This document shows, one piece after another, positions 1-64,000 of a stretch of 64,000 nt of DNA. Under the pieces are notes generated by a model, which searched no databases, was not told the DNA's origin, and saw only the letters and a list, made by a program, of their open reading frames with translations. How positions within the stretch are numbered: position 1 is the first letter of the stretch; each line of letters starts with the position of its first letter. Source of the DNA: an uncultured Desulfatitalea sp. (GTDB lineage: Bacteria; Desulfobacterota; Desulfobacteria; Desulfobacterales; Desulfosarcinaceae); assembly GCA_937868765.1 (NCBI GenBank), contig CALMNL010000008.1, positions 62,001 through 126,000 of the forward strand, in the 5' to 3' direction. The position numbers were made by a program, and so were the translations under genes.

Positions 1-375
1 CCAGAAGTATAGCTTGTCGTTGAAGTAAAATACGCCCCGATTGAATTTCTCCAATGGATCGGCGACGGTATAAATATCTTCGTTGGATTGTGACGTCCAA
101 TCCGTATTGTCTTCCAAAAGCATCTCTTCTTCTCTGGAGAGAGCGGCCGACGGTTGCGCTTCGGCGTTTTTGTCCGCTGCCGGCGCTGCCCGATCAACGG
201 GCACCGGAGCGGCGGCGGGTGTCGGGGGAGAGCTATCCGTCGATGATGGGGCGGACAAGGCGGCGGGGTCGGGAGGAATTTCGGCGCCTGCCTTGGGCCG
301 GGAACCGGCGCAGCCAATGATTCCGTTCAGGATGATAAGCATGGCTGCCAGTGGCGGTAGTATTCTGTGGCTCAT
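1..375 (-). CDS. mlaA: MlaA/VacJ outer-membrane lipoprotein, N-terminal part (cut by window edge)
   Basis: The first 125 codons of a gene that continues beyond position 1. The product begins with a hydrophobic signal sequence ending in a lipobox-like stretch (GIIGCAGS), so Cys21 is probably lipidated. A Pro/Ala-rich linker follows, then the family hallmark ADPLEKFNRGVFYFNDKL near residues 103-120. MlaA sits in the outer membrane and removes misplaced phospholipids from the outer leaflet, passing them to periplasmic MlaC. The gene starts 36 bp after the mlaC stop on the same strand, so the two form an operon. The start is the ATG at 373-375; its ribosome binding site is weak. The linker is long for the family. 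The family call is secure, but the rest of the protein cannot be checked here. Confidence 0.88.
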   Translation of the reverse strand, partial: MSHRILPPLAAMLIILNGIIGCAGSRPKAGAEIPPDPAALSAPSSTDSSPPTPAAAPVPVDRAAPAADKNAEAQPSAALSREEEMLLEDNTDWTSQSNEDIYTVADPLEKFNRGVFYFNDKLYFW

Positions 376-411
376 GTTCAGGACCGTAGATTTTTTCCGG
401 GGCGTCGTCGT

Positions 412-1038
412 TCACTGTCCCAGTTGAGATCCCTGTTCTTTCAGTTTTACTTCCAGGCGTGCGATCAACTGCGCCGGTGTTTCCTTCTGCAGGATGGATT
501 GGAACTGGACCCGATAGTTCTGGACGATGCTCACGCCGTTTTCCACCAGGATGTCGTATATTTTCCAGCCGTCCTGGGTCTGCCGCATGCGGTAATCGAG
601 GGGGAGCGCGGTGTTCTCACGCTTTAACTGGGTGCGCACCAGTGCCTGGGGTTCCTTGACGATTTCCTGAAGGTATTCCACCTGCTCGTTGTGGTATTCG
701 CCCTGCATTTTATCGATATAGGTGTTGCCCAGAAATTGCGCGAAAACATCCGTGAAGCGGCTTTTTTCAGCGTCCGTGAAGCTGTTCCACTTAGGGCCGA
801 CCGTTCGGCGGCTGATTTCCGTGAAATCGAACATGGATTTGGAGATTTCCCAGATCTTATCCCGTTGGACTTCCTTTTTGGCCGGGGCATGGTATTGGGG
901 GTCGTTCAATACCGCAATAATCTGATCGATGCGCTCCTTGACCGTCTGCATGGGCGTGGGGGCGCCGGCGCTGGCAGCAGCCTGTCCGATCGCGAAAAAA
1001 ACCGCAAACAGAGCGGTTATCCAGCGTTTGTGGGTCAT
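412..1038 (-). CDS. mlaC: MlaC/Ttg2D phospholipid-binding periplasmic protein
   Basis: 208 residues. Periplasmic shuttle that carries phospholipid between outer-membrane MlaA and the inner-membrane MlaFEDB ABC complex. It has a Sec signal peptide (MTHKRW, a hydrophobic core, then an AAASA cleavage region). The body is a typical MlaC fold, with FDFTEISRRTVGPKWNSFT near residues 70-90 and FAQFLGNTYIDKM shortly after. The frame stays open further upstream, but the ATG at 1036-1038 is chosen because it opens the signal peptide and has an AGGAGAG ribosome binding site at good spacing. A strong promoter lies about 145 bp upstream. The mlaFED permease genes are not next to it here. Confident family call. 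Confidence 0.93.
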   Translation of the reverse strand: MTHKRWITALFAVFFAIGQAAASAGAPTPMQTVKERIDQIIAVLNDPQYHAPAKKEVQRDKIWEISKSMFDFTEISRRTVGPKWNSFTDAEKSRFTDVFAQFLGNTYIDKMQGEYHNEQVEYLQEIVKEPQALVRTQLKRENTALPLDYRMRQTQDGWKIYDILVENGVSIVQNYRVQFQSILQKETPAQLIARLEVKLKEQGSQLGQ

Positions 1039-1181
1039 ACAAGCTCTCCTTTCACGATCCAGGTACAACGGCTTTTCCCAAGGAAAGGATCTGAGCACCG
1101 CTTCCGTTTTAGCGTGGATCGTATAACATATCAAACTATCGGATATCATCCACAAAACTTTAGCCTCACGAGCACTGGCGC

Positions 1182-1210
1182 AATATAGAGAAGCGGCCGG
1201 GGGGTGTCAA
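1182..1210 (-). promoter_or_regulatory. sigma70 promoter for mlaC-mlaA
   Basis: On the minus strand TTGACA (1205-1210) is followed after 17 bp by TATATT (1182-1187), a near-consensus sigma70 promoter. Transcription would begin near 1175, giving mlaC a leader of about 135 nt. I see no recognisable riboswitch in that leader. Confidence 0.72.
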
Positions 1211-1370
1211 GCACCAAGGGTATTCCCAATGTGTGGCAATAGATTTCACAACTTAGGGGGCCACACTACACAACGACTCTCCTGCCTGGCGATCTGGCGC
1301 GAGGCAAAATTGGTGAAAAATTCCTTTATATTGGGTCGTTACCCCCGAACCGATGCGCCAGGCCCCGATT

Positions 1371-1386
1371 TGGCACCGCCATTGCT
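1371..1386 (+). promoter_or_regulatory. sigma54 (RpoN) promoter upstream of the c-di-GMP riboswitch
   Basis: TGGCAC (1371-1376), five bases, then TTGCT (1382-1386). This matches the -24/-12 consensus, with the key GG and GC exactly 10 bases apart. Transcription would start near 1396-1398, just before the riboswitch aptamer. Sigma54 promoters need an activator of the NtrC type; no such activator is encoded nearby and I could not identify its enhancer site. Confidence 0.7.
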
Positions 1387-1400
1387 ATAACTGGAGTCGG

Positions 1401-1486
1401 CACTATGCCAGAAAACGCCAAACTTCGGGTAACCGAAGGACGGAAAGCTTCGGGTCCACAGATGTGGATAGCCGGGTTGCCTGGAT
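1401..1486 (+). ncRNA. Class I c-di-GMP riboswitch (GEMM) aptamer
   Basis: The GEMM core is visible in order. There is a CGCCAAAC junction (1416-1423) and a P2 hairpin CTTCGG-GTAA-CCGAAG with a GNRA tetraloop (1423-1438). Next comes the conserved GGACGGAAAGC, then a GGGTCCACAGATGTGGA arm, and finally the diagnostic ATAGCCGGGTTGCC (1469-1482). A short closing stem can form between CCAG (1408-1411) and CTGG (1481-1484). Class I GEMM aptamers bind c-di-GMP, and a subset (GEMM-Ib) binds cGAMP; I cannot settle ligand choice by eye. The element lies between a sigma54 promoter and a terminator, and the gene downstream makes c-di-GMP, which argues for a feedback switch. Confidence 0.8.
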
Positions 1487-1500
1487 GATGAGACCATAAA

Positions 1501-1535
1501 AACCGGGTTGCCTGGCGGGCAATCCGGTTTTTTTA
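1501..1535 (+). terminator. Riboswitch expression platform: intrinsic terminator
   Basis: A 12-bp stem (AACCGGGTTGCC with GGCAATCCGGTT, one G-U pair, loop TGGCG) followed by a T tract (1529-1534). The 5' arm repeats 13 bases of the aptamer's 3' edge (CCGGGTTGCCTGG at 1472-1484 and 1503-1515). The 3' arm could therefore pair with either copy, which offers a simple way for ligand binding to change termination. Confidence 0.8.
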
Positions 1536-1609
1536 TGGCAGCCGGCGGCCGGCTTGGGGTGAAGTCCGCCGCGAGGGGCAAGGGGCAGAGGGGTTGTTCG
1601 AATGGGGGT

Positions 1610-1644
1610 CCCCCGCCTTTGGCAGGCAAGGCCAAGGGCGGGGG
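1610..1644 (+). other. GC-rich hairpin in the diguanylate cyclase leader
   Basis: CCCCCGCCTTTGG (1610-1622) can pair with CCAAGGGCGGGGG (1632-1644), 13 bp with one G-U, loop of 9. It has no T tract, so it is not a standard terminator. It lies 38 bp before the chosen start codon of the cyclase and could affect translation or RNA stability. Confidence 0.4.
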
Positions 1645-1681
1645 GCGACCCCGGCAAGGGTTCCAACGGAAGAGGATGGCG

Positions 1682-3499
1682 ATGAACAGGGCTTGTAAGG
1701 AAAACGGGTTATCGTTGAAAGCGCCGTTGTCCTTGTTATCGATGACAGACTTGATTCCCCTGGCCGATCCGCAGCAATGCCGTTCGGCTTTGGCCGAAGT
1801 GAACACCATCGAAGGACGGGAGCGGTTGTTGACTTGGGTTGTTCAGTTGATCCAGGGGCTTCGCTCGATGGATCTTCCCCGAGTGCTGTCGGCCGGGGAT
1901 CTGATTCGGCTCAACGACCTGGAAAAGGAGATGGAGGGCCACCAGTTGCGGCTGGAAGCGGCCCGAAACGACCGGATTTCAGATTTGATCAGGGATAATA
2001 AGCGGTTGCAATTGGAGGTGCTCGAGCGTGATCTGGTGGAAGAACAGGTGTCGCGCAAATCCAAATTGCTGGAAGCCATCAACCAGGTGCTCAACCAGAT
2101 GGTGGCCGACCGCGGGGAGCACTATCTGGCAACCACCTGTCTGGGGGCTGCGTGTGAATTGACCGGTAGCCCCTCTGGTTTCATCGTTGAAAACCAGGAA
2201 GGCATCTGGCGTCTCCTGGCCGTCGCATCCGATATCAGTGAATCGGCCGGCGCCAAAACCGACGGGTCTTCCGTTTTTCCCATGAACAATTTCTGGCGGG
2301 AGGTGACGCAGACCGGGGAGACCCGGGCATTTGCCGCTCCGGGGGCTCACCCGCTCTGGCAGCCGTTGCCCGACGGTTATCCCGAGATTCGGACCCTGCT
2401 GGCCGTGTCCTTGCCCGGCAAGGCGGGCGTATCGGGGTTCATTGCCCTGGCCAATAACCCCCGGGGCTATGCGTTCATCGATCAAGCCGATGTGGAAACC
2501 CTGGCGCTCTCATTCGTGGAGGCGCTGCAGCGCAAGCGCGCCGAACAAGCCAAACAGATCAGCGAGCGGCGGCTGAATCTGGCGCTGGATTCCGCCGAGG
2601 AGGGATTGTGGGACTATATGGTTCAAGACGAAGAGATCTTTTTCAGTCCCCGCTGGTTCACCCTGCTGGGCTTCCAGGCAGGTGAATTCCCCTATAGTTT
2701 TGAAACCTGGGTCGCGTTGACCCATCCGGACGATGTGGCGCTGCTGAAGAACACCATCCATACGGCGACTCGCGGCGACGAAGAGGCTTTCAAGATTGAA
2801 ATCCGGATGCTGTCCCAGGAAGGCCAGTGGCGCTGGATTCAAGTGCGGGGGCGCGCAGTGGAACGCAACGTCCGGGGAGAGGCCCTGCGGCTGGTGGGGA
2901 CGTTGATCGATTTCAGCCCTTACAAGCATGTGGAGACGGCGCTCCAAAAGGCCAACGAGGAGCTGCAGCGCCTGGCGGCCCTGGACGATCTGACCCAGAT
3001 CGCCAACCGCCGGCGGTTCGATGAACGCTTGAACGACGAGTGGTGTCGGGCCCGGCGCGACGGTCTGCCCCTGGGAATCATCATCGCCGACATCGATTAT
3101 TTCAAGGCCTACAACGATACCTATGGTCATGTACGCGGCGACGAAATTCTGTATGCCGTGGCCCAGTCCATCAGCGCCACCCTGAAACGGCCCATGGACA
3201 TGGTGGCCCGTTACGGCGGCGAGGAATTCGCCATCCTGCTGCCGAATACCGATCTGCCAGGCGCGGCCCAGGTGGCCCAAGAGATCCACAAGGCCATAGA
3301 GGCCCTGCAGGTCAAGCACCGCGCCTCCCCGGTGGACGGCCATGTCACCTTGAGTATGGGCGTGGCCGCGCGGGTTCCCCGGGGCGAGAGAAGTCCCATA
3401 GCCATGGTGGAAAGCGCCGACCAGGCACTCTACAAGGCCAAGGCCCAGGGACGCAACCGGATCGTCATGGCGGGGATGGAAGAAAACATCTGCTGTTAG
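1682..3499 (+). CDS. Diguanylate cyclase with GAF and PAS sensor domains
   Basis: 605 residues from the chosen start. It makes c-di-GMP from two GTP. Order: a short helical region, a GAF-like domain (about 115-275), a PAS/PAC domain (about 300-415), then a GGDEF domain (about 430-600). The active-site motif is RYGGEEF and the inhibitory I-site RPMD lies five residues before it, so product inhibition is expected. No membrane segment is seen. Signature GGDEF pieces IADIDYFKAYNDTYGH and SADQALYKAKAQGRNR are intact. The frame is open from 1508, but that region is the terminator and leader; ATG at 1682 follows GGAAGAGG at good spacing, and ATG 1742 is an alternative. It is preceded by a c-di-GMP riboswitch. 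Its stop codon overlaps that of the convergent LysE gene. Confidence 0.93.
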   Translation: MNRACKENGLSLKAPLSLLSMTDLIPLADPQQCRSALAEVNTIEGRERLLTWVVQLIQGLRSMDLPRVLSAGDLIRLNDLEKEMEGHQLRLEAARNDRISDLIRDNKRLQLEVLERDLVEEQVSRKSKLLEAINQVLNQMVADRGEHYLATTCLGAACELTGSPSGFIVENQEGIWRLLAVASDISESAGAKTDGSSVFPMNNFWREVTQTGETRAFAAPGAHPLWQPLPDGYPEIRTLLAVSLPGKAGVSGFIALANNPRGYAFIDQADVETLALSFVEALQRKRAEQAKQISERRLNLALDSAEEGLWDYMVQDEEIFFSPRWFTLLGFQAGEFPYSFETWVALTHPDDVALLKNTIHTATRGDEEAFKIEIRMLSQEGQWRWIQVRGRAVERNVRGEALRLVGTLIDFSPYKHVETALQKANEELQRLAALDDLTQIANRRRFDERLNDEWCRARRDGLPLGIIIADIDYFKAYNDTYGHVRGDEILYAVAQSISATLKRPMDMVARYGGEEFAILLPNTDLPGAAQVAQEIHKAIEALQVKHRASPVDGHVTLSMGVAARVPRGERSPIAMVESADQALYKAKAQGRNRIVMAGMEENICC

Positions 3500-4125
3500 T
3501 TCTTGCCGGACCATGCCAGGCTCAGGCCCAACAGGATCAGCACACCGCCGGCGATTCTGCCCATGCGCACCTCGGCCCGGGCGCTTCGACGCAGCCAACC
3601 GCCGATCCATCCGGAACACAAGCCCACCGTTGCGAAACAGATCAGAACCAGGCCCACGAACAGGGTCCCGAGCAGGGCCATCTGCAATTGCGGGTGGCCC
3701 TGGGCGGGATGGATGAATTGGGGAAAAAAGGCCAGAAAAAAGATGGCCACCTTGGGGTTGAGAATATTGGCCAGGATGCTTTGACGGAAAACGGCCCAGC
3801 CGCTCAGGGGGACCGCTTCCCCTGCTGTCACGGTGGCCGAAGCGTGTCGAATCATCTGAACGCCCAGATAGATCAGGTAGAGGGCGCCGGCCCATTTCAC
3901 CATCCGAAACGCAGTGGCCGAGGCCATCAACAGGGCCGACAGGCCCAGCACGGCAAACAGGGTGTGGACGAAGTTGCCCAGGCTGAAGCCGGCCGCGGCT
4001 GCCAGCGCGGCTTTGCGGCCCTGGGCCATGCCGCGGGTCATGACGTATATGATGTCCGGGCCGGGGGTGAAGATCAACGCGATGGAGGCGATGGTAAAGA
4101 GCCCGATCTGGCTGAAAGAAAGCAT
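3496..4125 (-). CDS. LysE/RhtB-family amino-acid exporter
   Basis: 209 residues with about six membrane helices. The family signature lies near the N-terminus (IFTPGPDIIYVMTRGMAQGRK), and LNPKVAIFFLAFFPQF is typical of RhtB/LeuE-type exporters that pump out amino acids or homoserine lactones. The substrate cannot be told from sequence. ATG at 4123-4125 is chosen; a GTG 15 bp further upstream is possible. It converges with the diguanylate cyclase (the stop codons overlap) and has no operon partner. Confidence 0.88.
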   Translation of the reverse strand: MLSFSQIGLFTIASIALIFTPGPDIIYVMTRGMAQGRKAALAAAAGFSLGNFVHTLFAVLGLSALLMASATAFRMVKWAGALYLIYLGVQMIRHASATVTAGEAVPLSGWAVFRQSILANILNPKVAIFFLAFFPQFIHPAQGHPQLQMALLGTLFVGLVLICFATVGLCSGWIGGWLRRSARAEVRMGRIAGGVLILLGLSLAWSGKN

Positions 4126-4285
4126 GGCTGGAACTTCCACAGGCGAAATGGTGCTGAACGATGGGGCGTTGCTTATCAGATTCCGCCCCCGGTGAAAATC
4201 CCTTTCACGCGCTCGCTCCCATTACAGTAGAAACACCTCATGTATCGATACGAAACCCAAAACCCGAATCGATAGCGAAGCCCAC

Positions 4286-5029
<744 letters not shown>

Positions 5030-5030
5030 C

Positions 5031-5798
5031 TTAGATCTCTCCTTTGCCCAGGTAGCATTCGATCACGGCAGGATGTTGGACCACCTCTTCGGGCGAACAT
5101 TGGGCCACGACCGTGCCGTAGTTGAGGACGATGACACGGTCTACGATTTTCATCAGGGCCTGCAGCTTGTGTTCGATGATGATCATGGCCGGCCCCTCGC
5201 TGTGCAGGCGGCCGAAGCGTCCGCCCTTGTGCAAGCGCTTGACCGACTTGGCCATGAGATCGGTTTCGGCCGGGCTCAGGCCGCCGAAGGGTTCGTCCAG
5301 CAGCAGCAGTTCGGGTTCGGTGGCGATGGCCCGGGCCACTTCCAGCCGCTTGAGGTCGCCCTGGGAGAGGGTCGAGGCTTTCTCCAGGGCCATGTCCGAG
5401 ATGCCGGCGAACTCCAGGGCATCCATGGCCTTGGCTTCGATGCGCTTGACCCATTCGCCGGTCTTCATGGAACGGGGCGAGAGGCACGAGACCATGACAT
5501 TGGCGATGATCGGCAGCCGCCGGAACGGGCGCATGTTCTGGAAAGTGCCGGCGATGCCCAGGTTGACGATGTCCCACACCTTCATGCGGGTGATGTCCTG
5601 GCCCTTGAAGCGGACCGCGCCGCTGTCCGGTTTCAGGATGCCGGTGATCAGGCGCAGCAGGGTCGTCTTGCCGGCGCCGTTGGGGCCGATCAGCCCCACG
5701 ATCTCGTCGCGGGCGATATTGAAGCTGACGTCGTTGGTGGCCTTCAAGCCGCCGAACGCTTTGTTAAGGTGGGAGACTTCCAGAAAAGGTGCGGCCAT
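5031..5798 (-). CDS. livG: LivG-type ABC transporter ATPase
   Basis: 255 residues, partner ATPase to LivF. Walker A GPNGAGKTT, a LivG-typical GIAGTFQNMRPF segment, signature LSQGDLKRLE and Walker B LLLDEPFGGLSP. The signature is LSQGD rather than the usual LSYGQ, and a short extra loop (GGRFGRLHSEGP) precedes the conserved IIIEHKL. Start ATG at 5796-5798, one base after the CoA-ligase stop. The open frame extends upstream inside the ligase gene, but the N-terminus MAAPFLEVSHLNKAFGG is typical. Confidence 0.92.
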   Translation of the reverse strand: MAAPFLEVSHLNKAFGGLKATNDVSFNIARDEIVGLIGPNGAGKTTLLRLITGILKPDSGAVRFKGQDITRMKVWDIVNLGIAGTFQNMRPFRRLPIIANVMVSCLSPRSMKTGEWVKRIEAKAMDALEFAGISDMALEKASTLSQGDLKRLEVARAIATEPELLLLDEPFGGLSPAETDLMAKSVKRLHKGGRFGRLHSEGPAMIIIEHKLQALMKIVDRVIVLNYGTVVAQCSPEEVVQHPAVIECYLGKGEI

Positions 5799-5799
5799 A

Positions 5800-7509
5800 T
5801 CAGATCTCCTCCGCCTCTTCGCGCAATTCCCGCCGCGAGACCTTGCCCACATCGGTCTTGGGCAGTTCGCCCCGGAACTCCACGATGCCGGGCACCTTGT
5901 AGTGGGCCATGTTCTGCTTGCAGAACTCGATGATCTCCTCTTCGGAAACCTTGCCCCGGGCTTCGCTCTGCAGCACCACGTAGGCCTTGATGATCTGGCC
6001 CACCTTGGGGTCGGGCACGCCCACCACGCCTGCGGCCTTGACCTGGGGATGCATGTAGAGCACCTCCTCCACATGGCGCGCGAAGACCGAGTAGCCTTTG
6101 TGTTTGATCAGGTCGCGCTTGCGGTCGAAGAAGTGGAAGTAACCCTCCTCGTCCATGCGCACCAGGTCGCCGGTGCGCATCCAGCGCTTGCCGTCGATCT
6201 CGATAAAAGTCTCCTTGTTGGCATCCGGGCGCTTCCAGTAGCCGAGCATGACATTAGGACCGCTCAGGATCAGCTCGCCCTCCTGGTTCACCGGTTTGAA
6301 GCTCAGGTCGTCCATGTCGATCACCGCGGCATCCATCCCGCTGATGGGCACGCCGAACGACCCCTTCTTGGGCCGATTGTAAGGGTTGCCGTGGCTGATG
6401 GAGGTGCATTCGGTCATGCCGAAGCCTTCCAGGATGGGGATGCCGGTGCGCCGTTCCCAGCCGTCGGCGGTTGAGTCGTGCAGGGTGTCGGCGCCCGATA
6501 CCACGATTTTCAACTTCTTCCAGTTGACCCGTGAGGTCTTCTCGTGCTCCTTCAGATATTCATACAGCGTGGGTACGCCGTAGAAGGCCGAAGCCTGGTA
6601 GCGGTCCACGGCATCCAGAATCTCTTCGATGTCCGGGGTGGTGAACAGCACCAGGGTGTGACCCTGGGTGAGGCCGGAGAGCATCAGCACCGCCTGGCCG
6701 TAGATGTGAAACAGCGGCAGAAAGGCGATCACCGTTTCGTTGCCCTCCTGGACAAAGGGCCACCAGGCTTTGCCCATGGCATAAATGGCCGCCATGTTAT
6801 GGTGGGTCAGCATGGCAGCCTTGGGAAGGCCGGTGGTGCCACCGGTGTAAGGCAGGGCGGCAATGTCTTTTTTGGGATCGAACTGGATTGCGGGCGGTCT
6901 GCCCTTGTTGCCGGAGATGAGTTCCTTGAACACATGGAGCCCCAGGCGCTTGATTTCTTCGGCGGTGGGCGGCTTGAGGCCCTGATAGGCCTTGCTGAGC
7001 ATTTTTTTGGCAAAGGCGCGTTTGAGTAGTGGCAGAAAATCCCCCAGGTTGGAAATGATGATATGGTCTAGTTTTGTGCCGGCGCGTTCGACATTGGCGT
7101 AGAGCATGTCTTCGCAGATGATGGCGCGTGCCTCGCTGTCTTCGAGCTGGTGCCGGACCTCCTTGCTGGTGTAGACCGGGCTGACCGGGGTCACCTTGGC
7201 GCCGGCCTTCAAGGCCCCGAAATAGCTGATGACGAACTGGGGCGAATTGAGCAGATAAATCGCCACGGTATCGCCCTTCTTGACACCCAGTTCGGCCAGG
7301 GCTGCGGCACAGCGGTCGACCATCTCGATCAGTTCGCCATACGAAATCTTCCGGCCGTAGAAGACCAGGGCGGTCTTTTTCTTGTATTTTTCGGCCGTGC
7401 GCGTCAACAGCTCGGGTACCGATGCCTCGGGGATCTCCACTTCGGCCTTCACGTCTTCAGGGTAAAACTTGAGCCAGGGTTTGCTGAGGTAGAGCTCTTT
7501 TGGTTCCAT
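5800..7509 (-). CDS. AMP-forming acyl-CoA ligase embedded in the liv operon
   Basis: 569 residues, ANL superfamily (long-chain or aromatic acyl-CoA synthetase type). It activates a carboxylic acid through an acyl-adenylate to the CoA thioester. The adenylate P-loop is YTGGTTGLPKAAMLTH, followed by GFGMTEC, the hinge region RTGDLVRMDEEGYFHFFDRK and the C-terminal catalytic lysine in DVGKVSRRELR. It sits between livM (54 bp downstream of its stop) and livG (1 bp away), all on the minus strand. That placement suggests the transporter brings in the acid this enzyme activates. The substrate is unknown: fatty, dicarboxylic, branched or aromatic acids all fit. Confidence 0.9.
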   Translation of the reverse strand: MEPKELYLSKPWLKFYPEDVKAEVEIPEASVPELLTRTAEKYKKKTALVFYGRKISYGELIEMVDRCAAALAELGVKKGDTVAIYLLNSPQFVISYFGALKAGAKVTPVSPVYTSKEVRHQLEDSEARAIICEDMLYANVERAGTKLDHIIISNLGDFLPLLKRAFAKKMLSKAYQGLKPPTAEEIKRLGLHVFKELISGNKGRPPAIQFDPKKDIAALPYTGGTTGLPKAAMLTHHNMAAIYAMGKAWWPFVQEGNETVIAFLPLFHIYGQAVLMLSGLTQGHTLVLFTTPDIEEILDAVDRYQASAFYGVPTLYEYLKEHEKTSRVNWKKLKIVVSGADTLHDSTADGWERRTGIPILEGFGMTECTSISHGNPYNRPKKGSFGVPISGMDAAVIDMDDLSFKPVNQEGELILSGPNVMLGYWKRPDANKETFIEIDGKRWMRTGDLVRMDEEGYFHFFDRKRDLIKHKGYSVFARHVEEVLYMHPQVKAAGVVGVPDPKVGQIIKAYVVLQSEARGKVSEEEIIEFCKQNMAHYKVPGIVEFRGELPKTDVGKVSRRELREEAEEI

Positions 7510-7563
7510 TAGGGTTTGTTCCTCCCGGTTCTATGCTTGAGCGCCAAGGGGTGGCGTGGGGGT

Positions 7564-8604
7564 TCAATGGATTTGCGCGGCGCAGACACGGCAGACCTTG
7601 CGCGTTGCGACATTGCGGATTTTGCAGCGCGGGCACTCGGTTTCCACCTTGTCCCGCAGCCAGGGAAGCAGCCCTCCCGGCATGTAGAGCAGGATGACCA
7701 GAACCACGACAGCGAACATCAGTTGTCGAATTTCAGGCAGCATGCGGAAAAGTTCCATCATCGGATATAGGATGAAAACGGCGCCCACCGGTCCCCAGAT
7801 GGTGACCATGCCGCCGAAGACACACCAGATGACCACCTGGAAGGACATGCCCACTTCCAAGACCGATGGGCCGGCGATGCGCATGAAGTGGGCGTAAAGC
7901 CCGCCGGCGATGCCGGCGAAAAAGCCGCTGAGAGAGAAGGCGATCAGCTTGTACATGGTGGTATTGATACCGGCCGCTTTGACGGCCAGTTCGTCTTCGC
8001 GGATGGCGTGGAAAATGATGCCCATTTTGGAATCGGTGATTTTCCACATGATGCTGACCAGGACTAGCATGACGATGACCACGATGTAGTAATTGGCGGT
8101 GCGCGACAGGGCTAGGCGACTCAACCCGGAGATGCCCAGTTCGCCGCCGGTCAGGCCAGGAAAAGCAAAGACCAGCCCCATCAGGATGATGGGAAACGCC
8201 AACGTGGTGAGCGCCAGATATGTGCCGCGCAGGCGCAGGCAGGGAATGCCGACAACCAGCCCCGCGGCCACGGCGGCCACCGCGCCCAGAGGGATGCTGG
8301 CCCAGGGCGGCATGCCGGTTTCGCGGCTGAGGATGGCAGCGCCGTAAGCCCCCACGCCGAAAAAGAGTGCGTGGCCGAAGTTCACCTGGCCGGTGAAGCC
8401 CGATAACAGGTCCCAACTGGCGGCGAAGATGGCGAAGATGCTCGAAAGAATCAGCACGCGCTGCAAATAGGGATCCTCCACCAGCACCGGCATGAGCAGC
8501 AGGCCCAGAAAAAACAGGAGCACCGCGACGCGGCTGGGAAGCACGAGAATTTCGTTTTTCAACAGCGTGAAAATCTTGCGAAGGTAGTAACGCAGCAGGT
8601 TCAT
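7564..8604 (-). CDS. livM: LivM-type ABC permease with C-terminal zinc-ribbon tail
   Basis: 346 residues. Inner-membrane permease of the HAAT importer with many transmembrane helices and the GYTGQVNFGHALFFGVGAY-like family motif (here GFTGQVNFGHALFFG). After the last helix it carries a soluble tail with ECPRC, ten residues, then CRVC: a Cys4 zinc-ribbon pattern I do not know from LivM proteins. The true start is ATG 8602-8604, 2 bp after the livH stop; the longer open frame upstream lies within livH. The tail is in frame with the permease and ends at a clean TGA. Confidence 0.92.
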   Translation of the reverse strand: MNLLRYYLRKIFTLLKNEILVLPSRVAVLLFFLGLLLMPVLVEDPYLQRVLILSSIFAIFAASWDLLSGFTGQVNFGHALFFGVGAYGAAILSRETGMPPWASIPLGAVAAVAAGLVVGIPCLRLRGTYLALTTLAFPIILMGLVFAFPGLTGGELGISGLSRLALSRTANYYIVVIVMLVLVSIMWKITDSKMGIIFHAIREDELAVKAAGINTTMYKLIAFSLSGFFAGIAGGLYAHFMRIAGPSVLEVGMSFQVVIWCVFGGMVTIWGPVGAVFILYPMMELFRMLPEIRQLMFAVVVLVILLYMPGGLLPWLRDKVETECPRCKIRNVATRKVCRVCAAQIH

Positions 8605-8606
8605 GA

Positions 8607-9476
8607 TTATCTCTCTTCTTCGAATTGAACGCCGAACAGCCCGGCGGGCCGGAACAGAAGCACCAGGATCATGATGGACAGGGCCACGGCGCCCTTGAGG
8701 AAGGCGCCCGATGGAAGCAGGAAGACCACCATCGCCTCGGCGAAGCCGAGGATGAACGCCGCGTAGAAGCTGCCCTTGATGCTGCCCATGCCGCCCAGCA
8801 CCACCACCGCCATCATCATGATCAGCGGGTGGCTCCACATGAACGGTTCCACCGTGGTCAGGGGTACGATCACCGCCCCGGTGATCCCGGCCAGACCTAC
8901 CGAAATCAACACGGCCATCATGGCCACGCGGCTTTCGTTCATGCCCATGAGGTTGGCGACTTCACGGTCCTGGGCCGTGGCCCGAATGGCTAGCCCCAGT
9001 TTGGTGTGCAGCAGAAACAGGCGCATCAGGCCCAGCACCACCAGCACCGAGACAAAGGTCAGCAGTTGCTGATAGAAGACCTTGACGCCGAACAGGGTGG
9101 TGTATCCCTTGATCAGGGCGGGCACGCTCAGGTAGTCGCCGGTGAAGATCAGCAACATCACCTCTTGAAAGGCGATGGCCAGGGCGATGGTGCCGATCAG
9201 CACCGCCTGTTCATGTTCGCGGATGGGTTTGATGAAAAGCGTGTAGGCGATGTAGCCCAGGAAGGTTACGAAGACCACCGCAGCGAGCATGGCGCCCACC
9301 GGGTTGAAACCCAGGCGGTAGGTGCAGAAGTAAATACAGTAAGCCGCCACCATATAGAAGGCCGTATGGGCGATATTGACGATGCGGGCCACGCCGAAGA
9401 TCAGGGAAAAGCCGATGGCCAGCAGCGCGTAAGTGCTGCCGTTGATCAGGGTGGTGATCAGGATGTCGAATACCAT
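8607..9476 (-). CDS. livH: LivH-type ABC permease
   Basis: 289 residues, second inner-membrane permease of the importer. N-terminal LINGSTYALLAIGFSLIFGVARIVN is the classic LivH opening, and VVLGGMGSIKGSFYAAFILG near residues 230-250 is the coupling loop region that meets the ATPases. Start ATG at 9474-9476. It lies 87 bp after the substrate-binding protein gene and 2 bp before livM. Confidence 0.94.
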   Translation of the reverse strand: MVFDILITTLINGSTYALLAIGFSLIFGVARIVNIAHTAFYMVAAYCIYFCTYRLGFNPVGAMLAAVVFVTFLGYIAYTLFIKPIREHEQAVLIGTIALAIAFQEVMLLIFTGDYLSVPALIKGYTTLFGVKVFYQQLLTFVSVLVVLGLMRLFLLHTKLGLAIRATAQDREVANLMGMNESRVAMMAVLISVGLAGITGAVIVPLTTVEPFMWSHPLIMMMAVVVLGGMGSIKGSFYAAFILGFAEAMVVFLLPSGAFLKGAVALSIMILVLLFRPAGLFGVQFEEER

Positions 9477-9563
9477 AACGCCTCGTTGTGCATAGGGAGC
9501 CGACCCCCCGGCCGCATCGGGCGGCCAGGGGGTGGCGTCGTTTCTTGAGCTGAAAGGGATTTG

Positions 9564-10880
9564 CTATTTTTTATAAGCGGCTTCGACCCATGGAGGAATC
9601 GTGTAGTCGACGATTCCCTTGTAGGTGATTTCGGGGGCACCTTCCGAAGCCTTCCATTTATTGGGCCATACGCCCACCGACTTTCCTTTGATCCACTGAA
9701 CGCCCAGGCTGGTCAGGTATCCCGGACCCCAGGTCAAGTCATGCAGGGGGCGGCCTTGATCATCTTTCATGTATTTGACGAGGCCACCAGAGGTCTTGTA
9801 TTCACTGTCTTCGAGGACTTTGACGATCTTATCCGCATCGAGGCTGCCCACTTTTTCGATGGTTGGAACCAGCGCGTACTTGATGGCACTGTAGGTGTCC
9901 GCGGTATAGGCCGGCTTTTCTCCGAATTTTTTGATGTACGTATCTACAAAAGGCGCGGTCAGCTCGTTGTATTCCACTCCGCGGACGTATGTGTCCATTG
10001 TGAAGACATACTCACCCATGCCCTGGGTGGCTTCCCAGAAACCGTCTTTCTGAGCTTCCACGTTGATGCCCACCTGCACCGCCGGGATCTTCAACTCGCC
10101 GGCCTGGCGGGCGAAGGGGATGCCCACCGAGGAAGAAAAGATAGTGAAGATCATCTGAGCGCCGGAACGCTGGATGGCCGAGAGCTCGGCGGTCACATCG
10201 GTGGCCACCGGCGAGGGCCGCCAGATGCCCGCCACTTCCATGCCGACCTTGGGCAGAAACCCTTCCGCGGCGCTGACCATGGGGTCGGCCCACATGGCCT
10301 TTTCCGCCACGATGGCCACTTTGACCCCCGGAAGGTTGAGTTTGGCTTTGAGGATGTCGCCCACGTACTTGAGGTGCAGGAAGCTGGTCTTGACCAGGAA
10401 TTTGGAGTTGAAGGGCGTACCGCGGAAGAAGTATTTATACGTATCGTAGTTCTGGGCCACGCGCTCGCACAGTTCCGGATGGGCCGCGCCGCAGCCGATG
10501 AAGATCTTCTTGTACTCCATGGCGATGTCCTGCATGGCCAGCACCGCCTCGCTGCGGAAGCCGCCTACCACGAAGTCTACTTTGTTCTTGGTCATGAGCA
10601 GTTCCATGGCGTTGGTGGCGTCGGTGACGTTGAGGAACTCGTTGGAGTCGGCCTGGACCAGCTCGATCTTCATCGTCTTGTTGCCGACCTTGACGCCGCC
10701 TTTGGCATTGATCTCTTCGGCCGCCATGGTGGCGCCGTTCCAGTGTCCCTTGCCTTGAACGAATTGCATCGGGCCGATGACGCCGATTTTGATCGTATCG
10801 GCCGCCCATGCCGAGGCTGCGAAGGTAAGGGCGATTGCCGCCATCATGATCACGATCCCTAAACGTCTCTTGCCTTTCAT
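9564..10880 (-). CDS. livK: Periplasmic substrate-binding protein of the liv-type importer
   Basis: 438 residues. A signal peptide (MKGKRRLGIVIMMAAIAL, cleaved after ASAWA) is followed by a type I periplasmic-binding fold (DTIKIGVIGPMQFVQGKGHWN, peripla_BP_6 family). It captures the substrate in the periplasm for LivHM. At about 410 mature residues it is longer than amino-acid-binding LivK (about 350), as seen for homologues bound to acids or aromatics. Start ATG 10878-10880 has AGGAGAAACT upstream; upstream in-frame codons are rejected because they lack the signal peptide. First gene of the operon. Confidence 0.9.
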   Translation of the reverse strand: MKGKRRLGIVIMMAAIALTFAASAWAADTIKIGVIGPMQFVQGKGHWNGATMAAEEINAKGGVKVGNKTMKIELVQADSNEFLNVTDATNAMELLMTKNKVDFVVGGFRSEAVLAMQDIAMEYKKIFIGCGAAHPELCERVAQNYDTYKYFFRGTPFNSKFLVKTSFLHLKYVGDILKAKLNLPGVKVAIVAEKAMWADPMVSAAEGFLPKVGMEVAGIWRPSPVATDVTAELSAIQRSGAQMIFTIFSSSVGIPFARQAGELKIPAVQVGINVEAQKDGFWEATQGMGEYVFTMDTYVRGVEYNELTAPFVDTYIKKFGEKPAYTADTYSAIKYALVPTIEKVGSLDADKIVKVLEDSEYKTSGGLVKYMKDDQGRPLHDLTWGPGYLTSLGVQWIKGKSVGVWPNKWKASEGAPEITYKGIVDYTIPPWVEAAYKK

Positions 10881-11128
10881 AGTTTCTCCTTTCCCTCGTG
10901 ATGCACACGGGTTTGCCGTTTGTTGGCCTGACGGCCTGAAATCTGTCACATGGAAGGTGGACAGGATTAAGATTATGGGGGCGCTCGATCCGTGCCCTTT
11001 GCTTTGGATGGGTATTTCGCCACTGGTGAAAGCCTTGCGTTAAGAGGTTCAAACCAGCTCAGGAGCCCACATCGGGATCGGGATATCCACATTCAATAAG
11101 AAACTGAACTCAATTCATTGTTTAAATT

Positions 11129-11158
11129 TTTGTATGCCATGGTTGGCAAAGTTGTCAA
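11129..11158 (-). promoter_or_regulatory. Probable sigma70 promoter for the liv operon
   Basis: Minus strand: TTGACA (11153-11158), an 18-bp spacer, then TACAAA (11129-11134). The -35 is perfect and the -10 matches four of six positions. It would give livK a leader of about 245 nt. Confidence 0.5.
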
Positions 11159-11362
11159 CAGCTTGTCACGGAAGGATCAGCGGCGGGCAGAGTCGATTAC
11201 AAATTAAAAACAAAGCTATTTGTACCGATAACGGCCAGTTACCGGATTCGAGGATGCGAAATCGCGTTCGAAAAGGACGGGCATCGGAGGTGGGCACAAC
11301 CATACGTTGGTGGACAAATTCGCATTTTGTCCGCCTGGGGTCCCCTGATGGAAAGATGCTTG

Positions 11363-11386
11363 CCGGAGGCCCCGGGGGGCCTCCGG
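11363..11386 (-). terminator. GC hairpin after prpE (possible terminator)
   Basis: CCGGAGGCCCC and GGGGCCTCCGG form an 11-bp perfect stem with a 2-base gap. It lies 16 bp beyond the prpE stop codon. There is no clear T tract on the minus strand, so it is a weak candidate for an intrinsic terminator. Confidence 0.4.
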
Positions 11387-11401
11387 GCGAAGGGGGATAC
11401 C

Positions 11402-13312
11402 TTATTTGGGTCGGGCCTTGGCCAGTCCGATGGTGCCCAGGGCACTCTCGATTTCGCCTAAAATGGTGGGGTCATCGATAGTGGCCGGTACCTTGTACTC
11501 CTTGTTGTCGGCGATCTTCTGGATGGTGCCGCGCAAAATTTTGCCGGACCGGGTCTTGGGCAGCCGTTTGACCACCGTGGCTTTCTTGAAGTCGGCCACC
11601 GGTCCGATCCGCTCGCGCACCATCTTGATCACCTCGGCGATGATCTCCGTTTCAGGCCGTTTGACGCCGGCCTTGAGCACCAGGAATCCCACCGGCACCT
11701 GGCCCTTGAGGGTGTCGTCCACCCCCAGCACCGCGCATTCGGCCACGTCGGGATGATCAGAGAGCACCTCCTCCATGGCACCCGTGGAAAGTCGATGCCC
11801 GGCCACATTGATGATGTCATCGGTGCGGGTCATGACATAGGCATAGCCGTCGGCATCGATGAATCCGGCATCGGCGGTTTTATAGTAGCCGGGGAACTCG
11901 GCCAGATAGGATTCGATATAGCGCTGGTCGTTGTTCCACAAGGTGGGCAGGGTCCCCGGGGGCAGCGGCAGTTTGACCACCAGGGCGCCGATATCCCCCG
12001 CTTTGACCTGTGCTCTGGTTTCCGGGTCGAGCACTTGCAGGTTCCAGCCCGGCGCCGGTTTGGTGGGCGAGCCCTCTTTGACCGGATAGGCGTGCAGGCC
12101 CATGCAGTTGGCACAGATGGCCCATCCGGTTTCCGTCTGCCACCAGTGATCGATGACCGGCACTTTCAACTGGTTGCGCGCCCATTTGAGGGTATCGGGG
12201 TCCAATCGTTCGCCGGCCAGGAAAAGGGCCCGGAACTTGGACAGATCGTACTGTTTGATGAGCCGGCCCTCGGGATCTTCGCGTTTGATCGCCCGGAAGG
12301 CGGTGGGCGCCGTGAACATGGTGCTCACCTTGTGCTGGGAGATCACCCGCCAGAAGGCGCCGGCATCGGGCGTGCCCACGGGCTTGCCTTCGTAGAGGAT
12401 GGTGGTACAGCCTTTGAGCAGCGGGCCGTAGACGATATACGAGTGGCCCACCACCCAGCCCACGTCCGAGGCGGCCCAGTACACTTCGCCGGCATCCACG
12501 TTGTAGATGGCTTTCATGCTCCATTTGAGGGCCACGGCATGGCCGCCGTTGTCGCGCACCACACCCTTGGGTTGTCCGGTGGTGCCTGACGTATAAAGGA
12601 TGTAAAGCGGATCGGTGGCTGCCACCGGCACGCAATCGGCCGGTTGGGCCCCGGCCATGGCTTCTTTCCAATCCAGATCGCGGCCGGCGATCAGATCGCA
12701 AGGCTGCATGGGCCGCTGCAGGATGATGCATTTCTGGGGTTTGCTCTGGGCCATCTGAATGGCGGCATCCAACAGGGGTTTGTAGGCGATGATGCGCTGC
12801 ACCTCGATTCCGCAGGAGGCCGAGACGATCACCTTGGGTTTGGCGTCGTTGATGCGCGTGGCCAACTCGTTGGCGGCGAATCCGCCGAACACCACCGAAT
12901 GCACGGCGCCGATGCGGGCGCAGGCCAGCATGGCGATGGCCGCTTCGGGTATCATCGGCATATAGATGATGACCCGATCGCCCTTGGTGACCCCCTGGCC
13001 TTTCAGGGCCCCCGCGAACCGGGCCACCTCATCGCGAAGTTGCCGATAGGTGAAGCTTTTCAACGTATTGGTGACCGGGCTGTCGTAAATCAGGGCCGCC
13101 TGATCGCCTCGTCCCATGGCGATGTGATGATCGAGGGCATTGTAGCAGGTATTGAGCTGACCGCCCACGAACCAGCGGTAGAACGGCTGGTTGCTGCCGT
13201 CCAGAACTTTGTCCCAACGCTGGGTCCAAACGATATCTTCCGCCGCATCTCCCCAAAATCCTTCAGGATCGTTGATGGAACGCTCATATGCCTGTCGGTA
13301 CGCATCCGTCAT
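11402..13312 (-). CDS. prpE: Propionyl-CoA synthetase (PrpE-like acyl-CoA synthetase)
   Basis: 636 residues, close to the 628 of E. coli PrpE. It converts propionate (possibly acetate too), CoA and ATP to the acyl-CoA, AMP and PPi in the cytoplasm. An ACAS N-terminal domain comes first, then LYTSGTTGQPKGVVRDNGGH; RDNGG after the P-loop matches PrpE (RDTGG) better than acetyl-CoA synthetase (LHTTGGY). WWQTETGW is the acyl-binding and adenylate motif. RTDDIINVAGHRLSTGAMEE is the C-terminal hinge, and Lys in TRSGKILRG is the residue regulated by acetylation in this family. Start ATG 13310-13312 with GGAGG. It stands alone. Confidence 0.9.
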   Translation of the reverse strand: MTDAYRQAYERSINDPEGFWGDAAEDIVWTQRWDKVLDGSNQPFYRWFVGGQLNTCYNALDHHIAMGRGDQAALIYDSPVTNTLKSFTYRQLRDEVARFAGALKGQGVTKGDRVIIYMPMIPEAAIAMLACARIGAVHSVVFGGFAANELATRINDAKPKVIVSASCGIEVQRIIAYKPLLDAAIQMAQSKPQKCIILQRPMQPCDLIAGRDLDWKEAMAGAQPADCVPVAATDPLYILYTSGTTGQPKGVVRDNGGHAVALKWSMKAIYNVDAGEVYWAASDVGWVVGHSYIVYGPLLKGCTTILYEGKPVGTPDAGAFWRVISQHKVSTMFTAPTAFRAIKREDPEGRLIKQYDLSKFRALFLAGERLDPDTLKWARNQLKVPVIDHWWQTETGWAICANCMGLHAYPVKEGSPTKPAPGWNLQVLDPETRAQVKAGDIGALVVKLPLPPGTLPTLWNNDQRYIESYLAEFPGYYKTADAGFIDADGYAYVMTRTDDIINVAGHRLSTGAMEEVLSDHPDVAECAVLGVDDTLKGQVPVGFLVLKAGVKRPETEIIAEVIKMVRERIGPVADFKKATVVKRLPKTRSGKILRGTIQKIADNKEYKVPATIDDPTILGEIESALGTIGLAKARPK

Positions 13313-13502
13313 TGTGGCCTCCTCGGTCTCGGTGGGTTGGGTTTACAGATGTGACATTAGAAAAGGGGTATTCTGATGTCAAGGTAAAAAATGAATGAAA
13401 TACAGCCACTGAATAAATTGTAAAATAAGTGAAGGAAATTGTCATACATATTGGAGATTCATGAAACGATCGCCAAGATGCTGTGGGAACGGTGCATGGC
13501 GG

Positions 13503-13577
13503 AAGGGGCTCACGATCGGATCCAGCAATGCGCTGCAAAGGGGCTCACGATCGGATCCGGCAATGCGCTACGAAGGG
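13503..13577. repeat. 35-bp tandem repeat at the 3' end of nrdG
   Basis: A unit beginning AAGGGGCTCACGATCGGATC occurs at 13503 and again at 13538 with two base differences, and the third start AAGGGGCT is at 13573. The second copy covers the last codons and stop of nrdG; the first copy lies downstream of it. This looks like a recent slippage or unequal-crossover duplication of the gene's tail. It is not a CRISPR: there are no spacers. Confidence 0.85.
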
Positions 13578-14291
13578 GCTGGCGGCGGCCCGCAGCCGTT
13601 CCATCTCGGGAGGGGTAAAGCCTGGGAAACGGTTGGCGAAAAAGGCAGGGTTCAGCAGCGACACGTCCCGGAACGGTTGCAGGATATAACGGCGCGCCCC
13701 CTCGATGCTACGGGCCATTTCCGTGATCAGCGCCTCATCGACAAAGGGCCGCAGGCAGGTGGTACGGAATTCATAGTCCAGGCCGCAGGTCATGATCAGG
13801 CGGATGCTCCGGCCCAGGCTGCGGCGAAGCGCCGCCGCCGCGTCGGGGGGTATCAGCGGCGGCCCGTAGCGCGCCATGGCCGTTTTGAGGTCCATGGCCA
13901 GGTAGTCCACCAGGCCTTCCCGGATCATTCGGCCCAACACTTCCGGGCGGCTGCCGTTGGTGTCCAGCTTCACGGCCAGTCCCTGTTCACGAATGGCGCG
14001 GCACAGGTGCTCGAGCCCGGGAGAGAGGGTGGGTTCTCCGCCGCTGATCACCACGCCGTCGAGCAGGGACCGCCGCGGCGCCAGAAAAGCGGTGAGCTGG
14101 TCCAGGGTGATCCGCTCGGGGAAGCGGCCCCGGGCCAGCTCCGGATTGTGGCAGTAGGGGCAGGCGAAGTTGCAGCCGGAAACAAAGACCACACAGCTGA
14201 TCCTGTCGGGAAAGTCGATGAGCGATTGCTTCTGTAGACCGGCCAGGATCATTTGCGGCGCATCAGCGTGAAGCTGCTTCGGCCCGTTCAC
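13545..14291 (-). CDS. nrdG: Anaerobic RNR-activating radical-SAM protein
   Basis: 248 residues. It uses a 4Fe-4S cluster and S-adenosylmethionine to place the glycyl radical on NrdD. The cluster motif is CNFACPYCHN (CX3CX2C) and the SAM-binding GGE is in VVISGGEPTLS. It is the longer NrdG type of strict anaerobes (TIGR02495-like) rather than the 150-residue E. coli type. The GTG at 14289-14291 has a GGAGG site and overlaps nrdD by 29 bp. An ATG at 14250-14252, 10 bp after the nrdD stop, gives an N-terminus more typical of the family but has no ribosome binding site. A 35-bp duplication covers its stop. Confidence 0.92.
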   Translation of the reverse strand: MNGPKQLHADAPQMILAGLQKQSLIDFPDRISCVVFVSGCNFACPYCHNPELARGRFPERITLDQLTAFLAPRRSLLDGVVISGGEPTLSPGLEHLCRAIREQGLAVKLDTNGSRPEVLGRMIREGLVDYLAMDLKTAMARYGPPLIPPDAAAALRRSLGRSIRLIMTCGLDYEFRTTCLRPFVDEALITEMARSIEGARRYILQPFRDVSLLNPAFFANRFPGFTPPEMERLRAAASPFVAHCRIRS

Positions 14292-16479
14292 AAACCGGCG
14301 CCTCCGCTTCGAGGGGCGCTGTTTGGCCCCGCTGGGCCGTTGCCGGGGCGGGTCTACTCACCACGGTGACATTCAGCTCGGGGTCCACCGATTCAACGCG
14401 GTAGGTCTTGCGCAGGGCATATTCGGCCTGCTTGCCATCGTTCCACTGCTTCACCGGCCGCAGGTAGCCCACCACCCGGGAGTAGATTTCGGTCTCCTGG
14501 TTGCAATGGGCGCATCGCACCTGCTCGCCTTGCAGATAGCCGTGGGTGGGGCAGATGCTGAAAGTGGGGGTCAGGGTGAAATAGGGCAAATGGTAGTTGG
14601 AGGCGATTTTGCGCACCAGGGACTTGACCGCCTGGATGCCGCTCAACTGCTCGCCCAGAAAGATATGCAGCACCGTGCCGCCGGTATACTTGGTCTGGAG
14701 CTGGTCCTGGAGCTGGAAGGTCTGGTAGAGGTCGTCGGTATAGTTCACCGGCAGCTGGGTGGAGTTGGTGTAGTAGGGGGCCGCGCCTTTGCGGGATTCG
14801 TTCTCGTTGGAGCAGACGATGTCGCCATAGCGCTTCTTGTCCAGCATGGCCAGGCGGTAGGAGGTGCCTTCGGCCGGGGTGGCCTCCAGGTTGAAGATAT
14901 CGCCGGTTTCGTCCTGCACCTTGGCCAGCAGTTCGCGCAGAGAGTCCATTACCCGCAGAGCGAAAGCCTGGCCCTCCATGGTGCCGATGTCCTTGCCCAG
15001 GAAGTTGAGGCAGGCTTCGTTCATGCCGATGATGCCGATGGTGGAAAAATGATTCTTCCAGTAAGTGCCGCTGCCCTGCTTGACTTCGCGCAGGTAGAAG
15101 CGCGAGTAGGGGTACAGGTTCTTTTCGGTGAACTTCTCGAGCACCTTGCGCTTGATGATCAGACTCTCCACCGCCAGGCGCACCTTGCTCTCCAGTTCCT
15201 TGAAGAAATCCTTCTCGCCGTCGGCCTCGTAACCGATGCGCGGCAGGTTGATGGTCACCACGCCGATGGAGCCGGTGAGCGGGTTGGCCCCGAAGAGGCC
15301 GCCGCCGCGCTTGAGCAGTTCACGGTTGTCCAGGCGCAACCGGCAGCACATGGAGCGCGCGTCTTCCGGGGACATGTCGGAGTTGACGAAGTTGGAGAAG
15401 TAGGGGATGCCGTACTTGGCCGTCATCTGCCATACCAGGTCCAGGTTGGGATTGTCCCAGTCGAAATCGGGGGTGATATTATAGGTGGGGATGGGGAAGG
15501 TGAAGACCCGCCCCTTGGCGTCGCCGGCCATCATCACGTCGGCAAAGGCACGGTTGATCAAGTCCATCTCGGGCTGGAAGGCGGCATAGGTCTCTTCCAG
15601 TTCCCGGCCGCCCACGATCACCGGGTGATCCTTGAGGATCGAGGGCACGCACAGGTCCATGGTGATGTTGGTGAAGGGGGTCTGAAAGCCCACCCGGGTG
15701 GGGATGTTGATGTTGAAGATGAACTCCTGCAGCGCCTGTTTCACCTTTTCATAGGTCAGCCCGTCGTAGCGTACGAAGGGCGCCAGTAACGTGTCGAAGT
15801 TGGAGAGGGCCTGGGCGCCGGCCGCTTCTCCCTGCAGGGTATAGAAAAAGTTGACGATCTGGCCCAGGGCCGAGCGCAGGTGTTTGGGCGGCGCGCTCTC
15901 CACCTTGCCCTCCACGCCTTTGAAACCATTCTTCAGCAGATCCTTCAGGTCCCAGCCCACGCAGTAGACCGAAAGCAGGCTCAAATCGTGGATATGCAGA
16001 TCGCCATCCTTATGGGCTTGGCGGATTTGGGGCGGGTAGATCTTGTTGAGCCAGTATTCGGAGGTGACATCCGAAGAGATGTAGTTGTTGAGCCCCTGCA
16101 GCGAGTAGCACATGTTGCTGTTCTCTTTGATCTTCCAATCCAGGCGCTGAATATAGTGATCCACCAGGTCCACATTGGCCTTGGTGGTGATGCTGCGGAT
16201 CTGGGCGTGCTGTTCTCGGTAGAGGATGTAGGCCTTGGCCGTGCTGTGGTAAGGCGATTCGAGCAGAACGTGTTCGACGATGTCCTGGATCTCTTCCACC
16301 TCGGGCATCGGTCCCAGGCGCATTTCGTGGGCCAGGGTCAGGACACGCAAGGTGAGCTTGCGGGCGTCGCGCTCGGCGAACTCCCCGGTGGCCTGGCCGG
16401 CCTTGGCGATGGCGGCTGTGATCTTGGTGGAATCGAACTCGACGATGCGTCCATCTCGCTTCTTGATTTGTTCAAACAC
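14263..16479 (-). CDS. nrdD: Class III (anaerobic) ribonucleoside-triphosphate reductase
   Basis: 738 residues. Reduces NTPs to dNTPs using a glycyl radical and works only without oxygen. An ATP-cone allosteric domain is at the N-terminus (KRDGRIVEFDSTKITAAI). The finger-loop domain ends with a zinc site (CPTHGYLQGE and CAHC) and the glycyl-radical motif SRVVGYLRPV. Start is GTG 16477-16479, preceded by AAAGGAG. It is co-transcribed with nrdG and divergent from nrdJ; two NrdR-box-like sites lie about 230-275 bp upstream of its start. Confidence 0.96.
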   Translation of the reverse strand: MFEQIKKRDGRIVEFDSTKITAAIAKAGQATGEFAERDARKLTLRVLTLAHEMRLGPMPEVEEIQDIVEHVLLESPYHSTAKAYILYREQHAQIRSITTKANVDLVDHYIQRLDWKIKENSNMCYSLQGLNNYISSDVTSEYWLNKIYPPQIRQAHKDGDLHIHDLSLLSVYCVGWDLKDLLKNGFKGVEGKVESAPPKHLRSALGQIVNFFYTLQGEAAGAQALSNFDTLLAPFVRYDGLTYEKVKQALQEFIFNINIPTRVGFQTPFTNITMDLCVPSILKDHPVIVGGRELEETYAAFQPEMDLINRAFADVMMAGDAKGRVFTFPIPTYNITPDFDWDNPNLDLVWQMTAKYGIPYFSNFVNSDMSPEDARSMCCRLRLDNRELLKRGGGLFGANPLTGSIGVVTINLPRIGYEADGEKDFFKELESKVRLAVESLIIKRKVLEKFTEKNLYPYSRFYLREVKQGSGTYWKNHFSTIGIIGMNEACLNFLGKDIGTMEGQAFALRVMDSLRELLAKVQDETGDIFNLEATPAEGTSYRLAMLDKKRYGDIVCSNENESRKGAAPYYTNSTQLPVNYTDDLYQTFQLQDQLQTKYTGGTVLHIFLGEQLSGIQAVKSLVRKIASNYHLPYFTLTPTFSICPTHGYLQGEQVRCAHCNQETEIYSRVVGYLRPVKQWNDGKQAEYALRKTYRVESVDPELNVTVVSRPAPATAQRGQTAPLEAEAPVCERAEAASR

Positions 16480-16670
16480 CGCTGGCTCCTTTACGAGGGT
16501 TCAATGGGTGGAAAGGGTGACAACTGGAATCGGGTTGAACTCAGGCCTCCGCGGGAGGCACCACGGGCTGTCGGGGTTTTACATCAGGGGTACGAGTTCA
16601 TCGTTGAACGAGGCGCTTTTGGTACGGTTAAACGGGTTAAAAGCAGCGAAACTTGCAGAATGATGAGTTT

Positions 16671-16698
16671 GTTATCCCAATCTTCCGCTGCCTGTCAA
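16671..16698 (-). promoter_or_regulatory. Probable nrdD promoter
   Basis: Minus strand: TTGACA (16693-16698), a 16-bp spacer and GATAAC (16671-16676). The upstream NrdR-like box begins 11 bp behind the -35. The leader to the nrdD start would be about 185 nt. Confidence 0.5.
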
Positions 16699-16708
16699 TG
16701 GGAAATTT

Positions 16709-16724
16709 CTACAAAATGTAGTTC
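16709..16724. promoter_or_regulatory. NrdR box 1 (predicted operator)
   Basis: CTACAAAATGTAGTTC fits the NrdR-box pattern (roughly ACACWATATNTWGTGT) at most conserved positions. Its start is exactly 31 bp from that of box 2, three helical turns, which is the usual pairing of NrdR sites. The nrdR gene itself lies at 39705-40163. Confidence 0.65.
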
Positions 16725-16734
16725 GTTTTTCCTG

Positions 16735-16764
16735 TTGACATACAACATCTTGTGAGCATACAAA
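16735..16764 (+). promoter_or_regulatory. Probable nrdJ promoter, overlapped by an NrdR box
   Basis: TTGACA (16735-16740), an 18-bp spacer, TACAAA (16759-16764). NrdR box 2 (16740-16755) fills the spacer, so bound NrdR should block RNA polymerase. Confidence 0.55.
16740..16755. promoter_or_regulatory. NrdR box 2 (predicted operator)
   Basis: ATACAACATCTTGTGA is the better of the two matches to the NrdR box. It lies inside the predicted nrdJ promoter and 31 bp from box 1. Confidence 0.68.
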
Positions 16765-16846
16765 ACCTCCATCATCCGCTATTCGGAAACGACGGCCATG
16801 CCCTGCGGGGCTGGGCGGTCGGCATTTTAGGGGCACCTTTTCGGTG

Positions 16847-16885
16847 GGATTGCCGCGGAGGGGTGCCTGCTTCCGCCGGCAATCC
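16847..16885 (+). other. Leader hairpin before nrdJ
   Basis: GGATTGCCG-CGGA (16847-16859) pairs with TCCG-CCGGCAATCC (16872-16885), with a 12-base loop and one bulged C. It has no T tract. It lies 48 bp before the nrdJ start. I find no B12-box, so I do not call it a cobalamin riboswitch. Confidence 0.4.
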
Positions 16886-16932
16886 ATGTCCCATCGATTT
16901 ACCGCTAACCCAACCTGACAGGAGCACATACC

Positions 16933-19437
16933 ATGGGGCGTAAAGCCAAACTCATCGAAACCAAGGAAGGGGTCATCGACATGGCGGCCTACAGTTGGGA
17001 TGACGAACGTTTTTCCCGGGTCCTCAAGGCGCAGCATCCCATGGACGACCAGCAGGCCACGGCCATCAGCCGTTTCGTGCGCGAAGCCATCGAGGAGTTG
17101 AAGATCCACCGGGTTTCGTCGCCCGTGGTGGAAGCCGTGGTCAAGGCCACGCTGGAAGAGCACGGGGTCACCAGGCCGGTGGAGGTGCCGGTGAGCAAAT
17201 CGCTGTTCGTGCGCAACGGCCTGCATCTGTCGGACAACGCCCGCATCGTGCTCGAACGGCGTTACCTGCGCAAGAACCTGGACGGCAAGCCCCTGGAAAA
17301 ACCCGGCCAGATGTTCCGGCGGGTGGCACGACACATTGCCCAGGCCGAGCTCAAGAACGATCCCGATGCCGACGTCCAGGTCGTGGAAGAGCAATTCTAC
17401 GAGCTGATGACCGACCTTAAATTCCTGCCCAACTCGCCGACCCTGATGAATGCCGGCCGCCGCCTGGGCCAGTTGGCGGCCTGTTTCGTGCTGCCGGTGG
17501 AAGACAGCATGGAGGCCATTTTCGATACCCTCAAAAACGCCGCCGTGATCCACAAGTCGGGCGGCGGCACCGGTTTCTCCTTTTCCCGGCTGCGGCCCAA
17601 GAACGCCATGGTGGGTACCACCGGCGGCGTGGCCTCGGGCCCGGTTTCGTTCATGAAAATCTTCAATACGGCCACCGAACAGGTCAAACAGGGCGGTACC
17701 CGCCGCGGCGCCAACATGGCCATCCTGCAGGTGGATCACCCGGATATCATGGAGTTCATCTTCTGCAAGCAGCGCAACGACGAGCTGAACAACTTCAATA
17801 TCTCCGTGGGCGTCACCGACGCCTTCATGCAGGCCGCGGCCGCCGGGGCCGGCTATGATCTCATCGATCCCTCCACCGGCAAGGTCACCGGTACTTTGGA
17901 AGCCGCCGCGGTTTATTCCGCCCTGGTGCAGCAGGCCTGGAAGAACGGCGATCCGGGCATCATCTTCCTCGACCGCATGAACCAGGACAACCCCACCCCG
18001 GCCCTGGGCGCCATCGAAAGCACCAATCCCTGCGGCGAGCAGCCCCTGCTGCCCATGGAGGCCTGCAACCTGGGATCGATCAACCTGGCGCGGTGCGTGG
18101 CCGTGGAAGGCGACACCGCGCGCATCGATTTTACCGAACTCGGTCGGGTGGTGCACGCCGCGGTTCATTTCCTGGACAACACCATCGATATGTCCAGGTA
18201 TCCCCTCAAAGAGATCGAGGCCATGGTCAAAGGCAACCGCAAGGTAGGGTTAGGGGTGATGGGCTTTGCCGACCTGCTCTACCTCTTGAAGATCCCCTAC
18301 AACTCCGAAGAGGCGCTGTCCGTGGCCGACGAGGTGATGCACTTCATCCAGAGCGAGGCCCATGCCGCCTCCCGGGCCCTGGCCGAGAAGCGCGGGGCCT
18401 TCCTCAACTTCGACCGGAGCATCTACAAAGAGAAAGGGGAGCCGCCCCTGCGCAATGCGACCCTGACCACCATCGCGCCCACCGGGACCCTGAGCATCAT
18501 CGCCAACTGCTCCAGCGGCATCGAGCCGCTTTTTGCCTTGAGCTTCGTGCGCAACGTGATGGACAACGACCGGCTGCTGGAGGTCAACCCCATCTTCGAA
18601 GCGGTCGCCAAAGCGCGGGGATTTTATTCGCGGGAGCTGATGGAGACCATCGCCCAGCAAGGCTCCCTCCAGCATGTCGACGGCATCCCCGAGGATGTCC
18701 AGCGGGTCTTCGTCACGGCCCACGACATCTCGCCCGAATGGCACCTGCGCATGCAGGCGACCTTTCAGAAGCATACCGACAACGCCGTGTCCAAGACCGT
18801 CAACCTGCCCCGGGATGCCACGGCCGAAGACGTGCGCAAGATCTACGACCTGGCTTACCAGCTCGGATGCAAGGGCGTGACCATCTACCGCGACGGCAGC
18901 AAGGAGAACCAGGTGCTCTCCACCGGTGCCACTCAAACTGCGGCCGGTGAAAAGGCGGCCGAGGCCCACGAGACAGCCGTGCGCGAGCGGCCCGAGACCC
19001 TGGAAGGCTTCACCACCAAGATCCGCACCGGCTACGGCCACCTGTATGTCACCGTCACCGAATTCAACGGCCGGCCCTTCGAGGTCTTTGCCACCATCGG
19101 CAAATCGGGCCGCTCGACCACGGCCAAGACCGAGGCCATCGGTCGGCTGGTCTCCCTGGCCCTGCGCTCCGGTGTGGAGGTCAAGCTGATCGTGGACCAG
19201 CTCAAGGGCATCGGCGGCGAACATCCCATCTTCCAGGAGGGCGGACTGGTGCTCTCCATCCCCGACGCCATCGCCCGGGTTTTGGAGAGACGCTACCTGC
19301 TCCAGAACGGCAACGGTCCGAAGAGCGCTCCGGGCAAGAGTCTGATGGGCGCCACCTGTCCCGAGTGCGGCCAGACCATCAGTTTCGAAGAGGGGTGCCA
19401 GACCTGCCACTTCTGCGGGTTTACCAAGTGCGGGTAA
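16933..19437 (+). CDS. nrdJ: Class II (adenosylcobalamin-dependent) ribonucleotide reductase
   Basis: 834 residues. Reduces ribonucleotides with a radical generated from adenosylcobalamin, independently of oxygen. The catalytic core includes NAAVIHKSGGGTGFSFSRLR and NPCGEQPLLPMEACNLGSIN, with the active-site cysteines. GTRRGANM is also typical. The C-terminus carries the NrdJ zinc-ribbon/redox tail with paired cysteines (CPECG, CQTCHFCGFTKCG). Start ATG 16933 follows AGGAG by 9 bp. It is transcribed away from nrdDG, probably under NrdR control, so the cell keeps two O2-independent reductases. Confidence 0.96.
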   Translation: MGRKAKLIETKEGVIDMAAYSWDDERFSRVLKAQHPMDDQQATAISRFVREAIEELKIHRVSSPVVEAVVKATLEEHGVTRPVEVPVSKSLFVRNGLHLSDNARIVLERRYLRKNLDGKPLEKPGQMFRRVARHIAQAELKNDPDADVQVVEEQFYELMTDLKFLPNSPTLMNAGRRLGQLAACFVLPVEDSMEAIFDTLKNAAVIHKSGGGTGFSFSRLRPKNAMVGTTGGVASGPVSFMKIFNTATEQVKQGGTRRGANMAILQVDHPDIMEFIFCKQRNDELNNFNISVGVTDAFMQAAAAGAGYDLIDPSTGKVTGTLEAAAVYSALVQQAWKNGDPGIIFLDRMNQDNPTPALGAIESTNPCGEQPLLPMEACNLGSINLARCVAVEGDTARIDFTELGRVVHAAVHFLDNTIDMSRYPLKEIEAMVKGNRKVGLGVMGFADLLYLLKIPYNSEEALSVADEVMHFIQSEAHAASRALAEKRGAFLNFDRSIYKEKGEPPLRNATLTTIAPTGTLSIIANCSSGIEPLFALSFVRNVMDNDRLLEVNPIFEAVAKARGFYSRELMETIAQQGSLQHVDGIPEDVQRVFVTAHDISPEWHLRMQATFQKHTDNAVSKTVNLPRDATAEDVRKIYDLAYQLGCKGVTIYRDGSKENQVLSTGATQTAAGEKAAEAHETAVRERPETLEGFTTKIRTGYGHLYVTVTEFNGRPFEVFATIGKSGRSTTAKTEAIGRLVSLALRSGVEVKLIVDQLKGIGGEHPIFQEGGLVLSIPDAIARVLERRYLLQNGNGPKSAPGKSLMGATCPECGQTISFEEGCQTCHFCGFTKCG

Positions 19438-19465
19438 GGTTCAAGGCGAAGCGTCTTCTATTTTT

Positions 19466-19504
19466 CGCGAAGAGGGTTGCGCCGAGGGGGCAACCCTCTT
19501 CGCG
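19466..19504. other. Strong palindrome between nrdJ and the TetR gene
   Basis: CGCGAAGAGGGTTGC (19466-19480) and GCAACCCTCTTCGCG (19490-19504) form a perfect 15-bp stem with a 9-base loop, 29 bp after the nrdJ stop. No T tract follows on either strand. It may still end transcription or protect the nrdJ mRNA end. Confidence 0.55.
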
Positions 19505-19558
19505 CCTCCAGCACCACATGGCTGCAGCGGCGGGCCGCTTTATCGGCCGGGCATTGGG

Positions 19559-19586
19559 TTGACAAAAATGCGATCGAAGGTATGAT
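19559..19586 (+). promoter_or_regulatory. sigma70 promoter for the TetR regulator
   Basis: TTGACA (19559-19564), a 16-bp spacer and TATGAT (19581-19586), a near-consensus promoter about 45 bp before the regulator's start codon. Confidence 0.7.
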
Positions 19587-19631
19587 GAACGCCCGAAGCC
19601 GCCCCAAAGGATGGGCCAGAGGATTGGACCG

Positions 19632-20246
19632 ATGCCGCCGATAGCCGAGCTAGAAGCCATTCGTAAAAAACAGATATTGGAAGCGGGCCTGACCGCCATC
19701 TCCCAGCGCGGCAGCGCCAATGTCACCATGGACGATATCTGCCAGGCCGCAAATCTGTCCAAGGGCGGGCTGGCGCACTATTACCGCTCGAAGAAGGAGC
19801 TGTTCAAAGCGGTTTTTCAGTACTTTTTCGAGCGCATTTTCCAGCGCAGCGAAGCGACCATGGCCCAATTCGACCATCCGCTGGACAAGGTGCTGTCGTT
19901 CGACTGGCTGTACAACCGGGACGATCCCACCGTCAATGTCGGCTATCCCCTGTTGTTCGACGTCATGTCCCTCAGTGTCCGCGATGCGGAACACAGAGAG
20001 ATATTCCACGATTGGATCGGCGGCTGGGTGGGGTTGCTCAAGGAGGCGCTGGAGCAGGGGCTTGACCAGGGCACCTTCAAGGACCTGGCGGACCCGGAAG
20101 CAACCGCCCGTGCGATTTCCGCCATCTACCAGGGGGTCGCCGCCCGATGGTATCTGGATTCCGAGTCCCATTCCACGCAATGGGCGGTAAGCGCCTTTCA
20201 AAAGGCCATTCGCGGCCTTCTTTCGTCCCACCTCGCTTCAGAATAA
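19632..20246 (+). CDS. TetR-family transcriptional regulator
   Basis: 204 residues. The N-terminal helix-turn-helix (TMDDICQAANLSKGGLAHYY, about residues 29-50) is standard, and the C-terminal domain would bind an effector. ATG 19632 is chosen because AGAGG sits 9 bp upstream and the resulting N-terminus is typical; ATG 19611 is possible. It lies just upstream of, and on the same strand as, an acyl-CoA metabolism operon that is preceded by a perfect TetR-type inverted repeat. That suggests it represses the operon, probably relieved by an acyl-CoA, as for FadR/PsrA-type TetR proteins. This is inference from position. Confidence 0.9.
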   Translation: MPPIAELEAIRKKQILEAGLTAISQRGSANVTMDDICQAANLSKGGLAHYYRSKKELFKAVFQYFFERIFQRSEATMAQFDHPLDKVLSFDWLYNRDDPTVNVGYPLLFDVMSLSVRDAEHREIFHDWIGGWVGLLKEALEQGLDQGTFKDLADPEATARAISAIYQGVAARWYLDSESHSTQWAVSAFQKAIRGLLSSHLASE

Positions 20247-20344
20247 TTCCTTCATATAATCCACCGGATTTTTCCCCTGCCCTTAAAGAGCGTACGAACC
20301 AGCTGCCCCATTTTCAGAGAGATTGAATGATGTTCATATTGTAG

Positions 20345-20375
20345 TTGACAACAATTATTTGCAGAGTAATATACA
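20345..20375 (+). promoter_or_regulatory. Candidate promoter of the acyl-CoA operon
   Basis: TTGACA at 20345-20350 is followed by an AT-rich block containing TAATATACA (20367-20375). The -35 is perfect; the -10 register is uncertain (spacers of 16 to 19 bp). The TetR-type operator begins 6 bp beyond this block, over the expected transcription start. Confidence 0.5.
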
Positions 20376-20380
20376 AAAAA

Positions 20381-20398
20381 ACCGACCAATCGGTCGGT
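20381..20398. promoter_or_regulatory. TetR-type operator
   Basis: ACCGACC-AATC-GGTCGGT is an inverted repeat with 7-bp perfect arms, of the form bound by several TetR regulators of fatty-acid metabolism. A weaker palindrome, GACTGGCCGGTC, follows at 20403-20414. It covers the likely transcription start of the operon at 20478. Confidence 0.68.
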
Positions 20399-20477
20399 AT
20401 AACGACTGGCCGGTCTATCTGTCTGCCCATGGCCATCCATCTGATTCGCGCACCATCAAAATGAAAAAGGAGGAAGC

Positions 20478-20888
20478 ATGCCTGTATTCGAAAACAAGGA
20501 AAAAATGCAGCTGGTGCTGGGGGGGCTTTTCGAAAAACTGCTGTCCCACCCCGAGTTCGGGCCGAAGTTCGCGCAGGCCGGCATTACTATCCGGTTCAAT
20601 ATTACCGACCCCACTGCGGTTTTGTGGGTGACGCCCGGAGATGGCACGCACGGCAAAGTGTTCTGGGACCTGACCGGAGAAAAAGCCACCGTTGAAATGA
20701 CCCTGAGCGGCGACACCTGCCACAAGTTCTGGCTCAAGCAGATCTCGATGCCCATCGCCCTGGCCAAAGGACTGATCAAGGCCAAAGGGCCGATGCCCAA
20801 GATCCTCAAGCTGCTGCCCATGCTGACCCCCGCCTATCAAGCCTATCCGGACTGGGCCCGCGCCAATGGCCTGTCCGTGGACGGATAA
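20478..20888 (+). CDS. SCP-2 sterol-transfer family protein
   Basis: 136 residues, a single SCP2-like lipid or acyl-CoA-binding fold. The central beta strands (ITIRFNITDPTAVLWVTP, VFWDLTGEKATVEMTLSGDT) and the following helix (KFWLKQISMPIALAKGLIKA) match the family. No signal peptide, so cytoplasmic. It has a strong AAAGGAGGAAGC site and is first in the operon. It may hold a hydrophobic acyl-CoA for the enzymes downstream; that role is inferred. Confidence 0.82.
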   Translation: MPVFENKEKMQLVLGGLFEKLLSHPEFGPKFAQAGITIRFNITDPTAVLWVTPGDGTHGKVFWDLTGEKATVEMTLSGDTCHKFWLKQISMPIALAKGLIKAKGPMPKILKLLPMLTPAYQAYPDWARANGLSVDG

Positions 20889-20904
20889 TCAAGGAGGACG
20901 ATGT

Positions 20905-21576
20905 ATGGAACGCAGTCTAAAGCAGTACGAAACCGACCGCAAGGAGGCGGCCCGCATGGCGGCCCGCCTGGTGTTGGCATCGGGCACCACCACGCCGCGG
21001 GTGGGCGGGGTGGGCGAGTGCACCATCCATATTCTGGATGATGATTGCGACATCGAGGATGTATGCCAGCAGATGGAACAGATGGCGGGGGTCAAGAAAA
21101 GCTGGGAATTCTTCAGGCGCGATGCAGCCATGGTGCGCGACGCCGATGCCCTGTTGATCACAACGTCGCTCCGCAGTCTGACCGACCCGGCCGACATCAA
21201 CTGCAACATGTGCGGCAAGCTGGTATGCGAATACCTCAAGGCCGAAGAGAAGCTGCCGGCCGATCCCGAGGTGGCCTTCACGGGCCCCCTGTGCACCTTC
21301 CGGGCCGCCAACATCGCCTATGCCGTGGATGGGATGATCTCGGCCGCCCGTACCCTGGGCATCGATTACGGTGTGTACTGGTCGGTGGGAGCGGCCGCCA
21401 TGCGCATGGGAATACTGCCGCGCGCCACGGGGTTCGCCCTGGCCCTGGCCATCTCGGTGACCGAAAAGAGTCCGTTCCGGGACATCCCGCCCAAGTACGC
21501 CGAAATCAACCAGCGTTCGATGAACGATCGCATGATCAACCGCCTGTGGCCTCAATTCAGGTCGATCTACAGTTAA
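20905..21576 (+). CDS. DUF2148 ferredoxin-like domain protein, copy A
   Basis: 223 residues of the DUF2148 family (annotated only as ferredoxin-domain protein). It has a cysteine cluster CNMCGKLVCEY near residues 98-108 and another Cys at GPLCTF (about 132), enough to bind an iron-sulfur cluster. Start ATG 20905 has AAGGAGGACG upstream. Copy B follows 12 bp later and is homologous, so this is a tandem paralogue pair. The family has no established function. In a beta-oxidation-like operon it might pass electrons from, or assist, an acyl-CoA oxidoreductase; this is inference. Confidence 0.75.
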   Translation: MERSLKQYETDRKEAARMAARLVLASGTTTPRVGGVGECTIHILDDDCDIEDVCQQMEQMAGVKKSWEFFRRDAAMVRDADALLITTSLRSLTDPADINCNMCGKLVCEYLKAEEKLPADPEVAFTGPLCTFRAANIAYAVDGMISAARTLGIDYGVYWSVGAAAMRMGILPRATGFALALAISVTEKSPFRDIPPKYAEINQRSMNDRMINRLWPQFRSIYS

Positions 21577-21588
21577 GGGGAGGAGATA

Positions 21589-22239
21589 ATGGCAATCATC
21601 GAGATGGACGAAATGGTCAAGGCGGGACTGGCGCGGGCCGTGGAACTGATGGCCCTGGCCGCCCATAACAGTTTTCGCTTCAACGACCGCAATACGGTCA
21701 GGATCATCTCCGTCGGCAAGGAGGAAATGGAACAGATCGCCGAGTACTGTTTCTCGTTGGGCGACATGTCGCCCCTGGCGGCCCGCGACGGGCGCCATCT
21801 GGTGCAGCTGATCAAAGAGCCCTGCGCGCTGATGGTCATCGGCGACAAGCGTCGTTCGGATTTCAACTACAACTGCGGCGCCTGCGGGTATCGCACCTGC
21901 AAGGAATTGAATACAGCCGAAGAGGTGAACTCCCTCACGGCCAACGGCCCCTCCTGCCTGTTCAAGAATATCAACCTGGGCATCGCCGCCAACGCAGCCG
22001 CCACCATGGCTCACCGCCTGGGGCTGCACTGCCGGGTCTTCTCCACCCTGGCCTTTTCCGCGCTGGCGCTGCAGATCATTACGGAGGTGGACCTGTGCGT
22101 CAGCGTGTCGGTAAGCGCGGCCAAAAAGAATCCCTATTTCGACCGCCATGAGTTCTGGACCAAGGAACACTGGGACGAAATTTTCGCCAAGGAATTTCCC
22201 ACCTATCACCGCGGCTTCATCGGCGCCGTGGAAGAATAA
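21589..22239 (+). CDS. DUF2148 ferredoxin-like domain protein, copy B
   Basis: 216 residues, paralogue of the preceding gene. The cysteine motif is CGACGYRTCKEL (about 96-107), with a further Cys at GPSCLFKN. Both copies share the layout of an N-terminal helix, a central Cys motif, GP-C and then a glycine/alanine-rich helix (AANAAATMAHRLGLHCRV here). Good ribosome binding site (GGGGAGGAG). Its motif has three closely spaced cysteines where copy A also has three but different spacers, so the two may not be interchangeable. Function unknown. Confidence 0.75.
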   Translation: MAIIEMDEMVKAGLARAVELMALAAHNSFRFNDRNTVRIISVGKEEMEQIAEYCFSLGDMSPLAARDGRHLVQLIKEPCALMVIGDKRRSDFNYNCGACGYRTCKELNTAEEVNSLTANGPSCLFKNINLGIAANAAATMAHRLGLHCRVFSTLAFSALALQIITEVDLCVSVSVSAAKKNPYFDRHEFWTKEHWDEIFAKEFPTYHRGFIGAVEE

Positions 22240-22265
22240 AAAATGGTTAACCCGCGAGGTCTTTT

Positions 22266-23873
22266 ATGTCTTCCAATGCCTACTTGAACCAGGCCATCGT
22301 CTCCCATCTGGTCGAGATGAAGGCCGAAGAAAAGCCGGACCAGGAGATCCTCGTCTTCGAAAACGGCGACAACGCCCCGGATCTCCTGACTTACCGTCAC
22401 CTGCATGAAGGCGCCAACCGGGTCGCGCGGCTGCTGCTGGACAGCGGTTTGTCCAAAGGCGACACCTATGCCGTGTTCATGCGCAATCACGCCGAATTCG
22501 CCTATGCCCTGCTGGCCGGGCCGGTGATCGGCGCCATCATGGTGCCCATCGATCCGCGCAGCCGGGGAGAGCGCCTGCGGTTTCTGCTCGCCCACGCCAA
22601 TATCAAGGCGGTCTTTGTCAGCGGCGAACTGCTGCCCCCGCTCGAAGAGGTCCTGCCCCAGGTACCCTGCGTCGAGAAGGTGTTTGTGGCCTGGCGCCAG
22701 GAGCAGGGACTGGCGGTTACCGACCGCTACCCGGCCCTCAACGAAACCCTCGAGAAGCCATCGTGGGAGCGCGTCAAGCAGCAGATCATGGACGTGCGTC
22801 ACCCCATGGAGATTATTTACACCTCCGGCACCACCGGCGACCCCAAGGGGGTCACCATCCGCAACAACCGCTTCGGCATGTTCAATATCGTGACCAAGCT
22901 GGTGTGGAAGTACAAGCCTTCCGAGGTGCTGTATACGGGCCTGTCGTTGACCCATGGCAATGCGCAGGCGGTCACCCTGTTTCCCGCCATCGGTTCGGGC
23001 ATCAAGGCCGTCATCTCCCCGCGGTTCACCAAGGGCCGCATCTGGGATATCTGCCGCGCCTACGGTTGTACCAGCTTCTCCCTGCTGGGCGGCATGATGG
23101 CGGGTATCTTCAACGAGCCGCCGCGGCCCGATGATGGCGACAACCCGGTGCAGACCGTGATCAGCGCGGGCACGCCGGCCGCCATCTGGGAAGAGTTCGA
23201 GAAGCGCTTCACCGTAAAGATCTTGGAGTGGTACGGGGCCGTGGAGGGCGGATTCGCCTATAAGCCTGCCGGCGTGGGTCCCGTGGGATCCTTCGGCAAA
23301 CCGATACCCGGCATGATGGAGTTCAAGGTGGTCGACGAGCAGGAGCGGGAAGTCCCGGCGGGCGCCCCGGGCGAGCTCATCTGCCGCATGACCAAGGGAG
23401 ACACCAAGGTCGATTACCTGGACAACAAGCAGGCCTCGGAAGAGAAGACCCGCGGCGGTTGGCTGCGCACAGGGGATATCGTCACCAGGGATGAGAAGGG
23501 GTGGTATTTCTTCCGCCACCGCAAAGGCAGTGAATTGCGCCGCGCCGGCGATTTCATCCAGCCCGACCACATCGAGCGGGTCGTCGGCGGGCATCCGGAT
23601 GTCAGCGAGGTGTGCGTCTATGGCATACCAGCGGCTTCCGGCGCACCGGGTGAAAGCGACCTGGTGGCGGCCGTGGTGGCCTTTGGCGGCACCCGCATCG
23701 ATCCGGCTTCCCTGTTCGAGAAGTGCCGCAGGGAGCTGGAGCCGAACTTCATCCCCAGCTACCTGCAGGTCGTGGCGGAAATCCCGAAGACAATATCGGA
23801 AAAAGCCCTCGACCGGGTGCTGCGGCGGCAGTTCTCTCCGTCGGCGCCCAATGTGTTCGCGTTCTCCAGATGA
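22266..23873 (+). CDS. AMP-forming acyl-CoA ligase (CaiC-like)
   Basis: 535 residues, ANL superfamily, nearest in style to crotonobetaine/carnitine-CoA ligase. P-loop IIYTSGTTGDPKGVTIRNN (about residues 180-198), then LEWYGAVEGG as the A5 motif, RTGDIVTRDEKGWYFF as the hinge region and a C-terminal Lys in TISEKALDR. It would activate the operon's acid substrate. It starts 26 bp after the second DUF2148 gene and is followed by the dehydrogenase and thiolase, giving an order of activation, oxidation, cleavage. No enoyl-CoA hydratase or hydroxyacyl dehydrogenase is in the operon. Confidence 0.88.
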   Translation: MSSNAYLNQAIVSHLVEMKAEEKPDQEILVFENGDNAPDLLTYRHLHEGANRVARLLLDSGLSKGDTYAVFMRNHAEFAYALLAGPVIGAIMVPIDPRSRGERLRFLLAHANIKAVFVSGELLPPLEEVLPQVPCVEKVFVAWRQEQGLAVTDRYPALNETLEKPSWERVKQQIMDVRHPMEIIYTSGTTGDPKGVTIRNNRFGMFNIVTKLVWKYKPSEVLYTGLSLTHGNAQAVTLFPAIGSGIKAVISPRFTKGRIWDICRAYGCTSFSLLGGMMAGIFNEPPRPDDGDNPVQTVISAGTPAAIWEEFEKRFTVKILEWYGAVEGGFAYKPAGVGPVGSFGKPIPGMMEFKVVDEQEREVPAGAPGELICRMTKGDTKVDYLDNKQASEEKTRGGWLRTGDIVTRDEKGWYFFRHRKGSELRRAGDFIQPDHIERVVGGHPDVSEVCVYGIPAASGAPGESDLVAAVVAFGGTRIDPASLFEKCRRELEPNFIPSYLQVVAEIPKTISEKALDRVLRRQFSPSAPNVFAFSR

Positions 23874-23920
23874 CTTCGTTTCACCGGAGTGTGGCACTTT
23901 TCTACAAAAGGAGACAGTTT

Positions 23921-25144
23921 ATGAACGGATACACAGAGCTGAACATGGATCTGACCAAAGCCCAGATCGCCATGAAAGAGGAGACCCGCCGGTTCGCCAA
24001 GGAGGTGCTGCGGCCGGCCAGCATCGAACTGGACAAAATCCATGACCCTGCGGAGGTCATCAAGAATCCCCTGTTCTGGCGCACCATGACGCAGGGCTAT
24101 GAACTCGGCTACCACACCATCTTCCTGCCGGATACCTATGGCGGGTTGGCCGCCGACCCCATCGAAACCAATATCATTCTGGAAGAACTCGGCTGGGGCA
24201 GTGCGGACTTCGCCGTGGCCCTCGGCGTCTCCTGCTTTCCGGCCTTTTTTGCTTCCATGGTGCCCACCGAGACGCTGATCGAAGAGATCATCGAACCGTT
24301 CTGCCATTGCAGGGATGCTTCGATCATCGGCTGTTGGGGCATCACCGAACCGGACCACGGTACCGATATCCTGTGCCCCTTTACCGACAGCTTTCACGAT
24401 CCGAAGATCTCCGGACAGACCCGGGCCCGCCTGGAGGGTGACCACTACATCATCGACGGCCAGAAGGCGGCCTGGGTCTCCAACGGCACCATCGCCACGC
24501 ACTGTCTGCTGTTTCCCCACATCGACGCCTCCATGGGTATGGCCGGCGGCGGCATCTGCGTGGTGCCCCTGGATCTGCCGGGGGTCAAACGCGGCCGGCC
24601 GCTGGACAAGCTGGGCCAGCGCGCCTTGAATCAGGGGGAGATCTTCTTCGACGGGGTACGCATCCCCCGGGAGTACATGCTGGTCGAGCCCGACAGCTAC
24701 GAGTCGATGCTGGACATCACCCTTTCCACGGCCAACGCGGGCATGAGCGCCATCTTCGTCGGCCTGGCGCGGGCCGCCTTCGAGGAGGCCCTGGCCTACG
24801 CCAAGCAGCGCGTCCAAGGCGGCAAGCCGTTGTTCGCGCACCAGATGATCAAGCACAAACTCTTTGCAATGTTCATGAAGATCGAGGCGGCGCGCGCCCT
24901 GTCGCGGGCCGCCATGATCTACAACTACAACAACACCCCGCCCCTGATTCAGTACTCCATCGCCGCCAAGGTTTTGGCCACCAACACGGCCTTCGAGGTG
25001 GCCAGCGAGGCGGTGCAGATCTACGGTGGCAATGGTGTGAGCCGCGAGTACGCGCCGGAGAAGTTTTTCCGGGACGCCCGGGCGAGCATGATCGAGGACG
25101 GAGCCAACGATTCGCTCATGATCACAGCGGCGCATCACCTGTAG
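23921..25144 (+). CDS. Acyl-CoA dehydrogenase
   Basis: 407 residues, FAD-dependent acyl-CoA dehydrogenase fold. Recognisable pieces are GCWGITEPDHGTDI (FAD/substrate loop), the middle beta domain ending in YIIDGQKAAWVSNGTIA, and the C-terminal EAVQIYGGNGVSREYAPEKFFRDARASM. The catalytic glutamate would be in MIEDGAND, where most members have YEGT. Start ATG 23921 has AAAAGGAG; the open frame upstream lies in the ligase gene. It would form the alpha-beta double bond in the operon's acyl-CoA. Confidence 0.88.
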   Translation: MNGYTELNMDLTKAQIAMKEETRRFAKEVLRPASIELDKIHDPAEVIKNPLFWRTMTQGYELGYHTIFLPDTYGGLAADPIETNIILEELGWGSADFAVALGVSCFPAFFASMVPTETLIEEIIEPFCHCRDASIIGCWGITEPDHGTDILCPFTDSFHDPKISGQTRARLEGDHYIIDGQKAAWVSNGTIATHCLLFPHIDASMGMAGGGICVVPLDLPGVKRGRPLDKLGQRALNQGEIFFDGVRIPREYMLVEPDSYESMLDITLSTANAGMSAIFVGLARAAFEEALAYAKQRVQGGKPLFAHQMIKHKLFAMFMKIEAARALSRAAMIYNYNNTPPLIQYSIAAKVLATNTAFEVASEAVQIYGGNGVSREYAPEKFFRDARASMIEDGANDSLMITAAHHL

Positions 25145-25198
25145 CCCAGAAGAGACAGGCGGAATGGAATTGTGCCATCGCCTGCAGAGGAGATTCCG

Positions 25199-26440
25199 AT
25201 GAACGACATTTACATTATCGGCCTGGGTATGCTGCGCTTCGGCAAATACCCCGACCGGGACGTGCGCGACATGGCCCACGAGGCCATCCGCCTGGCGCTG
25301 GACGACGCCGGGCTGGCCAAGGCAGACATTCAGGCAGCTTTTTTCGCCAATACTTTCTGGGGCATGTTCGCCAACCAGCACTCCATCCGCGGCCAGGTGA
25401 TCCTGCGCTCCATGGGCATCCAGGCCATTCCGGTCACCAACGTGGAAAATGCGTGTGCCGGGGCTTCGACCGCGCTGCACATGGCTTATACCGGCATCCG
25501 CGCGGGAATGTACGATGTGGCCCTGGCCGTGGGGTCGGAGAAGATCACCCATCCCAACAAGGCGCTCTCGCTGGGGGCCTATGCCTCGTGCATGGACGTG
25601 GGTAATTTCGAAACCCACATCCAGATGATCGAACGCGTGGGCCGCACCTTCGCCATCGAGATCCCGCCGGACCAGACACCGCCCGGTGACGGGCGCAGCA
25701 TTTTCATGGACGCCTATGCCATGGGCGCCCGGTGGCACATGAACCGTTTCGGATCGACCCAGCGGCAACTGGCCGTCATCTGCGCCAAGAACCACTTCCA
25801 TGGATCGCTCAACCCCATGTCCCAGTACCAGACCGACATGACCGTCGCGCAGGTGCTGGCGGACAAGCCCGTGGCCTACCCGCTCACCCGGGCCATGTGC
25901 GCCCCCGTGGGCGACGGGGCGGCCGCAGCGATCGTCTGCTCGGCGGCCTATCTGAAAAGGCTCAAAAACGCACGTCCGATCAAGATTCGTGCCTCGGTGC
26001 TCGGCACCGGCACCGATCGCGACCTGGACGGCCAGGACATCGGCGAACGGCTGGCCCATCAGGCCTATGCCCTGGCCGGCGTGGACCCGGCCGACATCAG
26101 TCTGGCCGAACTGCATGACGCCACCGCCTACGGTGAACTGCATCAGACCGAGGCCATGGGATTCTGTCCGGCCGGTGAAGGGGGGCCCTGGGCCGAAAGC
26201 GGCGCCACCCGCCTGGGCGGCAAACAGCCGGTGAACACCAGCGGCGGCCTGGAGTGCCGCGGTCATCCCATTGGGGCTTCCGGGTTGGCCCAGATTTATG
26301 AAATCGGGCTTCAACTGCGCGGCGCGGCCGGCCGCCGCCAGGTGGACGGCGCCCGCCTGGGCCTGGCGGAAAACGGCGGCGGCAACATCGGCGTGGAAGA
26401 GGCGGCCATGTGCATTCATATTCTGGAAGGCGTCCAATAG
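25199..26440 (+). CDS. Thiolase-family protein (SCP-x/lipid-transfer type)
   Basis: 413 residues. Thiolase superfamily of the non-condensing SCP-x-like branch. The nucleophile Cys is in NVENACAGASTALHMA, His-containing HDATAYGELHQTEAMG lies in the second half, and SGGLECRGHPIGASG is the C-terminal active-site loop. It would cleave a beta-ketoacyl-CoA with CoA. ATG 25199 follows AGAGGAG. Last gene of the operon; a terminator comes shortly after. SCP-x thiolases often work with SCP2 domains, and an SCP2 protein is the first gene of this operon. Confidence 0.87.
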   Translation: MNDIYIIGLGMLRFGKYPDRDVRDMAHEAIRLALDDAGLAKADIQAAFFANTFWGMFANQHSIRGQVILRSMGIQAIPVTNVENACAGASTALHMAYTGIRAGMYDVALAVGSEKITHPNKALSLGAYASCMDVGNFETHIQMIERVGRTFAIEIPPDQTPPGDGRSIFMDAYAMGARWHMNRFGSTQRQLAVICAKNHFHGSLNPMSQYQTDMTVAQVLADKPVAYPLTRAMCAPVGDGAAAAIVCSAAYLKRLKNARPIKIRASVLGTGTDRDLDGQDIGERLAHQAYALAGVDPADISLAELHDATAYGELHQTEAMGFCPAGEGGPWAESGATRLGGKQPVNTSGGLECRGHPIGASGLAQIYEIGLQLRGAAGRRQVDGARLGLAENGGGNIGVEEAAMCIHILEGVQ

Positions 26441-26460
26441 AACCGGCTTATGCACCCATA

Positions 26461-26543
26461 CCGGCAGAGCGGTGGGGGGGCGCCGCTCTGCCGGTTCCGA
26501 AGAAAAAAAGGGATGTGCGGGAAGCACACCCCTTTTCTTTTTT
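26461..26543 (+). terminator. Terminator of the acyl-CoA operon (two hairpins)
   Basis: First hairpin: CCGGCAGAGCGG (26461-26472) with CCGCTCTGCCGG (26483-26494). Second: AAAAGGG(A)TGTGC with GCACACCCCTTTT (about 26505-26536), followed by TTCTTTTTT. The second has the A/T-flanked form of a bidirectional terminator and may also serve the convergent chemotaxis gene. Confidence 0.8.
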
Positions 26544-26639
26544 CATTCGAGTTTCGATTGCGATTATTGAGTATTGGAAGAGCGATTAAGGTCCGTTGCG
26601 AACTTCTGGATCAGGGGTTTCAACGGTCGCCCTCATCTT

Positions 26640-28358
26640 TCAATTGATGGAAAACTGCTCTGCCAGACCCTTGAGTTGTTCTGAAAGCCTGGCAAGGTCC
26701 TCCGCGCTCAGATTGAGTTGAGCGCTGCTGTTGGCGATTTCGCCGGCCATTTGCTTCACACCGGCCATCTCCCGGGTAATGTTGCCGGCCAGATTCGAGC
26801 TGCGGCTCACGTTCTCATTCACTTCATGAATGCCGCTGGAGGCCTGCCCGATGTTGGCCGCGATCTCCTTGGTGGCCGAAGACTGCTCCTCGACCGCCGA
26901 GGCGATATTGGCCACCAGATCGTTGACCTGGTTGATGACCTTGGTAATCGTGCCCATCTGGGCTACCGTCGCGGAGGTTGTCCCTTGTATATTTTCGATT
27001 TGTGCCCGGATATCCTGGGTGGCCGCGGCCGTCTGTTTGGCCAGTTCTTTGATTTCATTGGCCACGACGGCGAATCCCTTTCCGGCTTCTCCGGCGCGGG
27101 CAGCCTCGATGGTGGCATTGAGGGCCAGCAGGTTGACCTGCTCGGAAATATCCGTAATGGCCTCGACGACTTTGCCGATGGATTGGGCGGCTTGGCCCAG
27201 CTCGTTCATGCGACTGGAGGCAACGGACGTCTGACTGGCGGCCTGATCGGAAATGCCGCGCGCTTTCTCTGCATTCTGGGCGATCTCGCTGATCGTCGCT
27301 GACATCTCTTCGGCGGATGCCGCCACCATGTTCGTGTTCGTGGAAGATTGCTCCATGGCCGAAGCCACGCTGTTCATATTGCTGCTCATCTTTTCGGCGG
27401 CACTTTGTACGTCGCTGGATTTGTTGGAGGCTTGCGCCGAGCTGCGGGAGAGGTGTGCGGAAATTTCGGAAAGTTCCGTAGAGGAGGCGTTGATCCTGCG
27501 GATGCCGTCGACCACGGCACTAATCATCTGTCGCAGGGAACGGGTCATGCTGTTCAGGGCGTCGGCCATCTGCCCAAGTTCATCTTTATTTTTGATCTTG
27601 AGTTCATTGCAAAAGTTTCCTTTGGACATGGTTTTTGCGAACTCGACGGTGTGCTTGAGCGGCACGGTAATCGTCCGGGTCGTAAACCAGCCGATGGCTG
27701 CCAGCAGGAGGATTACCGCGAAAGACAAAAACAGGAAAAGATTCCTGATAACCGCTGAAAAATGCCTGGAAATATCATCCAGGGCACCATGAAAGGAACT
27801 TAAAAGGTTCAATAGTTCGGGAGACGAACTCAGGGCCAGCAGCTCCTGCTTGCGCCGCTCCTCTGGATTTTGCGTCTGCGCTTTGACCAGATCCCGCCAT
27901 TTGCTTGTAATGGCATTGGCACTGTCGGTGACTTTGACCAGCTTTTCCCGCAGCGGATTGCCTTTGAGTGTTTTTAAGAGCTGAGCGGATTTTCCGCTGG
28001 CTTCTAGGTCTCCATAATTTTTGGTAAAGGAGGCAGCCGCCTCGTTTACCGATTGGCCCTGATTGAGATACCTGTGCAAAGCACCTATGGAGCCGTCCAG
28101 AAGGACTAATCTGTTTACTTTTTCAGCCAGTTGCTGAAGCGCTGCCGAGCTGCCGGATGTGGCATATCGATTGGTTTCGGCAATGGCCTGATAGACAATG
28201 ATTTCATAGGTGTAGCCAGCCTTCGCGATGTCCGCGATTCCGGCGATTTGCTTGAAAAATGCGAAGCTCGCACCGACGATGACAGCGACCGCCACCAGGG
28301 CGATGATGATCAGACCGGCAATTCTTTTCCCCACAGACCCGACGAATATGGCTTTCAT
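26640..28358 (-). CDS. Methyl-accepting chemotaxis protein
   Basis: 572 residues. One N-terminal membrane helix (residues 12-33), a periplasmic helical sensor domain (about 35-205), a second helix (about 210-230), a HAMP domain, then the cytoplasmic signalling coiled coil with the hairpin tip [23 protein letters not shown]. It relays a ligand signal to CheA/CheW. The C-terminus lacks a pentapeptide tether. ATG 28356-28358 is chosen; the longer open frame adds an unlikely tail. A sigma28-like promoter is upstream, and no che genes are adjacent. Confidence 0.93.
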
Positions 28359-28425
28359 GAGACCCCCGCAAAAACCAGCTTTTGATGCACGCGCTGAAAA
28401 CGCTCGTGATTTATATAATCTATCA

Positions 28426-28452
28426 GTATCGTCCGTTATCGCGATTTCTTGA
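28426..28452 (-). promoter_or_regulatory. sigma28 (FliA)-type promoter for the chemotaxis receptor
   Basis: Minus strand: TCAA (28449-28452), exactly 15 bp, GACGATAC (28426-28433), compared with the consensus TAAA-N15-GCCGATAA. It lies 68 bp upstream of the receptor start. The gene class fits the flagellar regulon. Confidence 0.5.
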
Positions 28453-28554
28453 ATTTTTTGCCGCACACCGCGCGCCTTCTTCGAGGCGGGGATGTTTATA
28501 GCAGAAGAAAAAAGCCCTGAACCTGGCGGGAGCCGGCGGTCGGTCGTCGTCTGG

Positions 28555-28597
28555 GAAAAAAAGAAGGGGTTGCAGAACGATGTATGCAACCCCTTTC
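28555..28597 (-). terminator. Terminator after tRNA-Gln
   Basis: Minus strand stem AAGGGGTTGCA / TGCAACCCCTT with a 10-base loop (28564-28595), then CTTTTTTT. Clear intrinsic terminator for the gltX-tRNA unit. Confidence 0.85.
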
Positions 28598-28606
28598 ATG
28601 CTGTTT

Positions 28607-28680
28607 TGGCTGGGGGACGAGGATTCGAACCTCGGCAGACGGAGTCAGAGTCCGTAGTCCTACCGCTAGACGATCCCCCA
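28607..28680 (-). tRNA. tRNA-Gln, anticodon CTG
   Basis: Folds as a full cloverleaf on the minus strand. The acceptor arms TGGGGGA and TCCCCCA are followed by discriminator G and an encoded CCA (28607-28609). The T arm contains GGTTCGAATCC. The anticodon stem ACGGA/TCCGT carries loop CTCTGAC, giving anticodon CTG (28646-28648). It lies 51 bp after gltX on the same strand and is followed by a terminator. Confidence 0.93.
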
Positions 28681-28731
28681 GCGAAGTGCCCCGTACATAA
28701 TGAAAACAGGGGCGTGAGTCAAGGGGTTTCC

Positions 28732-30135
28732 TTATCCCCTTTTCTCGATATATTCGATTGCCCGCGCCAATCGCGCCAGCACCCGTTCCTTGCCCAGGAC
28801 CACCATGATCTCGAAGATGCCGGGGCTGACGGTGGTGCCGGTCAACGCCACGCGCAGGGGCTGGGCGATCTTGCCCAGCTTGATCTGGAAGGTTTCCATC
28901 ACCTGCAGAAAGACCGTTTCCAGATCCTTTTCGCCGAAGGAGGTCAGTGCCGAAAGCCGATCGGCCAAGGCGCGGAGCCACTCCAGAACCTCGGGTTTGA
29001 GAAACTTCCCGGCCGTCTGGTCGTCGAGCGCCACCGGTTCGGTGTAGTAGAAATGGGCCTGCCGGGCCATCTCTTCCAGCGTTTTGCTGCGCGCCTGCAA
29101 GGTGGCGATGGCCCCGTGCAGGTAGGCATCGTCCGTGGCGTTCAAGCCCTGGGCCTGCATGAAGGGCAGCAGATGGCGCGCCAGGGCCTGGGGCGCTGTC
29201 GCCTTGATGTGATCGGCGTTCAAGGCGCTGAGTTTGACCGCATCGAAAATGCCGGCCGATTTGCCCACGCGGTCCAGGGTGAACTTTTCGATGAGTTCGG
29301 CCCGGGTGAAGAACTCCTGGTCGCCGTAGGACCATCCCAGGCGGGCCAGAAAGTTGATGAAGGCATCGGGCAGCAGGCCCATGTCGCGGTAAGCCGTCAC
29401 CGAGGTGGCCCCATGGCGCTTGGACAGGCGCGTGCGATCGGGGCCCAGCACCATGGGCACGTGGGCGAAGACCGGCAGCGGCTGATTCAGGGCGTTGTAG
29501 ATCAGGATCTGCTTGGGGGTGTTCATCACGTGGTCGTCGCCGCGGATGATGGTGTTGATCTGCATGGTGACGTCGTCCACCACGGCGGCGAAATTATAGG
29601 TGGGCATGCCGTCACTGCGGCGCAGCACGAAGTCGTCCAATTCGTCGTTGGCAAAGACGATATCCCCTTTGACCGCATCCGGTACCAGCGTGGCGCCCGT
29701 GGACGGTGCCTTGAAGCGCACCACCGACCCGGGGCAGGCGGCCAATCCCTTTTCCCGGCAGGTGCCGTCGTAGCGGGGCTTGTCGCCGGTGGCCCGGGCC
29801 TTTTCGCGCATGGCTTCGATCTGCTCGGGGGTGCAGGTGCAATGGTAGGCATGTCCTTCGGCCACCAGTCGGTCGATGTGGGCATTGTACACATCCAGTC
29901 GCTGGCTCTGGAAGAAGGGTCCTTCGTCCCAGTCGATCTCCAGCCAGCGCAAGGCATCGAAGATGGCCTGGACCGAGGGCTCGGTGGAGCGCACCTGGTC
30001 GGTATCCTCGATGCGCAAAATGAAGGTGCCGCCCGTGTGTCGGGCATACAACCAGTTGAAGAGTGCCGTGCGCGCGCCGCCCACATGCAGGTAGCCGGTG
30101 GGGCTCGGGGCAAAGCGGGTTCTTATAAAAGCCAT
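28732..30135 (-). CDS. gltX: Glutamyl-tRNA synthetase
   Basis: 467 residues, normal for bacterial GluRS. Class I signature FAPSPTGYLHVGGARTALFNW and the KMSKS equivalent RLSKRHGATS are intact. HCTC near 98-101 and a later CRE resemble the zinc-binding insertion. It charges tRNA-Glu, and in bacteria without GlnRS it also mischarges tRNA-Gln, which GatCAB then amidates. A tRNA-Gln gene directly downstream on the same strand is suggestive, but whether this enzyme is non-discriminating cannot be told here. ATG 30133-30135. Confidence 0.96.
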   Translation of the reverse strand: MAFIRTRFAPSPTGYLHVGGARTALFNWLYARHTGGTFILRIEDTDQVRSTEPSVQAIFDALRWLEIDWDEGPFFQSQRLDVYNAHIDRLVAEGHAYHCTCTPEQIEAMREKARATGDKPRYDGTCREKGLAACPGSVVRFKAPSTGATLVPDAVKGDIVFANDELDDFVLRRSDGMPTYNFAAVVDDVTMQINTIIRGDDHVMNTPKQILIYNALNQPLPVFAHVPMVLGPDRTRLSKRHGATSVTAYRDMGLLPDAFINFLARLGWSYGDQEFFTRAELIEKFTLDRVGKSAGIFDAVKLSALNADHIKATAPQALARHLLPFMQAQGLNATDDAYLHGAIATLQARSKTLEEMARQAHFYYTEPVALDDQTAGKFLKPEVLEWLRALADRLSALTSFGEKDLETVFLQVMETFQIKLGKIAQPLRVALTGTTVSPGIFEIMVVLGKERVLARLARAIEYIEKRG

Positions 30136-30516
30136 TGTTTTAATTTCCTTTTCAGGCGATTTGCTTTTTGCTCCAGGAGGGACGAGGTGAACTAGTCAAA
30201 CCGGCAGATTTCAGGGCCCGGGGCGCATCGGATCTCATGGCCTCCACCTGCGCCGGCCCCGCCTCGCCATCCCGCCTGCGTGGATCGAATCCACACCTTC
30301 CGGCCGGCCTTTGTTAATGGTCTGAAGAGCCTATGCCTGCTTGCGGCGGCCACCGGAAAAACATGCTTCATAACACATCGCCGTTGGGCTCACAAGCGGA
30401 CCTGGGATAAAACTCCTTGACAAGCCGGCTCAAGTTAACTACTAGATGCTTTCGCCTACGGTGGTGAAGAAAAGATTTTAATTGAATAACAAATAGATAC
30501 ATTTTGGAGATGACTC
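30136..30516. other. Intergenic region between gltX and rpmF
   Basis: About 380 bp. It contains the start region of gltX and a likely rpmF promoter (30417-30445). The middle is GC-rich and can form short hairpins, but I recognise no RNA gene or coding sequence in it. Confidence 0.55.
30417..30445 (+). promoter_or_regulatory. Probable promoter of the rpmF-fab operon
   Basis: TTGACA (30417-30422), 17-bp spacer, TACTAG (30440-30445). The -35 is perfect; the -10 matches three of six positions. It lies about 70 bp before rpmF. Confidence 0.5.
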
Positions 30517-30699
30517 ATGGGCCTACCAAAGCATAAGATTTCCAAGTCAAGACGCGACAAACGGCGCACCCATCAGAAAAAGGACGTTCCCAACCTGGCC
30601 ACCTGTCCGGAATGCGGCGAAGCGATTCAACCACATCATGCATGCCCCAGTTGCGGCGCATACAAAGGCCGCACGGCGGTCGAAACCGAAAAAGAATAA
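30517..30699 (+). CDS. rpmF: 50S ribosomal protein bL32
   Basis: 60 residues. Typical bL32: the N-terminus MGLPKHKISKSRRDKRRTHQ and a zinc site CPECGE...CPSCGA (C+ form). It is a structural protein of the large ribosomal subunit. In many bacteria rpmF heads the fatty-acid synthesis cluster, as here, although the next gene is an acyl-CoA dehydrogenase rather than plsX. Confidence 0.97.
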   Translation: MGLPKHKISKSRRDKRRTHQKKDVPNLATCPECGEAIQPHHACPSCGAYKGRTAVETEKE

Positions 30700-30739
30700 T
30701 TTCGGCACCACAAGCTGTCTTATCTAAGGAAGCGTATCG

Positions 30740-32386
30740 ATGAATGAGAACGCCTACCGCGGTTTAGATCTCGAGTCCCGCCAGATGGTCGTGGAAACAG
30801 TCCGGCAGTTGCGCAAGAAGCTGTTGACCAAGGAAAATATTCTGGCGTGGGACAAAGAGGAAATTTTCCCCGAAGCCCAGATCCGCGAAATGCTCGGGCC
30901 GGATATCGGCCTGCAGCTGTTGTTCATCCCCGAAGAATTCGGGGGCATGGGCGGCGGGGCCCGGGACTGCTGCAAGGTGGTCCAGGAGATGGCCAAAATC
31001 TGTCTGGGGGTGGCCACCGGTTTCTTTGCCATCCAATTGGGCGCCGACCCCATCCTGGTGGGCGCCACCGATGAGCAGAAAGAGAAGTGGCTGGGCCGCA
31101 TCGCCGAGGGCAACTCCCTGGTGGCCTATGCCGTGACCGAGCCGGGGGCCGGCAGCAATCTCGCTTCGCTTAAGACCAAAGCCGTGCCGGTGACCGATGC
31201 CGACGGCCGCATCACGGGATACAAGATCACCGGCAACAAGCAGTTCATCTCCACCGGCGGTTATGCCGACTTCGTGACCGTGCTGGCGGAAGCGCCCGAG
31301 GGCCATACCTTTTTCATCGTCGAAAAAGGGACCCCGGGCTTCAAGCAGCACAAGGGCGAGGAAAAGCACGGCATCCGCGCCTCCAACACCTCGCCGCTGA
31401 CCTTCGACGACGTCTTCGTGCCTGTCGAGAACCTCATCGGCGGCGAGCCGGGCAAGGGGCTCAAGCAGTCCAACGTGGTCTTCGGCTACACCCGGCTGAT
31501 GGTGGCCTCCATGGCCCTGGGTGCCGGCGAGGCGGCCCTTGAGATCGCCATCCCCTACGCCAAGGAGCGCATCCAGTTCGGTTCGCCCCTTTCCGAAAAG
31601 CAGGGCTACACCCACAAACTCATCGTGCCCAACGTGGTGCGCCTGGCGGCGGCCGATGCGTACATCGACGAAGTCGCCGAATTGCTGGACAGCAAGGAAG
31701 AGGATCTGCAGGTGGAAGGCTCCATCGGCAAGCTCTTCGCCACCGAGGCAGCCGACCGCGCAGCCAACGACTGCATCCAGGCCCTGGGCGGATATGGCTA
31801 TATCCGGGAGTTCGGCGTCGAGAAGATCAAGCGTGACGTGAAGATCACCTGTATCTACGAAGGTACCAGCGAGATCCAGCAGAGCATCATCAGCACCTTC
31901 CGCTGGAAGAGCAGCCGCAAGAGCAAGGGCGAGTTCTACGGCCGCATGGCCGAAGAGATGGATCGGCTGGGCGCCGAAGTGTCCGATGCCGGTTGCCGCT
32001 TCTACGCCCTGGCGGCCCGGGCGCTGAACCGCACCGTCGACCTGGCCCACAACAACCGGCTCACCCGCCAGCAGGCGGTCATGTTCGCCCTGGCCGACAT
32101 GATGGCCTGGGTGGAAGTGGGGGGGGCCCTGGCCCGCAAAGCGGTCAAGCTGACCCAGGCCAACGAGGCCGATGCCGAAAAATACCGGGCCATGGCCCGC
32201 GTCTTTGCCGGTGAGGTGACTCAGTTGGTAGGCGAAAATGCCCTGAAGATCGCCATGAGCGGCGATCTTTCCCCTGCCGCGGCCCAGCAGCACCTGGCGG
32301 ATATCGCCTACACGGAGATGCTGGCCGGCCGGGCCAACTGGGCCAAGGACATGGACCGCATCGCGGATATCGTTTTCGAGAGGTAA
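30740..32386 (+). CDS. Acyl-CoA dehydrogenase in the fab operon
   Basis: 548 residues, longer than ordinary members (about 380) because of a C-terminal helical extension from about residue 400, as in very-long-chain types. YAVTEPGAGSNLASLKTKA and QFISTGGYADFVTVLAE are the flavin-domain motifs, and the catalytic Glu is in CIYEGTSEIQQS. It should oxidise an acyl thioester at C2-C3. It follows rpmF by 40 bp and precedes fabG by 2 bp, so it is part of the fatty-acid synthesis operon. That location raises the question of whether it acts on acyl-ACP, for example in unsaturated fatty-acid formation or as a reductase. This is inference. Confidence 0.9.
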   Translation: MNENAYRGLDLESRQMVVETVRQLRKKLLTKENILAWDKEEIFPEAQIREMLGPDIGLQLLFIPEEFGGMGGGARDCCKVVQEMAKICLGVATGFFAIQLGADPILVGATDEQKEKWLGRIAEGNSLVAYAVTEPGAGSNLASLKTKAVPVTDADGRITGYKITGNKQFISTGGYADFVTVLAEAPEGHTFFIVEKGTPGFKQHKGEEKHGIRASNTSPLTFDDVFVPVENLIGGEPGKGLKQSNVVFGYTRLMVASMALGAGEAALEIAIPYAKERIQFGSPLSEKQGYTHKLIVPNVVRLAAADAYIDEVAELLDSKEEDLQVEGSIGKLFATEAADRAANDCIQALGGYGYIREFGVEKIKRDVKITCIYEGTSEIQQSIISTFRWKSSRKSKGEFYGRMAEEMDRLGAEVSDAGCRFYALAARALNRTVDLAHNNRLTRQQAVMFALADMMAWVEVGGALARKAVKLTQANEADAEKYRAMARVFAGEVTQLVGENALKIAMSGDLSPAAAQQHLADIAYTEMLAGRANWAKDMDRIADIVFER

Positions 32387-32388
32387 CA

Positions 32389-33153
32389 ATGACCGAAAAT
32401 TCCCAACGCATCGTGGTGGTGACGGGCGGCTCCCGCGGTATCGGCCGGTGCATCTGCAAGGCCATGGCCGCACCGAACACCCGCATCTTTTTCAACTATT
32501 ATTCCCCCGCCGACCCCGAGGGCGAAAAGGCGGCTGCGGCCGAGACCATCGCCCAAGTGGGCCAACTGGGGTGCGAAGCCGTGGGCATCTGGGCCAACGT
32601 GGCCGTGCAGGCGGAAGTCGCCGGCTTTTTCGATCAGGTGATGGATGCCGCCGGTCGGGTGGACGTGCTGGTGAACAATGCCGGCATCACCCGGGACGGC
32701 CTGCTCGCCCGGATGAAAGAGGCGGACTGGGATGCCGTGCTCAACGTCAATCTCAAAGGACCGTTCCTGTGCACCCAGGTGGCGGCCCGCATCATGGCCA
32801 AGCAGCATGGCGGCCGGATCATCAACATATCTTCCATCGTGGGCGCCATCGGCAACATCGGCCAGGCCAACTACGTGGCGGCCAAGGCCGGCCTCATCGG
32901 CCTGACCAAGACCACCGCCAAGGAGTACGCCTCCCGGAACGTCACGGTCAACGCCGTGGCCCCCGGATTCATCGACACCGACATGACCGCCAGCCTGCCG
33001 GAAAAGGTCAAGACGCTCATGTTGGCTTCGATCCCCATGGCCCGTATGGGCCAGCCCGAAGAAGTGGCCGCCGTCGTGGCCTTCCTGGCCTCGGATGCGG
33101 CGGCCTACATGACCGGACAAGTGCTGCACGTCAACGGTGGCATGTTCATGTGA
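32389..33153 (+). CDS. fabG: 3-oxoacyl-ACP reductase
   Basis: 254 residues, short-chain dehydrogenase fold. NADPH-binding TGGSRGIGRCI at the N-terminus, NNAGITRDGLLARMKEADW typical of FabG, catalytic Ser in NISSIVGAIG and YVAAKAG with the Tyr-x3-Lys pair. Reduces 3-oxoacyl-ACP to 3-hydroxyacyl-ACP in fatty-acid elongation. It is 2 bp from the upstream dehydrogenase and followed by acpP. Confidence 0.94.
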   Translation: MTENSQRIVVVTGGSRGIGRCICKAMAAPNTRIFFNYYSPADPEGEKAAAAETIAQVGQLGCEAVGIWANVAVQAEVAGFFDQVMDAAGRVDVLVNNAGITRDGLLARMKEADWDAVLNVNLKGPFLCTQVAARIMAKQHGGRIINISSIVGAIGNIGQANYVAAKAGLIGLTKTTAKEYASRNVTVNAVAPGFIDTDMTASLPEKVKTLMLASIPMARMGQPEEVAAVVAFLASDAAAYMTGQVLHVNGGMFM

Positions 33154-33216
33154 TACCACAAAACCTGTCTATATGAATCGGCAGGTAGCGCTCATACCCT
33201 TGAAAGGAGAAAGCAG

Positions 33217-33444
33217 ATGTCGGTTGAAGATAAAATCAGAAAGATCATTAGCGAGAAGTTGAGTGTGGATCTGGAAGAAGTCGTTCCCGAAGCCTCTTTT
33301 GTGGATGATCTGGGGGCCGACTCCCTGGACCTGGTGGAACTGATTATGTCCATGGAAGAAGAGTTCGATATCGATATTTCCGATGAAGATGCCGAGAAGC
33401 TCGTCACTGTTAAGGACGCCATCGATTACATCAACTCCCATTGA
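33217..33444 (+). CDS. acpP: Acyl carrier protein
   Basis: 75 acidic residues. The phosphopantetheine serine is in [12 protein letters not shown] (Ser about 36). Carries growing acyl chains for FabG/FabF. Strong GAAAGGAG site. It lies between fabG and fabF. Confidence 0.97.
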
Positions 33445-33644
33445 TGCCTTGTGTCAAACAGGGTGTTTGCCGCGGGTGAACTCGCATTTCATCGTGCGCC
33501 ACCGCACCGGAGGGGGGATCACCGGATCGCCCGTTGATCCCGTCGGCGCGCCGCCCGCTCTGCCGCAAGGGGCCCTTCCGTCCGAACCGATGGGGGCCCC
33601 CGGTTTGTTCTTGATGCGTACCAGCGCCTTAGAAGGAGGTTCTT

Positions 33645-34886
33645 TTGGAAAGACGGGTAGTGGTCACCGGAGTCGGGCTGGTCACCCCTTTGGGTATCGG
33701 CGTGGACGAAACCTGGTCCAACCTGATCGCCGGCAAATCCGGCGTGGGTGAGATCACACGGTTCGACACCGCGGAGTACGGCACGAAGATCGCGGCCGAG
33801 GTCAAGGGTTTCAATGCCGAAGACTTCATGCCCAAGAAAGATGCCAAGCGCACCGAGACATTCATTGCTTACGCCGTGGCGGCCGCGCGCATGGCCCTGG
33901 AAGATTCCGGACTGAAGATCGACGCGCACAATGGCCATCGCGTGGGCGTCATCACCGGGTGCGGATTGGGCGGATTGAACATGCTGGAGGTTACGGCCCG
34001 CACGGTGGATAATTCCGGCCCTAAACGGGTCAGTCCTTTTTTCATTCCCCTTTTGATCGGCAACATGGCGCCCGGCATGATCTCCATTCAGTTCGGCGCC
34101 AAAGGCCCCAACTCCTCGGTGGCCACGGCGTGCGCCGCCGGTGCCCATGCCGTGGGCGATGCCTTTGAAATCATCAAGTACGGCAAGGCCGATGCCATGA
34201 TCACGGGCGGGGTGGAGTCGGTGATCACCCGCACCTGTATCGCCGGCTTCGGTGCCATGAAGGCGCTCTCCACCCGCAACGGCGATCCCCAGCGGGCCTC
34301 CCGGCCCTTTGACAAGGATCGCGACGGTTTCGTGGTGGGCGAAGGGTGCGGCATGCTGATTCTCGAATCCCTGGAGCATGCCCAGGCCCGGGGCGCCAAG
34401 ATCTACGCCGAAATGGCCGGTTATGGCATGAGCGGTGACGGCTACCACATGACCTCTCCGCCGCCCGACGGCGAAGGGGCGGCGCGCTGCATGCAGGCCG
34501 CCATCGATGATGCCGGCATCCAGCCCTCCCAGATCGGCTACATCAATGCCCACGGCACCTCGACACCGTTGAACGACCTTTATGAAACCCGGGCCATCAA
34601 GACGGTCTTCGGCGAATTTGCGCCCAAGGTGCCGATCAGTTCCACCAAGTCCATGACCGGCCATCTGCTGGGCGGTGCCGGCGGCATCGAAACCGTCTTC
34701 ACCGCACTGGTCCTGAAACACGACATCCTGCCGCCCACCATCAACCTGGACGCCCCCGACGAGGAGTGCGATCTGGATTATGTGCCCAAAGTGGCGCGCA
34801 GGGCCGCCGTGACCTATGCCATGACCAACTCGTTCGGCTTCGGCGGCACCAATGCTTCGTTGATTCTGAAGAAGTATACCGCATAA
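33645..34886 (+). CDS. fabF: 3-oxoacyl-ACP synthase II
   Basis: 413 residues. Condenses malonyl-ACP with acyl-ACP. Catalytic Cys in [11 protein letters not shown], and the two histidines in [11 protein letters not shown] and [12 protein letters not shown], complete the Cys-His-His triad. It starts with TTG (33645) behind AAGGAGG. A terminator follows. No fabH or fabD is found in this cluster. Confidence 0.96.
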
Positions 34887-34907
34887 CGAGGCTTTCGAAA
34901 GGACAGA

Positions 34908-34943
34908 AGCCGCACGCCCGGACCCGGGCGCGCGGCTTTTTTG
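34908..34943 (+). terminator. Terminator of the rpmF-fabF operon
   Basis: Stem AGCCGC(A)CGCCCGG / CGGGCG-CGCGGCT followed by TTTTTTG, 22 bp after the fabF stop. Clear intrinsic terminator. Confidence 0.82.
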
Positions 34944-35033
34944 TTGAAACCGCTCTGCGGTCGACCTCACGGATCAGCTTCCTGCCGCATACAATGGTGT
35001 ACTACAATCAGAACAACTCGGCGGCCTTGATCA

Positions 35034-35111
35034 TCAGGGGGCGTTGACGCCGTTCTCCGCCACGCCGGCGGCTTTTCCGCTGATGTCGATATCGATATTC
35101 TGGTGACCCAT
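35034..35111 (-). CDS. Small ORF, 25 residues, possibly truncated
   Basis: Encodes MGHQNIDIDISGKAAGVAEN plus five residues, with a good GAGGAGTAACC ribosome binding site. It ends just after a run of five C's; one extra C would extend it by nine residues (LMIKAAELF). It may be a real small protein, or a remnant with a frameshift. No family recognised. It follows the acetoacetate-decarboxylase-like gene on the same strand, after a strong hairpin. Confidence 0.4.
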   Translation of the reverse strand: MGHQNIDIDISGKAAGVAENGVNAP

Positions 35112-35143
35112 TGGTTACTCCTCTGCCTGAATCACCCCTGTCG

Positions 35144-35182
35144 CCGGCGGTTGCGGCGCAAACCTGCCGCCGCAACCGCCGG
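35144..35182 (-). terminator. Strong hairpin after the decarboxylase-like gene
   Basis: CCGGCGGTTGCGGCG and CGCCGCAACCGCCGG form a perfect 15-bp stem with a 9-base loop, 22 bp beyond the stop codon of the gene upstream on the minus strand. No T tract follows, so terminator function is uncertain. Confidence 0.45.
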
Positions 35183-35203
35183 GAGGAGATCCGACCGACA
35201 GCT

Positions 35204-35995
35204 TTACTTCATATCCATCCGAATGAACGCATGGGGAGCGAACTGGACCGGGTCCACCGGGGCCACGGCCTGCCCCCCGAGCATGGAGTTATCGCCCACC
35301 ATGTAGAGGGCCCCCAGGGTCTTCACGATCTCCACCTCGGCCCAAGGGTCATAGGGCGATGCTTCGAGGAACACTTCGGCCTCGCCCAGTTGGATGGTTT
35401 TGGGGCGCAGGAGCGTCTCCTGGCGCATCAGCCAGGGGTTGTACTCCGTAGGACCGGCCTGGGGGGTGGGAAAGAATCGATAGGTGTAGGCGAAGACATG
35501 CAGGTTGCCCTGGGCGTCGGCCTGGCGCGGCAGCGGCATCTCGGCCTCGGGCACGTTGGGCCGGCCGGTGAGCCGGGCGCGCAGCTCGAAATATCGGTAT
35601 CCACGACGTTCCACCCAGCCATGGACCACATCGCCTTGCTTTTGCATGCGGATATCGGCCATTTTTTTTGGATAGCCATAGAACTCCCGGCCGCCCGCCA
35701 TGGCCATGTCGTTGGTCACCGGCATGGCCAGGCAGTAGCTGCCTTCCACCCCATCGCACACCGCGCTCAGGAACAAGGCGCTTTCCAGGTAGGTGACATC
35801 GAAGTTGGTCTTGGGGTAGTTGGCCAGGAAGGCCATGACCAGTGGATAGGGCGCCGGCTTCAGGGGCGGTGGCAGCAGCCGGGCCACGATCTCCGGCTTG
35901 GTCTCCCAGAAGACGGTGAGCATCTCGGCGTCGTAGAAATCCGCCGTGGTGCGACGGTTGGCCAGAATTTCAGGAAAGGTTTTGACGAAGCCCAT
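35204..35995 (-). CDS. Acetoacetate decarboxylase family protein
   Basis: 263 residues. ADC fold: the Schiff-base lysine is in GGREFYGYPKKMADI, as in acetoacetate decarboxylase. Many homologues have other activities, such as aldolase-dehydratase, so the substrate is open. ATG 35993-35995 has AAGGAGG. It lies downstream of an AraC/GyrI regulator on the same strand, and both interrupt the fabF-rpiB gene order. Confidence 0.86.
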   Translation of the reverse strand: MGFVKTFPEILANRRTTADFYDAEMLTVFWETKPEIVARLLPPPLKPAPYPLVMAFLANYPKTNFDVTYLESALFLSAVCDGVEGSYCLAMPVTNDMAMAGGREFYGYPKKMADIRMQKQGDVVHGWVERRGYRYFELRARLTGRPNVPEAEMPLPRQADAQGNLHVFAYTYRFFPTPQAGPTEYNPWLMRQETLLRPKTIQLGEAEVFLEASPYDPWAEVEIVKTLGALYMVGDNSMLGGQAVAPVDPVQFAPHAFIRMDMK

Positions 35996-36155
35996 GGGTT
36001 TCCTCCTTGGATGCGGCCGGCCAGGGGGCGGCGGTTGCCTGGATGCCGCCCTAACCGGTTTATGGGTTCATTCTAAAGAGGAGCATACAACCCGCTGGAA
36101 GGCATCGCTTGTTCAGGATTGCTTTTCGTGTTTCAAATCTTGCTATATTTCTATT

Positions 36156-37130
36156 TTACACATTGAGCGGCTTGATGGGCAGGCACAATTCCAGCTCGAC
36201 AGGATCTGCGGCATGGGTGGGGGCGCTGCGGAAAATTTCATAAGCCGGGCGGTTGTCGGGCTGATAGTCGCTGGCGGCCAGCCAATTGAGCAGCAGGTGC
36301 ATCCAGGCCTCCTGATGCTGGCCGCTGGTCAGGGCGCATCGATAAATGGCGAAACGCCCTTCCGGCAGAACCTGGATATTGACCGTGGTGTCGGCTCGAA
36401 TGGCTTCGGGCACGACCAGGCAGGCGTCATAGACCATCTGCTCCCTGGGCGTAAAATCCGAATTGCTCCAAACAACCCCCAGGACGGTGGCCTCGGCCCC
36501 CGCCAAATCTTTAGGCCTGGCCCAGCGCAACAATCTGGAGAAAGCCGGCCGGATATTCTCCTCCAGGTAGGGGCCGAGGCTGCGTACATAGGCCACCCGC
36601 AGGGACGGCAGGTGCTTTACCCTCACTTCCATCCGAGGGGGGCAGGCGAGGATCTTCTGGATGGATAGCCCCCGTTGGCGCAGATAGTGGTCGATCCAGC
36701 CGAGTTCGTCGGCATTCAGGTTCCGCCCCGCCTTGACCTGCAATTGCTTCATTTTAACGAGCCAGGCCTGCCAGTTGAACTCCTTGCGTACGAAGGAAGG
36801 GGGCACGCCGAAGTGGGCCTTGAAGCGGCGGGCGAAATTCTGGGAGCTCGAGAAACCGCAGGCCAGGCCGATTTCCGTAATCGATCGATCCTTATTCAGA
36901 ATGAGCTCCTGGGCCGATTTTTCAAGGCGGACGCGCTGAACGAAATCATTGACGGTCTCGCCGATCAGGGCGCTGAAGATGCGGTGAAAATGATACTTGG
37001 AAAAACAGGCGATCTCAGCCAGTTTGGCCAGATTCAGATTCTCGGCATAATGGTGCTGGACGAAATCGATGGACCGATTTAAGCGAATCAGGTATTCGTT
37101 CAAACGGTTGTCGGGGGTGGCGGGGCTCAT
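36156..37130 (-). CDS. AraC-family regulator with GyrI-like ligand domain
   Basis: 324 residues. Two AraC helix-turn-helix motifs at the N-terminus (LAEIACFSKYHFHRIFSALI and IGLACGFSSSQNFARRFKAH), followed by a GyrI/Rob-like effector-binding domain from about 165 (MEVRVKHLPSLRVAYVRSLG). This is the Rob/SoxS-like order with the DNA-binding part first. ATG 37128-37130; the open frame upstream lies in antisense DNA of rpiB. It probably controls the neighbouring decarboxylase-like gene and is divergent from rpiB. Confidence 0.9.
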   Translation of the reverse strand: MSPATPDNRLNEYLIRLNRSIDFVQHHYAENLNLAKLAEIACFSKYHFHRIFSALIGETVNDFVQRVRLEKSAQELILNKDRSITEIGLACGFSSSQNFARRFKAHFGVPPSFVRKEFNWQAWLVKMKQLQVKAGRNLNADELGWIDHYLRQRGLSIQKILACPPRMEVRVKHLPSLRVAYVRSLGPYLEENIRPAFSRLLRWARPKDLAGAEATVLGVVWSNSDFTPREQMVYDACLVVPEAIRADTTVNIQVLPEGRFAIYRCALTSGQHQEAWMHLLLNWLAASDYQPDNRPAYEIFRSAPTHAADPVELELCLPIKPLNV

Positions 37131-37242
37131 TGATTTTCCGGTAATAATAACCAGTTGCCGAGATATACGGAAATATATGCAGGCGTTGGGGTCATATGTC
37201 AAGATCCGCCCGCTTGAACCCGCGCGCAACCTGGATTTTCTC

Positions 37243-37271
37243 TTGCGATCCACCCGAGATAAAGCTATGAG
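37243..37271 (+). promoter_or_regulatory. Possible promoter of the rpiB-glyA-rib operon
   Basis: TTGCGA (37243-37248), 17-bp spacer, TATGAG (37266-37271). Each hexamer matches four of six consensus positions. It lies 130 bp before rpiB in the divergent region with the AraC regulator. Confidence 0.4.
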
Positions 37272-37400
37272 ATGCAGTTGCACCACACTATATAGGGGGT
37301 GACCCCCACGGTTTCCCTCGACCGGTGGTTGACAGAGGGCGGTGCAGCGGGGATGTCTGCAATCCGGTTCCCGGTATGGGAAAGGAAGAAGAGGTGAGCG

Positions 37401-37853
37401 ATGAAGATCGTCATCGGCTGCGACCATGCGGCCTTCGGGCTCAAGGAGACCATCAAGCGCCATTTGATTGAGAAGGGCATTGCCGTGGAAGACATGGGGG
37501 CCTTCAGCGAAGCCTCCGTGGATTATCCCCAGATCGGCGCCCAGGTGGCGTCCCAGGTTTCCAGGGGGGTCCATGAGCGCGGAATTCTGTTGTGCGGCAC
37601 CGGACTGGGCATGTCCATGGTGGCCAACCGCTTTGCCCACGTACGCGCCGCCCTGTGCAACGACCTCTTTTCCGCCGCTATGAGCCGCAAGCACAATGAT
37701 GCCAATATCCTGGTCATGGGCGGCCGGGTCATCGGCGACGTGCTGGCCCTGGAAATCGTGCGCACCTGGCTGGAAACCCCCTTTGAGGGGGGGCGCCACC
37801 AGCGCCGTCTGGATCAGTTCGACGATCCGGGCACGACCGGCCAAACAAAATAG
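37401..37853 (+). CDS. rpiB: Ribose-5-phosphate isomerase B
   Basis: 150 residues. Interconverts ribose-5-phosphate and ribulose-5-phosphate. GCDHAAFGLKE opens the LacAB/RpiB fold, and LLCGTGLGMSMVANR holds the catalytic Cys and the phosphate loop. Ribulose-5-phosphate is a riboflavin precursor, which fits the rib genes downstream. Good GAAGAGGTGAGCG site. Confidence 0.95.
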   Translation: MKIVIGCDHAAFGLKETIKRHLIEKGIAVEDMGAFSEASVDYPQIGAQVASQVSRGVHERGILLCGTGLGMSMVANRFAHVRAALCNDLFSAAMSRKHNDANILVMGGRVIGDVLALEIVRTWLETPFEGGRHQRRLDQFDDPGTTGQTK

Positions 37854-37908
37854 AATATTGATGCTGAATTATCGTATTAAGCGAATATCCGGACAAGGGG
37901 ACTAGAAG

Positions 37909-39150
37909 TTGAACAACGAGATTATCACCGCAGTGGATCCTGAGATCGCCAAAGTGCTGGATCAGGAGTTGGAGCGGCAGACCAGTCATCTGGAATTGAT
38001 TGCATCGGAAAACATCGCCAGCAAGGCGGTGATGGCGGCCCAGGGCAGCCTTTTGACCAACAAGTACGCCGAGGGCTATCCCAGCAAGCGCTACTACGGC
38101 GGATGCGAATATGTGGATGTGGCCGAACGCCTGGCCATCGAACGCGCCATGCAGCTCTTCGGCTGCGAGTACGCCAACGTACAGCCCCATTCCGGATCCC
38201 AGGCGAACATGGCGGCCTACTTCGCCCTGCTCCAGCCGGGCGACACCGTGCTGGGCATGGACCTGGCCCACGGCGGTCATCTGACCCATGGGGCCAAGGT
38301 GAGCTTTTCCGGTCAGTTCTATCGTTTCGTCCACTACGGGGTCGGCCAGCAGACCGGCACCATCGATTATGACAACGTGCGGCGTCTGGCCAAGGAGCAC
38401 CGCCCCAAGCTGATCGTGGCCGGGGCCAGCGCCTACCCGCGCATTCTGGATTTCGACGCCTTCGCCGATATCGCCAAAGAGGTGGGAGCCTTTTTCATGG
38501 TGGACATGGCCCACATCGCCGGTCTGGTGGCCGTCGGACTGCATCCGTCGCCGGTGCCACGGGCCGATGTGGTCACCTCCACCACCCACAAGACCCTGCG
38601 CGGCCCCCGCGGCGGCCTGATCCTGGCCAAGTCGGCCTGTGCCGACAAACTGCGCAGCGAGGTCTTCCCCGGCATCCAGGGCGGCCCCCTGATGCATGTG
38701 ATCGCCGCCAAGGCCGTGGCCTTCAAGGAAGCATTGCAGCCCTCGTTCAAGCAATACCAGCAGCGTGTGCTGGCCAATGCCCAGGCCCTGGCCGCTGGAT
38801 TGCAGTCAGCCGGCCTGCGGCTGGTCTCCGGCGGCACCGACAACCACCTGATGCTGGTGGACCTCACTTCGTGGGACATCACCGGCAAGGCCGCCGAGAC
38901 CGCCCTGGGCCAGGCCGGCATCACGGTCAACAAGAACGCCGTGCCCTTTGACAAACGCGGGCCGGTGGTGACCAGCGGCGTGCGTATCGGTACGCCCTAT
39001 GTCACCAGCCGCGGTATGGGCACCGAGGAGATGCGCCAGATCGGCGGATTGATCGTGGCCGTGCTCAAAAACATGGAAGATGCCCGGGTGCTGGAGCGCA
39101 CGCGGCTGGAAGTGGCCGAGCTGTGCCACGCCTTTCCGCTCTATCCATAG
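37909..39150 (+). CDS. glyA: Serine hydroxymethyltransferase
   Basis: 413 residues, PLP enzyme. Converts serine and tetrahydrofolate to glycine and methylene-THF. The PLP lysine is in [13 protein letters not shown], and [16 protein letters not shown] and [13 protein letters not shown] are conserved substrate-site segments. It starts at TTG 37909. Methylene-THF links it to thymidylate synthesis and so to the dCMP deaminase next to it. Confidence 0.97.
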
Positions 39151-39234
39151 GACCGCGGCGCGCCGGTTTCAGGTGTCGGCGGTTCGATGGCAGTGAAGGT
39201 GTTCCGGCGATCCGATGGGGCATGGAGGATGTGA

Positions 39235-39708
39235 ATGGATCATGAGCGTCCCTCCTGGGACGAATATTTCATGGACATCACCTGCCTGGTGGCCAAACGG
39301 GCCACCTGCCTGCGCCGGGCCGTGGGGGCGGTGGTGATCAAGGACCGCCGCCTGCTTTCCACCGGGTACAACGGTGCGCCCAGCAACGTGCGTCACTGCG
39401 CCCAGACCGGCTGCCTGCGCCAGCAGCTCAGCGTGCCGTCCGGCGAGCGGCACGAGTTGTGCCGGGGCATCCATGCCGAGCAGAACGCCATCATCCAGGC
39501 CGCCTACCATGGCGTCTCGATCAAAGGGGCCACCCTTTACTGCACCAATCAACCTTGTTCGATCTGCGCGAAGATGATCATCAACGCGGGGATCGTCCGG
39601 ATCGTGTACCAGGACGGCTATGCCGATGCATTGGCCGGCGAGATGCTGGCCGAAGCCGGCGTGGAACTGGTGAAACTGGCAGGCAACCAAGGGGAGGTGC
39701 ATGCATGA
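39235..39708 (+). CDS. dCMP deaminase (ComEB-like)
   Basis: 157 residues. Zinc-dependent deaminase producing dUMP from dCMP for dTTP synthesis. Zinc and catalytic residues in IHAEQNAI and [12 protein letters not shown]; the [12 protein letters not shown]-like strand ([12 protein letters not shown]) is typical. The stop overlaps the nrdR start (ATGA), so the two are coupled, joining deoxynucleotide supply and its regulator. Confidence 0.92.
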
Positions 39709-40163
39709 AGTGTCCTTTTTGCGGCGAGATGGACAACAAGGTGATCGACTCCCGGGTGAGCAAGGACGGCGCCGTGATCCGGCGGCGACGCGAATGCATC
39801 GACTGCACCCGGCGGTTCACCACCTACGAGCACATCGAAGAGATACCCATCATGATCGTCAAAAAGGATGGGCGCCGGGAGGTGTTCAACCGCGACAAGG
39901 TGCGCTCGGGCATGCAGAAGGCCTGTCAGAAGCTGGACATCAGCATGAACGCCATCGAGGATTTCATCGACGATCTGGAGCGGGACCTGCGCGAAACCGG
40001 CGAAAAGGAGATCCCCTCCCGGGTGGTGGGCGAAAAGATCATGGCCCAGTTGCACACCCTGAGTGACATCGCTTACGTGCGCTTTGCTTCGGTATACCGC
40101 GAGTTCAAGGATGTGAACGATTTCGTTGAAGAACTCAAATCCCTTTTGAGCGGACGGAAATGA
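39705..40163 (+). CDS. nrdR: Transcriptional repressor NrdR
   Basis: 152 residues. Zinc ribbon (CPFCGE...[12 protein letters not shown]) binds DNA, and an ATP-cone domain ([21 protein letters not shown]) senses ATP/dATP. NrdR represses ribonucleotide reductase genes when dATP is high. Predicted targets in this window are the paired boxes at 16709-16755 between nrdDG and nrdJ. Overlaps dCMP deaminase and ribD by 4 bp each. Confidence 0.96.
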
Positions 40164-41266
40164 ACGATGATGACTACATGGACTTGGCTTTATCGCTTGC
40201 GGCCCGAGGAGCCGGATATGTCGCTCCCAACCCTATGGTGGGGGCCGTGGTGGTGCGGGAAGGTCAGGTGGTGGGGCAAGGTTTTCACCAGGCGGTGGGC
40301 GGCCCGCACGCCGAAGTAAACGCCATCGATGACGCCGGGGAGCGCGCCGCCGGCGCCACCTTGTATGTGACCCTGGAGCCTTGCAACCATTTCGGCCGCA
40401 CCCCGCCGTGCACCGAAAAAGTGATGGCCGCCGGCATCCGGCGGGTGGTGGTGGCCATGGCCGACCCCAATCCCGATGTCCGGGGCGGCGGCAACGACCT
40501 GTTGCGGTCCAAGGGCATCGAGGTGGTGTGCGGCGTTCGCGAAGCCCAGGCCCGGCGGCTCAACGCAAGCTTCATCAAGTTCGCGGCCACCAAGCGGCCC
40601 TTCGTGGTGTTGAAGATGGCGGCCACCCTCGACGGGCGCATCGCTGCCAGCACCGGTGATGCCCGCTGGGTCACCGGCGAAGCGGCCCGGGCGCAGGTGC
40701 ATCGGCTGCGTCACGCCATGGACGCCATCATGGTCGGTATCGGCACGGTCAAAGCCGACGACCCCGAACTGACGGCGCGCCTGAGCGATGGCCGCGGCAA
40801 GGACCCCATCCGCCTGGTGCTCGACACCCGGCTGGGCATGTCCAAACGTGCCAAGGTGCTGACCCAGGTGTCCGAGGCCCCCACCTATGTGGTGTGCGGC
40901 CCCGAGGCCTCGGACGTGGACCGGCGCCGCCTCACGGCCAGCGGCGCGCGGATCATGGACGCCTCGGTGAAGAAGGGGCGGATCGATCTGGCCGCCCTCA
41001 TGGGGCAGTTGGGCAAGATGGGGATCACCAGCCTGCTCATCGAGGGCGGCGCCCAGGTGGCCGGCAGCGCGCTGGCCGCCGGCATCGTGGACAAGGCGGT
41101 GCTCTTCTATGCCCCCAAGCTGCTGGGCGGCGACGACGGAACCCCCATGTTCCGCGGCCAGGGCGCGGCCTGGATGAAGGACGCCATGGCCTTGCACGAC
41201 GTCTCCGTGGAGCGGGTGGGGGAGGATATCATGGTAGTTGGGTATGCGCATAAAGATGGGTTTTAA
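40160..41266 (+). CDS. ribD: Bifunctional riboflavin deaminase/reductase
   Basis: 368 residues. N-terminal deaminase with HAEVNAID and PCNHFGRTPPC zinc motifs; C-terminal reductase starting near 145 (KMAATLDGRIAASTGDARWVTG). Performs the second and third steps from GTP to riboflavin. Overlaps nrdR by 4 bp. Confidence 0.96.
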   Translation: MNDDDYMDLALSLAARGAGYVAPNPMVGAVVVREGQVVGQGFHQAVGGPHAEVNAIDDAGERAAGATLYVTLEPCNHFGRTPPCTEKVMAAGIRRVVVAMADPNPDVRGGGNDLLRSKGIEVVCGVREAQARRLNASFIKFAATKRPFVVLKMAATLDGRIAASTGDARWVTGEAARAQVHRLRHAMDAIMVGIGTVKADDPELTARLSDGRGKDPIRLVLDTRLGMSKRAKVLTQVSEAPTYVVCGPEASDVDRRRLTASGARIMDASVKKGRIDLAALMGQLGKMGITSLLIEGGAQVAGSALAAGIVDKAVLFYAPKLLGGDDGTPMFRGQGAAWMKDAMALHDVSVERVGEDIMVVGYAHKDGF

Positions 41267-41337
41267 GAATTAGGTTTTAGGTGAAGGAATGCTGCCGATT
41301 ATGCGATGGCGGCATGACAGGGGGCCGCTGAGTTCAT

Positions 41338-42000
41338 ATGTTTACGGGCATCATCGAAGGGCTGGGAACGCTGACCGGCATGCGTGCGGCGGGTGAGGCC
41401 AGAGTCGTCACCGTGGATGCCGATTTCGACCTGGGCGGCACCCGCGTCGGCGACAGCATCGCGGTCAACGGCGCCTGCCTGACCGCCACCACGCTGGCAG
41501 GCAATCGCTTCACCGCCGATGTGTCACCCGAGACCCTTTCCAAGACCACCTTCGGCGAGGCCAAAATCGGCCAGAAGGTGAACCTGGAGCGGGCCCTGCG
41601 CCTTTCCGACCGCCTGGACGGCCATCTGGTGTCGGGCCACATCGACGGGCTGGCCCGCCTGGAAAGTCGGGAGCGCGCGGCCACGGCGATCGTCCTGCGT
41701 TTCAACGCGCCGCCCGAGCTGACCCGTTACATGATCGTCAAGGGCTCGGTGGCCGTGGACGGCGTGAGCCTGACGATCAATCAATGCGACGACCAGGGGT
41801 TCTCGGTGAGCATCATCCCCCACACGGCCCAGATCACCACCATCGGGCTGAAGGGGGTGGGGGATCGCTTCAACATCGAAACCGATCTGATCGGAAAATA
41901 TGTGGAACGGTTCCTCACCCGCGGCGAGGCGGCGTCACCCCCAGCCGGCCGCGGCATCGATATGGCGCTGCTTGCAAAATCGGGGTTCCTGGACCGATAG
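41338..42000 (+). CDS. ribE: Riboflavin synthase alpha chain
   Basis: 220 residues with two lumazine-binding repeats. N-terminus [10 protein letters not shown] and the second-repeat start ([14 protein letters not shown]) are typical. Makes riboflavin from two dimethylribityllumazines. No FMN riboswitch is seen in the 71-bp gap before it. (Called ribC in some genomes.). Confidence 0.95.
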
Positions 42001-42043
42001 GGTTCTTGGCGGTCCGCCCCCTTGGAATTGGAGAATATTGAAC

Positions 42044-43264
42044 ATGCCACGCATTACTGTCGAACAAGCCATCAAAGAGATTGCCGCCGGCAAAATGGTC
42101 ATCCTGGTGGATGACGAAGACCGTGAAAACGAAGGCGACCTCACCATGGCCGCGGAAAAGGTCACCCCCGAAGCCATCAACTTCATGGCCAAATACGGGC
42201 GCGGCCTGATCTGCCTGTCGCTCACCGGTGAAAAGTGCGATCAGCTCGAACTGCCCTCGATGGTGCGCAACAACACGTCGCCCTTTCAAACCGGCTTCAC
42301 CGTCTCCATCGAAGCCAAGCGAGGCGTCACCACGGGCATTTCGGCTGCCGACCGCGCCACCACCATCCTCACCGCCGTGGCCGACGATGCCAAACCCAGC
42401 GACCTGGTGCGGCCCGGTCATGTCTTCCCGTTGCGCGCCAGAAAGGGCGGCGTCATGGTGCGCGTGGGCCAGACCGAAGGGTCGGTGGATCTGGCCCGTC
42501 TGGCCGGCCTCAAACCGGCCGGCGTGATCTGCGAAGTCATGGACGAGGACGGCACCATGGCGCGCATGCCCACCCTGACCGCGTTCGCCGAAAAGCACGG
42601 CCTCGGAATCGTGACCATCGCCGACCTGGTGGAATACCGCATGCGCAACGAGTTGTTCGTCCATCGGGCCGCCGAAACCACCATCCCCACCGAGCACGGC
42701 GGCGAATTCAGAATCCTCGCTTTCGAAAACGATGTGGACGACCTGCTGCACATCGCCCTGGTCAAAGGCACCATCGATCCGGAAAAGCCGGTGCTGGTGC
42801 GGGTGCACTCCGAATGCATGACCGGCGACATCTTCGGCTCCCTGCGCTGCGATTGCGGCGATCAGCTGCACCGGGCCATGGCCATGATGGAAAAGGAAGG
42901 CACGGGCGTCATCATCTACCTGCGCCAGGAGGGCCGCGGCATCGGCCTGGTCAACAAGCTCAAGGCCTATGAGCTGCAGCAGAAGCAGGGATTGGACACC
43001 GTGGAAGCCAACCGCAAGCTGGGCTTCAAGGACGACATGCGCGACTACGGCATCGGCGCCCAGATGCTGCGGCATATCGGTGTGCGCAAGATGCGGCTGT
43101 TGACCAACAACCCCAAGAAAATGGTGGGGCTGGACGGATATGGCCTGAGCATCGTCGAGCAGATTCCCATCGAAGTGGCGCCCAACGAGTACAACCGCTG
43201 CTACCTGGAGTGCAAGAAGCTCAAGATGGGCCACCTGTTGCAGCTGGAAGCCGACGCCCATTGA
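42044..43264 (+). CDS. ribBA: Bifunctional DHBP synthase / GTP cyclohydrolase II
   Basis: 406 residues. N-terminal 3,4-dihydroxy-2-butanone-4-phosphate synthase ([12 protein letters not shown], about 18-29) and C-terminal GTP cyclohydrolase II with its zinc cysteines ([20 protein letters not shown]) and [13 protein letters not shown]. It supplies both branches of riboflavin synthesis. ATG 42044, GGAATTGGAGAAT site. Confidence 0.96.
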
Positions 43265-43339
43265 GCCGAGGGGCTCGCGGCGCCAATGACACTAATTTAA
43301 CCGCAATCGAGGCCGATTCGCCAAACCGGAGGATATTCG

Positions 43340-43813
43340 ATGCCCAACATCGTCGAAGCCAATTTAGTCGCCGAAGGAAAGAAGTTCGCCATCGTAGTGA
43401 GCCGTTTTAACGATTTCATCACCGACAAACTGGTGGGCGGCGCCGTGGATGCGCTGACCCGCAGTGGCACCAAGAGCGAAGACATCGACATCGTCAAGGT
43501 GCCGGGCGCCTTCGAGATCCCGCTGGTGGCCCGCAAGCTGGCGGCCAAGAAGCGCCACGACGCCGTCATCTGCCTGGGGGCCGTGATTCGCGGCGCCACC
43601 CCCCATTTCGACTATGTGAGCGCCGAAGTCTCCAAGGGGGTGGCCGCGGCCAGCATGGAAACCGGCATGCCCATCATCTTCGGCGTGCTGACCACCGATA
43701 ACCTGGAACAAGCCATCGAACGCGCCGGCAGCAAGGCGGGCAACAAGGGTTGGGACGCGGCCCTGGCGGCCGTGGAGATGGCCAACCTGATGGGAGCGGT
43801 GGAAAAAATCTGA
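43340..43813 (+). CDS. ribH: 6,7-dimethyl-8-ribityllumazine synthase
   Basis: 157 residues. PGAFEIPL and [14 protein letters not shown] are the family's substrate and phosphate sites. Condenses the products of the two RibBA branches. Good GGAGGATATTCG site. Next is nusB, 2 bp away, a widespread arrangement. Confidence 0.96.
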
Positions 43814-43815
43814 TT

Positions 43816-44292
43816 ATGGGAACCCGTCGACAAGCAAGAGAACTGGCCATGCAGGCCCTTTTCAGCATGGACATGAGCTGCTCTTTTTCCGAGCGCAATC
43901 TGACCGAATACTGCCGCTCATTTCCGCCCGGCAAACGTTTTTACCCGTTCTTCGAATACCTGGTCAACGGCGTGCTCGACAACAAGGGGCATATCGATGA
44001 TGTCATCGAGCGCCATTCCAGCAACTGGAAGATCCGGCGCATGGCCTGTGTGGACCGCAACATCCTGCGCATCGCGGTCTTCGAGCTGCTCTACTGCGCC
44101 GATATTCCGGCCAAGGTTTCCATCAACGAAGCCATCGATATCGGCAAACGCTTCGGTTCGCCCGAATCCGGCGCCTTCATCAATGGCATCCTGGACAGCA
44201 TCCGGATTGCCATCGAGCAGGGCCAGCTGCAAACCACCCCCACGCCCATGCCCTTCATGGATGAAACCCAGGAGGCGGTCAATGGGGACTAA
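43816..44292 (+). CDS. nusB: Transcription antitermination factor NusB
   Basis: 158 residues. N-terminal GTRRQARELAMQALFSMDM and C-terminal SINEAIDIGKRFGSPESGAFINGILD define NusB, an RNA-binding factor for rRNA transcription antitermination. It starts 2 bp after ribH and is followed by the MBL hydrolase. Confidence 0.95.
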   Translation: MGTRRQARELAMQALFSMDMSCSFSERNLTEYCRSFPPGKRFYPFFEYLVNGVLDNKGHIDDVIERHSSNWKIRRMACVDRNILRIAVFELLYCADIPAKVSINEAIDIGKRFGSPESGAFINGILDSIRIAIEQGQLQTTPTPMPFMDETQEAVNGD

Positions 44293-44310
44293 CCCAAAGG
44301 AAATCCGATC

Positions 44311-44934
44311 ATGATCATACGCGCCATGCCTGTGGGCCCCTTGCAGGCCAACTGTTTCATCGTGGGGTGCGACGCCACCCGCCAGGCCGCCGTCATCGAT
44401 CCGGGCGGCGATGCCGATAAGATCCTGCTGGCCCTGGCCAGAGACCAACTGACCCTCAAAGCCATCATCAACACCCACGGCCATTTCGACCACGTCAGCG
44501 GCAACAAGGCCCTCAAGAACGCTTCCGGGGCCGATCTGATGATCCATCCCCTGGATGAGCCCATGCTGGCCCAACTGGCCCGGGGCGCGGCCATGTGGGG
44601 CATGCGCTCGGACGACTCGCCGGCGCCGGACCGCCTGCTCCAGGACGGCGACACCGTGACCGTGGGCCAGATCCAGTTCAAGGTGCTGCATACCCCGGGC
44701 CATACTCCTGGCGGCATCTCCCTGCACGCCGACAAATCGGTCTTCGTGGGCGACACCCTCTTTGCCGGCTCCATCGGCCGCACCGATTTTCCCGGCGGCG
44801 ATTTCGATACCCTGATCCGCAGCATCCAGACCAAACTCTTCACCCTGCCCGACGACACCGCCGTCTACACCGGCCACATGGAACCCACCACCATCGGCCG
44901 GGAAAAGAAGTACAACCCGTTCTGCCGGATGTAA
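44311..44934 (+). CDS. MBL-fold hydrolase (glyoxalase II-like)
   Basis: 207 residues. Metallo-beta-lactamase fold with THGHFDHVSGNKAL, HTPGHTPGGISLH, FVGDTLFAGSIGRTDFPGG and a C-terminal GHMEPTTIG, a full dinuclear metal set. It resembles the YcbL/hydroxyacylglutathione hydrolase group; the true thioester substrate is unknown. Last gene of the rib unit, before a terminator. Confidence 0.9.
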   Translation: MIIRAMPVGPLQANCFIVGCDATRQAAVIDPGGDADKILLALARDQLTLKAIINTHGHFDHVSGNKALKNASGADLMIHPLDEPMLAQLARGAAMWGMRSDDSPAPDRLLQDGDTVTVGQIQFKVLHTPGHTPGGISLHADKSVFVGDTLFAGSIGRTDFPGGDFDTLIRSIQTKLFTLPDDTAVYTGHMEPTTIGREKKYNPFCRM

Positions 44935-44973
44935 TATCCTTCAGGCAGATACTGGATTTGCCGAAACGGCTCA

Positions 44974-45004
44974 GGGGCGATCCTATGGATCGCCCCCTTT
45001 TTTT
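44974..45004 (+). terminator. Terminator of the rpiB-rib-nusB unit
   Basis: GGGGCGATC-CTAT-GGATCGCCCC followed by CTTTTTTT, 39 bp after the hydrolase stop. Clear intrinsic terminator. Confidence 0.88.
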
Positions 45005-45042
45005 CGGCCTCCGGGATCCTGCCACGGTCCATCGTCGCCCCG

Positions 45043-45071
45043 TTGTGTTTACGGCCGGAATCCAGTATATG
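45043..45071 (+). promoter_or_regulatory. Possible ispG promoter
   Basis: TTGTGT (45043-45048), 17-bp spacer, TATATG (45066-45071), directly after the terminator and 9 bp before the ispG start, so the leader would be very short or absent. Moderate match. Confidence 0.35.
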
Positions 45072-45079
45072 CACCGTTT

Positions 45080-46162
45080 ATGGCTATTGAAATCAAACGC
45101 CGACAGACACGCCTGATCCATGTGGGGCCGGTGGCCGTGGGGGGCGGTTCGCCCATCACGGTGCAGTCCATGACCAATACGCCGACCCAGGATGTGGCTG
45201 CCACCGTGGCCCAGATCGGGCGCCTCACGGCCGCCGGGTGCGAGATCGTGCGCGTCGCCGTGCCCGACGAGGCGGCGGCCGAAGCCGTGGCGGCCATCAA
45301 GGCGGGCATTCAGATTCCCCTGATCGCCGACATCCACTTCGATTACCGCCTGGCCCTGGCGGCGGCCAAGGGGGGCGCCGACGGCCTGCGCATCAATCCG
45401 GGCAACATCGGCGGCCGCAAAAAGGTGCAGGCGGTGGTGGATTGCGCCCGGGACCTGGGGCTGCCCATCCGCATCGGCGTCAACAGCGGATCGCTGGAAA
45501 AGGAACTGCTGCACCGCTACGGCGGCGCCACGGCCGCGGCCATGGTGGAAAGCGCCCTGGGCCATGTGGCCCTGCTGGAAAAGGCGGGTTTCCACGCCAT
45601 CAAGATCTCGCTGAAGGCCTCGGATGTGCTGCGCACTGTGGAGGCCTACCGGCTGCTGGCCGAACGGGTGGATTACCCGCTGCACGTGGGTGTCACCGAG
45701 GCCGGCTCGCTCTATGCCGGCACGGTCAAGTCGGCCCTGGGCATCGGCATGCTGCTGGCCGGGGGCATCGGCGACACCCTGCGCGTGTCGCTCACCCGCG
45801 ACCCGGTGGAAGAGGTGCGTGTGGGCTTCGAGATCCTCAAGGCCCTGAACATCCGCCGCCGCGGGCCCGAGATCATCTCCTGCCCCACCTGCGGACGCTG
45901 CAGCATCGATCTGATGTCGGTGGTTGAGGACGTGGAGAAGGCCCTGCTCACCCGCAGCGTGCCGGTGAAACTGGCCATCATGGGCTGCGTGGTCAACGGC
46001 CCGGGCGAAGCCCGCGAGGCCGACATCGGCGTGGCCGGTGGCCAGGGCCATGGCATTCTGTTCAAGAAGGGCAAAGTGGTGAAAAAGGTGCCCCAGGATC
46101 AATTGGTCGCAACGCTGCTGGCGGAAGTGGATAAGTGGGAGAAAGATCATAAGAAGTCTTAA
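45080..46162 (+). CDS. ispG: 4-hydroxy-3-methylbut-2-enyl diphosphate synthase
   Basis: 360 residues. Iron-sulfur enzyme of the MEP isoprenoid pathway, converting MEcPP to HMBPP. Its 4Fe-4S ligands are in ISCPTCGRC and MGCVVNGPGEA; the TIM-barrel opening HVGPVAVGGGSPITVQSMTN is typical. It is followed by proS 36 bp later. Confidence 0.96.
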   Translation: MAIEIKRRQTRLIHVGPVAVGGGSPITVQSMTNTPTQDVAATVAQIGRLTAAGCEIVRVAVPDEAAAEAVAAIKAGIQIPLIADIHFDYRLALAAAKGGADGLRINPGNIGGRKKVQAVVDCARDLGLPIRIGVNSGSLEKELLHRYGGATAAAMVESALGHVALLEKAGFHAIKISLKASDVLRTVEAYRLLAERVDYPLHVGVTEAGSLYAGTVKSALGIGMLLAGGIGDTLRVSLTRDPVEEVRVGFEILKALNIRRRGPEIISCPTCGRCSIDLMSVVEDVEKALLTRSVPVKLAIMGCVVNGPGEAREADIGVAGGQGHGILFKKGKVVKKVPQDQLVATLLAEVDKWEKDHKKS

Positions 46163-46198
46163 AACCGAAAACCAGCGAGATTTTCAAAAGGAATGCAT

Positions 46199-47719
46199 AT
46201 GAGCCAAAAGGTCAAGACAGCAATTTCACCGACCCGCGAAGAAGATTACCCCGAATGGTATCAGCAGGTGGTCAAGGCCGCGGACATGGCCGAGAATTCG
46301 CCGGTGCGCGGGTGCATGGTGATCAAACCCTGGGGCTATGCCCTGTGGGAGAATATCCAGCACGAGTTGGACGATATGTTCAAGGCCACGGGCGTGAAGA
46401 ATGCTTACTTTCCCCTGTTCATTCCCCTGCGCTTCCTGGAGAAAGAGGCCGAGCACGTCGAGGGCTTCGCCAAGGAGTGTGCCGTGGTGACCCACCACCG
46501 CCTGGAAAAAGGTCCCGACGGCGGTCTGGTGCCCGGTGGACCGCTGACCGAACCGCTGGTGGTGCGGCCGACCTCCGAGACGATCATCGGCGACGCCTTC
46601 GCCAAATGGGTGACGAGCTACCGCGACCTGCCCCTGCTCATCAACCAATGGGCCAACGTGGTGCGCTGGGAGATGCGCACGCGCATCTTCCTGCGCACCA
46701 GCGAGTTTCTCTGGCAGGAAGGGCACACGGCGCACGCCACGGCCCAAGAGGCCCAGGCGCGCACCAGCCTGATGCTGGACGTCTACGCCCGCCTGGCCGA
46801 AGAGTTTCTGGCCGTGCCCGTTCTCAGGGGCAGTAAATCGCCGGCCGAGCGCTTTCCCGGCGCCGTGGACACCCAGTGCATCGAGGCCATGATGCAGGAC
46901 CGCAAAGCCTTGCAGGCCGGCACTTCCCATTTCCTCGGGCAGAATTTCGCAAAGGCCTCCGGCATCCGCTTCCAGAACGCGGAAGAAAAAGAAGAGTTGG
47001 CCTGGACCACTTCCTGGGGCGCTTCCACGCGCCTGATCGGTGGGCTGATCATGACCCATGGCGACGACGACGGCCTGGTGCTGCCGCCCCGGGTGGCGCC
47101 CGCCCAGATCGTGCTGCTGCCCATCGCCCACAAGGAAGAAGATCGCTCCAGGGTCATGGAATACACCGACCGGCTGGCGGCCGAGCTGGGCCAGACCCTT
47201 TACCACGGCCGGCCCCTGCGGGTGGAGATCGACCGCCGGGAGATCGGCGGCGCCCGGGGCTGGGAGTGGATCAAGAAGGGCGTACCCCTGCGCCTGGAGA
47301 TCGGGCCGCGCGACATCGCCAACGATGCGGTCTTCGTCGGCCGCCGGGACAAGGCCCACAAGGAGAAAAGCGCCATGGGACGCGCCCAGTTCGTGGCCCA
47401 GGCGGGCGGCCTGCTCGACGAAATCCAGGCCAATCTGCTGGCCCGTGCCCGGGCCTTCCGCGAGGCCAATACCCGGGCCATCGACGACCGTTCCGCATTT
47501 TATGAATATTTTACCCCCCGGAACGCCGAAAAGCCCGAGATCCACGGCGGCTTCGCCATGGCCCACTGGTGCGGCGCGGGGGAATGCGAAGGCAAGATCA
47601 AGGAGGATCTTACGGTTACCATCCGTTGCATTCCCTTCGACGCGCCCGAGGAGGCCGGCCGCTGCATCTGCTGCGGCCAGGAGAGCCGGCGGCGAGTGGT
47701 GTTTGCCAAAGCGTATTAA
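46199..47719 (+). CDS. proS: Prolyl-tRNA synthetase (archaeal/eukaryotic-like type)
   Basis: 506 residues. Class II synthetase with VVRPTSETIIGDAF and RWEMRTRIFLRTSEFLWQEG; it lacks the editing insertion of the longer bacterial type. A C-terminal zinc-like domain (HWCGAGECEGKIKE, CICCG) and a terminal Tyr in VVFAKAY mark the ProS type 3 found in archaea, eukaryotes and some bacteria. ATG 46199 is preferred over 46193 for its spacing from AAGGA. Confidence 0.94.
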   Translation: MSQKVKTAISPTREEDYPEWYQQVVKAADMAENSPVRGCMVIKPWGYALWENIQHELDDMFKATGVKNAYFPLFIPLRFLEKEAEHVEGFAKECAVVTHHRLEKGPDGGLVPGGPLTEPLVVRPTSETIIGDAFAKWVTSYRDLPLLINQWANVVRWEMRTRIFLRTSEFLWQEGHTAHATAQEAQARTSLMLDVYARLAEEFLAVPVLRGSKSPAERFPGAVDTQCIEAMMQDRKALQAGTSHFLGQNFAKASGIRFQNAEEKEELAWTTSWGASTRLIGGLIMTHGDDDGLVLPPRVAPAQIVLLPIAHKEEDRSRVMEYTDRLAAELGQTLYHGRPLRVEIDRREIGGARGWEWIKKGVPLRLEIGPRDIANDAVFVGRRDKAHKEKSAMGRAQFVAQAGGLLDEIQANLLARARAFREANTRAIDDRSAFYEYFTPRNAEKPEIHGGFAMAHWCGAGECEGKIKEDLTVTIRCIPFDAPEEAGRCICCGQESRRRVVFAKAY

Positions 47720-47727
47720 ACAAATAC

Positions 47728-47757
47728 CTGCCAATAAGGCCGGATACGCGCTATAAT
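47728..47757 (+). promoter_or_regulatory. Promoter of the RelA/SpoT gene
   Basis: CTGCCA (47728-47733), 18-bp spacer, perfect TATAAT (47752-47757). It lies 84 bp before the chosen start codon. Confidence 0.6.
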
Positions 47758-47840
47758 GGCATTAGTTGAATGCGGAAACCGATCGAACGCATCCAAGCAT
47801 CCAAAGGTCGGCGATTCAACGAATCGACAATTGGCGACCT

Positions 47841-49985
47841 ATGATTCGAATCAACGACATCATCGACAAGATCACCGAGTACAATCCGGATGCCGATCTG
47901 GATCTCATCGACCGGGCCTACATCTTTTCCGCCAAAGTGCACGACGGCCAGGTGCGGCTCTCGGGTGAGCCGTACCTCTCCCATCCCCTGGAGGTGGCCA
48001 GCATCCTGGCCGACATGAAGCTGGACATGGTCAGCGTGGCCGCCGGTCTGCTGCACGATGTCATCGAAGACACCCACGCCACGGCCGAAGAGATCGGCGA
48101 CATGTTCGGTCCCGAAGTGCGCCACATCGTCTCGGGCGTCACCAAGTTGAGCACCCTGCCTTTTTCCAGCGCCGAGGCGCGCGAAGCCGAAAGCATTCGC
48201 AAGATGCTGCTGGCCATGGCCGACGATATCCGGGTGGTGTTGATCAAGCTGGCCGACCGCATGCACAACATGCGCACCCTGCAATACCACACCAGCGCGG
48301 CCAAACAGCGCAAGATCGCCCAGGAGACACTGGATATCTACGCCCCCATCGCCGCCCGGCTGGGTATCTACTGGATCAAGAACGAACTGGAGAACATCTC
48401 CTTCAAATATACCCTGCCCGCCGAATACGCCGATATCGAAAGCCAGGTGGCCAAAGGCAAGGAGGAGCGCGAAAAGTACATCCAGACCGTCAAGGCCCTC
48501 ATCGAGCACAAAATGGCCGAAAACAACCTGCCGTGCGAGGTGCTGGGGCGCTACAAGAATTACTACAGCATCCACCAGAAGATGACGTCGCAGAACCTGG
48601 CCTTCGAGGAGATCTACGACGTCATCGCCTTCCGCATCATCCTGGACACCATTCCCCAGTGCTACGAGGCCCTGGGCCTGGTGCACGCCCTCTGGCGCCC
48701 CATCGCCAAGAAGTTCAAGGATTACATCGGCATGCCCAAGCCCAACATGTACCAGTCGCTGCACACCACGGTGATCGGGCCCTTCGGCGAGCGCATGGAG
48801 ATCCAGATCCGCACCCGGGAGATGGACCAGGTGGCCAAGTCGGGCATCGCCGCCCACTGGAGCTACAAGGAGGGCAAGACCGCCGACCCCAAGACCGCCG
48901 AAACCTTCGCCTGGGTGCAGAACATCGTGGAGAACCAGGCCTCCATCAAGGATCCCAACGAGTTTCTCGAAAACGTGCGCATCGATCTGTTCCCCGACGA
49001 CATCTACGTCTTCACCCCCAAGGGTCAGATCAAATCCCTGCCCAAGGGGGCCACCCCCGTGGATTTCGCCTATGCGATCCATTCCGAGGTGGGCGACCAG
49101 TGCGTGGGGGCCAAGGTCAACGGCCGTATGGTACCGCTCAAGTACCAGCTGCAGACCGGCGAGAGCGTGGCCATCATCACCCAGAAAGGCCACCAGCCCA
49201 GCAAGGATTGGCTCAGTTTCGCCAAGACGGTCAAGGCCCGCTCCAAGATCCGTCAGTGGATCAAGACCCAGGAGAAGGAGCGCAGCCTGGCCCTGGGCCG
49301 GGAGATGTGCGAAAAGGCCTTCCGCAAGGTGCGCCTGAGCTTCAGCACCCTGGTCAAAACGCCCGAGATGGACAAGGTGGTGGAGAGCTTCGGTCTGAAA
49401 ACCGTGGACGACCTGATCATCGCCATCGGCTACGGCAAGATCACCCCCCTGCAGCTCGTGCGCAAGATGATGCCCAAGACCGAGGTCGACGAAGAACAGC
49501 AATCACTGCTCAACCGGCTCATGGGCCGGGTTCGTAAGAAGAAGAGCGGCAGCGGGGTGGTGGTCAAGGGGGCCGACGACATTCTGGTGCGCTTCGGCAA
49601 ATGCTGCCAGCCGGTGCCCGGAGATGCCATCGTGGGGTACATCACCCGGGGGTTCGGCGTCACTGTGCACCGTGCCGGCTGTGTCAATGCCGTCAAGACC
49701 AATCCCGAGCGGCTCATCGAGGTGGAGTGGGACGCCGCCACCCGCGAATCGTTTCCCGTGAAAATCAAGGTCGGCGCCATGGACCGCCTGGGGCTGCTCG
49801 CCGACCTGGCGGCCTGCATGAGCAAGGGCAGCGCAAATATTCTCAGCGTCAACACCAATACCGACGAGAGCAAGATGGTCACCTGCCAGTTCACCCTGGA
49901 AGTGGCCAACACCGACCAGCTGAGCCAGCTTCTGGCTTCCCTCAAGAAGATCAAGAATGTTCTGGAGGTGGAGAGGGTGGGATAA
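47841..49985 (+). CDS. RelA/SpoT-type (p)ppGpp synthetase/hydrolase
   Basis: 714 residues. Hydrolase HD domain intact (SHPLEVASIL, LLHDVIEDTHAT), synthetase domain intact (GRYKNYYSIHQKM, YQSLHTTVIGPFGERMEIQIR), then TGS (IYVFTPKGQIKSLPKGATP), a CCQPVPGD zinc-finger-like segment and a C-terminal ACT domain. A bifunctional Rel that makes and degrades the stringent-response alarmone. ATG 47841 gives the usual MIRINDI start; an upstream TTG (47766) is possible. Confidence 0.95.
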   Translation: MIRINDIIDKITEYNPDADLDLIDRAYIFSAKVHDGQVRLSGEPYLSHPLEVASILADMKLDMVSVAAGLLHDVIEDTHATAEEIGDMFGPEVRHIVSGVTKLSTLPFSSAEAREAESIRKMLLAMADDIRVVLIKLADRMHNMRTLQYHTSAAKQRKIAQETLDIYAPIAARLGIYWIKNELENISFKYTLPAEYADIESQVAKGKEEREKYIQTVKALIEHKMAENNLPCEVLGRYKNYYSIHQKMTSQNLAFEEIYDVIAFRIILDTIPQCYEALGLVHALWRPIAKKFKDYIGMPKPNMYQSLHTTVIGPFGERMEIQIRTREMDQVAKSGIAAHWSYKEGKTADPKTAETFAWVQNIVENQASIKDPNEFLENVRIDLFPDDIYVFTPKGQIKSLPKGATPVDFAYAIHSEVGDQCVGAKVNGRMVPLKYQLQTGESVAIITQKGHQPSKDWLSFAKTVKARSKIRQWIKTQEKERSLALGREMCEKAFRKVRLSFSTLVKTPEMDKVVESFGLKTVDDLIIAIGYGKITPLQLVRKMMPKTEVDEEQQSLLNRLMGRVRKKKSGSGVVVKGADDILVRFGKCCQPVPGDAIVGYITRGFGVTVHRAGCVNAVKTNPERLIEVEWDAATRESFPVKIKVGAMDRLGLLADLAACMSKGSANILSVNTNTDESKMVTCQFTLEVANTDQLSQLLASLKKIKNVLEVERVG

Positions 49986-50315
49986 CGGCGCTGGATTGCA
50001 CTGCCACCGCTACGGCGGAGCGTACCGTTTCCGTCGAGCTTTCCATCGATCCCGCCGCTCCAATTGGTTTGCAACGCCTAACCCCTATTTGCTTGAGCAC
50101 CCGGTCAATGACAATCAGGAGCGCTCTAAATCTGGCTCCCTGTTTTTGCTAAATATCGGAACCGGTTTTTACCAAGAGGGTCTAAAAGAAATTTTTTTCT
50201 GTTTGATTACCTTTCAGCACACCAGGCGGCAGCGTTTGCCCGAGACCTCGACGCCGGTAAAAACTTTCTTACTTTTTCGCATGACCGATCAATTTCAAGC
50301 AAAAGGAGGTGGGGT
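49986..50315. other. Intergenic region before the small exported protein
   Basis: 330 bp. Unusually AT-rich in the second half compared with its surroundings. I see no gene, RNA or clear terminator. A promoter for the next gene probably lies here but no pair of hexamers stands out. Confidence 0.5.
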
Positions 50316-50672
50316 ATGAAAACGATTGTACGCAGGGGTTTTTTCGCCGTCCTTGTCAGCGTTTTCATGTTTTCTGTGGGATTTATCCCGATTCGCAACG
50401 GTTTCGCCGAAGAGGTGATTGCCCCTCTGGCCGCAGTCAGAAATGGTTTGAAAGTTGCCGACGACATGATTGTTCAAGGCAAACTGGACGCTGACTGGGC
50501 CACAGGGCTGCGCTCGGTCTCCGTAACCATGCGAAACATAAAAGGTTTTGCCGAGTATGTGGTCACCTTGACCCGTTCGAGGGGTACGCCGGCCAATGTA
50601 TCGATCTATATCAACATGAGCGGTGGATACAGTGGCTCGAGTCTGGGCGACCGGGCCACCCCGAGTCAATAG
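50316..50672 (+). CDS. Small exported protein of unknown function
   Basis: 118 residues. A clear signal peptide (MKTIVRRGFFAVLVSVFMFS, cleavage near NGFAEE) and a strong AAAGGAGGTGGGG site show it is a real gene. The mature part is about 85 residues with a central beta-rich segment (RSVSVTMRNIKGFAEYVVTL) and a Gly/Ser-rich tail. No cysteine, so not a lipoprotein. I recognise no family. The next gene is on the opposite strand. Confidence 0.75.
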   Translation: MKTIVRRGFFAVLVSVFMFSVGFIPIRNGFAEEVIAPLAAVRNGLKVADDMIVQGKLDADWATGLRSVSVTMRNIKGFAEYVVTLTRSRGTPANVSIYINMSGGYSGSSLGDRATPSQ

Positions 50673-50694
50673 GAAGCAGGCGACCGATCGAGGG

Positions 50695-51618
50695 CTATCT
50701 GGCCCCATTGAGCCGTGGCGGTTTTTCCCACTCTTTGTAGGGTCCGCAATGCAGGACATGCATGAACGACAGCGAATAGAACAACGCCAGGGAAGAGTAG
50801 TAAATCCAAAGCAGGATGATGCATACCGAACTCAACGAGCCAAACAGCACGTTAATGCGAGAAACGTGCTGAATATAGTAACCGAAGAGTTGGCGGGCGA
50901 AGAGCCATAGCAGCACAAACATCAGGCTGGCGATCAGCCGGTGGTGCAGTTTGATCTGAATGGAAAGAAAGAGCTCGACGGTGATGAGGAAGAAGGTCGC
51001 CAGGATCACCGCCGAAATGACATTGATCTGGTTGAAGGTGAAGTAGTCGATGGCCACGGCGTACAGGTCGTGGACATAGGGACTCTGGTCGAGGTACGAT
51101 TCAAACGGCTTGATCGCATCGGCGGCCACCGTCCACAGGAAGTTGGCCATGAAGAAGAGCAGGATGGTGAACACGCTCAGGAAAGCATACAGGGCGTGCC
51201 CCTTGATCAAGTTGCGCCGTTGCAGATGAAAGATCCTGCGAAACGACTCTTCCAGGGATTTAAACAGCAGGCCGCTGATGATGGGCAGCATCAATAGATT
51301 GATGGTGGTAAACGAGCCCAATCCGACGGAATCGATCAGGTGGGTCTGGAGCCATTCCGCACTGACAAAGGGAATGAAGCGGCGGATATCCTCCACCAGA
51401 ATGGCTGCCATGTTTTCCGGGAACAGACCGGGCAAAAACAGATCTCTGAATGCATTCAGCAGGAACAGAAAGAGTGCGGAAAAAGGAATGATGGCCAGCT
51501 GAAAGACGAATGAGATGGAGGCCGCCACGGTCGGGCAGTCGTCCCAGATGAAGTTGCGCCCGGCAATGCCGAACGCTCGGAAAAAGAATATGATTCTGAC
51601 TTTTGTCTTGTAGGTCAT
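50695..51618 (-). CDS. YihY/BrkB-family inner-membrane protein
   Basis: 307 residues with about six membrane helices. The N-terminal DCPTVAASISFVFQLAIIPFS and later VFTILLFFMANFLWTV fit the YihY/BrkB family (once mis-annotated ribonuclease BN). The C-terminal FGSLSSVCIILLWIYYSSL is the conserved end. The function of the family is not firmly known; transport or envelope roles are proposed. Converges with the small exported protein gene. Confidence 0.88.
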   Translation of the reverse strand: MTYKTKVRIIFFFRAFGIAGRNFIWDDCPTVAASISFVFQLAIIPFSALFLFLLNAFRDLFLPGLFPENMAAILVEDIRRFIPFVSAEWLQTHLIDSVGLGSFTTINLLMLPIISGLLFKSLEESFRRIFHLQRRNLIKGHALYAFLSVFTILLFFMANFLWTVAADAIKPFESYLDQSPYVHDLYAVAIDYFTFNQINVISAVILATFFLITVELFLSIQIKLHHRLIASLMFVLLWLFARQLFGYYIQHVSRINVLFGSLSSVCIILLWIYYSSLALFYSLSFMHVLHCGPYKEWEKPPRLNGAR

Positions 51619-52116
51619 GCCGCCAACAAGCTTCCCAAATAGATAGCTCCTATTCCCTCTTTTCTCCTTCGCGGATCGTTGCCAGCCGACGCAGAACCCG
51701 CAGCCAGGCCAGGCGAAACGTCCCGCAAATTGGCGAACGGTTTCATTATAGCAAAATCAGTGCCTTATTGATTGAAAGGCCGCTCTTTGCGGCTGCTATC
51801 TCAGCAGAATTGTGCACAAATCGCCATTTCGGCGCACCGTCGCTGCTGGTCGAAAAAGCCGTGCAATGTCACCATTGTGACAAAATCCGTCAAAAACGGC
51901 CGGCTTTACCTGGCGTTCGGCATGGATGGCGATTCGATACGCTTCCGGCCTGTTTTTGCCGGACGGTGAGACGGCAGTCCTGCTTTCTGTCCAATCACAG
52001 CGCCACGGCCCGGCCATCTTTAGGTGTTGAAATGATATTGAAAATGGACGTACACTATTTGTATCGGAACGCCTTCCGCGGCTTTTTTGCGAGACCGGAA
52101 GGCGCTGGCGTTGAAA
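51619..52116. other. Intergenic region between the yihY-like gene and the histidine kinase
   Basis: About 500 bp, less GC-rich than the flanks. It holds divergent promoters at most. A candidate for the kinase is TTGAAA (52027-52032) with TACACT (52051-52056), spacer 18. I found no convincing coding sequence or RNA. Confidence 0.5.
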
Positions 52117-54870
52117 ATGGATTCATGGCCTGACCATTCATCCAAAAAAGCGGACGCCCCTATGAACCGAGCCCTGCAACGCATTGATCCGGAATCGATT
52201 CCCGGCACGGTGGTATTGGCCGATGCCAGCGGTGTCATCCAATTCGCGAATCAGCAGTGCATCGAGGCCACGGGATTCAGGCTCGATGAAATGGTCGGCA
52301 ACCCCTTGATCGATTTTTGGGAAGGCCCTTGCGAATCGCTCGTCGTGATTCTCCAGCACCTTGAACATCGGCCTGTCTGGCGCAATGTGATTCGCCACCG
52401 GAAAAAAGATGGCGCCTGTTTTCAGGAAGTAAGCGCCATTTCCAAATTGCCGGCCGACACGGCACAGGGGTTCTGCCTCCTGAAGGTTGGCCAGCCGGTT
52501 GAACCTTCGCTGCTTCAAGGCGAGGTGGCGCCTGAGCAGAGAATCCCGTCGGCCGACGCGGAAGAGCATCGCGGACGGGTACTGGATGACTATCGCGCCA
52601 TCTTCGATGCGGCGCCCTATGCCATTGCCGTCCATCGCATGTCGGACCACCGTTATCTGTATTTCAACAAGGCCTTTAGTCGCTATTCCGGCTACGGTTC
52701 GCAAGAACTCGGGGGCAGGACCCCCCAGGAATTGGACCTGTTTCATGATCCGGCCGACTGGGAGCGGATGTGCGCAATTGTTCAAGAGCAGGGAAAGCTG
52801 GATGGCTTCGAGGTCACCTTCCGTCGTAAAGATCTCAGACTGGCGCATGCGGTCCTATCGGTCAGGCCGATTTATTTATCCGGAAAGCTGTGCATGCTGT
52901 ATGTCTCCCAGGATGTCGAGGAGGTGAACACCGACCGGGAAGCTTTGCGACAAAACGTGGAGAACTATCGCACCATCATCGAAGGCGCGCCCGTATCCAT
53001 CGGTATCACGCGTCTGTCCGACAGCGTCTATCAAGAAGTCAACGATTCATTTTGCCGCCGCGTCCGATACAAGCGCGAGGAGATTCTGGGCCGCACATCA
53101 ACGGATTTGAAATTCTACACAAATTTGGAAGATCGAAAACGTTTCCTGAAGCTCTTTTCTGAGCAGGGATATGTGGACGAAATGGAGCTATGCTTCCAAG
53201 ATAGATATGGCAAGAAGCTCGATAGCCTTGTTTCCGCCCGGCGTTTGCGTTTCAGGGGGCAAGAGTGCCTGTTATATATCTCTACCAGAATCGATAACCT
53301 CAAGGCCACCCAAAGAGCGCTTGCGGAACGGGAGGAAAATTATCGCACCATCCTGGATTTGGCGCCATACAATATTGCCATCACCAGGCGTTCCGACGCC
53401 GTTTATATGCAAGTCAACAAAGCCTTCACGCTTCGCACCGGATACTCCTCCGATGAGGTGCTGGGCCGCAGCGTGTTTGATCTCAATATTTATGTGGACC
53501 CATCCGATCGATACAGGTTGGTGGAGGCGCTTGAAAAAGATGGGCGGGTCGACAGCAGGGAGGTTCCCTTTCGAATCAAGAGCGGTCGTATCGTAGAAAG
53601 CCTGATCTCTATGAGGTCGATCCAGCTTCACGGTGTAGACTGCGTCATCACCATGACGGCGGATGTCAGCGAACTGAAGGCCACGCAAAGAGCCCTGGAA
53701 GAGAGCGAGGCCCGGTTTCGCACCATTTTCGAAATCGCTGCCGAGCCCATCTTCCTCAACGACATGGTAACCGGGCGTTTCCTGGACGTCAATCAGGCCG
53801 CTTGCCGCCATCTGGGCTACAGCAAATCTGAATTCCTCGGAATGTCTCTCAAAGCAATCATGCCGCCTGGAACCATGGCGGTCATGCCCCGGTTTTCTGA
53901 AGCGCCCGGGGAAGACAAAGGCCTTTTTTTCGAATCCCAGCATATCCGTAAAGACGGCTCCAAAGCCATCGTGGAGGTCAGCAGCCAACAGATGATGCAC
54001 CGGGACCGCAGGGTGCTGTTGAGCATTGTTCGGGACGTCACCGAGCGCAAGCAGATCGAGGAAGAGCTTACCCGCTATCGCTGGCGTCTGGAGCAGATGG
54101 TGGCCGAGCGGACCAAGGAACTCAACGCCGCCCAGAGGGAACTGGTCAAAAAGGAAAAGATGGCGGTGCTGGGCCAGATCACCGCCACGGTCAGTCATGA
54201 GCTGCGCAACCCTTTGAGCGTCATTCGATCCTCCAATTTTTTCCTCCAGCGCAGGGTCAAATGCTGCGATGATAAGACTGAGAAGCATTTTACGCGGATC
54301 GATGACCAGGTCTCCCTCTGCGATGCCATTGTCGCAGATCTTCTGGAGTATACGGAAGGACGGCATGTCGTCAAATTTCATCAGGACTTTGCCGGATGGC
54401 TGGCGCAGGTGGTCCAAACCCAGGGAAGCCAAAAAGAGCTCGATGTCAATTTGCGGATCGCCCCGGATCTGCCCAAGATATCCTATGATCGGGAAAAGAT
54501 GGAGCGGGTGATCGTCAGCCTGCTCAATAACGCGGCCCAGGCGGTCCGGGCCAGGGCGGAAGAGAGCCAAAGGCGCGGCTGCGCCTATCGCCCGGGCGTC
54601 GATGTCGAAGTATTTCTAGAAGATGATGGCCTGGTCGTCGTTATACAGGATAACGGCCCCGGCATGGATCAAACGACCCTTGGGCACGCCTTTGAACCGC
54701 TTTTCACCACCCGTGCCCGGGGAACAGGCATGGGGTTGGCGATCGTCAAAAAGATCGTGGAGGAGCATGGCGGTGCCATCGCATTGGAAAGCCGGCTGGG
54801 CGAAGGAACCAAGGCCAGGCTCACCCTGCCGCGAGGGTCCAAATTTCCGGTGCCTTCGCTTCGTGCCTAA
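52117..54870 (+). CDS. Soluble multi-PAS sensor histidine kinase
   Basis: 917 residues from ATG 52117 (TTG 52087 and ATG 52162 are alternatives). Five PAS domains in a row (about 20-130, 155-270, 280-390, 405-515, 525-650), then HisKA with SHELRNPLSVIRSS and an HATPase domain (VSLLNNAAQ, QDNGPGMDQT, GTGMGLAIVKKIVEEHGG). There are no membrane helices, so it senses a cytoplasmic signal. PAS 2, 3 and 4 are clearly related repeats, sharing the pattern YRTI...APY..AI.R.SD and TQRAL linkers. No response regulator is adjacent, so its partner is unknown. A terminator follows. Confidence 0.92.
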   Translation: MDSWPDHSSKKADAPMNRALQRIDPESIPGTVVLADASGVIQFANQQCIEATGFRLDEMVGNPLIDFWEGPCESLVVILQHLEHRPVWRNVIRHRKKDGACFQEVSAISKLPADTAQGFCLLKVGQPVEPSLLQGEVAPEQRIPSADAEEHRGRVLDDYRAIFDAAPYAIAVHRMSDHRYLYFNKAFSRYSGYGSQELGGRTPQELDLFHDPADWERMCAIVQEQGKLDGFEVTFRRKDLRLAHAVLSVRPIYLSGKLCMLYVSQDVEEVNTDREALRQNVENYRTIIEGAPVSIGITRLSDSVYQEVNDSFCRRVRYKREEILGRTSTDLKFYTNLEDRKRFLKLFSEQGYVDEMELCFQDRYGKKLDSLVSARRLRFRGQECLLYISTRIDNLKATQRALAEREENYRTILDLAPYNIAITRRSDAVYMQVNKAFTLRTGYSSDEVLGRSVFDLNIYVDPSDRYRLVEALEKDGRVDSREVPFRIKSGRIVESLISMRSIQLHGVDCVITMTADVSELKATQRALEESEARFRTIFEIAAEPIFLNDMVTGRFLDVNQAACRHLGYSKSEFLGMSLKAIMPPGTMAVMPRFSEAPGEDKGLFFESQHIRKDGSKAIVEVSSQQMMHRDRRVLLSIVRDVTERKQIEEELTRYRWRLEQMVAERTKELNAAQRELVKKEKMAVLGQITATVSHELRNPLSVIRSSNFFLQRRVKCCDDKTEKHFTRIDDQVSLCDAIVADLLEYTEGRHVVKFHQDFAGWLAQVVQTQGSQKELDVNLRIAPDLPKISYDREKMERVIVSLLNNAAQAVRARAEESQRRGCAYRPGVDVEVFLEDDGLVVVIQDNGPGMDQTTLGHAFEPLFTTRARGTGMGLAIVKKIVEEHGGAIALESRLGEGTKARLTLPRGSKFPVPSLRA

Positions 54871-54904
54871 ACAATAGGGAGGCCTTGCGGCCTCCCCTGT
54901 TTTT
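54871..54904 (+). terminator. Terminator after the histidine kinase
   Basis: ACA-TAGGGAGGCC / GGCCTCCCCTGT-type stem with TTGC loop, followed by TTTTTC. It starts at the stop codon. Confidence 0.8.
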
Positions 54905-54959
54905 CAGCGGATCGAGTACCGGCCTTTTTCTAAGGCGGACTGAAGCGGGATGATGCGGC

Positions 54960-57620
54960 TTACAGAATCTGCCGGTACAGGGCATCCACGAGCATGGGAT
55001 CGGCCACCGGCCGGGCATTGAACAAGGTGGCCGTGTCGGCGATGGCATGGAAGGCGGCCATGGCCAGGTGCTCTTCGGTGACCCCCACCTCGCGCAGGCG
55101 CAGGGGGTGGCCCACGGCTTTCATCAGCTTTTCCACCGCGTCGGCCGCCGCCAGGGCCGCATCCTTCCTGCTCATGCCGGCCGTGTTGACCCCCAGGGCC
55201 TGGGCCGCCAGGGCCAGCTTTTCGGCGGCGTAATCGACGTTGAAGCGCATCACCGAAGGCAGCACCAGGCCGCAGGCCGCGCCGTGGGGCACGTTGGCCA
55301 GCATGCCCAGGGTGTGGGCCATGGAGTGGGCCAGGCCCACCTGGGCGATGTTGAAGGCCCAGCCGGCGGCCGTGGCCGCCATCTGCAGGTTCAGGCGGGC
55401 CTGTTCATCCTGGCCGTCGGCGATGGCCTTGGGCAAGTTCTCGGCGATCAGGCGGATGGCCTGCAGGGCATGGCCCTCGCAGATGGCGTTGGACATGGTG
55501 CTGGTCAAGGCCTCCATGGCATGGGTCATGGCATCCATGGCCGTGGTAGCGGTCAGGCCTTTGGGCAGGGACATGGTCATGCGCGGATCCAGGATGGCCG
55601 TGTTGGGCACGATGAAGTGATCCACGATGTAGGCTTTGCGCCCGGCGGTCTGGCTTTTGATTACCGAGACGCTGGTCACTTCGCTGCCGGTGCCCGAGGT
55701 GGTGGGGATGCAGATGTGCGGGGTCTGCGGCTCGGTCAGGCGCATGATGGCCAGGTGGTCGTCGGCCTGGCCGCCGTTCTTCAAGGTCACGCAGACCGCT
55801 TTGGCTGTGTCGATGACGCTGCCGCCGCCCACGCTCACGATACAGTCGACGCCCAGATCCCGGGCCATCCGGGTGGCGGCGTCCACCGTGGTAAGGTCGG
55901 TGTCCTGGGCCACATCGTCGAAGACGCCTACGCAGAAATTACCCAGGGCCTCCTGCACGATGTCGGTCAGGCCTGCCTTGCGCACACCGGCATCGGTGAC
56001 GATCATGGCGCGGCGGGCCTGCAGCCGGACCACTTCCCGGTAGACCGCGGCCAGCGCGCCGTGGCCGGCCAGCACCAGGGTGGGGGTGATGTACTGCACG
56101 AAGGGGATCTTGGGATCGTCGGAGAACAATTTCATCGTAAAATTGCTTTTGTGATCGGCACCGGCGGTCACATGCACACGCTTGATCTGGGTGTATTCAG
56201 CCAGGCCGGCATGCCCGAGCTCGCGGCCCACGCCCGATTGCTTGTAGCCGCCGAAGGGGCAGAAGTCGCCGAAGGCGTGGTAGTTGTTGATCCACATGGT
56301 GCCGGTCTTGATCTTCCGGGCGATGCGCTCGGCGCGGGCGTTGCTGCGGGAGAAGACGCCGCCGGCCAGGCCATAGATCGAGTCGTTGGCGATGGCCACG
56401 GCCTCTTCTTCGCTGTCGTACTTGAGCACGCACACCACCGGCCCGAAGATCTCCTCCTGGGCGATGCGCATGCTGTTTTTGGCGCCGGCGAAGATGGTGG
56501 GCTTGTAGTAGAAACCGCCGTCCAGGCCGGCCACCTGGGCCCGTTGGCCGCCGGTGATCACTTCCGCGCCCTCTTCTTTGCCCAGGCGGACGTAGCGCTC
56601 CACCGTGGCCAGCTGGGCCGCACTCACCAGCGGTCCCTGCTGGGAGGCGGGGTCGAGCTGGTAGCCCACCCGCAGGGCTTCGGCGCGCTGTTTCATCTTA
56701 TCGAGGAACTGGTTGTAGATCTTGGACGCCACCAGCACCCGGGTGCCGGACTCGCACACCTGCCCCTGATGGAAGAAGGTGCCGAACAGGGCGCCTTCCA
56801 CGGCCAGGTCGAGGTCGGCATCCTCGCAGATGATGTTGGCCGACTTGCCGCCCAGCTCCAGGGTGACTTTCTTGACCGTGTCGGCGGCCAGCTTCATGAT
56901 CTGGCGGCCCACTTCCGTGCTGCCGGTGAAGGCGATCTTGTCCACGGCCGGATGGGTGCACAAGGTGTTGCCCAGCTCGCCGCCCGGCCCGGCGATGACG
57001 TTGATCACGCCCTTGGGAATGCCGGCGGCTTTGGCCGCTTCGGCGATGATCAGGGCCCCCAGGGGGGTGGCCGTGGCCGGTTTGAGCACGATGGTGTTGC
57101 CCATGGCGATGGCCTGGCCGATCTTCCAGAAGGCCATGCTCATGGGAAAGTTCCAGGGGATGATGCCCACGCACACGCCGATGGGCTCCCGGCGGATGTA
57201 GTCGCGGCCGGGCGCGAAGACGTTGCCGGCATAGGGGATCTCCTCCTCCCAGGGAAACTGGGTGGCGGCATAGTGGCCGTAGTTGCGCAGCAGCTGGGCG
57301 CCCAGCATGCCCCAGTACTTGCTCAGGCCGATGATCTGGCCCGAGTCCATGGCCTCGGTGATGGCCATGCGCAGGGTCTGCTGGGTGACCTGGTCGGCGA
57401 AGAGGTTGAGTTTGGCCATGCGCTCCCGGGGCGACAGGTTGCTCCACACGCCGCTGTCGAAGGCCCGCCGGGCTGCGGCGATGGCCGCTTCGGCATCGGC
57501 CTTGCCTGCCTTGGCCACCGTGGCGATGGGCATGCCCGAGCCCGGGTCGATGGACTCGAACGTCGCGCCGTCGGCGGCTTCCACGAATTCCCCGTCGATG
57601 AAAAGTTTGTAATGATCCAT
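54960..57620 (-). CDS. Fused aldehyde dehydrogenase / iron-type alcohol dehydrogenase
   Basis: 886 residues in one continuous frame. Residues 1-490 are a classical NAD(P) aldehyde dehydrogenase: GIIPWNFPMSMAFWKIGQA, catalytic Glu in VTLELGGKSANI, catalytic Cys in FHQGQVCESGTRVLV. Residues 515-886 are a group III iron-type ADH: VSVGGGSVIDTAKAV, PTTSGTGSEVT, metal ligands in DAMTHAMEAL, HSMAHTLGM and HGAACGL. The order resembles AdhE, but AdhE's ALDH half is the CoA-acylating kind without the Glu, so this is a different combination. ATG 57618-57620 is chosen for its GGGAG spacing. It might dismute aldehydes while recycling NAD. It stands alone. Confidence 0.92.
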   Translation of the reverse strand: MDHYKLFIDGEFVEAADGATFESIDPGSGMPIATVAKAGKADAEAAIAAARRAFDSGVWSNLSPRERMAKLNLFADQVTQQTLRMAITEAMDSGQIIGLSKYWGMLGAQLLRNYGHYAATQFPWEEEIPYAGNVFAPGRDYIRREPIGVCVGIIPWNFPMSMAFWKIGQAIAMGNTIVLKPATATPLGALIIAEAAKAAGIPKGVINVIAGPGGELGNTLCTHPAVDKIAFTGSTEVGRQIMKLAADTVKKVTLELGGKSANIICEDADLDLAVEGALFGTFFHQGQVCESGTRVLVASKIYNQFLDKMKQRAEALRVGYQLDPASQQGPLVSAAQLATVERYVRLGKEEGAEVITGGQRAQVAGLDGGFYYKPTIFAGAKNSMRIAQEEIFGPVVCVLKYDSEEEAVAIANDSIYGLAGGVFSRSNARAERIARKIKTGTMWINNYHAFGDFCPFGGYKQSGVGRELGHAGLAEYTQIKRVHVTAGADHKSNFTMKLFSDDPKIPFVQYITPTLVLAGHGALAAVYREVVRLQARRAMIVTDAGVRKAGLTDIVQEALGNFCVGVFDDVAQDTDLTTVDAATRMARDLGVDCIVSVGGGSVIDTAKAVCVTLKNGGQADDHLAIMRLTEPQTPHICIPTTSGTGSEVTSVSVIKSQTAGRKAYIVDHFIVPNTAILDPRMTMSLPKGLTATTAMDAMTHAMEALTSTMSNAICEGHALQAIRLIAENLPKAIADGQDEQARLNLQMAATAAGWAFNIAQVGLAHSMAHTLGMLANVPHGAACGLVLPSVMRFNVDYAAEKLALAAQALGVNTAGMSRKDAALAAADAVEKLMKAVGHPLRLREVGVTEEHLAMAAFHAIADTATLFNARPVADPMLVDALYRQIL

Positions 57621-57776
57621 GTGCATCTCCCTCTGTGGTTGGTTTTGGATTGATGAGGAGCCGCCCCTGTCGGACTTTCCGGGCGTCGGTGTGAATAGGG
57701 AAACTTTAGGGTCAATCTGAAACAAAAGTCAATTGGCGGGCATGTTTCATGAAAACTACCGTTTTAAAGTAAAACA

Positions 57777-57805
57777 TTGCATTGTTTTCCGGCACAAAAT
57801 ATAAA
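57777..57805 (+). promoter_or_regulatory. Probable promoter of the 743-residue protein gene
   Basis: TTGCAT (57777-57782), 17-bp spacer, TATAAA (57800-57805), in an AT-rich stretch 73 bp before the start codon. Confidence 0.5.
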
Positions 57806-57877
57806 TAAGATTCAAATTTTCCGCCCGGCCCCCTGTGCCGGAAGCCCTATGGCATTCCATTTATTAAGGATGGCGTC

Positions 57878-60109
57878 ATGCACAAGCAGGAGCGGGCCGC
57901 AGCGGCCCTGTTGGCGGTTTTCCCGACCCCCGAGTGCTTCGACCGGTTTGCGGGCAACACCGAGAACCAGCAGGCCTTGCGGTCGTTGGTGGCCTTTGCC
58001 GCGCGCCATAAGGTCATCGCGGTACCGGACGGGGCGGTGCTCCGGGCCTACGTCGCGGCCCACGCCCGGGAGGCCGAGGCGTGCCGGCCGACCGGCCACC
58101 TCGGGTTCGAAGAGTTCCTGGAACAAAAGGAGGTGCTCATCGAGCTGAACCTGTCGGCACGTGCCCTCACCGACCGCATCAACGCCTTGATCGCGGAGCA
58201 CGGCATCGCCCTGCCCAAGGTGAGCAACTCCATGCTGACCCGTTTGAAAAAGGAGGCGGCCGACACCGCCCACAAGCAGAATGTGCTGCGCTGCCTGGCT
58301 TTCTGGTTGGGGCACGACCGGGCTCACATGGGGCCGCATCTCAATTACGAGATGCTGGTGGGGCTGTGCCGGGGAGCCAAGCCCCAGGTCGAGCACAGGG
58401 AGGGGGTGCGCATCGGGTTCGCCCTTTACAGCCGGGGCGATGTGATCGATCACGAAATCGTGGGCTGGCTCAAAAAGGAATTGAAAAATTATATCGACGA
58501 GTCCATCGGTCGGTATGTCTACGGCCGCTGGGGAAAGGTGCGCGCCCACGATATCACCACGCTCTATGTGGATTTTCCCAAAGAGGAGCCGGTCAGCAAC
58601 CCCGCCTTCTACCGCAAGTGTCTGATCGCCGCGGTGTCGCTGGCCCACCAGTTGTGCATCCGCTGGGCCTTGTGCAAATACTTCACCCCCAACCGTTTTC
58701 TTTCCATCGGCATCGCCGCCGGCGAATTCACCGTGCTGGACAATTACCTGCTGCCGGTGCTCAACGCCCGGCTGCCCGGAGACCCGGTGATCCGCCTCAC
58801 CGATTATGCCCGTCAGTGCGTCCTCATCAACGACATCCGGGCCCTGCTGTGTCCCAAACCCGCCGAAATCACATTGTTCAACGGAGAGACGCTGCCCATC
58901 TGGTGGGTGGCGGGGCTGTGGAGCACGCTCTATTTCGACTTCGTGCCCGATCTGCTCACGGACGAGAGCCTGCAGGGCGACGAGAATTCCATGGACGCCC
59001 TGGCCGGCATGCTCTGGTCATCGGAGGACGGCCATGCCGCCGCCGAGGCCGGCACCGCGGCCAATGCCGTCGCCACCTTCTTGCGCTATCCGCACAACTC
59101 GCTGCTGGGTCTGGAGATCGCCAAAACGCTGTACTACCGGCGACGCTTCTGGGAGGCGCTGGAGATTTTGCGCATCGTGCTGAGCCTCGACCCGACCCAT
59201 TTGAACGCCCGGACGCTTCGCATGGTGCTTTTTCGCAACCTGGCCCTGGATGCCGTCACCTATGGGGCGGCCGAGGGGCTGTTCCGGCAGGCCCACCTGG
59301 AAGCGCAGTTCATCCAGCATAACTGCGCGTTTCAATCCGAAGACTTTTATTGCGAGTTTGCGGTGCTCCACCTCGCCGAGGCCATGTTCACCTTGCGCCG
59401 GCTGCGCGGGGGACGGGGCGTGATCGAAGGGGCGGGGAATCTCCGGGCGCTGCGTCAGAAGGTCATGGCCGGGCTGGAACAGGCTGCCGCGCTTTTCGGC
59501 ATGGGCATGATCGTATCGCCCACCGGCATCCGGGCCAACTATCTGCTCAACAGTGTCCAGGTGCTGTCGGCGGTGCTCAACGGCGATCCGCGCCTATTCA
59601 GCGACCCGGCATTGCCGCTGGATGCCCGGCCCGAGGCCATTCGCCGGCCGGTCAGCGACTATCAATACCAGCTTGGCTATCTGCGCGAAGAACTCCCAAA
59701 GGAACGGCCGTATGATTTGATGGAGAAGATGTACAAGATCAGCACGGTCACCCATGACGACTCGATCACCTTGCAGGCCTACCGGCCCACCACCTACTTC
59801 TGCACGGCCGTGGCCTGGTGGGATTTTTTTCCGGTGCGCACGGTGGCGCTGGCCAAACGCGTGCTGCAGTTGCTGCGGGGTTCCGCCGATATCGCCCGGA
59901 CCATGCTGGCCCGCAACATCTGCATCTATTCGTTCAGCCGGACCTATGGCGAGATGATGCCGGCCGCCAAGTTCATCACGCATATGGAACGCGGCATGGC
60001 CATGGTCGAAACCCAATGCGGCGGCGACCTGGCCGGAAGGGATGATCGTGAACCGATCAGGCCCCTCGACCCGGCGCGTTCGTCGCTGTTGATGACCCTC
60101 AATTTTTAA
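57878..60109 (+). CDS. Protein of unknown function, 743 residues
   Basis: I do not recognise this family. There is no signal peptide or membrane helix, so it should be cytoplasmic. The N-terminal third is helical and basic. A middle block (about 215-300) contains YVYGRWGKVRAHDITTLYVD and a hydrophobic IAAVSLAHQLCIRWALCKYF. The segment about 410-460 (GLEIAKTLYYRRRFWEALEI and LSLDPTHLNART) looks like a TPR unit. The C-terminal quarter has a repeated aromatic pattern (TTYFCTAVAWWDFFPV). ATG 57878 has AAGGA 8 bp upstream. Its stop codon overlaps the ribosome binding site of the copper-type ATPase gene, so the two are coupled. Codon use matches the neighbours. Confidence 0.8.
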   Translation: MHKQERAAAALLAVFPTPECFDRFAGNTENQQALRSLVAFAARHKVIAVPDGAVLRAYVAAHAREAEACRPTGHLGFEEFLEQKEVLIELNLSARALTDRINALIAEHGIALPKVSNSMLTRLKKEAADTAHKQNVLRCLAFWLGHDRAHMGPHLNYEMLVGLCRGAKPQVEHREGVRIGFALYSRGDVIDHEIVGWLKKELKNYIDESIGRYVYGRWGKVRAHDITTLYVDFPKEEPVSNPAFYRKCLIAAVSLAHQLCIRWALCKYFTPNRFLSIGIAAGEFTVLDNYLLPVLNARLPGDPVIRLTDYARQCVLINDIRALLCPKPAEITLFNGETLPIWWVAGLWSTLYFDFVPDLLTDESLQGDENSMDALAGMLWSSEDGHAAAEAGTAANAVATFLRYPHNSLLGLEIAKTLYYRRRFWEALEILRIVLSLDPTHLNARTLRMVLFRNLALDAVTYGAAEGLFRQAHLEAQFIQHNCAFQSEDFYCEFAVLHLAEAMFTLRRLRGGRGVIEGAGNLRALRQKVMAGLEQAAALFGMGMIVSPTGIRANYLLNSVQVLSAVLNGDPRLFSDPALPLDARPEAIRRPVSDYQYQLGYLREELPKERPYDLMEKMYKISTVTHDDSITLQAYRPTTYFCTAVAWWDFFPVRTVALAKRVLQLLRGSADIARTMLARNICIYSFSRTYGEMMPAAKFITHMERGMAMVETQCGGDLAGRDDREPIRPLDPARSSLLMTLNF

Positions 60110-60121
60110 GGAGTCCGCGCG

Positions 60122-62551
60122 ATCGAACCCCATGCCGCCATTGCCTGCGACCTGTGCGGATTGCCTGCGCGCAACCCGGGTCTGACCGCTGTGTACGGCG
60201 ACCGAACCTATTATTACTGTTGCGCCGGTTGCCGCATGGTTTTTGCCATGCTTATGGAGGCCTCCGGCGCTCCCGATCCGGCCCGTTTCAAAGAGACCGA
60301 TCTCTACCGCCGCTGCGTGGCCGCTGGTGTGGTGCCTGCCCTGGAGGGGGAGCCGGCTCGCCAGGCGCCGGACCGTGCGGCCGAGACCCGTCAACCGTCG
60401 CGGGTGGGTGCCGATGACCTGCTACCCTTCGAGGAGAAGATTTCGGGCATGTGGTGCCCGGCCTGCGCCTGGGTGATCGGCGCCGCCGTGGCGCGCCTGC
60501 CGGGGGTTTCGGTGGCCGGCTGCGATTTTTCTACCGACCGCCTGCGGGGGCGCTACGACCCGGTTCTGGCCACCCCTGAAGAGATACGCCGGGCCGTGAT
60601 GCGGCTGGGATATGGTGTTGTGACCGAAACCGATGGCGCCTTGCGCGGATCGCAGCGCCGCGAGTTCCTGCGTCTGGCGGTGTCGGCCCTGTTGTCGGCC
60701 AATGTGATGATGCTCTCTTGGGCGCTTTACTCCGGCTTTTTTACTTTCATCGACGCCGCCGGGATCGGCTACATCTCCTGGCCCATGCTGGTCATGGCCA
60801 CCGTGGTGATGGTATATGGCGGCGGCCCCCTGCTGCGCAAGGCCTGGTCCGGCCTGCGCCATGGCGCGCCAGGCATGGAGGCGCTCATCACCCTGGGCGC
60901 CGGCAGCGCCTATCTCTACAGTCTTTTCAATTGGTGGCGGGGCAGCATTTACCTTTACCTGGACACGGCCAGCATGCTGGTCAGTCTGGTACTGTTGGGC
61001 AAGTGGCTGGAAGCCCGGGCTAAAGACCGGGTACGCCGCGACCTGGAAGGGTTTCTGGCCCTGCGGCCCGCCAAGGTGTGCATCTGGAACGAGTCGACCC
61101 GTCAGGGACGCTATGTGGCTGCGGAACAACTGCAAGCCGGCGACTTATTCCTAGTGACCCCGGATGAAGGGGTGCCCGCCGACGGGCGGGTGGTGCAGGG
61201 CAGCGGCCGCCTGGACGTATCGGCCATCACCGGCGAACCACGGCCGGTGGCCGTGCGGACCGGCGAGACGGTGGTCAGCGGCAGCCGCCTGATGGACGGC
61301 CGCATCGTGGTGCGGGGCGAGCGGGTGGGTGCCGAGGCGCTCCTGGGTCAGATGATTTCGGTGGTGACCGATTGCCTCTCCCGCAAAGGCCGATGGGAGG
61401 ATCGCAGCGACCGGATCTTGCGCTGGTTCGTACCCTTTATCGCCCTGCTGGCTCTGGGAACCGGGCTGCTGGGAATGGCCTTCGGACTTTCGGCGGACCA
61501 GGCCGTGGTCAGGGCCGTCACCGTGCTGGTGATCGCCTGTCCCTGCGCCCTGGGCATCACCATCCCCCTGGCCCGGATCGCCGGCATTGCCGGTGCCGGC
61601 CGGCAGGGCCTGCTGGTTCGTGATTTCCAGGCCTTCGAACAGGCCGGGCGCATCGATACGGTGTTGATGGACAAGACTGGCACCGTGACCCACGGCCGCT
61701 GGCATCTGGTGCGCGCGGTGCCGGCATCGGGGTATTCGGAAAAAGAGGTTCTGGCGCTGGCCATGGGGCTGGAGGCGGGCATCGACCACACCGTCGCCCG
61801 GGCCATTGAAGACTATGGCCGTTCGCTGGGCGTCACGCCCGCAGTCGTCGATGAGCGGCAAACGTTGCCGGAAGGCCTCGCCGGGCTGTATGAGGGCCGG
61901 CAGGTGCGCATCGGGAGCCGGCACTTTGCGGTGGAAGGGGCAGCCGGAAGCGATGACGACAGTCTGTCCGAAGTCGTGCTGGGGGTGGATGGCGAGCACC
62001 GCGCCAGTTTTTACTTCGGCGACGGTCTGCGTGTCGGTATGAGGAGCCTGGTGACGGATCTGGAATCTGCGGGGCGTTCGGTCCAACTGATCTCCGGAGA
62101 CACGGAGGTCGCCACCCGGCGTGTGGCGGCGGCCCTGGGTATCCGTGAGGCCAGGGGAGGGTTGTTGTCTCGGGATAAGGCCGAACTGGTGCGGCAGCTC
62201 CAATCCCGGGGGCATCGGGTAGCCGTGGTAGGGGACGGCATCAATGACGCACCGGCCCTGGCCCAGGCCGACCTGGGGGTGGCGGTCTACAGCGGGACGG
62301 CCCTGGCGCAGCATGCCGCGGCCCTGACCCTCATGGCCGGCGATCCGGCCCAGCTGCAGGCGTTTTTCCCCTGTGCCGCCCGGGTGGAGGCTATGGTGCG
62401 TCAGAATCTTTGGTGCGCCCTGGCCTACAACGTGATAAGTATCCCCATTGCCATGGCCGGTCTGCTCACACCCCTGGTGGCGGCGGCCGCCATGCTGCTC
62501 AGCAGTCTGACGGTGATCGGCAATACCCTGAGGCTGGTGCGAAGACAATAA
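60122..62551 (+). CDS. Heavy-metal P-type ATPase (copper type), apparent ATC start
   Basis: 809 residues if it starts at ATC 60122. The N-terminal domain is the cysteine-rich type seen in CcoI/FixI-like pumps (ACDLCGLP, YYYCCAGCRMV), followed by an HMA domain with MWCPACAW. Then come eight predicted helices with the CPC motif VIACPCALGITIPLARIAG, the phosphorylation site DKTGTVTHG and GDGINDAPALAQADLGVA. The late YN and MLLSS residues fit Cu(I) specificity. Such pumps load copper into cytochrome oxidase assembly or export it. The first ATG/GTG/TTG in frame (TTG 60161) would drop the CDLCG half of the metal site. ATC lies 8 bp after AAGGAG, so I prefer it. Confidence 0.9.
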   Translation: MEPHAAIACDLCGLPARNPGLTAVYGDRTYYYCCAGCRMVFAMLMEASGAPDPARFKETDLYRRCVAAGVVPALEGEPARQAPDRAAETRQPSRVGADDLLPFEEKISGMWCPACAWVIGAAVARLPGVSVAGCDFSTDRLRGRYDPVLATPEEIRRAVMRLGYGVVTETDGALRGSQRREFLRLAVSALLSANVMMLSWALYSGFFTFIDAAGIGYISWPMLVMATVVMVYGGGPLLRKAWSGLRHGAPGMEALITLGAGSAYLYSLFNWWRGSIYLYLDTASMLVSLVLLGKWLEARAKDRVRRDLEGFLALRPAKVCIWNESTRQGRYVAAEQLQAGDLFLVTPDEGVPADGRVVQGSGRLDVSAITGEPRPVAVRTGETVVSGSRLMDGRIVVRGERVGAEALLGQMISVVTDCLSRKGRWEDRSDRILRWFVPFIALLALGTGLLGMAFGLSADQAVVRAVTVLVIACPCALGITIPLARIAGIAGAGRQGLLVRDFQAFEQAGRIDTVLMDKTGTVTHGRWHLVRAVPASGYSEKEVLALAMGLEAGIDHTVARAIEDYGRSLGVTPAVVDERQTLPEGLAGLYEGRQVRIGSRHFAVEGAAGSDDDSLSEVVLGVDGEHRASFYFGDGLRVGMRSLVTDLESAGRSVQLISGDTEVATRRVAAALGIREARGGLLSRDKAELVRQLQSRGHRVAVVGDGINDAPALAQADLGVAVYSGTALAQHAAALTLMAGDPAQLQAFFPCAARVEAMVRQNLWCALAYNVISIPIAMAGLLTPLVAAAAMLLSSLTVIGNTLRLVRRQ

Positions 62552-62569
62552 GAAGAGCATTCGGGTCCC

Positions 62570-64000
62570 ATGAAGCATAAGCCATCCATCGCCCCCCCCT
62601 TCACGGAACTGGCCGCCACGATCCAGGGCGAAGTCCGGACCGATGTGCTGCGGCGCTATCAGCTCTCCACCGATGCCAGTATATTTCGCAAAATGCCGGC
62701 GGCCGTGGTCTATCCCCGCTGCAGCGCAGATGTCCAGGAGGCGGTGCGCTTTGCCGTGCGCCAGGGATTGAGCGTGCATCCCCGCGGTGCGGGCAGCGGC
62801 TTGTGCGGTTCGGCCGTGGGCGACGGGGTGGTGGTCGATTTCTCCAAGTACATGAACCGGTTGCTGCGCCTGGAACCGGCCCTGGGCTGGTTCGAGTGCG
62901 AACCGGGGTACCGTTTGGGCGAATTGGAGGTGGCCCTCAAGGGCAGTGGCTACTGGTTTCCGCCCGATCCTTCCAGCGGCGAGTACGCCACCTTCGGCGG
63001 CATGTGCGCCACCAACGCCAGCGGCGCCCATTCGGTGAAGTACGGCAATGTGGCCGATTACCTGCTGGACGCCCAGGTGGTCTTTGCGGACGGCACCACG
63101 GAAAGCCTGTCGACCCTGCAGGCGGCCGCCCCCGATGCCCTGACGCGGCCCTTTGCCCAGCTGGCACGGCTTTACCGGCAACATGCCGCGGCCATCGAAG
63201 CGGCCTATCCGCCCATCGCATGCAACGTGGCCGGCTATAATCTGCGGGGGTTGCTGGCCGCAGACGGCCTGCGGCTGCACCGTCTGCTGTGCGGCGCCGA
63301 AGGCACTCTGGGGATCACCACCCGGCTGCGGTTGCGCCTGATTCCCAGGCCGGCGGCCGACACCCTGGTGGTGGCCTACTGTGACGATATCGTTCAGGCC
63401 GCCCGGGCCGTGCAGCGGGCCATGCCGTTGGATCCGGCAGGTATCGAGGTGATGGACAAGTCGCTGCTGCGGCTGGCCTGCGAAACGGACGCCGCCCTGC
63501 GCCGGGCCATTCCCGCAGGCATCGACAACGTGCTGCTCATCGAGTTCGACGGCCCGTCGGCCGAAGCCTGCGCCCGGCCGGCCGAAGATCTGCGCCGTCA
63601 GTTGGCCGAGGAGAAGTTGTGCCGCGAAGCCCATGTGGCGGTATCTGCCGACGAGAAGGAGCGCTTCTGGGCCGTGCGCAAGGCAGCGGTGCCCACCTTG
63701 TACCGGCTCAAAGGAGAGCGCAAGATTTTGGCCCTGGTGGAAGATGCGGCGGTGCCGGTGGCCAGTCTGGTGCCGTATTTCGAGGGGATCTACGCGCTCT
63801 TCGAGCGCCTGGCGGTCCCTTTCGTGATTTACGGCCACATTGCCAAGGGGCTGATGCACACCCGGCCGCTGCTGGACCTGAAGGACCCGCGTGACCTGGA
63901 CCTGCTCAAGCCCATCGCCGACGGGGTCTACGATCTGGTGGACTCTCTGGGTGGCACGGTGTCCGGCGAACATGGCGACGGCCGGCTGCGCAGCGCCTAC
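62570..64000 (+). CDS. FAD-linked oxidoreductase, GlcD/D-lactate dehydrogenase type (cut by window edge)
   Basis: The first 477 codons of a gene that runs past the window. An FAD-binding type 4 (PCMH) domain spans about 40-230, with VHPRGAGSGLCGSAVGDGVV and FGGMCATNASGAHSVKYGNV for FAD. The C-terminal oxidase domain follows, ending here in TVSGEHGDGRLRSAY, a motif of D-2-hydroxyacid dehydrogenases. In many anaerobes this unit is fused to a cysteine-rich iron-sulfur region (YdiJ-like); the window ends before that can be seen. ATG 62570 lies 18 bp after the ATPase stop; its ribosome binding site is weak. Confidence 0.88.
   Translation, partial: MKHKPSIAPPFTELAATIQGEVRTDVLRRYQLSTDASIFRKMPAAVVYPRCSADVQEAVRFAVRQGLSVHPRGAGSGLCGSAVGDGVVVDFSKYMNRLLRLEPALGWFECEPGYRLGELEVALKGSGYWFPPDPSSGEYATFGGMCATNASGAHSVKYGNVADYLLDAQVVFADGTTESLSTLQAAAPDALTRPFAQLARLYRQHAAAIEAAYPPIACNVAGYNLRGLLAADGLRLHRLLCGAEGTLGITTRLRLRLIPRPAADTLVVAYCDDIVQAARAVQRAMPLDPAGIEVMDKSLLRLACETDAALRRAIPAGIDNVLLIEFDGPSAEACARPAEDLRRQLAEEKLCREAHVAVSADEKERFWAVRKAAVPTLYRLKGERKILALVEDAAVPVASLVPYFEGIYALFERLAVPFVIYGHIAKGLMHTRPLLDLKDPRDLDLLKPIADGVYDLVDSLGGTVSGEHGDGRLRSAY

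What the first reader, a model, noticed from the sequence alone, without database searches (positions are those of the whole stretch)
1371..3499. Sigma54 promoter, c-di-GMP riboswitch and terminator in front of a diguanylate cyclase
A consensus -24/-12 element (TGGCAC-N5-TTGCT) is followed within about 15 bp by a GEMM class I aptamer, an intrinsic terminator and then a GGDEF enzyme with an intact active site and I-site. The product of the enzyme would thus be the ligand of its own leader RNA, under activator-dependent transcription. GEMM switches often lie upstream of c-di-GMP targets; pairing with sigma54 and a cyclase with its own product-inhibition site gives three layers of control. The sequence elements are seen directly; the feedback logic is inference.
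Basis: partly seen in the sequence, partly recalled or inferred. Interest (0 to 1): 0.72.

Follow-up and report, generated by a model that had tools for sequence, protein, structure and literature searches.

The report
c-di-GMP-sensing leader before c-di-GMP-making enzyme
In a sulfate-reducing bacterium, the gene for an enzyme that makes the signal molecule cyclic di-GMP sits behind a sigma-54-type promoter and an RNA sensor for that same signal, an arrangement conserved in its close relatives that probably lets the product switch off its own maker.

Summary
Window 1371-1386 is a consensus -24/-12 element. A class I c-di-GMP aptamer follows at 1408-1485 (RF03167 65.6 bits; RF01051 65.1, gathering 35), then an intrinsic terminator (1498-1534) and a GAF-PAS-GGDEF cyclase (1682-3499) with GGEEF and I-site RPMD. 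It is not chance. The cyclase has an ortholog in 11 of 11 genomes searched of its genus (Desulfatitalea-like, inferred). All 11 leaders keep the aptamer, the terminator and a -24/-12-like element 18-27 nt before the aptamer (8 strict). Aptamer bases (G20, A47, C92) and enzyme (Asp, not the Hypr Ser) both point to c-di-GMP. The terminator's 5' arm copies 13 nt of the aptamer's 3' strand and can pair with it. Modelling favours this antiterminator in 9 of 11 orthologs without ligand, and a ligand bonus removes it. I predict an OFF switch (negative feedback); covariation does not support the pairing and nothing is tested at the bench. The sigma-54/GEMM pairing is wider: strict sites precede all 4 aptamers over cut-off in this genome, 14 of 89 others examined in the order and 7 of 27 elsewhere in the phylum, against 0 of 60 control riboswitches. 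Nine literature searches found no report of it. New variant of a known kind.

The parts
1371..1386 (+). sigma-54-type -24/-12 element TGGCACCGCCATTGCT (GG-N10-GC)
   Evidence: a like element at the same place in 11 of 11 genus orthologs, 8 of them strict TGGCAY-N5-TTGC
1397..1397 (+). predicted transcription start (12 nt after the C of the -12 element)
   Evidence: inference from sigma-54 promoter geometry (recalled); not mapped
1408..1485 (+). c-di-GMP-I (GEMM-I) aptamer, G20/A47/C92, with flipped C21-G46 pair and short P3
   Evidence: RF03167 65.6 bits; RF01051 65.1 bits; positions 20, 21, 46, 47; position numbers recalled
1471..1484 (+). aptamer 3' strand (copy 1), which can also pair with 1503-1516 as antiterminator
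1503..1516 (+). terminator 5' arm (copy 2); shares the 13 nt CCGGGTTGCCTGG with copy 1
1498..1534 (+). intrinsic terminator hairpin and U tract (1528-1534)
   Evidence: -22.3 kcal/mol; a like hairpin and U tract in 11 of 11 genus orthologs; not listed by the simple scan
1600..1665 (+). G+C-rich hairpin in the 5' UTR, role unknown
   Evidence: fold; a single copy in the genome by pattern; a like hairpin seen by eye in G150 and G152
1682..3499 (+). diguanylate cyclase, 605 aa, GAF_2-PAS_3-GGDEF; A-site GGEEF 3215-3229, I-site RPMD 3188-3199; no PocR domain, which the relatives G126, G029 and L237 carry

Best explanation
This is the 5' leader of a diguanylate cyclase mRNA. RNA polymerase with sigma-54, opened by an unidentified enhancer-binding protein, starts at about 1397. 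The first RNA made is a c-di-GMP-I aptamer. When c-di-GMP is low, the aptamer's 3' strand (1471-1484) is free to pair with the terminator's 5' arm (1503-1516) as soon as that arm is made; this antiterminator lets polymerase read on into the cyclase. When c-di-GMP is high, the ligand-bound aptamer holds its own 3' strand, the copy in the terminator is free, the terminator forms, and the cyclase is not made. The product thus limits its maker at transcription, in addition to product inhibition at the I-site. Shown here: the sequence elements, their conservation, and the mutually exclusive pairings on paper. Inferred: RpoN use, ligand, sign and feedback.
For: Elements. Conservation: cyclase ortholog in 14 of 30 genomes searched in the family, namely 11 of 11 of the genus and 3 of 3 of a second genus; aptamer upstream in 13 of 13 orthologs whose upstream DNA is held; -24/-12-like element 18-27 nt before the aptamer in 11 of 11 genus orthologs, 8 of 11 strict; terminator in 11 of 11. 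In L237/G153 and G126 start codons lie about 29 and 73 nt behind the U tract, which leaves little room for another promoter; in the window the distance is about 148 nt, and no sigma-70-like site was found on the + strand of 1160-1800. Ligand: G20 and A47 in 13 of 13; canonical Asp in the GGDEF, aligned with WspR. Switch: the antiterminator becomes the minimum-energy fold once arm 2 is made in window, G126 and L237; 133 of 143 pair cells kept in 11 orthologs, 16-55% in slid registers; inner-helix probability 0.83-0.98 without ligand in 9 of 11, lost in all nine or largely lost (G126, 0.34) at a ligand bonus of 12 kcal/mol; tails shuffled 2000 times reach the observed stability in 44 (window), 16 (G126) and 221 (L237).
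Against: Covariation of the antiterminator is no better than shuffled columns (211 of 500 reach it), and the aptamer itself constrains one strand. The slid-register control favours a structure taken from the window. Two of 11 orthologs (G146, G149) do not form the antiterminator in the model, and in G149 the forced aptamer is not populated either; in G126 and G148 a bonus of 8 kcal/mol barely moves the antiterminator (0.97, 0.90). Forced-structure energies put the aptamer ahead in 4 of 11 (G154, G147, G146, G151). L237/G153 is weak against shuffles. At full length, aptamer plus terminator is already 2.2 kcal/mol better than the antiterminator in the window, so the model needs kinetic control. 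G146 and G151 have GA instead of GC at -12, and G149 has one mismatch in the -24 block. In the sister genus (G029, G170) the candidate sigma-54 site has TTGT and lies 157-170 nt upstream, and the platform is a different hairpin without a U tract. No experiment.
Confidence: 0.64

Rival explanations
1. The terminator is essentially constitutive: the sigma-54 promoter makes an abundant short aptamer RNA that soaks up c-di-GMP, as proposed for merRNA of Bdellovibrio, and the cyclase is made from occasional read-through.
For: The terminator has its own complete pair of arms outside the aptamer; antiterminator covariation is weak; at full length aptamer plus terminator is slightly favoured in the window. 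merRNA precedent: PMC3627812 (passages read).
Against: merRNA had no conserved downstream reading frame, whereas here the same gene follows in all 11 genus orthologs; the 13-nt copy of the aptamer strand in the terminator arm is hard to explain without switching.
Confidence: 0.16
2. It is an ON switch: c-di-GMP raises cyclase expression (positive feedback).
For: ON geometry exists in other sigma-54/GEMM leaders: in L176 and L193 the aptamer 3' strand is itself the terminator 5' arm.
Against: Here ligand binding leaves the terminator's arms free; I found no pairing by which the bound aptamer would block the terminator.
Confidence: 0.1
3. The ligand is 3',3'-cGAMP or another dinucleotide, not c-di-GMP.
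For: The best Rfam hit is a named variant family (RF03167), the C21-G46 pair is inverted relative to most GEMM aptamers, and cGAMP riboswitches occur in Geobacter (PMC6456294, passages).
Against: G20, A47 and C92 are kept; 13 of 13 orthologs have G20 and A47. PMC10333796 (passage) names G20, together with other nucleotides, as decisive for c-di-GMP. The enzyme has the canonical Asp. 0 half-flips of pair 21-46 among 80 loci suggest an ordinary compensated pair.
Confidence: 0.07
4. The -24/-12 match is incidental and another promoter drives the leader.
For: One such site is not rare in 64 kb (12 of 100 shuffles); 2 of 11 orthologs have a weak -12.
Against: The site is kept at near-constant distance in 11 of 11 genus orthologs; 18 of 93 GEMM aptamers examined in the order (14 of 89 without this genome) have strict sites against 0.055 expected from shuffles and 0 of 60 TPP and cobalamin riboswitches.
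Confidence: 0.05

Closest known systems
c-di-GMP-I (GEMM-I) riboswitch, RF01051
   Same: Fold, core bases G20/A47/C92 and place in a 5' leader; score 65.1 bits, gathering 35
   Different: C21-G46 instead of the usual G21-C46 (of 93 aptamers in the order set 79 read G-C, 7 C-G, 3 other, 4 were not read by the script), short P3; [quoted passage not shown] From memory, Sudarsan et al. 2008 already list GEMM RNAs before cyclase and phosphodiesterase genes; that paper was not held
c-di-GMP-I-GGC variant, RF03167
   Same: Highest-scoring Rfam family (65.6, gathering 59); short P3
   Different: Its consensus has G where the canonical class has A47; the window has A
Cd1 c-di-GMP riboswitch before flgB of Clostridioides difficile
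   Same: An 'off' riboswitch: transcription of the downstream genes at low c-di-GMP (PMC6366702, passage)
   Different: Other target and other organism; sequence not compared here
Geobacter GEMM-Ib riboswitches with the Hypr cyclase GacA
   Same: Cyclic dinucleotide riboswitches and a GGDEF enzyme in one circuit (PMC6456294, passages)
   Different: cGAMP signature absent in both RNA and enzyme; GacA acts on riboswitch regulons elsewhere in the genome, and its own gene being under such a switch was not seen in the passages read
merRNA of Bdellovibrio
   Same: c-di-GMP aptamer in a non-coding transcript (PMC3627812, passages)
   Different: No conserved reading frame downstream of merRNA; here the same cyclase follows in all genus orthologs examined

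Membership tests
c-di-GMP-I riboswitch (RF01051) | covariance-model score over the gathering score | tested here: met
   65.1 bits against 35
c-di-GMP-I riboswitch (RF01051) | ligand-contacting bases G20, A47, C92 | tested here: met
   20 and 47 by script in 13 of 13 orthologs; C92 read by eye; numbering recalled, its use for the Rfam variant names inferred from the consensus lines
c-di-GMP-I riboswitch (RF01051) | binds c-di-GMP | not testable with these tools
   needs in-line probing
c-di-GMP-I-GGC (RF03167) | score over gathering score | tested here: met
   65.6 against 59; 8 of the other 12 orthologs score below 59 or fit RF03168 better
c-di-GMP-I-GGC (RF03167) | G at position 47 (consensus GACGCGAA) | tested here: not met
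   window reads GACGGAAA: G46 paired to C21, A47
cGAMP riboswitch (GEMM-Ib) | A20 (recalled) | tested here: not met
   G20 in 13 of 13
sigma-54 promoter | GG-N10-GC with TGGCAY/TTGCW context | tested here: met
   1371-1386
sigma-54 promoter | rpoN in the genome | tested here: met
   PF04552 212.3 bits at G000:C6:134177-134653
sigma-54 promoter | RpoN- and activator-dependent start | not testable with these tools
   needs transcript mapping in wild type and rpoN mutant
riboswitch-controlled intrinsic terminator | hairpin and U tract mutually exclusive with an antiterminator that uses an aptamer strand | tested here: inconclusive
   pairings exist and 93% of cells are kept; 9 of 11 switch in the model; covariation not above shuffles
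canonical diguanylate cyclase | GG[D/E]EF, Asp at the Hypr position, RxxD 5 residues before the A-site | tested here: met
   activity not tested
Hypr GGDEF (cGAMP synthase) | Ser in place of Asp (Ser348 in GmGacA, PMC6456294, passage) | tested here: not met
   FKAYND, aligned with WspR FKSYND

The most novel reading that the evidence does not exclude
Coupling of a sigma-54 promoter to a class I c-di-GMP riboswitch is a widespread two-input device, an AND gate between an enhancer-binding protein and the second messenger. It occurs throughout Thermodesulfobacteriota and in several other phyla, often commanding secreted Fn3/PKD-type surface proteins. In the Desulfatitalea-like lineage it was captured by a cyclase, where a duplicated aptamer strand in the terminator turns it into a product-repressed OFF switch.
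Probability: 0.5. Interest if true: 0.68.

Novelty: new variant of a known kind. Interest (0 to 1): 0.55.

Why it matters
c-di-GMP riboswitches usually sit on output genes; one on a cyclase closes a loop within the signal's own circuit, and the sign of that loop can be tested directly with a short RNA in vitro. The wider pattern, strict sigma-54 sites before a good share of GEMM aptamers and before none of 60 control riboswitches, predicts which c-di-GMP outputs of sulfate reducers and relatives also need a specific activator. That is a testable wiring rule for biofilm and surface-protein control in bacteria that are hard to manipulate.

Tried and rejected
Considered and set aside: cGAMP as ligand (RNA and enzyme signatures absent); membership in the GGC variant (A47 present); an ON switch for this leader (no pairing found); the 5'-UTR hairpin 1600-1665 as a dispersed repeat (a single copy by pattern).

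Led nowhere or weak: covariation test of the antiterminator (not above shuffles); search for a shared enhancer site upstream of the -24 element (no convincing conserved block across genera, by eye); the first sigma-54 scan of the order loci, which read minus-strand loci in the wrong direction and was replaced; the first version of the terminator-overlap script (its motif window missed most aptamers; replaced, whose single-stem rule still labels several orthologs OVERLAP because it picks the longer antiterminator-like fold); the simple terminator scan (no + strand terminator listed, probably because its stem runs into the U tract). GGDEF counts downstream of other GEMM aptamers are lower bounds: many loci hold only 1.5-2.6 kb downstream, and the window's own locus was missed for that reason in the order set.
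Full report
OBSERVATION. The window holds, in order on the + strand, a sigma-54-type element TGGCACCGCCATTGCT (1371-1386), a class I c-di-GMP aptamer (1408-1485), an intrinsic terminator (1498-1534) and a cyclase gene (1682-3499). Rfam's best family is RF03167 c-di-GMP-I-GGC at 65.6 bits (gathering 59); the parent family RF01051 scores 65.1 (gathering 35). The terminator hairpin folds at -22.3 kcal/mol and runs into seven U; the simple scan missed it. The protein is GAF_2-PAS_3-GGDEF with GGEEF and an I-site RPMD five residues before it. Its best-matching solved relatives include WspR-type cyclases.

IS IT CHANCE? A single consensus -24/-12 site in 64 kb would not be remarkable (12 of 100 shuffles hold at least one). 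The leader as a unit is conserved. The N-terminal 430 residues of the cyclase find an ortholog (E of at most 1e-35) in 14 of 30 genomes of the family: 11 of 11 of the window's genus, 3 of 3 of a second genus, 0 of 16 others. The aptamer stands upstream in 13 of 13 orthologs whose upstream DNA is held; the fourteenth (L285) begins inside the gene. Eight of these 13 fall below the gathering score of their best family (42.8 to 57.8 bits), but all have E of at most 5.3e-6. In the 11 genus orthologs a -24/-12-like element lies 18-27 nt before the aptamer. It is strict TGGCAY-N5-TTGC in 8; G146 and G151 have TTGA at -12, and G149 has TGGCG at -24. A terminator of the type ACCGGGTTGC...GCAATCCGGTTTTTTT is kept in all 11 with few changes, while the linker before it is not conserved. 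In the second genus (G029, G170) the aptamer has a long P3 loop, the -24/-12-like site is TGGCATCAAAATTGTA 157-170 nt upstream, and a different hairpin without a U tract stands near the start codon.

ORGANISM. Contigs of congeners have the same lengths as named records: G147:C148 (112,398) equals DHGT01000035.1, Desulfatitalea sp. UBA4791, and G153:C31 (94,768) equals JAKALP010000021.1. I therefore infer a Desulfatitalea-like member of Desulfosarcinaceae, Thermodesulfobacteriota (lineage).

LIGAND. In the numbering of the V. cholerae aptamer (recalled), the leader has G20, A47 and C92. The Rfam variant names fit the bases at 20, 47 and 92 (U-A-U and G-G-C consensus lines; my inference), so the window is of the canonical G-A-C kind although RF03167 scores highest. 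G20 and A47 hold in 13 of 13 orthologs. PMC10333796 (passage) states that G20, with other nucleotides, favours c-di-GMP over cAMP-GMP. The enzyme has the canonical Asp where cGAMP-making Hypr enzymes have Ser (PMC6456294, passage; alignment). RNA and enzyme thus agree on c-di-GMP. Pair 21-46 is inverted to C-G. In 80 sigma-54/GEMM loci 27 have both sides inverted and none only one, so it is a compensated pair; inverted aptamers go with terminators (18 of 27 against 7 of 53 by one script; 20 of 27 against 10 of 53 by another).

MECHANISM. The terminator's 5' arm (1503-1516) contains a 13-nt copy of the aptamer's 3' strand, and the two copies are nearly complementary to each other. Folding growing transcripts, the aptamer-side folds give way to a hairpin between the two copies once the second is made, in window, G126 and L237. 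That hairpin takes both the aptamer's strand and the terminator's arm, so it is an antiterminator. At the decision point, before the terminator's 3' arm is made, its inner helix has probability 0.83-0.98 in 9 of 11 orthologs and 0.001 or less in G146 and G149 (in G149 the aptamer is not populated either). Giving the aptamer a ligand bonus of 4, 8 or 12 kcal/mol removes it; in the window 0.98, 0.73, 0.004, 0. G126 and G148 resist until 12 kcal/mol (0.34 and 0.04 left). Hence bound aptamer, free arm, terminator: an OFF switch. Limits: the energies are for equilibrium, the bonus is arbitrary, the 13 pairs are kept in 133 of 143 cells but covary no more than shuffled columns, and shuffled tails match the stability in 44, 16 and 221 of 2000. 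Forced-structure energies at the decision point favour the antiterminator in 7 of 11, with the aptamer ahead by 2.0 to 2.1 kcal/mol in G154, G147 and G146 and by 7.1 in G151. At full length, aptamer plus terminator and antiterminator are within 2.2 kcal/mol in 6 of 11, with the antiterminator ahead by 5.3 to 8.8 in G148, G126 and G149 and behind by 8.3 and 12.5 in G151 and G146. The model thus relies on kinetics that I could not compute.

THE WIDER PATTERN. All four GEMM aptamers over the RF01051 cut-off in this genome have a strict TGGCAY-N5-TTGC site upstream (22-46 nt before the aptamer). A fifth, sub-threshold aptamer lacking its 3' half has one too. The genome has 62 such sites in 5.36 Mb; the pattern read backwards gives 7. 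In the order, 99 of 146 genomes have GEMM hits over the cut-off; the match list was cut. I examined 93 aptamers: the top of that list down to E 1.1e-13, less three further tandem copies in loci already taken, plus two lower-scoring ones of this genome. Of these 18 have a strict site within 250 nt upstream, or 14 of 89 without this genome. Shuffles expect 0.055 of 93; the reverse strand of the same stretches gives 0, the downstream 250 nt gives 0, and the rest of those loci gives 0 in 488,622 strand-bases. By my own sequence sorting the sites fall on aptamers of the GGC-UAA type (13 of 37) and the inverted type (4 of 8), hardly on the GGU-UAA type (1 of 47), and not on one unsorted (Fisher p 1e-5). 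Controls: TPP 0 of 30, cobalamin 0 of 30. 18 of 93 against 0 of 60 gives p 1.3e-4, 14 of 89 gives 8e-4, without correction for relatedness. In a phylum-wide sample, 7 of 27 aptamers outside the order whose loci were returned have strict sites, one of them 232 nt away. These were selected for the site and give no frequency. Downstream reading frames were called by script in 72 of the 80 listed loci; I chose 50 of them by eye, leaving out frames that looked spurious. Of the 50, 23 match Fn3 and several PKD, Ig-like, lectin or PEP-CTERM domains; 1 is a GGDEF. So the pairing is general and the cyclase is the exception. Sigma-54-bearing aptamers of the order set rarely have terminators (3 of 18 against 40 of 75; by the second script 5 of 17 against 34 of 72, 15 of the latter unread), so this leader is also unusual in its platform.

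LITERATURE. Nine searches of the held open library gave no paper that, from listings and passages, reports a sigma-54 promoter paired with a c-di-GMP-I riboswitch; searches list only 20 of 35, 54 and 35 papers. I read passages only, of eight papers. [quoted passage not shown] PMC12316311 reports that Desulfobacteria have the largest numbers of sigma-54 activators. Subscription journals are mostly absent, so absence here is weak. From memory, Sudarsan et al. 2008 already place GEMM RNAs before cyclase genes; the paper was not held.

VERDICT. A real, conserved regulatory leader; ligand and wiring well supported by sequence; sign predicted; function untested. The cyclase case is a new variant of a known kind, and the sigma-54/GEMM pairing is the more general and more interesting result.

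Noticed in passing
L005 (G000:C6:475145-475242, minus strand): A fifth GEMM aptamer that has lost its 3' half (31.7 bits) but keeps a strict -24/-12 site about 35 nt upstream.
   Followed up: partly
window 1682-2000 against L043, L237, L044: The window's cyclase lacks the PocR sensory domain that its relatives G126, L237 and G029 carry in front of GAF-PAS-GGDEF.
   Followed up: partly
L043:3258-4160 (minus): In the sister species G126 a sigma-54 activator (Sigma54_activat + HTH_8) lies convergently right behind the cyclase, a candidate activator of the leader; in the window a LysE-type gene lies there.
   Followed up: no
L176, L193: Sigma-54/GEMM leaders in which the aptamer 3' strand is itself the terminator's 5' arm, the geometry of an ON switch; comparison with the cyclase leaders suggests that copying one strand could invert the sign.
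   Followed up: partly
L170, L173, L194, L203, L207, L211, L223, L232, L239: Terminator 5' arms with CCCGTGG, complementary to the aptamer's CCACGGG strand: a second recurrent way of tying the terminator to the aptamer (read by eye).
   Followed up: no
window 1600-1665: Strong G+C-rich hairpin between terminator and cyclase start, with a like hairpin in G150 and G152, not a dispersed repeat by pattern.
   Followed up: partly
L127: Three GEMM-clan aptamers in tandem within about 330 nt, scoring best to RF03168 and RF03167.
   Followed up: no
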